This document shows positions 1-28,318 of a DNA stretch of 28,318 nt, one piece after another. Position numbers and translations under genes: made by a program. Origin of the DNA: a virus; the IMG/VR virus record IMGVR_UViG_3300032046_000167, positions 1 to 28,318 of that record. One strand, given 5' to 3'. The number at the start of each line of letters is the position of its first letter. The first letter of the stretch is position 1. Under the pieces are notes generated by a model. That model made no database searches. It was not told the origin of the DNA and saw only the letters and a list, made by a program, of their open reading frames with translations.

Positions 1-735
1 ATAGGAGGAGTTGAGGAGGGGGAATTGGTTTTGATAACGGGACCAACCGGGCAGGGAAAATCGCTTCTGGCGCAATCTATGACCCACAATATAGGTTCCA
101 ATAGTTCTGTTTGGTTTTCTTATGAACTGACCTACCGCCAGTTTATGGGAAAATTTGGCAATAGTCCCGTGATATTTTATATACCTCAAAAACTTATCTC
201 TTCTTCCATTGATTGGATTGAAGAAAGGTTATGGGAGAGTAAACTCAAGTATCAAACTAAATTTTGCTTCATAGACCACTTACACTATCTGGTTGACATG
301 GAAAAGATTAGAAATGTAAGCTTGGACGTCGGCTCAGTTTTGAGGAAAATTAAACGCTTGGCTATAAAACATAATTTTGTCATTTTTTTAATTGCTCATC
401 TGCGCAAAGTTAACATTGACGAAAAAGAGCCCGATATTGATGACGTGCGGGATAGTTCATTTTGCGGGCAGGAGCCCGATACTGTTATCGCTGTCTGGCG
501 GCATAAAGATAAAACAAGCAAAGAATTATTAACCACAGCGACAGTCAAGGTTCTAAAATCCCGCAAGACTGGCAACGTGGGGCAGAAAATAAAAGTAGTT
601 AAAACAGGTCTTTTTCTGGAGGAATACAATGATTACAAAAATGGAACAGAAATCAAAGAAAAGGCATTTATGGGGTCTGTGGACGGCAATGAGGGGAAAG
701 GTGGGATTTCTGAGCAAACTGACTTCCTTTTCTGA
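1..735 (+). CDS. DnaB-like replicative helicase, C-terminal ATPase domain (5' partial)
   Basis: The frame is open to the left edge, so the N-terminus lies outside the window; a TTG at 25 falls inside the conserved lead-in (GGVEEGELVLITGPTGQGKS) and is not the start. Walker A is GPTGQGKS and a Walker B-like strand is FCFIDHLHYL, resembling the IDYLQL strand of DnaB. The lead-in plus Walker A is typical of DnaB/Twinkle-type RecA-fold helicases, which unwind DNA at the replication fork. The following gene carries a primase-type zinc finger, which fits a helicase-primase pair. The 3' end overlaps that gene by 107 bases in another frame, a long overlap for this window. Another RecA-fold ATPase (RAD55-like) is possible because the hexamerisation half is missing. 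Confidence 0.8.
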   Translation: MGGVEEGELVLITGPTGQGKSLLAQSMTHNIGSNSSVWFSYELTYRQFMGKFGNSPVIFYIPQKLISSSIDWIEERLWESKLKYQTKFCFIDHLHYLVDMEKIRNVSLDVGSVLRKIKRLAIKHNFVIFLIAHLRKVNIDEKEPDIDDVRDSSFCGQEPDTVIAVWRHKDKTSKELLTTATVKVLKSRKTGNVGQKIKVVKTGLFLEEYNDYKNGTEIKEKAFMGSVDGNEGKGGISEQTDFLF

Positions 736-1351
736 CGAGGAGTTTTCCTACCTTTATAGACTGGAAAATATAAGATTTAAGAGAGAACAGGCGGAAAGAA
801 AATTCCTTAAAGAAATGGAAACGGAGTGGAAAAAAATCGGAGGGGAAGCATTAAAGGAATTTAAAAATGAATTTTCCGACGAATTTAAAAAGAATTGCCG
901 AATGCAATTTTTGAAACAGCAGATTCGGGCACTAAACGAAGATATTGGATTGATATATAAGCGATGCGAACTTTCTCTTGAAAGGAACGAGTCTTATATA
1001 GTGAGAGTAATAATATGCAATATAAATAATTTAGAAGAAAAAGAAAAAAGAGTTAAACGCTTTGGCACGGAATTATATTTATTGGAAAATAAGCAGGAAA
1101 ATATGGAAATTTCAGATGCGGACGTGGTCGTGGCCAAGAGTTTTCCTTTTGAGAAATTGATTGAAGTAAATCACGGGCTATTTGCTTTATGCCCTTTTCA
1201 CGCCGATGTCAAGCCATCTTTATATGTAAAGAATAACTTTGGCTACTGTTTCGCCTGTGGTTGGAAGGGAGATGCCATTAAATTTGTTATGGACAAGGAA
1301 CATAAAAACTTTGTGGAAACAGTAAAATTCTTAAATGCGGGAGGTGATTGA
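629..1351 (+). CDS. CHC2 zinc-finger primase-like protein
   Basis: A 240-residue protein. The last 60 residues hold a DnaG-type CHC2 zinc-binding domain: CPFH (C188, H191) followed by CFAC (C207, C210) and GWKGDAIKFVM, the usual lead-out. In DnaG this domain recognises template DNA for primer synthesis. No TOPRIM catalytic domain follows, so it is a stand-alone zinc-finger module or one half of a split primase. Residues 35-155 are rich in Lys/Glu and look helical, probably coiled coil. The start at 629 has GGAGG seven bases upstream. A later ATG at 689 lacks a good ribosome site. The gene sits inside the end of the helicase gene, so translation is probably coupled. Confidence 0.75.
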   Translation: MITKMEQKSKKRHLWGLWTAMRGKVGFLSKLTSFSDEEFSYLYRLENIRFKREQAERKFLKEMETEWKKIGGEALKEFKNEFSDEFKKNCRMQFLKQQIRALNEDIGLIYKRCELSLERNESYIVRVIICNINNLEEKEKRVKRFGTELYLLENKQENMEISDADVVVAKSFPFEKLIEVNHGLFALCPFHADVKPSLYVKNNFGYCFACGWKGDAIKFVMDKEHKNFVETVKFLNAGGD

Positions 1352-1620
1352 TGATATATTTGGAGTGCGAACGATGTAAGATGAAAATAAAACCCGAACA
1401 TAGCTTTTTAAGTTATGTTAACGGGGTGTGGGAAATACAATGTGCGGCAATGGATGATAATCATCCGCACCAACACTATCTGTATTTTCAACAATTAAGA
1501 GATGAAAATATAATTGAGGAATTGCGGGAAAAAATGTGGTTCCCGCACAGCGAGCATACTTTCAAAATCAAGCGGGATACGATTTTGAAAGCGGCCAATG
1601 GGCAAACAATGGTAAAATAA
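1351..1620 (+). CDS. Small Cys/His protein, possibly zinc-binding
   Basis: 89 residues, family not recognised. The ATG at 1351 overlaps the upstream stop (ATGA) and lies downstream of GGGAGG; a TTG three bases earlier is a worse start. C6-x2-C9 near the N-terminus, C31 and the cluster H38, H40, H42 suggest a small metal-binding fold, but ligands cannot be assigned with certainty. Its place between the CHC2 protein and the DNA-binding DUF669 protein suggests a role in replication. No membrane segment or signal peptide is seen. Confidence 0.65.
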   Translation: MIYLECERCKMKIKPEHSFLSYVNGVWEIQCAAMDDNHPHQHYLYFQQLRDENIIEELREKMWFPHSEHTFKIKRDTILKAANGQTMVK

Positions 1621-1632
1621 AAGGAGGTAGTT

Positions 1633-2079
1633 ATGGGATTTAGATATAACGCAAGCGGGATAAAAGAACAAGGATCATATCCTTTGCTGGAAAAAAATAG
1701 ATATATCCTGAAAATTGAGTCTGCCGAGCAGACACAAACTAAAAAGGGCTATCCGATGGTTACAGTTAATTTTGTGGTGCAATACGGGGATTATGCGGGC
1801 TGGCGCATAAAATATCATAATGTGGTTTTTTTGCCGGCAGATAGTTCAGGCGCAGGTATATCCATTCATTTCTTAAAGACTATCGGCGAACCATATAAAG
1901 GCGATTTTGACGTCAATCCTCAAAATTGGATAGGAAAACTTTTAATAGGGTTGGTAGAACAAGAGCCGGACTTAAAAGGCATTTTAAGAAATGTGGTTAA
2001 AGCGGTTGAGCCTTACGAAGATATTATCAAACCAAAACAAGAATCACAGGAATTTCTATCTCAGGAAGAAGCATTTTGA
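1633..2079 (+). CDS. DUF669-type single-stranded DNA-binding protein
   Basis: 148 residues matching the pattern of phage DUF669 proteins: an N-terminal 'Y.L.IESAEQTQTKKGYPMV' strand pair, a central 'GWRIKYHNVVFLP', then 'FLKTIGEPYKGDFDVNPQNWIGKLL'. These proteins are generally found beside replication and recombination genes and are thought to act as phage single-strand-binding proteins. The C-terminus is Glu-rich and ends in EEAF, like the acidic tip ending in Phe by which bacterial SSB recruits partners. AAGGAGG lies about seven bases before the ATG. Assignment is from pattern memory, without an alignment. Confidence 0.7.
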   Translation: MGFRYNASGIKEQGSYPLLEKNRYILKIESAEQTQTKKGYPMVTVNFVVQYGDYAGWRIKYHNVVFLPADSSGAGISIHFLKTIGEPYKGDFDVNPQNWIGKLLIGLVEQEPDLKGILRNVVKAVEPYEDIIKPKQESQEFLSQEEAF

Positions 2080-2091
2080 AAGGGGGGAATT

Positions 2092-3318
2092 GTGAAAATC
2101 AAGAAAATTCCAATAGAAAAAATAAATCCAAGCATCTATAATCCTCGGCTGGATATTAAGCCCGGAGATCATGAATATGAAAGTCTTAAACGGTCAATAA
2201 CCGAATTTGGATTTGTTGACCCGTTAGTTTGGAACGAGCATAATGGGAATCTGATAGGGGGTCACCAGCGCTATAAAATTTTGCTGGAATTAGGTTATAA
2301 AGAAATTGATGTGTCAGTAGTCAATATCAAAGACCCTAAAATGGAAATGGCTTTAAATGTGTCGTTAAACAAAAATTTAGGGGATTGGGATTATGCCAAA
2401 CTCAAGGAATTGCTTGTCAACCTTGACGATGGGGCTTTTGATTTGACTTTAACGGGATTTGATGAGGCGGAATTAAAAAAGTTAATTGACTGGGATGGCG
2501 GACAAGGTTTGACAAATGAGGATGACGTGCCCGAATTACCCAAAAAAGCCAAATCTAAAATGGGGGAAATATATCAATTGAGCAATCATAGGCTTATGTG
2601 CGGGGATGCCGCCATAAAAGATGATGTTAAGCGGCTGATGAACGGGGAAAAGGCTGATATGGTTTTCACTGACCCGCCGTATGGGGTTGATTATGGCAAG
2701 AAGAATCGTCTTTTGAATTCCTTCCAGAAGGCAGGAAGGAATCTAAAAGATATTGCAAACGATACGCTTGGTAAGGATGAACTGTTTGATTTCTTAGTTA
2801 AGGCTTTTACACTTGCTTTTGATTTTGGTAAAGATTATTGTAGTTATTATATAACTGCTCCGCAGGGCGGCGAGTTAGGATTGACGATGATGATGATGAT
2901 GATGAGTGGATTGCCGGTTCGCCATGTTTTAATCTGGAATAAAAACCGACAAAATTTCTCACTTGGTAGATTAGATTATGAATACAAACACGAACCCATA
3001 TTGTTTACATGGAAAAAAACACATAAATTTTATGGCAAGGGAACTCATAAAAATAGTGTCTGGGATATTGATAAAGAATTAAAATGCGATATTCGTCCTA
3101 CAATGAAACCAGTTGAACTTATAGAAAATGCTGTTTTAAATTCAAGCAAAAAAGATGATGTTGTTGCGGATTTTTTCTTGGGTTCGGGTTCTACAATAAT
3201 AGCTTGTGAAAAGACCAATCGCAGATGTTATGGTTTAGAAATTGAGCCAATCTATGTTGATGTTGCTGTTAAAAGATGGGAAGATTTTACAGGGAAAAAG
3301 GCAGTAAAAATCAAATAA
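2092..3318 (+). CDS. ParB-domain DNA methyltransferase (beta class, N6-adenine/N4-cytosine)
   Basis: 408 residues with a GTG start after AAGGGGGG. Residues 1-100 are a ParB/Srx-like domain with the GGHQR motif (56-60). The rest is an amino-methyltransferase: motif IV DPPY at 194-197 and the AdoMet motif FLGSGS at 362-367, near the C-terminus. Motif IV before motif I is the beta-class order. The product would methylate adenine N6 or cytosine N4, probably to protect phage DNA or mark replication. Residues 266-271 are six consecutive Met from an (ATG)6 run. No restriction endonuclease is adjacent, so this is an orphan enzyme. Confidence 0.9.
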   Translation: MKIKKIPIEKINPSIYNPRLDIKPGDHEYESLKRSITEFGFVDPLVWNEHNGNLIGGHQRYKILLELGYKEIDVSVVNIKDPKMEMALNVSLNKNLGDWDYAKLKELLVNLDDGAFDLTLTGFDEAELKKLIDWDGGQGLTNEDDVPELPKKAKSKMGEIYQLSNHRLMCGDAAIKDDVKRLMNGEKADMVFTDPPYGVDYGKKNRLLNSFQKAGRNLKDIANDTLGKDELFDFLVKAFTLAFDFGKDYCSYYITAPQGGELGLTMMMMMMSGLPVRHVLIWNKNRQNFSLGRLDYEYKHEPILFTWKKTHKFYGKGTHKNSVWDIDKELKCDIRPTMKPVELIENAVLNSSKKDDVVADFFLGSGSTIIACEKTNRRCYGLEIEPIYVDVAVKRWEDFTGKKAVKIK

Positions 3319-3333
3319 CCAATAAGGCATTTG

Positions 3334-3413
3334 ATTACCTTCCTTTTCTTTTCCCCCCTTACAATCCCCCCTTATCATATCCTTCTATCCCATCATCCTT
3401 CCTTATCTTATAA
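3334..3413 (+). terminator. G-free pyrimidine tract, candidate Rho-dependent terminator
   Basis: The plus strand has no G for 80 bases; from 3338 to 3409 only 10 of 72 bases are purines. It includes two CCCCCCTTA runs (about 3353 and 3366). It lies directly downstream of the methyltransferase and upstream of the terS promoter, with no intrinsic hairpin. C-rich, G-poor RNA of this length is what Rho binds, so separation of the two operons by Rho is the simplest reading. A role in packaging (cos/pac next to terS) or as a triplex-forming tract cannot be excluded. Confidence 0.35.
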
Positions 3414-3417
3414 GATA
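3404..3417. promoter_or_regulatory. Perfect 14-bp palindrome upstream of terS promoter
   Basis: TATCTTATAAGATA reads the same on both strands. Its end is 26 bases before the -35 box of the promoter at 3444, a position suited to an activator or repressor dimer acting on the late operon. No second copy was noticed elsewhere in the window. Confidence 0.4.
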
Positions 3418-3443
3418 TAGTAGTTCTTAATTCAATTAACCTA

Positions 3444-3472
3444 TTGACAAAATCTACTTTATATGTTAAATA
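3444..3472 (+). promoter_or_regulatory. Sigma70-type promoter of the terS/late operon
   Basis: A -35 TTGACA (3444-3449), 17-base spacer and -10 TAAATA (3467-3472). The expected start point, about seven bases on, is 3479-3480, which is the A of the terS ATG. It is the only consensus-like promoter between the replication genes and the structural genes. Confidence 0.65.
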
Positions 3473-3479
3473 CCTATTC

Positions 3480-4001
3480 ATGGTTGACCATGATTGGAAT
3501 GCCTTAAAAAATCAATTCATACAATCCAATCTCTCATTTACCGCTTTCTGTAAAAAAAATAAAGTAAGCACATGCGCCGCGGGAGTTCATGCCAAAAGAG
3601 AATTATGGTTTCAATTACGCAATAGGTTTCAAAATAAAGTTAGCGCCGAGATTGAAAAAAAGGCAGTTCGGGATTATGCAAAAACATGGATAACTTTAGA
3701 AAATACTTGGGATGGGATGTTATTGCATGTCCGGGCGCATTTAAAACCTATTGAAGATGTAAATGGAACCTTAAGACCTGTCGGTGTTGAGACCTTAACC
3801 AAACTGGCCAATGTGCTAGACCATATCACTAAAAATTTAAGATTGCTGGCGGGCGAGTCTACTGAAAATACACGAGACTTAATTGACCCTGAAATACAGG
3901 TATTAAAAGATGATCCAAGAAAACTCAACGATGCAATTGCTAGAGAGATGGCAGAAATTGCGAAGTTACAGAAACTTACTAAAGCAAAAATTCGCAGGTG
4001 A
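3480..4001 (+). CDS. terS: Terminase small subunit (TerS)
   Basis: 173 residues from the ATG at 3480. The N-terminal 'DW..LKNQFIQSNLSFTAFCKKNKVST' followed by '.AKRELW..LR' is the helix-turn-helix pattern of phage small terminases, which bind the packaging site and hand DNA to TerL. The rest is helical and charged. An in-frame TTG at 3444 would start inside the -35 box and is rejected. No Shine-Dalgarno precedes the ATG and the predicted transcript starts at or one base before it, so translation is probably leaderless. TerL follows with a 92-base overlap. Function rests on the HTH pattern plus position before TerL. Confidence 0.75.
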   Translation: MVDHDWNALKNQFIQSNLSFTAFCKKNKVSTCAAGVHAKRELWFQLRNRFQNKVSAEIEKKAVRDYAKTWITLENTWDGMLLHVRAHLKPIEDVNGTLRPVGVETLTKLANVLDHITKNLRLLAGESTENTRDLIDPEIQVLKDDPRKLNDAIAREMAEIAKLQKLTKAKIRR

Positions 4002-5346
4002 ACGGTTTAAATATTTTTTCAATCTTATTTGGGCACAGGCTCTTGAGGCCATTGAGGGCAAGTTTGTGCCTGGGGAACATATCAACGATTGGTGCGATGA
4101 GTTGGACAGGTGTAATTTCACCTCAAAAGAATCTGCTAGAAAATTTGCTAAATCCGAGATATTACACGCTTTGGGGCCATATCTGTTTTATAAAAGAAAA
4201 CGTTCTGTTGAGGTTTTTTATTTTTCTTATAAGCAGGAATTGGCCGCTTATCATGTGGCAAAGATTAAAAAATCAATGCTTGAAATCCCGGAATTTAAAA
4301 ATGTGGTCTGGATTAGTCCCGCAGAAAGTATCATTCACTGTAAATGGCCAAACAGTAAAATCACATTGCAGATTATACCGGCAGGAATTAAAGGGGCTAA
4401 GCGTGGCCCACATCCGAATGTTGTTATTTGCGACGACATTCTCAAAGACCCAACACAGCGCAAACTTAACGTGGCGGAACTTCAAGAATTATCGGCGACT
4501 TTTGCAGAGCAAATTTTATCAATGCCGAAAGAGGGCGGCCAACTTCATTGTTGGGGCACTAGCCAAGACCCGACGGATTTATTTAACGAGAACCGCAAAC
4601 GTAAAAACTTTAACTGCACAGTCTGCCCGGCTATTATCAATGAAAGAAAAAAAATTGTGCTTTGGCCTGATATGTTTCCATACGAGAGATTGGGCGAAAT
4701 CCGAGATGAGATTAGACATAAGGCGTTTAACAAAGAATATCAATGTAAACCAGTCCGAGGCGAAGAAGGATATTTTAAGAGTTCGGAAATTGACGCCGTC
4801 ATTGATGTTGATTTACTTCCCATTAGTCTTGATAGTAATTTTGAAAATCAGGAGCCTGTTTATGGCGGGTTGGATTTGGGCAAGAAACGCAATCCAAGCC
4901 ATTTCACGGTCTTTATTGACAAGGATGGCACACTCATACAGATTTATGAGAAATGGATGGACGGGTGGGATTATACCGAGCAGTTGGATTATATCAAAAT
5001 GTTTATTGAAAAATGCAATATGGATTGTCTGGAATATGACAACACAAGAGGCGAGTTTGAAATGTATGCCGAACAAGGACAGCTTCCTGAATGCATGGTC
5101 CCGGTTGCAATGACAGGCAAAAAGAATTTTGAGTTAGCGGCAGGATTTGAGGCTAGGGTGCGGGCTAAACCAAAGCCAACAATTGTTTTATTACCCGATG
5201 ACAGGCAGAGGAATCAAATTTTAGCGGTTGATAATGATTTGCGCGCGCCGCAGATGCCTGATGGCCACGGCGACAGTTTTTGGTCAGTGGCGCTGGCTTG
5301 CGAGGCTTCGCTGGCAGGTCGGGGGGATTACATTAACATCGTATGA
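3910..5346 (+). CDS. terL: Terminase large subunit (TerL), packaging ATPase and nuclease
   Basis: 478 residues as drawn. The ATPase half has an atypical Walker A region (T71-S82, containing SARKFAKSE) and a clear Walker B VVICDD (171-176). The RNase H-like nuclease half has GLDLG (D322), LEYD (D377) and GHGDSFWSVALA (D455), the three-aspartate site of large terminases. The protein pumps DNA into the prohead and cuts it. The start is uncertain: ATG 3910 has a weak AGG at a fair distance and ATG 3931 has none; both lie within terS. It ends ATGA on the portal gene. Confidence 0.9.
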   Translation: MIQENSTMQLLERWQKLRSYRNLLKQKFAGERFKYFFNLIWAQALEAIEGKFVPGEHINDWCDELDRCNFTSKESARKFAKSEILHALGPYLFYKRKRSVEVFYFSYKQELAAYHVAKIKKSMLEIPEFKNVVWISPAESIIHCKWPNSKITLQIIPAGIKGAKRGPHPNVVICDDILKDPTQRKLNVAELQELSATFAEQILSMPKEGGQLHCWGTSQDPTDLFNENRKRKNFNCTVCPAIINERKKIVLWPDMFPYERLGEIRDEIRHKAFNKEYQCKPVRGEEGYFKSSEIDAVIDVDLLPISLDSNFENQEPVYGGLDLGKKRNPSHFTVFIDKDGTLIQIYEKWMDGWDYTEQLDYIKMFIEKCNMDCLEYDNTRGEFEMYAEQGQLPECMVPVAMTGKKNFELAAGFEARVRAKPKPTIVLLPDDRQRNQILAVDNDLRAPQMPDGHGDSFWSVALACEASLAGRGDYINIV

Positions 5347-7436
5347 GTTTAAGAATTAAATTGCTTGAAAAAGTGGCGGGCTTTTTAGGCGTTAAATCTT
5401 TTGTCAATCCCACAATGGATGAGTTAGGATTGCAGGATACAAATAGATTGCCTAAGCCAAGCACAAGGCCATACGGCAAATATTTAGAGGCTTATGCAGA
5501 CTCAAATTGGGTCTATGCGTGTGTAAATAGAATTGCACAGGATGTGGCGGCCGCGCCAATAGCATTATTTAATGGCGATGGCGAAGTGGTTGAAAAACAT
5601 CCTGCTTTGGATATTTTGGAATATGTAAATGGGCAGATGACTAGATATGATTTATTTGAGTGGACACAAGCCAGTCTTGAACTTACCGGCAATACGTATT
5701 GGAAGCTGGATGATTTAACCAGCCGGGGACAGCCAAAATCTTTATGGCCTATGATTGCGTCAATGGTTGAAATCAAACCATCCAATGACCCAAAAGTTTT
5801 CAAAGAAGGGTATATTTATCATGCCAATGGCCGTCAGATACCATATAAAGCTGAGGAAATAATACAGTTTAAGTTTTTTAATCCGCTTGATTATTTCTAC
5901 GGACTTGCTCCACTTGCGGCGGCAAGATTGGGCGTGGACATTAACAGAGCTTCATCAAATTGGAATTTGAAATTTTTTGATAATTCCGCGCGGGCTGATA
6001 TTATATTTTCTACTCCTCATTCTTTAACTCCAGACCAGCGTAAAAGAATGTCGGAATCATGGAAACAAATGCATGGCGGGGAAGATAAGGCGCATGGGGT
6101 GGCTTTTTTGGAAAAGGGGACTAAATCCGAAATTGTCGGAGTTAATGCTAAAGATATGGATTTTGTCTTGCAGAAAAAAATGACCAGAGAGGAAATTTGC
6201 GCCGTTTTTGGCGTGCCGCCTGTATTGGTGGGATTATTTGAATATGCGAATTATGCAAATGCTACCGAGCAAGAACAAATCTACTGGCGTAATACTATAA
6301 TTCCCAAACTTACAAAATTAACGAATATGCTCAATGAATTTTACCTGCCATTGTTTGATGCTACTGGCAAATATTATTTTGGGATTATAGAATCAAGCAT
6401 AAAAGCTTTAAGGGCGGATGAAGATAAACGGTCGGTTTATGTTTTGAGATATTGGGGCATGGGCGTTCCTTTTAATTCTTTGATTAAATCTTTTGATTTG
6501 CCGTTTGCGGAAATATCTGGCGGGGATGTTTCGTATATTCCATTAGGCGTAATTCAGGCCGGGCAAGTTGAAGAAGAAGAACCAGGCAAGGTCAATGTAG
6601 AAAAACTTAGAATTAAAATATTGGAAGAAGATAAAGCCAGAACCAGACCGACACAGGGGCAATTGCGGGCAAAGCACCACAGGTTTATGCTGTTGGCGGG
6701 CAATCTAAGCAAGCCATTTCAGAAAGCAATGCAGGGCTATTTTAATGGTCAAAAGAAAACGTTGGTTGAGGCCATTAGGAAATATGAAGGAAGGAAACCA
6801 GATTTGAACGCATTGGGTTTTAATGTTCAAATGGCAAATGCAAAATTAAGGAATTTGATGACGCCTATGCTTTATAAATCTGTCTTTGCCGGCAGGGATT
6901 CGGAAAATCTAATGCTGGCTACTTTAATTGAACGCAGAATCCCTAAACCAAGCCAGAAAGCAGAAGATAGGATAAGGCAATGGGTTGAATTAAAAGCGTT
7001 TAAATGGGCGGAGGAAATAAACCAGACCACTTTGAAAAAATTAAACAAAGAAATTGAGGAGTCCGTTGCCGAAGGCGAGGGAATGTCGGAACTTTCTGAA
7101 AGGGTGTCAAAGGTTTTTAATATCGAGCGGGACTACAGAACCCTGCGTATAGCCCAGACAGAGGTCATCGCAAGCCTTAATGACGGGTCTCTGGAGGCTT
7201 ACAGGGACAATGAAATGGTAGCGGGCAAGGGATGGCTTGCCGCTTATGATGAGGCTACAAGAGAAAGTCATATCATGGCCGGGGCAAAGTATGGGATGAG
7301 AGGAGGTATCCCGGTAGATGAGGATTTTGTATTTGAATGGTCAGGGGCAAGCGGCCCGGCTCCCGGAGACATGGGATTAGCGGCGGAAAACTGTAACTGT
7401 CGGTGCGCCATCTGGCCTATAATAAAAGCGGCATAA
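5343..7436 (+). CDS. HK97-family portal protein fused to MuF/SPP1 gp7-like head morphogenesis domain
   Basis: 697 residues. About 1-400 form an HK97-type portal: 'SNWVYACVNRIAQDVAAAP', 'HPALDILEYVNGQMTRYDLFEW', 'ELTGNTYWKL', 'EEICAVFGVPPVLVGL' and 'TEQEQIYWRNTIIPK' are typical. The C-terminal 180 residues resemble MuF/gp7: 'RIAQTEVIASLN', W-x3-Y-D-x3-R-x2-H (W631-H643), and the closing NCNCRC motif (683-688). The portal is the dodecameric DNA channel; MuF proteins are minor head proteins, sometimes ejected. The single open frame means a fusion. It starts inside the terL stop (ATGA), implying coupled translation. Confidence 0.9.
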   Translation: MSLRIKLLEKVAGFLGVKSFVNPTMDELGLQDTNRLPKPSTRPYGKYLEAYADSNWVYACVNRIAQDVAAAPIALFNGDGEVVEKHPALDILEYVNGQMTRYDLFEWTQASLELTGNTYWKLDDLTSRGQPKSLWPMIASMVEIKPSNDPKVFKEGYIYHANGRQIPYKAEEIIQFKFFNPLDYFYGLAPLAAARLGVDINRASSNWNLKFFDNSARADIIFSTPHSLTPDQRKRMSESWKQMHGGEDKAHGVAFLEKGTKSEIVGVNAKDMDFVLQKKMTREEICAVFGVPPVLVGLFEYANYANATEQEQIYWRNTIIPKLTKLTNMLNEFYLPLFDATGKYYFGIIESSIKALRADEDKRSVYVLRYWGMGVPFNSLIKSFDLPFAEISGGDVSYIPLGVIQAGQVEEEEPGKVNVEKLRIKILEEDKARTRPTQGQLRAKHHRFMLLAGNLSKPFQKAMQGYFNGQKKTLVEAIRKYEGRKPDLNALGFNVQMANAKLRNLMTPMLYKSVFAGRDSENLMLATLIERRIPKPSQKAEDRIRQWVELKAFKWAEEINQTTLKKLNKEIEESVAEGEGMSELSERVSKVFNIERDYRTLRIAQTEVIASLNDGSLEAYRDNEMVAGKGWLAAYDEATRESHIMAGAKYGMRGGIPVDEDFVFEWSGASGPAPGDMGLAAENCNCRCAIWPIIKAA

Positions 7437-7702
7437 TGGAAATAAAATTGTCAGATGAATTAAAAGACGAATTGATTGCGGCTCTAATTGATGATAAGGT
7501 TCAAATATTTTTTGATGAAAAATGGGCTTATCCTAATGATAACGATGCAGGCCATGCGGAATTTGTTAAAAGAGTTTATAACGGCAGTCAAAAGACTGTG
7601 CCTATACTTGACTTTATGTTTAAAACGGAATATAATGGCGGATATATTTTGAAATTCAAAACAGAGGATGTGAAAAATGAAAAATCAAAAACCCGCGCCT
7701 GA
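7436..7702 (+). CDS. Small hypothetical protein between portal and protease
   Basis: 88 residues, family not recognised. ATG at 7436 overlaps the portal stop (TAATG), so coupling is likely; an in-frame ATG at 7403 lies within the portal gene and gives an N-terminus less suited to the family context. The protein is acidic and soluble, with 'LKDELIAALIDDKVQIFFDEKW' predicted helical and aromatic residues spread through the rest. It overlaps the protease start by 26 bases. Position suggests a head-assembly accessory, but nothing in the sequence proves that. Confidence 0.6.
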   Translation: MEIKLSDELKDELIAALIDDKVQIFFDEKWAYPNDNDAGHAEFVKRVYNGSQKTVPILDFMFKTEYNGGYILKFKTEDVKNEKSKTRA

Positions 7703-8666
7703 AATTATTGGCGACTATATTCATGTCAGAGTTAGAGACCCAAATCTTTTCAAAGAAGATACTTATAGAACTTTTGATATTTCAATCAAAGATGGGATAA
7801 AAGCGGTTGGCGGTAAATTAAAGAATCCGACTGAAGGACAAGAGGGAAGCATAGTAATTCAAAAATATCTTTTCTTAAAAGATAAATGGTCAGTCGCCGA
7901 GGCTCTTGCGTGGGTTAAAGAGCATGGCAAATATGTGGAGGATAAAATGATTAAACTTTGCAATTCTGAAGATTTAAGAATAATGAACGACAATAGTGGA
8001 ACAATTATCGGCACTAAAGAAACACCTGCTATAAAAATATGCGATATTGCCGAGTTAAAAACTATAAGCGAAAAAGACGGGGTTGTAATATTGCAGGGTT
8101 ATGCCAACACTAAAAATAAAGCTGATAGATACGGCGATATTCCAGTTGTTTTTGATAAGGTCAGGAATTATGTTTATGATCTGACGGAATTTATAAAGAA
8201 CCCTGTAATGCTTCTTGACCATACTAACCGAGTTGAGGCTATTGCAGGGAGTTTTACTGAAATTATTGAGGATGAGGTTGGCCTGCGCTTTACCGCTAAA
8301 TTCTCAAATTCCGAGCTCCCCACGATAAAACATGCTAAAACAGTTTATCTTGAGGGGCATGGCAAGGCTTTGTCTATTGCGGGCAGGTGGCACTACGAGG
8401 ACAAAGACAATCCGAAACATTTGACTATGGCAGAAATTTATCATATTGCTTTGGTGGGCGTAGGAGCTGATCCCGATGCTTTAGGGTTTGCGATAGTTGT
8501 TAAACCAAAAAAGGATTTGCCAAAAAATGACAGATATGACAAACTAGAGTTGGGACTCGTGTTGGTTAGAGATGCTTTGAAAAAAGCATTGTTGAGGGTT
8601 AAAATAAGCGAGTTGGGCGAGGTTTTGTCGCAGGCTCGCAAAAAAGTAATGACGGAGGTAAAATAG
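7677..8666 (+). CDS. HK97-type prohead protease (peptidase U35)
   Basis: 329 residues. The protease core lies at about 110-270: NPVMLLDHT with H182, ALSIAGRW with S233, and MAEIYHIALVGVGADPDAL with E253, the His/Ser pair and closing strands typical of HK97 prohead proteases, which cleave capsid scaffold segments during maturation. The first 90 residues form another module (VRVRDPNLFKEDTYRTF...WSVAEALAWVKEHGK) of the kind often found on phage maturation proteins. The last 50 residues are helical and may be scaffold. GAGG at 7664 with nine-base spacing supports ATG 7677. The capsid gene follows after two bases. Confidence 0.85.
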   Translation: MKNQKPAPEIIGDYIHVRVRDPNLFKEDTYRTFDISIKDGIKAVGGKLKNPTEGQEGSIVIQKYLFLKDKWSVAEALAWVKEHGKYVEDKMIKLCNSEDLRIMNDNSGTIIGTKETPAIKICDIAELKTISEKDGVVILQGYANTKNKADRYGDIPVVFDKVRNYVYDLTEFIKNPVMLLDHTNRVEAIAGSFTEIIEDEVGLRFTAKFSNSELPTIKHAKTVYLEGHGKALSIAGRWHYEDKDNPKHLTMAEIYHIALVGVGADPDALGFAIVVKPKKDLPKNDRYDKLELGLVLVRDALKKALLRVKISELGEVLSQARKKVMTEVK

Positions 8667-8668
8667 AA

Positions 8669-9883
8669 ATGGATGAAGCACTATTGGCGGAAATTCAGTC
8701 CTTAACGGAAAATTTCCGCGCTACATTAGACAAGATGCCGCAGGATTACATAAGGCGGCAGGAAGTAGAAAAGATGGTCGGCGATATAGTGGAGAAATTG
8801 CATCCGAAACAGGAATCAAAGTTCTTTTTGCCAGTGGATTCCGTTGAGGGAATAGTTGAGAGATTGGCATCTTTCAAGCAGAGACCAGAGGCGTATGAAA
8901 AGGCATTGCCTTGGACTTCTGACTACGGTAAAAACTTCGGCGACATGAAAACGTTTTTGCTGGCAATTAGCGGCAAACACCCGGCAAAAGAGGGATTAAA
9001 AGTTGTCATGTCGGAGGGCGACAATGCGCAGGGTGGATACTTAGTGCCTACCGAGTTCAATGCCGAGGTTATCAGGTTGCAATACACAGCGTCAATCATC
9101 AGAGGTATCTCCAGAGTATTGCCGATGTCAACATGGAAAAGGACGTTCCCGAATCAGCTGACAAATGTGGCCATCTATTGGGTGACTGAACTGGGGGCAA
9201 AAACAACAAGCAAACCGACTTTCGGGCGGTTGACCCAGACGGCAAAAGTGATGGCGGCAATCATAAAATCCAGCGATGAATTGCTTCGTGATTCTGCAAT
9301 AAACTTGCAGACTTTCCTAGCGGAGTTGGTATCAGAGGCAATGGGTCGTGAAGAAGAAAGGGTTGCATTGGTTGGAAACACTGGCGCGGGAGACCCATTT
9401 ATGGGCGTGCGCTATGCGGTCGGAGTTATCGCAAACACAATGGCGGGCGCAAGTTTGGTGTTTGACGATATTCTTGACCTTGAGTTCTCCGTAGCTGAAC
9501 CTTATCAGCGCAATGGACAGTATGTAATGCCAAGGGCTTCTTTGTTGCTCATTATGAAACTAAAAGATAATCAAGGCAATTACATCTGGGAAAGGCCGAG
9601 AGAAGGTCAGCCGGGAGCAATCAATGGTAAATCCTATGCGATAAGCGACCAGATTGTGGCTATTGCCGGGAAATATCCGATACTGTTTGGAGATTTCAAA
9701 CGGTATCTGTTCATTTCTCCACGTCAAGGAATAACGGTAAAAGTATCGCAAGATGCTTCTGATTGGGTAAGCGGCGCTTTGGACTCTGCGTTTATGACTG
9801 ACCAAACTTGGTTAAGATTTACGCAGGCGGAAAGCATTGACGTTGCAGTCCCAGCGGCATTTGGGTATTTAGATGCTATTTAA
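8669..9883 (+). CDS. HK97-fold major capsid protein
   Basis: 404 residues. The N-terminal 100 residues are charged and helical, like the delta/scaffold domain removed by the prohead protease. The fold then begins with the characteristic 'SEGDNAQGGYLVPTEFNAEVI' and continues with 'VTELGAKTTSKPTFGRLTQTAKVMAAIIKSSDELL' and a C-terminal 'FGDFKRYLFISPRQGITV'. The signature is that of HK97-family capsids that form the icosahedral shell. A clear GGAGG precedes the ATG at 8669. The order portal, protease, capsid confirms the assignment. Confidence 0.93.
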   Translation: MDEALLAEIQSLTENFRATLDKMPQDYIRRQEVEKMVGDIVEKLHPKQESKFFLPVDSVEGIVERLASFKQRPEAYEKALPWTSDYGKNFGDMKTFLLAISGKHPAKEGLKVVMSEGDNAQGGYLVPTEFNAEVIRLQYTASIIRGISRVLPMSTWKRTFPNQLTNVAIYWVTELGAKTTSKPTFGRLTQTAKVMAAIIKSSDELLRDSAINLQTFLAELVSEAMGREEERVALVGNTGAGDPFMGVRYAVGVIANTMAGASLVFDDILDLEFSVAEPYQRNGQYVMPRASLLLIMKLKDNQGNYIWERPREGQPGAINGKSYAISDQIVAIAGKYPILFGDFKRYLFISPRQGITVKVSQDASDWVSGALDSAFMTDQTWLRFTQAESIDVAVPAAFGYLDAI

Positions 9884-9905
9884 CCGCTAAGGAGGTAAAA
9901 AAAAT

Positions 9906-10094
9906 ATGGACAAGATTGTAAGGGTGCAAATCATTGATGTTGGTGGCTATAATAAAGGAGTGGAGACCACAATGAACGTTCTTCTCGCCGAACAATTGGC
10001 TAAGGAAAAAAAGGTAATAATCCTTGAAAAATTTCCCGGCGAAAGTGATAAGAAAGCACCTGAAAGCGATAGAAAAGGAGGAAAATATAAATGA
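9906..10094 (+). CDS. Small hypothetical protein after the capsid gene
   Basis: 62 residues, not recognised. A strong AAGGAGG precedes the ATG. The N-terminal half (VRVQIIDVGGYNKGVETTMNVLLAEQLAKEKKVIIL) alternates strand and helix; the C-terminal 20 residues are Lys/Asp/Glu/Gly-rich and probably disordered. It ends ATGA on the next gene. Location after the capsid is typical of decoration or head-completion proteins, but no homology supports this. Confidence 0.6.
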   Translation: MDKIVRVQIIDVGGYNKGVETTMNVLLAEQLAKEKKVIILEKFPGESDKKAPESDRKGGKYK

Positions 10095-10504
10095 AAAAAA
10101 TTGGGGTAGCAATCTTCTTAGCGACGATGATGGGGTTTGCATTGATTGGGCGTCCAGCATTTGCTTTACCATCTGATTTCACGGCAAATCTTGCCACGCA
10201 TACAATGTCAGATGTGGGGGCGCCATATATAGGCGCTCAAATAAGCGGCAAGATAGCGGTAGAACAGATATGGCTTGTGGCTTCGGATTCCGTGACGGCA
10301 CAAACTGTTGACGTATATACTGCTTGTTTGACAACGGCAGCTGCAACGCTTAAATGGCGTGGATATATATTGCCTGATAAAGATGTGCCCAGTGTATTTT
10401 ACTTGAACTATCCACTGTATAACACACCGATGTATTTGACAAATCCTTGTTTTAGGAAGTCAAGTGCAAGCAGCAGTGTTCAGGTAAACGTTCATTATCG
10501 GTAA
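10091..10504 (+). CDS. Secreted small protein inside the head-tail module
   Basis: 137 residues. The N-terminus is a classic Sec signal peptide: MKK, a hydrophobic core, and AFA before the likely cleavage site after residue 25. The mature part is about 112 residues, Ser/Thr/Ala-rich, with two Cys (CLTTA and NPCF) that could form a disulfide in an oxidising compartment. AAAGGAGG is well placed before the ATG at 10091, and the gene overlaps its neighbour's stop. A secreted product is odd between capsid and connector genes, because virions assemble in the cytoplasm. It could alter the host surface or be a moron. Family not recognised. Confidence 0.7.
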   Translation: MKKIGVAIFLATMMGFALIGRPAFALPSDFTANLATHTMSDVGAPYIGAQISGKIAVEQIWLVASDSVTAQTVDVYTACLTTAAATLKWRGYILPDKDVPSVFYLNYPLYNTPMYLTNPCFRKSSASSSVQVNVHYR

Positions 10505-10523
10505 GAGATTGTTTTAGTCAAGT

Positions 10524-10549
10524 CCCGCTTCTAACCTGCTTGAGGCGGG
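10524..10549 (+). promoter_or_regulatory. RNA hairpin before the head-tail connector gene
   Basis: CCCGCTTC (10524-10531) pairs with GAGGCGGG (10542-10549), an eight-pair stem with one G-U and a ten-base loop, lying 10 bases before the next ATG. No U-run follows, so it is not a normal terminator; it may limit translation or stop RNase. The connector gene has no visible Shine-Dalgarno, and the only GAGG lies in the 3' arm of this stem. Confidence 0.4.
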
Positions 10550-10559
10550 CACAATTTAT

Positions 10560-11090
10560 ATGGCTGTTGCGGCGGCGGCAAACGCTTTAACTATTATTGC
10601 AGATATTAAATATGTGTGGGGTCGGGCGCAGGCGGATACTACGCACGATGACCGCATACAGACTTTAATAAATTTAATTAGCGATAGAGTTGAAAAATGG
10701 TGCGCTAGGAAATTTAAGACCCAGATTTTAACTGAAACTTACGACGGGACTGCTGGATATTTTTTGCAGTTAAATGAATATCCTGTAACAATTGTTACCT
10801 ATGTTAAACTTGATGGCGTTGAAATAGACAATGATGATTATAAAATATATGCAAATGAAGGTATGCTTTATTACGCTGGCAAATGGACTGAAGGCAGGCG
10901 GAATTATGAGGTTAAATACACTGCGGGTTATACCATTATTCCGCCAGCTCTGGCTATGGCCTGCGTTGAATGGGTCATTGTTTTGCTTGAGGGGCGCATG
11001 AAAGATGCAAAGGTTGACCAGTCAGAGGCTTATGGCCCGCCACAAGAGATTGCTATGGGGCTTGCGCCGTTTAAAAGGATGGATTTTTGA
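10560..11090 (+). CDS. Head-tail connector (HK97 gp6/YqbG-like)
   Basis: 176 residues from ATG 10560. 'DDRIQTLINLISDRVEKWCARKF' in the N-terminal half, then 'ETYDGTAGYFLQLNEYPVTIVTYVKLDG' and 'YEVKYTAGYTIIPPALAMACVEWV', match the layout of phage gp6-like connectors that form a ring under the portal. No good ribosome site is visible; the hairpin at 10524 lies just upstream and the frame stays open back to a TAG at 10515 without a standard start codon. It overlaps the next gene at TGATG. Confidence 0.75.
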   Translation: MAVAAAANALTIIADIKYVWGRAQADTTHDDRIQTLINLISDRVEKWCARKFKTQILTETYDGTAGYFLQLNEYPVTIVTYVKLDGVEIDNDDYKIYANEGMLYYAGKWTEGRRNYEVKYTAGYTIIPPALAMACVEWVIVLLEGRMKDAKVDQSEAYGPPQEIAMGLAPFKRMDF

Positions 11091-11557
11091 TGCTGCAAAT
11101 GAAGGCGGAAATTATTGACGGGGCTAAGGTTATAGAGGCTTTACACAAATTCAAAGGTAATGTCGCAAAGAAATTGGAAATGTTTTTCAAGCGGGAAGGC
11201 GCATTGATGGAAGGCGAGATAAAACATTCTCTAGGCATTGGCGGCAGGCTCGCAGAAAGGGGACCAAGGGGAGGTAAACGGGTATTGCATAGTCCTCCGG
11301 GCAGTCCCCCATATTTGCAATCTGGCAGGCTCCGGGCTTCAATAGGTTATATTTTGGAAATAATTAAAACAACCGGTGATTTTATTTTGGATATTGGGGC
11401 GGTTAGAAAAGGAAAGGGCGAGGTTAAATATGCGCATGACTTGGAAAAAGGGCGCAGTAATATGGCCCCAAGACCTTATCTTATGCCCGTTGTTATGAAA
11501 CATGTCAATAGTTGGGAAAGATTTTTGAAAATGGAAATTTCAAAAATAAAAACATGA
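11090..11557 (+). CDS. HK97 gp10-like head closure/minor tail protein
   Basis: 155 residues. The motif 'HSPPGSPPYLQSGRLRASIGY' is the hallmark of HK97-gp10-like proteins, followed by 'YAHDLEKGRSNMAPRPYLMP' near the C-terminus, also typical. These proteins act at the head-tail junction. I place the start at ATG 11090, overlapping the upstream stop (TGATG); a TTG three bases earlier is in frame but less likely. Basic overall. It ends ATGA on the next gene. Confidence 0.82.
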   Translation: MLQMKAEIIDGAKVIEALHKFKGNVAKKLEMFFKREGALMEGEIKHSLGIGGRLAERGPRGGKRVLHSPPGSPPYLQSGRLRASIGYILEIIKTTGDFILDIGAVRKGKGEVKYAHDLEKGRSNMAPRPYLMPVVMKHVNSWERFLKMEISKIKT

Positions 11558-11958
11558 TAAAAGATGTGGTTGCATTTTTGGAATCGGACACTGCGTTGCA
11601 GACTCTTTTAAATGGCGGAGTAAACAATAAAAAAATCTTTCCTTTGCTTGCGCCTTATGGCGAAACTTCACCTTACATAAACTATTCTACAAGCGCGGAC
11701 GGTTCAGGCGATAATGTGCTTGAGGAAAGTGTTATTCAGTTTTCAACAATAGCCGAAACCTTTGAATTAACGAGGCAAATATCTTTAAGACTTTCAGTTT
11801 TGCTTGATGTATGGGACAATCTTTCTATCCCGTCAACAGATTTTCACATCTATTACAGTCGGAAAGTTGGAGGTTCTGATACTAAAGAATTAGACACGGA
11901 ACTTTTTAATTTTACCAGACTGTTTCACTTCAAATACAAGCGAAAAACAGGAGGATAA
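11554..11958 (+). CDS. DUF3168-like tail completion protein
   Basis: 134 residues from ATG 11554, which overlaps the upstream stop; an in-frame ATG at 11512 would extend it into the gp10-like gene. The pattern 'VVAFLESDTALQTLLNGG...IFPLLAPYGETSPYINYSTSADGSGDN...ESVIQFSTIAETFELTRQISLRLSVLLD' follows DUF3168 proteins, thought to be tail terminators that cap the tail tube. Position between gp10-like and major tail protein genes is the standard one. Confidence 0.72.
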   Translation: MIKDVVAFLESDTALQTLLNGGVNNKKIFPLLAPYGETSPYINYSTSADGSGDNVLEESVIQFSTIAETFELTRQISLRLSVLLDVWDNLSIPSTDFHIYYSRKVGGSDTKELDTELFNFTRLFHFKYKRKTGG

Positions 11959-11961
11959 GAA

Positions 11962-12837
11962 ATGCAAACAGGAAATATATTGTTTGGCTTTAATCTTGGC
12001 GTATCAACGATTAGAGTCGGGACTTATGGCGAGGCAGAAGGCACATCGGCGGATGTCGGCAGGTCTGAGGGCGGGGTTGAGTTTTCAATTGAAAGGGAAA
12101 TAAAGCATGTTGAAACCGACCAAGACCCAGGGCCGGTTGCGGCTAAAGAAATCCGCAGGGTTGGTAAATTAAAGTTTGGACTCAATGAAGTTACGCTGGC
12201 AAATCTAGCCATTGCGTTTAATCTACCGGAGACAGCTGTGGCAGATGGAGTATTGAGTTTAGGCGTTGCCGCCAACGGCGAACTTTACAGAACGATTTAC
12301 ATCAATACTGATGGGCCTGCGGGCGGAGTTAGAAAATATGTTCTGCACAAATGCGTTGCAAGCGGGCCTGCGGCTCATGCTTACAAAAAGGATGACAAGA
12401 CAATCGTTGAATGTGAATTTGACGTGCTCTGGGATACATCTCAAGGTGTTGGGGAGGAAATGGGGACAGTAACCGATACTGGGGCGGATATAATTGCCCC
12501 AACGGTGGCATTAAGCACGCCAGTTGACGGTCAGACAGTTACCAAACTCACAAAAAATCCTGTTGTCTGGACAATAACTGAAACCAATCAAGTAGATGAG
12601 GCTTCAATTGTTTATGGCGACACCTTCAGTATTATAAACACGACCCTTCCCGCAAGCGCTGCTTTAGTGGCGGGGACTATTGCTTATAATGCTACTGCAA
12701 AAATGGTAACATTCACACCGTCAAGCGAGTGGACTGCTGAAGATATTTTCCAAACGATTGTTTCAACAGGACTGCAAGATTTAGCTGGAAATAATCTGGC
12801 GGCCGCAAAAATTGAGCAATTTTCAGTTACAGCATAA
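11962..12837 (+). CDS. Major tail protein with C-terminal Ig-like domain
   Basis: 291 residues. Residues 1-170 carry tail-tube features ('GNILFGFNLGVSTIRVGTYGEAEGTSADVGRSEGGVEFSIEREIKHVE', 'VECEFDVLWDTS'). About 178-290 form a Big_5-like bacterial Ig domain: 'DIIAPTVALSTPVDGQTV', 'NPVVWTITE', 'VTFTPSSEWTAEDIFQTIVSTGLQDLAGNNL'. The tube domain polymerises into the tail; the Ig domain probably projects from the surface and may stick to cells or mucus. AGGAGG is ideally spaced before ATG 11962. A terminator follows immediately, as is common after this highly expressed gene. Confidence 0.82.
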   Translation: MQTGNILFGFNLGVSTIRVGTYGEAEGTSADVGRSEGGVEFSIEREIKHVETDQDPGPVAAKEIRRVGKLKFGLNEVTLANLAIAFNLPETAVADGVLSLGVAANGELYRTIYINTDGPAGGVRKYVLHKCVASGPAAHAYKKDDKTIVECEFDVLWDTSQGVGEEMGTVTDTGADIIAPTVALSTPVDGQTVTKLTKNPVVWTITETNQVDEASIVYGDTFSIINTTLPASAALVAGTIAYNATAKMVTFTPSSEWTAEDIFQTIVSTGLQDLAGNNLAAAKIEQFSVTA

Positions 12838-12854
12838 CTGAAATAAAATAGGAG

Positions 12855-12895
12855 TTTCAAAAGGGGGAGTTTCCAGTTACTCCCCTTTTTTGAAA
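12855..12895 (+). terminator. Intrinsic terminator after the major tail protein gene
   Basis: TTTCAAAAGGGGGAGT (12855-12870) pairs with the stretch 12879-12895 (ACTCCCC, T-run, GAAA), with a G-U pair and one bulged T, around an eight-base loop. The GC core is GGGGAGT/ACTCCCC followed by six T, a Rho-independent terminator. It would reduce expression of downstream tail genes relative to the tube protein. Confidence 0.85.
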
Positions 12896-12899
12896 GGGG
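12882..12899 (+). promoter_or_regulatory. Alternative hairpin hiding the ribosome site of the tail chaperone gene
   Basis: CCCCTTT (12882-12888) is perfectly complementary to AAAGGGG (12893-12899), with loop TTTG. The 3' arm is the Shine-Dalgarno of the gene at 12905; the 5' arm is also the 3' arm of the terminator. The two structures exclude each other, so this could be a small RNA switch. The pairing is visible; its use is inferred. Confidence 0.45.
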
Positions 12900-12904
12900 G
12901 ATAC

Positions 12905-13330
12905 ATGGATGCTATTGAGACGTTAATCCCGCCTGAAAAAACTGTAAATCTAAACGGTAAAAACTATATTGTTGCCAAATTAGGGTTTAAGCAAATAGTC
13001 AAACTTGCTAGGTTTGCAAGTCAGTTGAGGGATGATACAATACAAAAAATCAAAGATAATACCATAAAAGGATTAGGCGATTTTCCTGCAATCCTTGAGG
13101 CTATTATTGATGATGAGTTTGCGAAATTTCTGTCAATAATCTTAAAAGAGGAAATCACAAACGAGGAAGTTGAAAAATTATCTTTTGAGGAAATAAGCGA
13201 ATTGGCAAAGATATTGACGGAAGTCAATGACTTTGAAAAGATAATCGCAAATTTTACGGCGGCGACGGGAAACACAAAGAAAGCGGTGGAAACGATAAAG
13301 TCGCTGTTCTCGCCGTCATCGGAAAAATAG
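12905..13330 (+). CDS. Tail assembly chaperone, short form (lambda gpG-like)
   Basis: 141 residues from ATG 12905, preceded by AAAGGGGG. An in-frame TTG at 12890 lies inside the terminator T-run and is rejected. The protein is acidic and largely helical, with 'NLNGKNYIVAKLGFKQIVKLARF' at the start and 'LSFEEISELAKILTEVNDFEKIIANF' toward the end, as in phage chaperones encoded before the tape measure. Such proteins coat the tape measure during tail assembly and are absent from the virion. The stop at 13328 lies directly after a slippery run that opens the longer form. Confidence 0.75.
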   Translation: MDAIETLIPPEKTVNLNGKNYIVAKLGFKQIVKLARFASQLRDDTIQKIKDNTIKGLGDFPAILEAIIDDEFAKFLSIILKEEITNEEVEKLSFEEISELAKILTEVNDFEKIIANFTAATGNTKKAVETIKSLFSPSSEK

Positions 13331-13575
13331 CGGCTGTTTTCAATTACACCTTTGACGAGGTGATTGATAAACCGACGGATTGGATTGTCATGGTTTATGA
13401 GCAAGCATGTAAAATTGAGATTGAAAGGATGGAATGGACTGGGAAAATGATTGGATCAATGTTTGGCGGAAGAAAACAATCAATCGCAATGGTGGATATT
13501 AACAAAGGCAAACCGCCGACATCTAAGCAATTGCAGGCTATGGGGTTTGGGAAAATAAAGAGAGTTCCTAAATAA
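12905..13575 (+). CDS. Tail assembly chaperone, long frameshift form (gpGT-like)
   Basis: A -1 shift at 13321-13327 joins the 141 residues of the short form to 82 residues read from 13327, giving about 223. The added part begins IAAVFNYTFDEVIDKPTDWIV, continues with helical 'YEQACKIEIERMEWTGKMIGSMFGG' and ends basic. The added frame has no ribosome site and only a poor GTG at 13360, so a separate gene is unlikely. In lambda the long form contacts the major tail protein and the tape measure at low stoichiometry; the same role is inferred here. Confidence 0.72.
13321..13327 (+). promoter_or_regulatory. Programmed -1 frameshift site in the tail chaperone gene
   Basis: G GAA AAA directly precedes the TAG stop. 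Slipping back one base moves the two tRNAs from GAA-AAA to GGA-AAA and reading continues ATA GCG GCT in an open frame to 13575. The run resembles the lambda G/T site GGGAAAG. Placement just before the tape measure gene is where long-tailed phages conserve this event. Confidence 0.75.
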
Positions 13576-13576
13576 T

Positions 13577-15421
13577 ATGGGTGAATTCGCCAAGTTTTTT
13601 ATCAGATTAAAAACTATCTTTGACCCTAAGGGGTTAGAAGAAGCAGAAAGTCAAATCAAAAAAACCAACCAGCAAGTATCTAATATCGGAGCTTCGTTTA
13701 AGAAATTAGGGGCGATGTTTCTGGGCGGGGCGGCCATTTGGAAAATAGTTGATTTTGCCAAAGACAGTCTTACCGCTTTTGCTCAACAGGAAGCGGCCAC
13801 AAACAAACTTGCCAATGCCATGAAAACCTTGGGGGTTTATACTCCTGCGGCTGTCAAAGACATGGAAAATTTTGCAAATGATATGCAGAAGGTTACCGTT
13901 TTTGCAGACGAAGTTACGCTGGACGTGATGGCATTACTTACCACATTCGGGCTTTATGGCAATAAGTTAAAAGAGGCTACTAAAGCGTCAATGGATTTAG
14001 CTGTGGGATTAAAGATTGATTTAAGTTCTGCGGCCATGATTGTAGGCAAAGCATTTACGGGCGAGACGGCGACATTATCAAGATACGGGATAAAAATTGA
14101 CGAGAATCTAAAGGCTTCGGAAAAATTTACTGCGGTTCTTGACCAGTTACAAAAAAGATTTGGCGGTGCGGCGCAAGCAGAGGTTGAGACTTATGCGGGT
14201 AGAATTAAATTACTCGCTAATCAGTTTGGGGAATTAGAAGAAAAAATTGGAGTGGAATTGCTGCCTGTTATGGAATTTTGGCTAAAACAATTAAATAAAG
14301 GCATAGAAATATTGAATAAATTTATCGGGGTTGGCAATCAAGATTTTAAAGGGCGTGAGCTTACAATTGAAGCCTCTAAAAAGCAAGTTAATGCATTGTC
14401 AAAAGAAATAGCATTGCAGGAAAAATTGTCTTTGCTTTATGGGGTAGATGAAAAGGCAAAGACAATGTATCAAGAAAGAATTAGAAGTTTGAAAGAAGAA
14501 AGAGAAAAATATCTGGGAGTAATGGAAAGGGAAAGGGCATTGATGGCGAAAGAAATAGTGGCGCCTGTTTTACCGACTGGGCTTAGCCCTGCCGAAACCA
14601 TTGAACAGGCTAAAAGCGCAAAGGAAAGATTGCTGGATATTGACAAGTGGTATAACTCTGCCAGCGGCATTGAAACAATGAATTACTATACTTGGTTGCA
14701 TGATCAGCAAATTGTTTGGACTGATTTGGATTTGGCAGAAAAGGAACGGCTGGCGGCATCGGCAAAAGAAATTTACGAAAGGACAAACACAGGGATGGTT
14801 AATTCTTTTACTTTTTCACTTTATCGCATGCAGGCGCAAGGTCTGCAATGGTCGAAGGCATGGGATAGTATGTGGTCGTCAACTTTTACAGGCATGACCT
14901 CGGCGGTCAAGGGTTATATGGATTGGACAAGTGATGCTTTTATGCGGCTGGACACTTTTCTAAAATCAGTCTTTCAATCTATTTTACAGGCTTTTATGGA
15001 CATGGTGGCACAGATGATTGCCAGATGGATAATGATGAAAATGATAATAGGGTTAGGGGGCGGGGCTATTGGAGGCGCAACGGCTGGCGTTGGCGGGGTT
15101 TTTTCAAAGCAGAAAGGCGGCCCCATAGAAGATACAGGGCTATTTTTGGGGCATAAAGGCGAGTATGTCTTGCCTGCTGATGTGGTAGGGGCTATTAAGA
15201 GGGGCGCAGAGCCCAATTTTGCCACTGCAGGGGGCATTGGCGGCGGGGTTACGGTAAACATGACCCAGACCAATACCCTAGGCGGGGGCGATGGGCGGGG
15301 GGTGAATGTAATTGAAATCATGGAAAGCATAAGGCAATATACGAGGGATGGCATACATGAAGCGCTGGAACTGTCAAAAGAACTTTTAATTACTGGAACC
15401 GAAAGGGCTGGTGAAGCATGA
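13577..15421 (+). CDS. Tail tape measure protein
   Basis: 614 residues. The N-terminal third is helical ('LKTIFDPKGLEEAESQIKKTNQQVSNIGASFKKLG'), followed by a hydrophobic stretch near residues 48-62; 'FVIM'-type repeats are absent but 'VTLDVMALLTTFGLYGNKLKEATKASMDLAVGLKIDLSSAAMIVGKAFTGETATLSRYGIKID' is typical of tape measure proteins. Residues 474-510 are hydrophobic and Gly-rich, a candidate membrane-inserting segment for DNA entry. The C-terminal 'GGPIEDTGLFLGHKGEYVLPADVV' is also characteristic. At roughly 0.15 nm per residue the tail would be about 90 nm. The ribosome site is weak; it probably depends on the chaperone reading frame. Confidence 0.88.
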   Translation: MGEFAKFFIRLKTIFDPKGLEEAESQIKKTNQQVSNIGASFKKLGAMFLGGAAIWKIVDFAKDSLTAFAQQEAATNKLANAMKTLGVYTPAAVKDMENFANDMQKVTVFADEVTLDVMALLTTFGLYGNKLKEATKASMDLAVGLKIDLSSAAMIVGKAFTGETATLSRYGIKIDENLKASEKFTAVLDQLQKRFGGAAQAEVETYAGRIKLLANQFGELEEKIGVELLPVMEFWLKQLNKGIEILNKFIGVGNQDFKGRELTIEASKKQVNALSKEIALQEKLSLLYGVDEKAKTMYQERIRSLKEEREKYLGVMERERALMAKEIVAPVLPTGLSPAETIEQAKSAKERLLDIDKWYNSASGIETMNYYTWLHDQQIVWTDLDLAEKERLAASAKEIYERTNTGMVNSFTFSLYRMQAQGLQWSKAWDSMWSSTFTGMTSAVKGYMDWTSDAFMRLDTFLKSVFQSILQAFMDMVAQMIARWIMMKMIIGLGGGAIGGATAGVGGVFSKQKGGPIEDTGLFLGHKGEYVLPADVVGAIKRGAEPNFATAGGIGGGVTVNMTQTNTLGGGDGRGVNVIEIMESIRQYTRDGIHEALELSKELLITGTERAGEA

Positions 15422-16176
15422 AAAGTTTAATTATATTGGGCGAGAATTTTGTTAATGACCAAAATACTTATACTGTCAGCTCCGGGGATGCTTTTAAATC
15501 AAAAATTTATGACCAAAAGCAATCAACACAATGGATTACTTCGGGATCAGCGGAAGGCAACATTGAAACTTTGCAGGTGGATTTTAAGGACAGAATCGGC
15601 GACGCTGTTGACCGCGCAATTGACAGGTTGATTTTATTAAACTGCAATCTTGCAAAATTTAAAATTGAATATTTAAGCGGCGGTGTCTGGACTTCAATAG
15701 CCGAAGCCGATTTTACCACAACGCCAAACACGACTAAAGATGTTTACATTGAAATTGCAAATCCAATTACTACGCAATCTTTATTATTAACAGCCACAAA
15801 CACATTACTTGCCGAAGCCGAGAAAAAGATTGGGGAGTTTAAGGCTTGTCTTTTTATTACGGATTTACGGCACAGGGTAAGTTTTAACAGACGGGATTGG
15901 GATAATGCGGATTCATATAGATTGCAAGGCGGAGCTTTGGTATCAATTACCAATGTTTCAAAGGTTGAGGCTTCTGTCCAGATTATTGAATTAAATTTAA
16001 TCAATTACGAATTGATTGTTGATTTAATTTCCAATAGGGAATGGATGACTTGGGTGCTTTACGAAGATTTTAGGCGCGCGGACATTTACGAATTTAAAAC
16101 CTCAACGCCATTGACTCAAAACTTAGATAGGCGTATGCAACATTACACGGTAGGTTTTAGCGTTAAAGAACGATAA
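15418..16176 (+). CDS. Distal tail (Dit)-like protein with discoidin-like domain
   Basis: 252 residues, start overlapping the tape measure stop (ATGA). Residues 1-140 resemble an F5/8 type C (discoidin/galactose-binding) jelly roll: 'SKIYDQKQSTQWITSGSAEGNIETLQVDFKD', 'KFKIEYLSGGVWTSIAEADF', 'TQSLLLTATNTLL'. The C-terminal half, with 'MTWVLYEDFRRADIYEFKTSTPLTQ', looks like a structural beta domain. Position between tape measure and hub points to the Dit ring that joins tail tube to baseplate. Possible binding of host glycan is inferred from the fold only. Confidence 0.62.
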   Translation: MKSLIILGENFVNDQNTYTVSSGDAFKSKIYDQKQSTQWITSGSAEGNIETLQVDFKDRIGDAVDRAIDRLILLNCNLAKFKIEYLSGGVWTSIAEADFTTTPNTTKDVYIEIANPITTQSLLLTATNTLLAEAEKKIGEFKACLFITDLRHRVSFNRRDWDNADSYRLQGGALVSITNVSKVEASVQIIELNLINYELIVDLISNREWMTWVLYEDFRRADIYEFKTSTPLTQNLDRRMQHYTVGFSVKER

Positions 16177-18671
16177 TGCAGACCATTACAGACGATTTGA
16201 AATCCGAACAATTACGGCAAGACCAAAAGTATTATAGGATTGTTGAACTTTACAAAAGATACTGGCATAATGGAGACCAAAAATACAAATGGGAAGCTGT
16301 CTTAAATATTGATTCCTATGTTATAAAAGTCTCAACCGCTAAATGGAAACTGGATGTGCGGGAATTTAACGAGTGGAAATCGCCTAACTTTCAGGTGGAT
16401 GTTGAAAATAGGCGAAACATCTGGTCGGAATTGGAAACAACAGGGATTTGGAATACCGGCACAAACAAACCTTATGTGCCTGAACTTAGCAAGATACGGG
16501 TGCGGGTGGGGCAGTATTTAGAAAATGGCGCAGCAGAAGATAAATATATTTTTACGGGCATTATAAATCAACCTATCGCCTTTAGAGATGATGGTAGCAC
16601 AGCCACAATTTATTGCGTGGGCATGGATGAGATTTTAAGCCGGGCAGATGCGGACGAGCTTTCAACGGATGTGGACAATGAACTTTTAGGCAGTAATTCA
16701 GGAACTGAATTTTATACAGATTATAAAGGTGTGGGAATGGTCATGATTGTTAAAAAAGGCACAACCTCAGGCGGGCATTTAAATGCAGTAGTCTTAACAC
16801 CCGGTATTGATTATGACATCAGCGATTTAAACGAAAAAAACTCATTTGCAAACATAACTTTGGCGGTTGCTTTGACTTCGGGATATAGCGTATGGGGTTC
16901 ATATTATTACTGGTATCAGGATAAAAATTTGTCATGGATTGTAGAACAACTTTTAATACTGGGCGGGATAACCAATTATAACGTTAGCCCGACGTTCTTT
17001 TCAACATCTGTTAAAAATATTGTAACTTTAACTACTCAAGCTGATTGGCAGGAGGGAACACATGAGGATACTGAAGATTCAAGCTCCCCCGGTGATGTTG
17101 TTGTTAAAAGATTTCGTATTATTGATGATTTTGCAGATGGTAATTATACATCAAATCCTGTGTGGACAGTGAGGGCTGGAACTTGGGAAATAATTTCAAT
17201 GGGGGGGATATATCGTTTAAAACCTACGGTTAATGGCGCACGAATAACAACACCATCAACAAAAGCGTATGGTTGGTGGTCTTTTTGGTTTTTTCCAGAT
17301 TATGAATATCCTTATGATGTTTCTTTCTCTTTTATTTCTAATGGAACAGGAACAGATGCTAATGAGCAAAACGGGCGGTATAGAATTAGAATTCAACGTT
17401 TCGGATATAGCGGTGAACGTATAACTTTAGATAAATTAGTAAATGGGAATTGGATAAATATAATAGATACTGGTGGGATTTACTATATGACGGAAAGATT
17501 TTTCATTAGCCGAACTACAGACGGTCTTTTTACTATCTATAATCCATTAACTACACAGACTTGGACAGGGACAGATAATACATATACAACCTCAAATTAT
17601 TTCCATTTAGAGGCTGCCAATGTCAGTAATTTAAATGTTGGTTTTGGTGATTTTTTGGTAAATTATCCGCCTGCTGGAATAGGAGAACATTCAATATATC
17701 GGCCTATAAGTGGAAGATATGTCACCAAATCAATTGATGCTACTGTGGATGTAATTGCATGGGGGAATATAATTTCTAGCGATAGCGTCAGCGGGGAGTT
17801 CATTATTGAGACATATAGTTCCGATACTTTTGATTTTTCAAGTGGAAATGACCCGCAAGGATGGGTTATTTTACCAGAAAATCAAATACCACAATCAGCC
17901 GTTAAGCGTTATCTTCGGGTTAGAATTACTTTGAAAACTATTTATTTGAAGTATCCTCTTTATGCTATATTACATTACATAACGATTAGTTATTACACTT
18001 CTACGACAACTATTCCATTAGTAGATTTGACTGGCATGTCCATTTTGCAAGCCATTCAGGAAATTGCAAAAATGCCCTGCTATGAAATCGGATTCGGAAC
18101 TGATGAATGTTTTTTTTACAGGTCAAGGATTACCACATCGCCGCCAGTTTTAACAATAAGCGCAATGACAAATCTAGAAAAAGAATTGTCTTTTGATTGG
18201 GGGACTGATAAAATTAAAAATGTGATTGATGTTACCTTTGGGGAGTATAGAACAGTAGTCACGCCTGACAGTAAAAGCGAGGCGCATCCGCATAGTGTGG
18301 ATAAATTCGGTGCCAAAAAATATAACATTTCGGGGTCAACGCTTTTACCCAGAGAAGGGGCGGATATTGCGACGGCGGTGGCAGAAACAATTTATGATTA
18401 TATCGGGAAAATAAGGAAACAAGCGCAAGTGCAGATGAAATTTCTTTTGCAACATGAGCTTGGAGATGTGATAAAATATGAACGTGAGCATAAATTAGGC
18501 AGATGGTTGTGGGGGGATGGGGATAGAACTTATGGCAATGAGAATGACCCTGATTTTGTTTATTATGCAGACCCGGATACAGTCGGGTGGAATATCAACA
18601 TGAAAATTGAAGGTCTGGAAATGGACACGGAAAATTATCGCATGAGAATTGACCTTGTAGAAGTGATATAA
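16176..18671 (+). CDS. Baseplate hub / tail-associated protein with lectin-like insert
   Basis: 831 residues, start overlapping the upstream stop (TAATG). Residues 1-300 and about 600-831 resemble the gp27/Tal hub pattern ('DSYVIKVSTAKWKLDVREFNEW', 'YIFTGIINQPIAFRDDGSTATIYCVGMDEILSRA', 'IQEIAKMPCYEIGFGTDECFFYRSR', 'KNVIDVTFGEY'). Residues about 309-495 form an inserted beta-rich segment (DDFADGNY, Trp-rich, FYDVSFSF-like strands) resembling a concanavalin A/LamG fold. The hub sits under the tail tube and starts host contact; the insert may bind sugars. It is Trp/Tyr-rich. Domain limits are estimates. Confidence 0.7.
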   Translation: MQTITDDLKSEQLRQDQKYYRIVELYKRYWHNGDQKYKWEAVLNIDSYVIKVSTAKWKLDVREFNEWKSPNFQVDVENRRNIWSELETTGIWNTGTNKPYVPELSKIRVRVGQYLENGAAEDKYIFTGIINQPIAFRDDGSTATIYCVGMDEILSRADADELSTDVDNELLGSNSGTEFYTDYKGVGMVMIVKKGTTSGGHLNAVVLTPGIDYDISDLNEKNSFANITLAVALTSGYSVWGSYYYWYQDKNLSWIVEQLLILGGITNYNVSPTFFSTSVKNIVTLTTQADWQEGTHEDTEDSSSPGDVVVKRFRIIDDFADGNYTSNPVWTVRAGTWEIISMGGIYRLKPTVNGARITTPSTKAYGWWSFWFFPDYEYPYDVSFSFISNGTGTDANEQNGRYRIRIQRFGYSGERITLDKLVNGNWINIIDTGGIYYMTERFFISRTTDGLFTIYNPLTTQTWTGTDNTYTTSNYFHLEAANVSNLNVGFGDFLVNYPPAGIGEHSIYRPISGRYVTKSIDATVDVIAWGNIISSDSVSGEFIIETYSSDTFDFSSGNDPQGWVILPENQIPQSAVKRYLRVRITLKTIYLKYPLYAILHYITISYYTSTTTIPLVDLTGMSILQAIQEIAKMPCYEIGFGTDECFFYRSRITTSPPVLTISAMTNLEKELSFDWGTDKIKNVIDVTFGEYRTVVTPDSKSEAHPHSVDKFGAKKYNISGSTLLPREGADIATAVAETIYDYIGKIRKQAQVQMKFLLQHELGDVIKYEREHKLGRWLWGDGDRTYGNENDPDFVYYADPDTVGWNINMKIEGLEMDTENYRMRIDLVEVI

Positions 18672-18958
18672 TGGCATTACCAAATATAATTGCGAATGGA
18701 CAAACACCCGACGGAAATAAAATTCAAGAAAATTTTGATTATCTTGCAGATGGCGCAGGACTTAAAATTGATACCCTTGTAAATCTTAGAACGTTTGCAA
18801 CGCTTAATCCGACAGTTGTTTTTCTTTGTTTTGCGACTGATGTGGCGGAAGGAACTTTAATGATTTATGCAGGGGACATTACAAAGGGCGATAAAGGATT
18901 TTTAACAATCGCTAGTGCGGGAGGTGAGGCAATAGACACCTCCGAGGTGGGAACATGA
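18671..18958 (+). CDS. Small tail-tip or fibre-attachment protein
   Basis: 95 residues, ATG overlapping the hub stop. 'LPNIIANGQTPDGNKIQENFDYLAD' matches the N-terminal pattern of many phage tail fibres ('NG...D...N..NF..L'), which anchors fibres to the baseplate. The remainder has alternating hydrophobic residues, probably beta structure. The fibre gene follows with a four-base overlap, so this could be a separate adaptor that in other phages is fused to the fibre. No catalytic motif. Confidence 0.6.
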   Translation: MALPNIIANGQTPDGNKIQENFDYLADGAGLKIDTLVNLRTFATLNPTVVFLCFATDVAEGTLMIYAGDITKGDKGFLTIASAGGEAIDTSEVGT

Positions 18959-21480
18959 AAAGGTTAATTCTTGGAATAGCTCTAACTTTTCTTCCCCTTA
19001 GCGCTTTGGCTGGGTCTTATTGGACAGTGGTTAGCAGCACACCAACGGGCAAGGCTACAGGGGTATTGTCAGGGCAATTGAAAGTTTATCCTTCCACACA
19101 AACAGCGGTGACAGCCCCTTCAATAGTTTTACAGGGAACTGGAGGGAAAATCACTGCGCGAAGCGGGGCAATAGTTTCTACTATGTCACCGACTGGATTT
19201 GAAGGAGCGACGTTTAATGCATCTACAATAAGCCTTAGCAATTATTTTGTGCTTGCAAGCACATCGCAGAATGGGAATAACTATTTAGGACGATTTAGAA
19301 TTAACTCTGGCGGCGACGGGAAATCGCCTGATGACAATGCCATATTTGAAGTTGGCGGCAATTATGATGGAAGTTTAGAAATGGCAGGGGCGCCTGCCAA
19401 TACTTATAACGTTTCTATTGTAGGACATGCAAGAAACGTGGGGGCTACGAACAGATATGGCGTTGGTATTGTAGGCATAGCTGATTCAAGGATAAATCCA
19501 TATAACACAGCTGGTTTATTTGGTATGGCGTATGGCGCAAATACATTAGGATTTGGCGCTATTGGAGGCACAAGTAGCGAGGATGCAGGCACGTTGGGAA
19601 TGATACAAGGCTATGCGTCGCAAGCTGTATTATCTGTTGACCAGTTGAGTGGAAATGCAGGGAAAGGCGGGTACTTTAAAATGTCCAATTCAAATTCAAC
19701 AGGCGAAGCTCTGTATATTGAAAATAATGGGTTAGGAAAGTCAATTTATGTAAACCAAAATAATAGTTCAAGTACCGAACCATTGCTTTATTTAAATCAG
19801 ACTGGCACAGGTGATATAATTACAGTCCGTGATAATGATGTGGGTAACGTATTTATAATTAAAGATGGCGGTAATGTGGGAATAAACAAAGAAATTCCCG
19901 AATATAAACTTGATGTAGGCGGGGATGCGATTTTTAGGAGCTCAATGACATTAGCAGGTATAGGAGAGCCACCGGTTAGTGCATCTGGCCAAGGCGCGAT
20001 ATATTTTGATGGTAGCAAGTTTAAGATATCAGAAAATGAGAGCGCTTATTCGGCATTAGCAACAACAAATACAGTGATAATGAACCAAGAAACATTGCAG
20101 AAAGGAGCAACCTTTTATGTAAGTAGCGGTAGTGTGGCAGGATATTTTGCAGTAGCTGGGTCAACGTTTGTGGTTAAGAATGGCAAGGTTGGAATAAACA
20201 TATCCACCCCCAGTGAAGCGCTTGAAGTTACTGGCAACATAGAATTTTCTACTACGAACGCAACGCAGGGGATGTTGAAAGTAGGTGGCAAGAGGATGTT
20301 GAATTTTTATGGTTCTGTAGGTCCTTATAATACTTTTTTGGGTTATGAAAGCGGTAATTTTACAAATACTGGAAATCATAATTATTGTGTCGGTTCATAT
20401 TGTTTAATAGTTATATCAACTGGCGGGTCAAATATCTGTGGTGGTTATGGGTGTTTACGAGGAATCACATCGGGGTCAAGTAATATATCGTTCGGTCATG
20501 AATCTGGCAGGTTATTAACCAGCGCCAATCGCAATCTCTTTATGGGAACTTATACTGGTGCGGCAGTTATAAACGGTAATGGAAATATTATGCTGGGCTA
20601 TGAGGTAGGCAAATCCGCTATTCCTTCAGATACTTCAAATAAACTTTACATAGACAATTCCGATGTTGCTATCCCCTTAATCTACGGTGATTTTGCAAAT
20701 GATACAGTGGGTATTTCCACTAATCCCGCATCGTCTGGTGTTTCTTTTATGGTAGGAAATTCAAGTTTTACTGTTTTGAAAAGCGGCAAGGTAGGCATAT
20801 CAACATCTATTCCCGAAGCTTCTCTGCATGTTGTTGGCAAATCAACATTTACAGCAGAGGTTTATGTTTCAAGCCATGTAAGAATTTCAGGAACTTATTA
20901 CGGAGATGGAAGCGGATTAACAGGTTTACCGATTGGAAACACAATGGTTGATGCTGACGCCGATACAAAGATTCAAGTGGAAGAATCTGCTGACGAAGAT
21001 ATAATTAGATTTGATACTGCGGGAATTGAGCAGATGACGATAAAGCAAGGGACTACTACTGTAATTGGAAATCTACAAGTTTCATATCCTCAAGTTTGTG
21101 TAAGTTCAGAAATAACTACAGGAGATATAACTACAACAGCTACAGCGAATTGGGGAACGGTTATTTCAACGCTTGCTGCTTTAACTACTTACGGCGGGAA
21201 CGTATTAGTAAATTGGCATCTAACATGCGCAGGTACTAATAATGAAAGTTATGTCTATGTGTCTTTGCACAGAGACGGAGTAGCTTTAACTGGAATTAGC
21301 GGATTGCAGGAAATAATTACCCCCGCTAACTCTTATGTTAATATGTCAAGTTCATGGTTAGACAAAGTATCTGTTGGAACTTATACTTATAGCCTTCGGT
21401 TTAAAACTTCCGCAGGCACGGCAACTTGTTACAGAAGCACAGTAAGAAGTTTTAAAATGTCGGCTTGTGAACAGCATTGA
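18955..21480 (+). CDS. Tail fibre/adhesin-like protein with signal peptide
   Basis: 841 residues. The first 19 residues are a Sec-type signal peptide with ALA before the predicted cut, which is unusual for a virion fibre. The body is Gly/Ser/Thr-rich. Three modules of the type '(N/K)VGI....P...L.V.G' occur near 19875, 20187 and 20791; 20341-20640 encode YadA-head-like repeats (GYESGN, GHESGR, GYEVGK). 'YYGDGSGLTGLP' precedes a trimeric-looking stem and a C-terminal beta domain of about 110 residues. Position after the hub indicates receptor binding; the signal peptide leaves open a surface-displayed adhesin. The gene overlaps the adaptor (ATGA). Confidence 0.72.
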   Translation: MKRLILGIALTFLPLSALAGSYWTVVSSTPTGKATGVLSGQLKVYPSTQTAVTAPSIVLQGTGGKITARSGAIVSTMSPTGFEGATFNASTISLSNYFVLASTSQNGNNYLGRFRINSGGDGKSPDDNAIFEVGGNYDGSLEMAGAPANTYNVSIVGHARNVGATNRYGVGIVGIADSRINPYNTAGLFGMAYGANTLGFGAIGGTSSEDAGTLGMIQGYASQAVLSVDQLSGNAGKGGYFKMSNSNSTGEALYIENNGLGKSIYVNQNNSSSTEPLLYLNQTGTGDIITVRDNDVGNVFIIKDGGNVGINKEIPEYKLDVGGDAIFRSSMTLAGIGEPPVSASGQGAIYFDGSKFKISENESAYSALATTNTVIMNQETLQKGATFYVSSGSVAGYFAVAGSTFVVKNGKVGINISTPSEALEVTGNIEFSTTNATQGMLKVGGKRMLNFYGSVGPYNTFLGYESGNFTNTGNHNYCVGSYCLIVISTGGSNICGGYGCLRGITSGSSNISFGHESGRLLTSANRNLFMGTYTGAAVINGNGNIMLGYEVGKSAIPSDTSNKLYIDNSDVAIPLIYGDFANDTVGISTNPASSGVSFMVGNSSFTVLKSGKVGISTSIPEASLHVVGKSTFTAEVYVSSHVRISGTYYGDGSGLTGLPIGNTMVDADADTKIQVEESADEDIIRFDTAGIEQMTIKQGTTTVIGNLQVSYPQVCVSSEITTGDITTTATANWGTVISTLAALTTYGGNVLVNWHLTCAGTNNESYVYVSLHRDGVALTGISGLQEIITPANSYVNMSSSWLDKVSVGTYTYSLRFKTSAGTATCYRSTVRSFKMSACEQH

Positions 21481-21483
21481 GAA

Positions 21484-21933
21484 ATGAATATATTTAAGTT
21501 AATCAAAAAAATCTTCAAGCCCCAATCATCTTATAAAGTTATTTCTAAAAGCGATTTACTTGATATATTGTGTATGCAATTTGCGCCTAGTAAACCTTAC
21601 ATTGCATTGTTTGACTTAAATTATATCTGTCTTTCTAAAATTCAAGCATGGTCAATATGGCAAGAGTTATCCATGAAATTTGGAACTTTCAAAACTGGTG
21701 AATACGATTGCGACGATTTTGCGATACAATTTACGGGCGAGATTTCAAGATATTCCCAACGGAAAGATTTTGCCCATACCCTTTGTATAGGCTTTTGCAC
21801 CACAAGCAAACCAGCACAACATGCACTTAACTGGTTTGTTGATGAGAACAACAAGTTTTACTTTTTAGAACCGCAGAATGGAGCTATATTTCCAGCAAGC
21901 GGGGATGAAGTTGTTGATATTTTATTGAGGTAA
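21484..21933 (+). CDS. Papain/transglutaminase-like cysteine protease candidate
   Basis: 149 residues. 'YDCDDFAIQF' (C76) followed by 'HALNWFVDENNKFYFLEPQNG' (H113, N116, E129) is the Cys, His, then acidic/amide order of papain-like and transglutaminase-like peptidases; phage proteins with C-D-(D/N)-F-A, H-A-(L)-N and E-P-Q are sometimes annotated as lectin MOA-related. It could cut a cell-surface protein or peptidoglycan cross-links, or process the fibre. It follows the fibre gene by three bases and leads into the lysis genes. No signal peptide; N-terminus is basic. Catalysis is inferred. Confidence 0.6.
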   Translation: MNIFKLIKKIFKPQSSYKVISKSDLLDILCMQFAPSKPYIALFDLNYICLSKIQAWSIWQELSMKFGTFKTGEYDCDDFAIQFTGEISRYSQRKDFAHTLCIGFCTTSKPAQHALNWFVDENNKFYFLEPQNGAIFPASGDEVVDILLR

Positions 21934-21937
21934 AATA

Positions 21938-22234
21938 ATGACAGAAAATGAACCGCAGAATATTCAACCGATAGCACAACCCGAAAATGTTGCTTTTTTA
22001 ACACCTGCGGGAGCTCCCTTTGTTAAAAGCAATTCAAGGGTTAAAGTAGATATTAAATTTTTGCTCCTATTGGCTTTTGCGGCAGGCGGACTGGTTGTCC
22101 TGATTAAGACCATTCCTAGTTTGACAGGGACAGTTGGCGACCATGAAAAAAGATTGACCGTGATTGAGACTAGAATGGTGGATTTACCCGATACCATTGC
22201 AAATAAAGTCATTGAGAAATTGAGGAGAAGATAA
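21938..22234 (+). CDS. Single-TM protein, possible holin/lysis accessory
   Basis: 98 residues with one strong membrane segment at about 38-60 (FLLLLAFAAGGLVVLI), an N-terminal soluble tail with several Pro, and a C-terminal helical tail ending LRRR. GAGG precedes the ATG by seven bases. The next gene is the endolysin, so holin, antiholin or i-spanin-like roles are all possible. The short C-terminal domain ('DHEKRLTVIETRMVDLPDTIANKVIEKL') is probably coiled coil, as in many phage 'holin-like' or XhlA-type proteins. Confidence 0.6.
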   Translation: MTENEPQNIQPIAQPENVAFLTPAGAPFVKSNSRVKVDIKFLLLLAFAAGGLVVLIKTIPSLTGTVGDHEKRLTVIETRMVDLPDTIANKVIEKLRRR

Positions 22235-22624
22235 ATGGATGAAGCCGATTGGACGACTAAATTAAAGGTTCTCAAAATTGAGAGCTTTAATTCGCCAGAA
22301 GTCCCCGGGTCTGGGGCTTTGAAAATGCATCAGGGTTTTGTGGAGATTTTAGACACCATATTTGCTTTGCTTAACTTAGATTACTTTCAAATCACTTCTG
22401 GCTACCGAACAGAGGAACATAACAGGAAGGCTGGAGGCTCGCCAACATCATCTCATCTTCTTGGTTTGGCGGCTGACATCAGCATTGTGGACTCTACTAC
22501 CAGATTTCGTTTTATAGAAACGTGCTTGACCATGGGAATAAAACGCATTGGACTAGGAAAGAATTTCATTCATATTGATATTGACAAAGCAAAGGCGCAA
22601 GGAGTGATATGGCTTTATGGTTAA
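22235..22624 (+). CDS. Endolysin, M15-family D,D-carboxypeptidase-like
   Basis: 129 residues, a compact single domain. 'ITSGYRTEEHNRKAGGSPTSSHLLGLAADI' contains the S-x-H-x2-G-x-A-x-D zinc signature (H74, D81) and 'FIHIDID' gives the third ligand (H113). Peptidase M15 enzymes cleave peptidoglycan peptide bonds; in a phage lysis cluster this is the likely endolysin. There is no signal peptide, so release would require a holin. The start follows the upstream stop directly with GAGGAG about eight bases ahead. Confidence 0.85.
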   Translation: MDEADWTTKLKVLKIESFNSPEVPGSGALKMHQGFVEILDTIFALLNLDYFQITSGYRTEEHNRKAGGSPTSSHLLGLAADISIVDSTTRFRFIETCLTMGIKRIGLGKNFIHIDIDKAKAQGVIWLYG

Positions 22625-22829
22625 ATGGCTACTTGCCAAACTTGGAATAAAATTATCAAGGGAAGATAAAAGATTAAATTTTAGTTTCTCTATTCCAATA
22701 AAGTGGACTGGATATAAGAAGGAGGAAGATAAAGATGAACAAGAAACTATTGATGATATTCACAGCGTTGACGTTGTTATTAAGCTCAAGGATACCTGCA
22801 ACTGCCCAAGAACCCTTAGCGGGTTTTGA
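22617..22829 (+). CDS. Small overlapping ORF after the endolysin (doubtful)
   Basis: 70 residues, not recognised. It starts inside the endolysin stop region and is the only frame that fills the 110 bases to the next ribosome site; its last 95 bases overlap the secreted protein gene. The N-terminus (MVKWLLAKLGIKLSREDKRL) is amphipathic, without a full membrane helix; a CNC motif lies near the end. Overlap of two small genes after an endolysin recalls Rz/Rz1 spanins, but neither protein has the expected lipobox or coiled coil. Confidence 0.35.
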   Translation: MVKWLLAKLGIKLSREDKRLNFSFSIPIKWTGYKKEEDKDEQETIDDIHSVDVVIKLKDTCNCPRTLSGF

Positions 22830-23199
22830 TTTTGAAAAAGTCTTAAAGACTACAAGGGCGGGGTTTTTTGTCAATCAACACATGGATAGATTTGCCAGCG
22901 CTTATATCCCGATAAAGACATTTCATAAAAATAATGTTGAGTATCTTTCGCTTGGCGCAGGGTATATTAAAAATGTTGACATAGGCGATAAAGACTCGCC
23001 GTTGTTACAATTAGGCTTTAGACTAGACAATCTTATGAATTTGATAGACAAGACTGACTGGGGAAAGAAACATATAGTCTCGGCTAAACTTCCCACGCTT
23101 GAGTTTGGGCCAGCGTTGACAACATGGTTTGAAAAAAAGAATAATGGGAACTGGACAATAAAGATTTATTACGGAGTAAACATTGCAATCGGGTTCTGA
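22735..23199 (+). CDS. Secreted protein, possible small outer-membrane protein
   Basis: 154 residues with a clear signal peptide (cut after ATA, residue 24) and AAGGAGG nine bases before the ATG. The mature part has alternating strands ('YIPIKTFHKNNVEYLSLGAGYI', 'PLLQLGFRLDNL', 'PTLEFGPALTTWFEKKNNGNWTIKIYYGVNIAIGF') and ends in Phe, as outer-membrane beta barrels do. The product may be delivered to the envelope, for example to block receptors or aid lysis. No lipobox. The fold and role are inferred; no family was recognised. Confidence 0.68.
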   Translation: MNKKLLMIFTALTLLLSSRIPATAQEPLAGFDFEKVLKTTRAGFFVNQHMDRFASAYIPIKTFHKNNVEYLSLGAGYIKNVDIGDKDSPLLQLGFRLDNLMNLIDKTDWGKKHIVSAKLPTLEFGPALTTWFEKKNNGNWTIKIYYGVNIAIGF

Positions 23200-23211
23200 G
23201 GAGGAAACATT

Positions 23212-23361
23212 ATGGGATTATTTGATGTTAACATTGATGATAAGGATTTACAAGTTATTAAAGATATAGTGGAACGGGTTTGCAAGAGTATTGACAACAT
23301 CGCAAATTCAATGCAGGGTATTGCCAAAGCTATTGAGAATAAAAAACTGGAGTTAAAGTAA
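23212..23361 (+). CDS. Small helical protein in lysis region
   Basis: 49 residues beginning MGLFDVNIDDKDLQVIKDIV, preceded by GAGGAGG at ideal spacing and ending TAATG on the holin candidate. The sequence is amphipathic ('QVIKDIVERVCKSIDNIANSMQGIAKAIENKK') and probably one long helix. It might pair with the membrane protein that follows. No known family; support comes from the ribosome site and tight packing. Confidence 0.6.
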   Translation: MGLFDVNIDDKDLQVIKDIVERVCKSIDNIANSMQGIAKAIENKKLELK

Positions 23362-23606
23362 TGGAAAAACTTGAATCATTCGTTAAAACCTGCGGGTTGC
23401 GTAAGTTTGGATTAGCCGTCTGCTGGATAATTGTTACTGGATATTTACTACTGCATGGAGTGTTGCCTTCTGGGGATTATATGGCTATTCAAAAAATCTT
23501 AATTCTAGCCGTGTTTGGCTCAAACGTGGCAGAGCACATCACAAATAAAGTTAAAAATGGAGGCGAAACAAATGGCGAAGATAAATCAAAACCAGTTAGC
23601 GGTTGA
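23361..23606 (+). CDS. Two-TM membrane protein, holin candidate
   Basis: 81 residues with two hydrophobic segments, about 16-35 (FGLAVCWIIVTGYLLLHGVL) and 42-58, joined by a short loop and followed by a charged, hydrophilic tail. This is the size and layout of class II holins, which open the inner membrane and let the endolysin out. It lies three short genes after the M15 peptidase. Start overlaps the upstream stop. Without a family match, a different small membrane role is possible. Confidence 0.6.
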   Translation: MEKLESFVKTCGLRKFGLAVCWIIVTGYLLLHGVLPSGDYMAIQKILILAVFGSNVAEHITNKVKNGGETNGEDKSKPVSG

Positions 23607-23739
23607 AGTTGCTGGATTGGAGGGCGGAGACAAGAATCTGTCTATTGCCCAAGTCAAAGAAGTGATAAAATGTTTGAAACTTGAACTAATGTCACCAAAA
23701 TATAAGGCATCTGACATCCTTGTTTTGTTTGGCAAGTGA
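23572..23739 (+). CDS. Small hypothetical protein before RusA
   Basis: 55 residues from ATG 23572, which has GGAGG eight bases ahead; an in-frame ATG at 23515 lacks a site and lies deeper in the membrane protein gene. 'NQLAVEVAGLEGGDKNLSIAQVKEVIKCLKLEL' suggests a compact helical protein of a type often seen among phage accessory genes. It overlaps the upstream gene by 35 bases and the RusA start by four (GTGA). Function unknown. Confidence 0.6.
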   Translation: MAKINQNQLAVEVAGLEGGDKNLSIAQVKEVIKCLKLELMSPKYKASDILVLFGK

Positions 23740-24137
23740 AATCAATAGAGTTTTTTGTTAAAGGCAAACCAGAACCATTTGCGAGGCCAAGTCCCGGTAA
23801 GTATGGCGGGTTTTATAATCCCGCAAAATACGACGGCTGGAAAAACTTTGTTGCACTGGTAACAAAACAGCAACGTGCATTACTGGGCATAGAATTTGCA
23901 ATCAAAGCCCCTTATAAACTCACCTGCACTTTTTTTCTGGAAAAACCAATCAAGCCAAAATATCTATGGCCGTCAAGTTGCGACTTGGACAATTTATTAA
24001 AACCGATTTTTGACGGACTGAAACAGGGCGGCGCAATCATTGAAGACAGGCATATAATTCATTTTGAGTGCAAAAAAATTTTTCGCAGCGGCCAACCCGA
24101 AGGTGTCTTGATAAATCTAACGAAAGCATTTTTGTAA
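23736..24137 (+). CDS. rusA: RusA-like Holliday junction resolvase
   Basis: 133 residues, GTG start overlapping the upstream stop. 'IEFFVKGKPEPFARPSPG' is the RusA N-terminal pattern (G-x-P-x-P-x2-R-P). 'SCDLDNLLKPIFDGL' holds the acidic site (D83, D85) and K89, and 'IIEDRHI' stands where RusA usually has DD. The enzyme cuts branched DNA from replication and recombination so that it can be packaged. It is the last gene before a strong terminator, so it would be expressed late with the virion genes, away from the recombination genes. Confidence 0.88.
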   Translation: MKSIEFFVKGKPEPFARPSPGKYGGFYNPAKYDGWKNFVALVTKQQRALLGIEFAIKAPYKLTCTFFLEKPIKPKYLWPSSCDLDNLLKPIFDGLKQGGAIIEDRHIIHFECKKIFRSGQPEGVLINLTKAFL

Positions 24138-24164
24138 TTTTCCCCCAGCGTTCCCCAGCGCATT

Positions 24165-24198
24165 AAAGTCCCTGATCTCCAGTTCAGGGACTTTTTTT
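24165..24198 (+). terminator. Strong intrinsic terminator ending the late operon
   Basis: AAAGTCCCTGA (24165-24175) and TCAGGGACTTT (24184-24194) form a perfect 11-bp stem with an eight-base loop, and the T-run reaches seven bases. It ends the transcript that began at terS, 27 bases after the rusA stop. Confidence 0.93.
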
Positions 24199-24224
24199 GA
24201 AAATCCCCTAAAAAACTGCCCCTA

Positions 24225-24265
24225 AAAGCCCCGCCATGCGATTTTTATGGATGGGTTGGGGCTTT
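24225..24265. repeat. Inverted repeat with inner stem in intergenic region
   Basis: AAAGCCCC (24225-24232) pairs with GGGGCTTT (24258-24265), with an inner CCAT/ATGG (24234-24237, 24247-24250). It lies between the late terminator and the next promoter. A T-run follows only weakly (CTTTGATA), so it could be a minus-strand terminator, a spacer structure or a protein site. No gene is seen here. Confidence 0.4.
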
Positions 24266-24346
24266 GATACCTGCGCAAATTTTATCTTTTCCGAGGAACG
24301 ACAAAACTGCGACAAACTCAAAAAAAGCGGGAAATAGCCATTTTTT

Positions 24347-24376
24347 AGCCTTCCCCCGACGATAAAGAGGGGGGCT
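24347..24376. repeat. Imperfect hairpin upstream of the early promoter
   Basis: AGCCTTCC (24347-24354) can pair with GGGGGGCT (24369-24376) using two G-U pairs, and AATTTT follows. It may be a weak terminator protecting the promoter at 24408 from read-through. The stretch 24266-24346 between the two hairpins shows nothing recognisable. Confidence 0.3.
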
Positions 24377-24407
24377 AATTTTCAGGCCATTTTTACAAAA
24401 ATAGCAC

Positions 24408-24436
24408 TTGACAAAAACCATAGCTTCTGCTATACT
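24408..24436 (+). promoter_or_regulatory. Near-consensus sigma70 promoter for the accessory/recombination block
   Basis: TTGACA (24408-24413), 17-base spacer, TATACT (24431-24436): five of six at -10 and perfect at -35. The expected start point is about 24443, the A of an ATG. It would transcribe the Cys-rich protein and the first AEG-repeat gene. Confidence 0.8.
24420..24433. promoter_or_regulatory. Operator-like dyad inside the promoter
   Basis: ATAGC (24420-24424), four bases, GCTAT (24429-24433) is a perfect inverted repeat lying in the spacer and overlapping the -10 box. A dimeric repressor bound here would block polymerase. No second copy was found near the other two promoters. Confidence 0.4.
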
Positions 24437-24442
24437 TCCTTT

Positions 24443-24562
24443 ATGAGTGCGCAAAAACCAAATCAAAAAAATTCAGGGGCGGCGCGGGCGGCCTATCTCG
24501 GCGCACTCATACCGTGCCGCTCCTTCCCCTATATAAGGGGAAATAATAAAAGGAGGAAAAAA
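24443..24562 (+). promoter_or_regulatory. Structured 120-base leader with a possible leaderless start
   Basis: ATGAGTGCGC at the expected 5' end of the RNA (24443-24452) is perfectly complementary to GCGCACTCAT (24500-24509), so the transcript would begin in a 10-bp stem enclosing a GC-rich 47-base loop. A second small hairpin, TTCCCC...GGGGAA (about 24525-24543), follows. The ATG at the 5' end opens 40 codons in frame with the gene at 24563, which would give a 104-residue form. Either a regulatory leader or an N-terminal extension made by leaderless initiation is possible. Confidence 0.5.
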
Positions 24563-24757
24563 ATGAGTGAGAAAAAAAAGAAATGCAAAAACTGTGTCAG
24601 TTACAGGAGGACCTCTGATACCGACGGAGGCTACTGCAGGGCATACGACGAGGATGTCAACGAGTCCTCTTGTAAGTCCTGCTGGTCTCCATATGCATAT
24701 AAGACCAGCAAGGGAGACGGCGAGAATACGAAAAAAACAGGAGGAAAAATAAAATGA
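24563..24757 (+). CDS. Small five-Cys protein, probable zinc-binding
   Basis: 64 residues from ATG 24563, with AGGAGG at ideal spacing. C8-x2-C11, C25 and C37-x2-C40 form a CxxC...C...CxxC pattern with aromatic residues between, typical of small zinc or iron-sulfur modules. N- and C-termini are Lys-rich. An upstream in-frame ATG at 24443 would add 40 residues. It is the first gene of its transcript and ends ATGA on the repeat gene. Not recognised as a named family. Confidence 0.65.
   Translation: MSEKKKKCKNCVSYRRTSDTDGGYCRAYDEDVNESSCKSCWSPYAYKTSKGDGENTKKTGGKIK
24739..24757 (+). repeat. 19-bp ribosome-site direct repeat, copy 1
   Basis: AGGAGGAAAAATAAAATGA covers the ribosome site and start codon of the first AEG-repeat gene. 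Identical copies stand at 25172 and 28085. Confidence 0.85.
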
Positions 24758-25185
24758 CAACGAAACCATTAAGTCTGCTGTTTATCTGGAAGATGTATCT
24801 AAGGCTCCATGCCGAGGGCAACAAGCTCTGTGCCGAGAGTGGCAAGCTCTGCGCCGAGGGCAACAAGCTCTACGCCGAGGGTGGCAAGCTCTACGCCGAG
24901 GGCAACAGGCTCTACGCCGAGGGCAACAAGCTCTACGCCGAGGGTGGCAAGCTCTACGCCGAGGGCAACAGGCTCTACGCCGAGGGCGACAAGCTCCATG
25001 CCGAGGGCAACAGGCTCCGTGCCGAGAGTGGCAAACTCTACGCCGAGGGCAACAGGCTCCGTGCCGAGGGTCAAATCCTGTGGGCAAACGCTATCATTGA
25101 GGTTCATGGGAATATAAAGTTGGAGTGGAAAGCGTGGAATTATTGCGTGTTGGAGACGGGCGAGGAATTCAAGGAGGAAAAATAA
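24754..25185 (+). CDS. AEG heptapeptide-repeat protein, copy 1
   Basis: 143 residues. A 17-residue N-terminus (MTTKPLSLLFIWKMYLR) is followed by twelve complete 7-residue units, consensus L-Y-A-E-G-N-K, and a thirteenth that runs into a unique C-terminal 35 residues containing several Trp. Leu and Ala recur at fixed heptad places, so a helical or solenoid stack is plausible, though Gly in every unit argues against a simple coiled coil. Position 2 varies (Tyr, His, Cys, Arg); 6 and 7 vary among N/G/D and K/R. DNA of the units is GC-rich (13 of 21 in the consensus). I recall similar AEG-repeat proteins in phages, without a known function. A second copy begins at 28100. Confidence 0.75.
   Translation: MTTKPLSLLFIWKMYLRLHAEGNKLCAESGKLCAEGNKLYAEGGKLYAEGNRLYAEGNKLYAEGGKLYAEGNRLYAEGDKLHAEGNRLRAESGKLYAEGNRLRAEGQILWANAIIEVHGNIKLEWKAWNYCVLETGEEFKEEK
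24805..25077 (+). repeat. Tandem 21-bp repeat array, 13 units
   Basis: Units of the form CTCTACGCCGAGGGCAACAAG, in frame with the coding sequence, twelve complete and one diverging at its end. Differences cluster at codons 2, 5, 6 and 7; synonymous drift is nearly absent, so the array expanded recently or is kept uniform by recombination. Confidence 0.95.
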
Positions 25186-25190
25186 AATGA
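25172..25190 (+). repeat. 19-bp ribosome-site direct repeat, copy 2
   Basis: Same 19 bases as at 24739, here serving the next gene (25187). Copies 1 and 2 bracket the AEG-repeat gene exactly. Confidence 0.85.
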
Positions 25191-25396
25191 AACTAACAAA
25201 AAAGTTCATTAAAAAAGTGAAGGCCCATGACGCTTGGGCCTGGCACGATGCCGAGTGGCATCGGTTTGAGAATTTCCCCGAAGTTGAGGCTGTCCAGGTA
25301 GCTCTAACTTGTTCGGAATGGGGAGATAATTTTTGCGATATAAAAAAATTTGCGGAAGAATATCTAGCCGCACACAAAGAGCAAGTAAACGCCTAG
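25187..25396 (+). CDS. Small acidic/aromatic hypothetical protein
   Basis: 69 residues, not recognised. AAGGAGG precedes the ATG. Basic N-terminus (KLTKKFIKKVKAHDAW), then Trp/His-rich centre (WAWHDAEWHRFENFP), then 'VQVALTCSEWGDNFCDIKKFAEEYLAAHKEQ' helix. No membrane segment. It follows the AEG gene by one base, and a GC hairpin follows it, so it probably ends this transcript. Confidence 0.6.
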   Translation: MKLTKKFIKKVKAHDAWAWHDAEWHRFENFPEVEAVQVALTCSEWGDNFCDIKKFAEEYLAAHKEQVNA

Positions 25397-25408
25397 CCTT
25401 GAGCCTGT

Positions 25409-25458
25409 CCCTCCCCCAAAGGCTGGGGAGGGGCGGGCATGAGGGCTTGTGCTTTTTT
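25409..25458 (+). terminator. GC-rich hairpin, probable terminator
   Basis: CCCTCCCC (25409-25416) and GGGGAGGG (25425-25432) form a perfect eight-bp stem with an eight-base loop. The nearest T-run (TTTTTT, 25453-25458) is 20 bases on, so intrinsic termination would be inefficient or use another fold. It separates the gene at 25187 from the promoter at 25496. Confidence 0.5.
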
Positions 25459-25495
25459 GGTTTGGCTGTAAATTATTACGGACATAAACAAACAC

Positions 25496-25525
25496 TTGAC
25501 AAAATTAAAACAAAAAATATATAAT
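25496..25525 (+). promoter_or_regulatory. Consensus promoter of the recombination operon
   Basis: TTGACA (25496-25501), 18-base spacer, TATAAT (25520-25525): both boxes match consensus perfectly. Expected start is about 25532, so the RNA would begin with the ribosome site GGAGGTGG and have a leader of about 11 bases. It lies in the gap between hairpin and HTH gene. Confidence 0.85.
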
Positions 25526-25542
25526 CGCTACGGAGGTGGATT

Positions 25543-25710
25543 ATGTATTTGACCATGAAGGAAGTAGCAGAAAAAATCGGGTGCAGTTGGCAGGTTATTC
25601 AATATCATGTTAAACAGAAAAATATACCAAGCATGAAAATGAATAACGGCAGGGTCTTTATCAAAGAAAAATTGTTGTCTGCCATAAGGGAAATAATAAA
25701 AGAAAAGTAA
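25543..25710 (+). CDS. Small helix-turn-helix DNA-binding protein
   Basis: 55 residues. 'YLTMKEVAEKIGCSWQVIQYHVKQKNIPSMKMNNGRVFIKEKLL' is a MerR/excisionase-type (HTH_17) winged helix: the recognition helix follows the turn GCS and the wing holds the R-x-F-I strand. It could regulate the operon it heads or act as an excisionase. GGAGGTGG lies just before ATG 25543 and the promoter is immediately upstream. A ribosome site (AAGGAGG) for the next gene follows the stop. Confidence 0.75.
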   Translation: MYLTMKEVAEKIGCSWQVIQYHVKQKNIPSMKMNNGRVFIKEKLLSAIREIIKEK

Positions 25711-25722
25711 GGAGGAAATAAA

Positions 25723-26595
25723 ATGGAAACAAAACTGGAGAAAGCAAAAGATAAAAAAGATATTGCGGTTCCGGGCATTACCAGAGACCAGTTGGAACTT
25801 TGGAAAAGAATGTATTGCCCGGATGCGACCGACGACGAGATGAAAGTGTTTGCTCATGTGGCAAAAAAGACGGGGCTTGACCCGACAGTGAGGCAGCTCT
25901 ATTTTGTTAAACGCCAAACCAAACGCGGGCCAGTGGCCACAATCCAAACGGGGATTGACGGCCTACGGGTTGTTGCCCATCGCTCAGGAGAGTATTGCGG
26001 ATCAGACGAGCCTATATTTGATATAGGCGAGGATGGGAAACCTAAAAAGGCCACTGTAACCGTGTGGCGGATGGTGGACAAGATAAGATGCCCTTTTGTG
26101 GCTTCTGCAAGATGGGGAGAGTATTTTCCCGGGCAAACTGAAAATCAGTTTATGTGGAATAAAATGCCTTTTGGTCAGTTGGGGAAGTGTGCCGAGGCAC
26201 TGGCACTGAGAAAAGGCTTCCCATTAGAATGCGCGGGAGTTTATATTCAGGAAGAAATGGCACAGGCAGAAAATGGTGACACAATTGCAATGCCAAAATC
26301 TATAACCACATCTTCTGAAATTCCAAAAACAGAAATAAAAGAAGCCAAAAAAGAATCCGACTTTCACATCACGAAAGTCAAGGCGGTTAAGCGGGTACAA
26401 AAAGATAAAAAAGAAATATATAGAATTATTACCGAGATGGGAGATTGTTGGACTGATAATCTTAAGATAGCAACCATCGCAAATGGGGCGCAGAGAGATG
26501 GGGAATTGATAAGATTATCAGTTGTAGCCGAGAAAAATGGAGTCATTAAAATACTGTCACTGGAGGCAGTAAAAAATGAACCGGGAAAATCTTAA
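25723..26595 (+). CDS. bet: Bet/RecT-family single-strand annealing protein with C-terminal extension
   Basis: 290 residues. The core (about 20-180) matches the Bet pattern: 'GLDPTVRQLYFVKRQTKRGPVATIQTGIDGLRVVAHRSGEYCGSDEP' and 'MWNKMPFGQLGKCAEALALRKGFP'. Such proteins anneal complementary single strands in phage recombination, together with an exonuclease and SSB. After a linker, residues 212-290 form a separate beta-rich segment ('DFHITKVKAVKRVQKDKKEIYRIITEMGD...LIRLSVVAEKNGVIKILSLEAV') that looks like an OB-fold domain. AAGGAGG precedes the ATG. The exonuclease gene overlaps the 3' end. Confidence 0.88.
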   Translation: METKLEKAKDKKDIAVPGITRDQLELWKRMYCPDATDDEMKVFAHVAKKTGLDPTVRQLYFVKRQTKRGPVATIQTGIDGLRVVAHRSGEYCGSDEPIFDIGEDGKPKKATVTVWRMVDKIRCPFVASARWGEYFPGQTENQFMWNKMPFGQLGKCAEALALRKGFPLECAGVYIQEEMAQAENGDTIAMPKSITTSSEIPKTEIKEAKKESDFHITKVKAVKRVQKDKKEIYRIITEMGDCWTDNLKIATIANGAQRDGELIRLSVVAEKNGVIKILSLEAVKNEPGKS

Positions 26596-27187
26596 ATTCC
26601 TGCCAGAAACTCATCAATATTTTGTAGGCGATAAAGAACTACCTAGCGTAACTGCCATCCTAAGAGGGTGCGGCATAATTCCCAATAATCAATATTACAA
26701 CAATGATTTCTCAAGGAATGTAGGGCAGGTTGTTCATGTGGCTTGCGACCTGCTCAACAGGAAAAATCTTGATTGGTCTAGTTTGATTCCAGAGGTCGCT
26801 GGATATGTGAGAAGTTATGAAAGATGGACACATATTATAGGGTTTGAGATGATTGCTTCTGAGATGGCGATGTATTCTCAAGAATGGCGGTTTGCGGGGA
26901 AACTAGATGTAGTAGGATGGGTAAAGGGGAAACGATTATTGCTGGATTTAAAAACTGGTGTTGTTTTGCCGGGGACAGCAATACAAACGGCAGGATATGA
27001 AATCTTGTGGCAAGAAAATCAAAAAGTCTCTATACAGGAAAGGGGCTCATTGAAATTATTTCCTGATGGAAGCTTGCCAAAACTGACAATATTTCCAAAT
27101 CCTGACGACATAGAAATATTTAAGGCGTGCAGAAAAATCTATAACTGGAGGTATCAAGATGACTCAGATAGTGATAGAAAAACCTGA
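26576..27187 (+). CDS. PD-(D/E)XK exonuclease (Cas4/RecB-like)
   Basis: 203 residues. 'WRFAGKLDVVGWVKGKRLLLDLKTG' gives the nuclease site: D111, then D124-x-K126, with T127-G128 and downstream Q137/Y141 (Q-x2-G-Y). This is the fold of RecB/Cas4 and phage exonucleases. Next to Bet it would resect ends to make the strands that Bet anneals. N-terminal 'LPSVTAILRGCG' with 'VGQVVHVACDLL' resembles the helical start of such nucleases. The start overlaps bet by 20 bases, with GGAGG ahead; the coupled neighbour overlaps its 3' end by 29. Confidence 0.85.
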   Translation: MNRENLKFLPETHQYFVGDKELPSVTAILRGCGIIPNNQYYNNDFSRNVGQVVHVACDLLNRKNLDWSSLIPEVAGYVRSYERWTHIIGFEMIASEMAMYSQEWRFAGKLDVVGWVKGKRLLLDLKTGVVLPGTAIQTAGYEILWQENQKVSIQERGSLKLFPDGSLPKLTIFPNPDDIEIFKACRKIYNWRYQDDSDSDRKT

Positions 27188-27902
27188 TACGACGGAAATG
27201 CAGACGGCGGCCAGTAGTATTACGGGATTGGCTAATGCATTGACTGTAAAAGATGATGGCGAACTGATAATCGCTGTAAATCTTACAAAGGAAATTAAAA
27301 ACAGAATTGATATGGTGCAGAATAAATTTAAGGAACCAGTCAAATTGGCTTATGACGCCCATAAATCAATCGTGGCCTTACGAGATTCTGTGCTTACTCC
27401 ACTGAAAAATGCCGAGATTTGCATCAAAGCAAAGATGGGAATATATCAGATGGAACAAGAACAAATCAGGCAGGAATCCGAAAGAAAAGCACAGGAGGAA
27501 AAGGAAAGGGCAGAAGCAGAGGCAAGACGTAAGCACAACGAGGAACTGGCTAAAGCGCAGAAGGAAGCCGAAGAAAGGGCGCTTGCAGAGGCCGCCGAAG
27601 CTGAGGCCAAAGGGGATAAAGAACGTGCGGAGAAGATACTAACCGAACCACTAGAGACCGATTTCGTGCCGCCGCCAGCATCAGTTGAAACGCCGCCATC
27701 TATGCCTGAACCAGTCAAAATTAATGGGGCGAGTTTTGGAAAAGTGGTTAGATGGCGGATAACTCATGAGGATTCTGTGCCGAGATTTTTATGTAGTTCG
27801 GACTCCCAGAAAATCAATGCTTATACCCGCACGATGGGAATGAAAGCAAAAGTTGACGGCGTGAAATTTTGGGAAGAAATAAAACCACGAATAATAAAAT
27901 AA
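27159..27902 (+). CDS. Coiled-coil recombination-associated protein
   Basis: 247 residues. A helical N-terminus (about 20-95), a long Glu/Lys/Ala-rich coiled coil (about 97-160), a Pro-rich linker (170-186) and a C-terminal domain with 'KVVRWRITHEDSVPRF' and 'YTRTMGMKAKVDGVKFWEE'. Proteins with this layout, ending in a W-x-I..D..ipxx... and G-V-x-F/Y motif, are frequent beside Bet/RecT genes; their role is unknown. GGAGG precedes ATG 27159. The gene overlaps the exonuclease by 29 bases. Confidence 0.72.
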   Translation: MTQIVIEKPDTTEMQTAASSITGLANALTVKDDGELIIAVNLTKEIKNRIDMVQNKFKEPVKLAYDAHKSIVALRDSVLTPLKNAEICIKAKMGIYQMEQEQIRQESERKAQEEKERAEAEARRKHNEELAKAQKEAEERALAEAAEAEAKGDKERAEKILTEPLETDFVPPPASVETPPSMPEPVKINGASFGKVVRWRITHEDSVPRFLCSSDSQKINAYTRTMGMKAKVDGVKFWEEIKPRIIK

Positions 27903-27912
27903 AGGAGGGAAA

Positions 27913-28083
27913 ATGAAAAAGAAAAAAACGGCTTTAGACGTGGCAATCAGATGGATGGCATCTGACAATAACTGTCGGCTTTGTCTTATTCCCCTATCAA
28001 GTGAATTTTGTAATGGAAGAACAAAAGATTGCGAGAAATGGATAAGGAAATATCTAATAATGAAAGCAAGGGAGGTAAAATAA
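27913..28083 (+). CDS. Small four-Cys protein, possible zinc finger
   Basis: 56 residues beginning with five basic residues. C21-x2-C24 and C33-x6-C40 make a likely four-Cys site; Trp14 and Trp43 flank it. AAAGGAGGG is well placed before ATG 27913. It ends at 28083, two bases before the ribosome-site repeat of the second AEG gene. Like the Cys protein at 24563 it stands just before an AEG-repeat gene, although the two do not look alike in sequence. Confidence 0.65.
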   Translation: MKKKKTALDVAIRWMASDNNCRLCLIPLSSEFCNGRTKDCEKWIRKYLIMKAREVK

Positions 28084-28084
28084 A

Positions 28085-28103
28085 AGGAGGAAAAATAAAA
28101 TGA
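28085..28103 (+). repeat. 19-bp ribosome-site direct repeat, copy 3
   Basis: Same 19 bases as at 24739 and 25172, covering the ribosome site and start of the second AEG-repeat gene. Confidence 0.85.
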
Positions 28104-28318
28104 CAACGAAACCATTAAGTCTGCTGTTTATCTGGAAGATGTATCTAAGGCTCCATGCCGAGGGCAACAAGCTCTGCGCCGAGAGTGGCAAGCTCTACGC
28201 CGAGGGCAACAAGCTCTACGCCGAGGGTGGCAAGCTCTACGCCGAGGGCAACAGGCTCTACGCCGAGGGCGACAAGCTCCATGCCGAGGGCAACAGGCTC
28301 CGTGCCGAGAGTGGCAAA
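28100..28318 (+). CDS. AEG heptapeptide-repeat protein, copy 2 (3' partial)
   Basis: 73 codons are visible and the frame runs off the right edge after exactly eight units. The first 17 residues are identical to copy 1. Compared with copy 1, units 3-5 are missing and units 3-8 here equal units 6-11 there base for base; the only other change is a silent TGT/TGC in unit 2. It is therefore a very recent duplicate. The C-terminus lies outside the window, so whether it is a full gene is unknown. Confidence 0.72.
   Translation, partial: MTTKPLSLLFIWKMYLRLHAEGNKLCAESGKLYAEGNKLYAEGGKLYAEGNRLYAEGDKLHAEGNRLRAESGK
28151..28318 (+). repeat. Tandem 21-bp repeat array, copy 2 (8 units visible)
   Basis: Eight in-frame 21-bp units up to the window edge, sharing unit order with the first array except for the three-unit gap. 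Confidence 0.93.

What the first reader, a model, noticed from the sequence alone, without database searches (positions are those of the whole stretch)
24739..28318. Duplicated AEG-heptapeptide genes differing by exactly three repeat units
The genes at 24754 and 28100 are identical from 24739/28085 for 92 bases; then one silent TGT/TGC change, a 63-bp (three-unit) gap, and 126 further identical bases. The array is GC-rich in an AT-rich genome, and variation falls at codons 2, 5, 6 and 7 of the unit. Length change by unequal crossing-over during or after duplication explains this. The two copies bracket the HTH-bet-exonuclease block, so recombination between them would loop out about 3.3 kb carrying the annealing and nuclease genes. 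The protein's function is unknown to me.
Basis: partly seen in the sequence, partly recalled or inferred. Interest (0 to 1): 0.75.

Follow-up and report, generated by a model that had tools for sequence, protein, structure and literature searches.

The report
Phage repeat genes with hypervariable residues
This virus of bacteria carries two near-copies of a gene whose protein is a string of seven-residue repeats; in the same protein family elsewhere, two residues per repeat vary much faster than chance while the rest stays fixed, which suggests a rapidly re-tailored binding surface, though no binding partner is known.

Summary
The sequence observation holds: two gene copies share identical starts and 21-bp units and differ by one silent base and a 63-bp (three-unit) gap. 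"Exactly three units" applies only to the visible part, because the contig ends inside copy 2. The copies belong to an undescribed phage family, found on about 45 environmental contigs or records and named in no library searched: a constant N-cap, 0 to 21 heptads LxAEGxK, and a constant C-cap. AlphaFold2 predicts a long helical hairpin plus a small beta cap. Over 33 genomes, units inside an array are nearly identical at silent sites (0.07), but codons 2 and 6 differ at about 0.38 per base (p 1e-6 or lower); pN/pS is 2.5 there and 0.29 elsewhere. Paralogues in one genome keep near-identical caps while unit number (for example 16, 15, 9, 7, 5) and the variable residues change. This is concerted evolution plus diversifying selection, as in fungal HNWD recognition receptors. 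I infer an early-expressed protein with an exchangeable binding face, target unknown. A special link to the RecT block is not supported: RecT is present in 3 of 30 family contigs. The deletion hypothesis is possible but untested.

The parts
24739..24753 (+). Ribosome-binding-site leader identical to 28085-28099
24754..25185 (+). Copy 1, complete gene, 143 aa: N-cap, 13 LxAEGxK units, C-cap
   Evidence: relatives
24754..24804 (+). N-cap of copy 1 (MTTKPLSLLFIWKMYLR; family motif W..R.KL, here with Y at the R position)
   Evidence: alignment A1
24805..25077 (+). Heptapeptide array of copy 1, 13 units of 21 bp; positions 2 and 6 of each unit hypervariable in the family
24847..24909 (+). The three units (63 bp) missing from copy 2; near-copy of units 6-8
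25078..25182 (+). C-cap of copy 1 (LWANAIIEVHGNIKLEWKAWNYCVLETGEEFKEEK), predicted helix end plus small beta sheet
28085..28099 (+). Ribosome-binding-site leader of copy 2
28100..28318 (+). Copy 2, cut by the contig end: N-cap (28100-28150) and 8 units (28151-28318)
24408..24436 (+). Promoter-like TTGACA-17-TATACT upstream of copy 1
   Evidence: consensus match only
25496..25525 (+). Promoter-like TTGACA-18-TATAAT upstream of the block between the copies; copy 2 is the last gene seen downstream
   Evidence: consensus match only
25543..25710 (+). HTH_17/MerR-like small DNA-binding protein (context)
25723..26595 (+). RecT-family annealing protein (context)
   Evidence: PF03837 E=4.1e-21
26576..27187 (+). 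PD-(D/E)XK-type phage exonuclease (context)
   Evidence: phrog_298 E=5.9e-17

Best explanation
The two genes are members of a phage family of variable helical repeat proteins. Shown by sequence: constant N- and C-caps flank a heptad array (L-x-A-E-G-x-K) whose unit number and residues 2 and 6 turn over much faster than the caps. Units are homogenised within a genome, presumably by unequal crossing-over, slippage or conversion between repeats and between gene copies, while residues 2 and 6 are held diverse by selection. Predicted: the array folds as an antiparallel helical hairpin whose length scales with unit number, with the caps at its base. Inferred: residues 2 and 6 are i/i+4 on one side of the helix, and in an antiparallel hairpin the stripes of both arms come to lie on the same side. 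This makes a two-helix-wide variable face rich in R, W, Y, H, C and D, N, S, G, A, typical of interaction surfaces. The most likely role is an early-expressed protein that binds a changing partner (host or competing-phage protein, or nucleic acid), with recombination between copies producing new variants. Duplication with a three-unit change is the window's example of that turnover.
For: Family and anatomy. Only codons 2 and 6 vary: register-fixed per-base diversity inside arrays is 0.48/0.31/0.29 (codon 2) and 0.44/0.40/0.05 (codon 6) against 0.01-0.18 elsewhere; over 33 genomes codon 6 bases 1-2 against its own third base p=7e-6, against fourfold third bases p=6e-9, codon 2 p=1e-6. pN/pS at codons 2+6 is 2.49 (bootstrap 1.79-4.35), at the other five 0.29 (0.19-0.42). 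Silent third bases differ 0.077 within an array, 0.117 between paralogues of one genome, 0.451 between genomes; codons 2/6 differ 0.40, 0.45, 0.52, which is concerted evolution with near-saturated diversity at two residues. Same-residue units use the same codon, and no reverse transcriptase was found in 29 contigs, which argues for selection rather than a mutator. Paralogues: G016 N-caps 38-42/42 and C-caps 82-90/90 identical with n=16, 15, 9, 7, 5; G027 caps 45/45 and 90/90 with n=14 against 9. An apparent zero-unit homologue keeps both caps. Models with pLDDT 92 and 90, two long helices with a mid-array break, then strands. Neighbours are replication, recombination and methylation genes.
Against: No partner, phenotype or homologue of known function; structure matches are insignificant (best PDB E 0.11). 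Repeats and coiled coils are a known weak point of structure prediction, and oligomeric state is unknown. No covariation between units that would face each other in a hairpin, beyond one of 21 tests that is borderline after correction. The selection test compares units within arrays, not a species tree; codon bias may lower pS. Arrays come from metagenome assemblies that break in repeats. No pair of close relatives with different unit numbers was available.
Confidence: 0.5

Rival explanations
1. The array is a helical spacer or ruler of tolerated variable length; positions 2 and 6 are simply unconstrained surface residues and repeat number drifts by slippage.
For: Unit number ranges from 0 to 21; positions 2 and 6 lie on one side of the predicted helix, away from the L/G stripe; no partner known.
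Against: Unconstrained sites should vary at the silent-site rate, but codons 2/6 vary about five times faster than fourfold sites in the same units. A spacer would not need paralogues that differ mainly in these residues.
Confidence: 0.22
2. The variable codons are produced by a targeted mutator, as in diversity-generating retroelements, rather than by selection.
For: Variation is confined to two codons of a conserved unit; transitions predominate; position 6 codons are mostly RRC/RRT, as in adenine-mutagenised AAY codons.
Against: No reverse transcriptase (PF00078) in 29 family contigs; codon 6 third base is quiet and silent differences at codons 2/6 are not raised; codon 2 varies T/C at its first base, not an adenine pattern.
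Confidence: 0.06
3. The variable residue pairs read a nucleic-acid sequence, one heptad per step, like TALE or PPR repeats.
For: Two variable residues per repeat including R, N, D, H, Y, W; genes lie among replication and recombination genes.
Against: Array net charge is near zero (-6 to +3); a straight hairpin does not wrap DNA; positions 2 and 6 vary independently of each other.
Confidence: 0.1
4. One reading: the copies are mainly direct repeats for loop-out of the 3.3-kb RecT-exonuclease block, a deletion switch.
For: Direct repeats with 92 and 127 nt of identity flank the block; the phage carries its own annealing protein.
Against: RecT occurs in 3 of 30 family contigs; elsewhere copies are tandem or flank other genes; no deleted form seen.
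Confidence: 0.07
5. Copy 2 is an assembly artefact: the contig was wrongly extended into a second reading of copy 1.
For: The contig ends inside copy 2; copies are identical over long stretches; assemblers break in these arrays elsewhere.
Against: Copy 2 differs by a silent base and a three-unit gap and has its own upstream sequence; fully assembled multi-copy sets exist in G001 and G016.
Confidence: 0.12

Closest known systems
HNWD (het-d/het-e/het-r) allorecognition genes of Podospora anserina (PMC1805685, PMC2873952)
   Same: Tandem repeats under concerted evolution within and between paralogues, variable repeat number, and a few codons per repeat under diversifying selection on an interaction surface (abstracts read)
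   Different: Those are WD40 repeats on fungal STAND proteins that control cell death on fusion; this is a small phage heptad protein with no effector domain and no known partner
Diversity-generating retroelement variable proteins of phages
   Same: Chosen residues diversified on a constant scaffold in phages
   Different: No reverse transcriptase in 29 contigs, tandem units instead of one variable region, no adenine pattern
TALE / PPR repeat-code proteins (recalled, not tested by alignment)
   Same: Two variable residues per otherwise fixed repeat
   Different: 33-35-residue superhelical repeats that wrap nucleic acid; here 7-residue helical units with near-neutral charge
Coiled-coil families such as FAZ1_C, TubC_N, HALZ (Pfam)
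   Same: Weak composition-driven hits to the array
   Different: For copy 1 all below curated cut-offs; over all members the hits are scattered over 34 unrelated families; none describes the caps or the family

Membership tests
AEG-heptad phage family (defined here) | N-cap with W..R.KL | tested here: met
   both copies have the N-cap with W at the conserved place; the R is replaced by Y in the window (R nearly invariant in alignment A1); copy 2 has the same N-cap
AEG-heptad phage family (defined here) | LxAEGxK array | tested here: met
   13 and at least 8 units
AEG-heptad phage family (defined here) | C-cap ..AII..yGNI.lEW....C.L..Ge.y | tested here: met
   copy 1; copy 2 is cut before it
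HNWD-like repeat diversification (principle only) | Concerted evolution of repeats within and between paralogues | tested here: met
   0.077 / 0.117 / 0.451
HNWD-like repeat diversification (principle only) | Few codons per repeat under diversifying selection | tested here: met
   (counting method, no codon model)
HNWD protein family (membership) | STAND NTPase with WD40 repeats | tested here: not met
   no such Pfam hit
Diversity-generating retroelement | Reverse transcriptase in the genome | tested here: not met
   0 of 29 contigs, (contigs may be incomplete)
Diversity-generating retroelement | Adenine-directed mutation | tested here: not met
   codon 2 base 1 varies T/C
TALE/PPR-type nucleic-acid readers | Sequence-specific nucleic-acid binding | not testable with these tools
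   needs binding assay

The most novel reading that the evidence does not exclude
Phages carry a modular recognition repertoire: helical-hairpin proteins whose binding face is rebuilt by adding, losing and swapping seven-residue units with two selected variable residues each, sometimes as several genes per genome, to track a changing partner.
Probability: 0.4. Interest if true: 0.88.

Novelty: new variant of a known kind. Interest (0 to 1): 0.68.

Why it matters
If right, phages have a reverse-transcriptase-free way to diversify an early protein, built on the same logic as fungal non-self recognition genes, in a very small scaffold. The hypervariable residues point to the interaction surface, so the partner can be sought directly, and the heptad could serve as a simple natural binding scaffold. 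It also warns that unit counts and copy numbers of these genes in short-read viral contigs are unreliable, since many contigs break inside the arrays.

Tried and rejected
Searched Pfam, PHROGs and NCBIfam for the protein: only composition-driven coiled-coil hits. PDB by sequence and Foldseek against PDB and BFVD: nothing significant. Plasmids for the C-cap: none. 84,980 bacterial and archaeal genomes by DNA pattern: four hits; two read as unrelated proteins (a Shewanella low-complexity stretch and a Patescibacteria coiled coil), and two gave no array in an open frame, so no prophage or host link. tblastn of copy 1 in phage records: weak matches, several annotated as tail fibre or tail spike; the one I read (MT835925) is an unrelated coiled coil. 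Diversity-generating retroelement tested and rejected. Hairpin-pair covariation tested, no robust signal. Selection for DNA heterogeneity (to stop repeats recombining) rejected, because silent sites are the least varied. DNA mimicry rejected by near-zero net charge. Close-relative comparison of unit number not possible: the only close pair is identical. Paper searches found no description of this repeat.
Full report
OBSERVATION. The two copies are as described where both can be read: 92 identical bases from 24739/28085, one silent T/C difference at 24831/28177, one 63-bp gap, then 127 identical bases to the end of the window. Copy 1 units 3-5 and 6-8 differ by a single base, so one gain (or loss) of a three-unit block explains the gap. 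The window is an entire linear IMG/VR contig of 28,318 bp and it stops inside copy 2 after eight units. The total unit number and the C-terminus of copy 2 are therefore unknown, and 'exactly three units' is a statement about the visible part only.

FAMILY. Copy 1 has relatives on environmental viral contigs. A DNA pattern for LxAEGxK-LxAEGxK-LxAEG found 38 stretches in 2.9 million IMG/VR contigs; a laxer pattern added only six, of which the one with a readable array is a partial ORF without the caps. The same strict pattern found four stretches in 84,980 prokaryote genomes, none shown to be a family member. A profile search over 40 contigs found a match in each. Full-length members share an N-cap with W..R.KL, an array of 4 to 21 units, and a C-cap of the type LWAEAIIEVYGNIKLEWKNW...CHLETGEVF. 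Members with decayed arrays but the same caps exist. Three phage records from Manatee Spring, identical over the compared 3.1 kb, hold an apparent zero-unit form in which N-cap and C-cap are joined directly. G034, a 121-kb contig, carries several decayed heptad genes with a different C-cap. No Pfam, PHROG, NCBIfam or PDB entry describes the family.

TWO RESIDUES PER UNIT ARE HYPERVARIABLE. In 420 units, L1 is 96% conserved, A3 98%, E4 97%, G5 93% and K7 90%, while position 2 is R, W, Y, C, H or Q and position 6 is D, N, S, A, G or H. Fixing the register so that odd units are not excluded, per-base differences between units of one array are 0.48/0.31/0.29 at codon 2 and 0.44/0.40/0.05 at codon 6; the third bases of codons 1, 3, 4 and 7 are at 0.04-0.07 and that of codon 5 at 0.18. 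With one array per genome (33 genomes), bases 1-2 of codon 6 exceed its third base (0.382 against 0.080, p=7e-6) and fourfold third bases (0.073, p=6e-9), and codon 2 exceeds them too (0.376, p=1e-6). pN/pS is 2.49 (bootstrap 1.79-4.35) at codons 2 and 6, and 0.29 (0.19-0.42) at the other five.

CONCERTED EVOLUTION. Silent third bases differ at 0.077 within an array, 0.117 between paralogous arrays of one genome and 0.451 between genomes. Codons 2 and 6 differ at 0.40, 0.45 and 0.52, so the variable residues of one array are nearly as diverse as those of different phages. Each array has its own founder codon set. This explains the GC-rich array in the window: GCC at 12 of 12 alanines against 16% in the other genes of the contig. 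In G016 five paralogues have near-identical caps (N-caps 38-42 of 42, C-caps 82-90 of 90 bases) but 16, 15, 9, 7 and 5 units with unrelated variable residues; G027 shows 14 against 9 units with identical caps; G001 has 21, 20 and 13. Gene duplication with array change is therefore recurrent, and the window shows one case.

SELECTION OR MUTATOR. Units that share a residue at position 2 or 6 nearly always share the codon, and the silent third base of codon 6 is quiet. The excess is thus confined to amino-acid-changing bases, which points to selection. No reverse transcriptase was found in 29 contigs and codon 2 varies at pyrimidines, so a diversity-generating retroelement is disfavoured. Selection merely to keep the DNA heterogeneous is also disfavoured, since silent sites would be the cheapest place for it.

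STRUCTURE. AlphaFold2 gives mean pLDDT 91.9 and pTM 0.74 for copy 1 (helices 8-59 and 61-118, then three strands) and 90.1 / 0.76 for the decayed-array member L051 (helices 5-53 and 59-108, two strands). The break lies near the middle in both, and Foldseek pairs both with long helical hairpins among other coiled-coil structures, without significance. On a 3.5-residue-per-turn helix, positions 1 and 5 (L, G) form one stripe, 2 and 6 the next, 3 and 7 the third (angles). Partner units do not covary convincingly. Net charge of arrays is near zero.

CONTEXT. Genes beside the arrays include primases, helicases, DNA methyltransferases, ParB-like proteins, resolvases and RecT, the early DNA-metabolism region. 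In the window both copies lie downstream of near-consensus sigma-70-like promoters (24408, 25496, consensus matches only). RecT occurs in only 3 of 30 contigs, so the bracketing of RecT is not a general feature.

INTERPRETATION. Shown: a phage family with constant caps, unstable arrays, concerted evolution and excess amino-acid change at two positions per unit. Predicted: helical hairpin. Inferred: a variable binding face for a changing partner. The closest working parallel is the HNWD gene family of Podospora, where repeats evolve in concert, repeat number varies and four residues per repeat on the interaction surface are under diversifying selection (PMC1805685, PMC2873952). It is not a member of that family: no WD40 or STAND domain. 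The partner is unknown and the binding role carries about even odds.

Noticed in passing
L106:3935-4117 (MW202524.1; also MW202718.1, MW202743.1): Unannotated apparent zero-unit homologue: N-cap joined directly to C-cap, in circular 42,585-bp podovirus records from Manatee Spring.
   Followed up: partly
L100, L101, L102 (G034, IMGVR_UViG_3300014884_000001): At least five small genes with decayed heptads and a different conserved C-cap (ELIRLFGFIP..), a second expansion of heptad genes in a 121-kb contig.
   Followed up: partly
L104 and L105 (G004, IMGVR_UViG_3300032516_000022): Both contig ends lie in one array on the same strand, consistent with a circular 61.8-kb genome broken inside the array by the assembler.
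   Followed up: partly
24563-24757 and 27913-28083: Each copy of the repeat gene is preceded by a small cysteine-containing protein gene (CxxC motifs) with no family match; whether the two are related was not tested.
   Followed up: no
2092-3318: From reading the translation, this ORF looks like a ParB-like domain fused to a DNA methyltransferase; not searched.
   Followed up: no
2882-2905: Run of TGA trinucleotides giving a poly-methionine stretch (GLTMMMMMMSG) inside that ORF.
   Followed up: no
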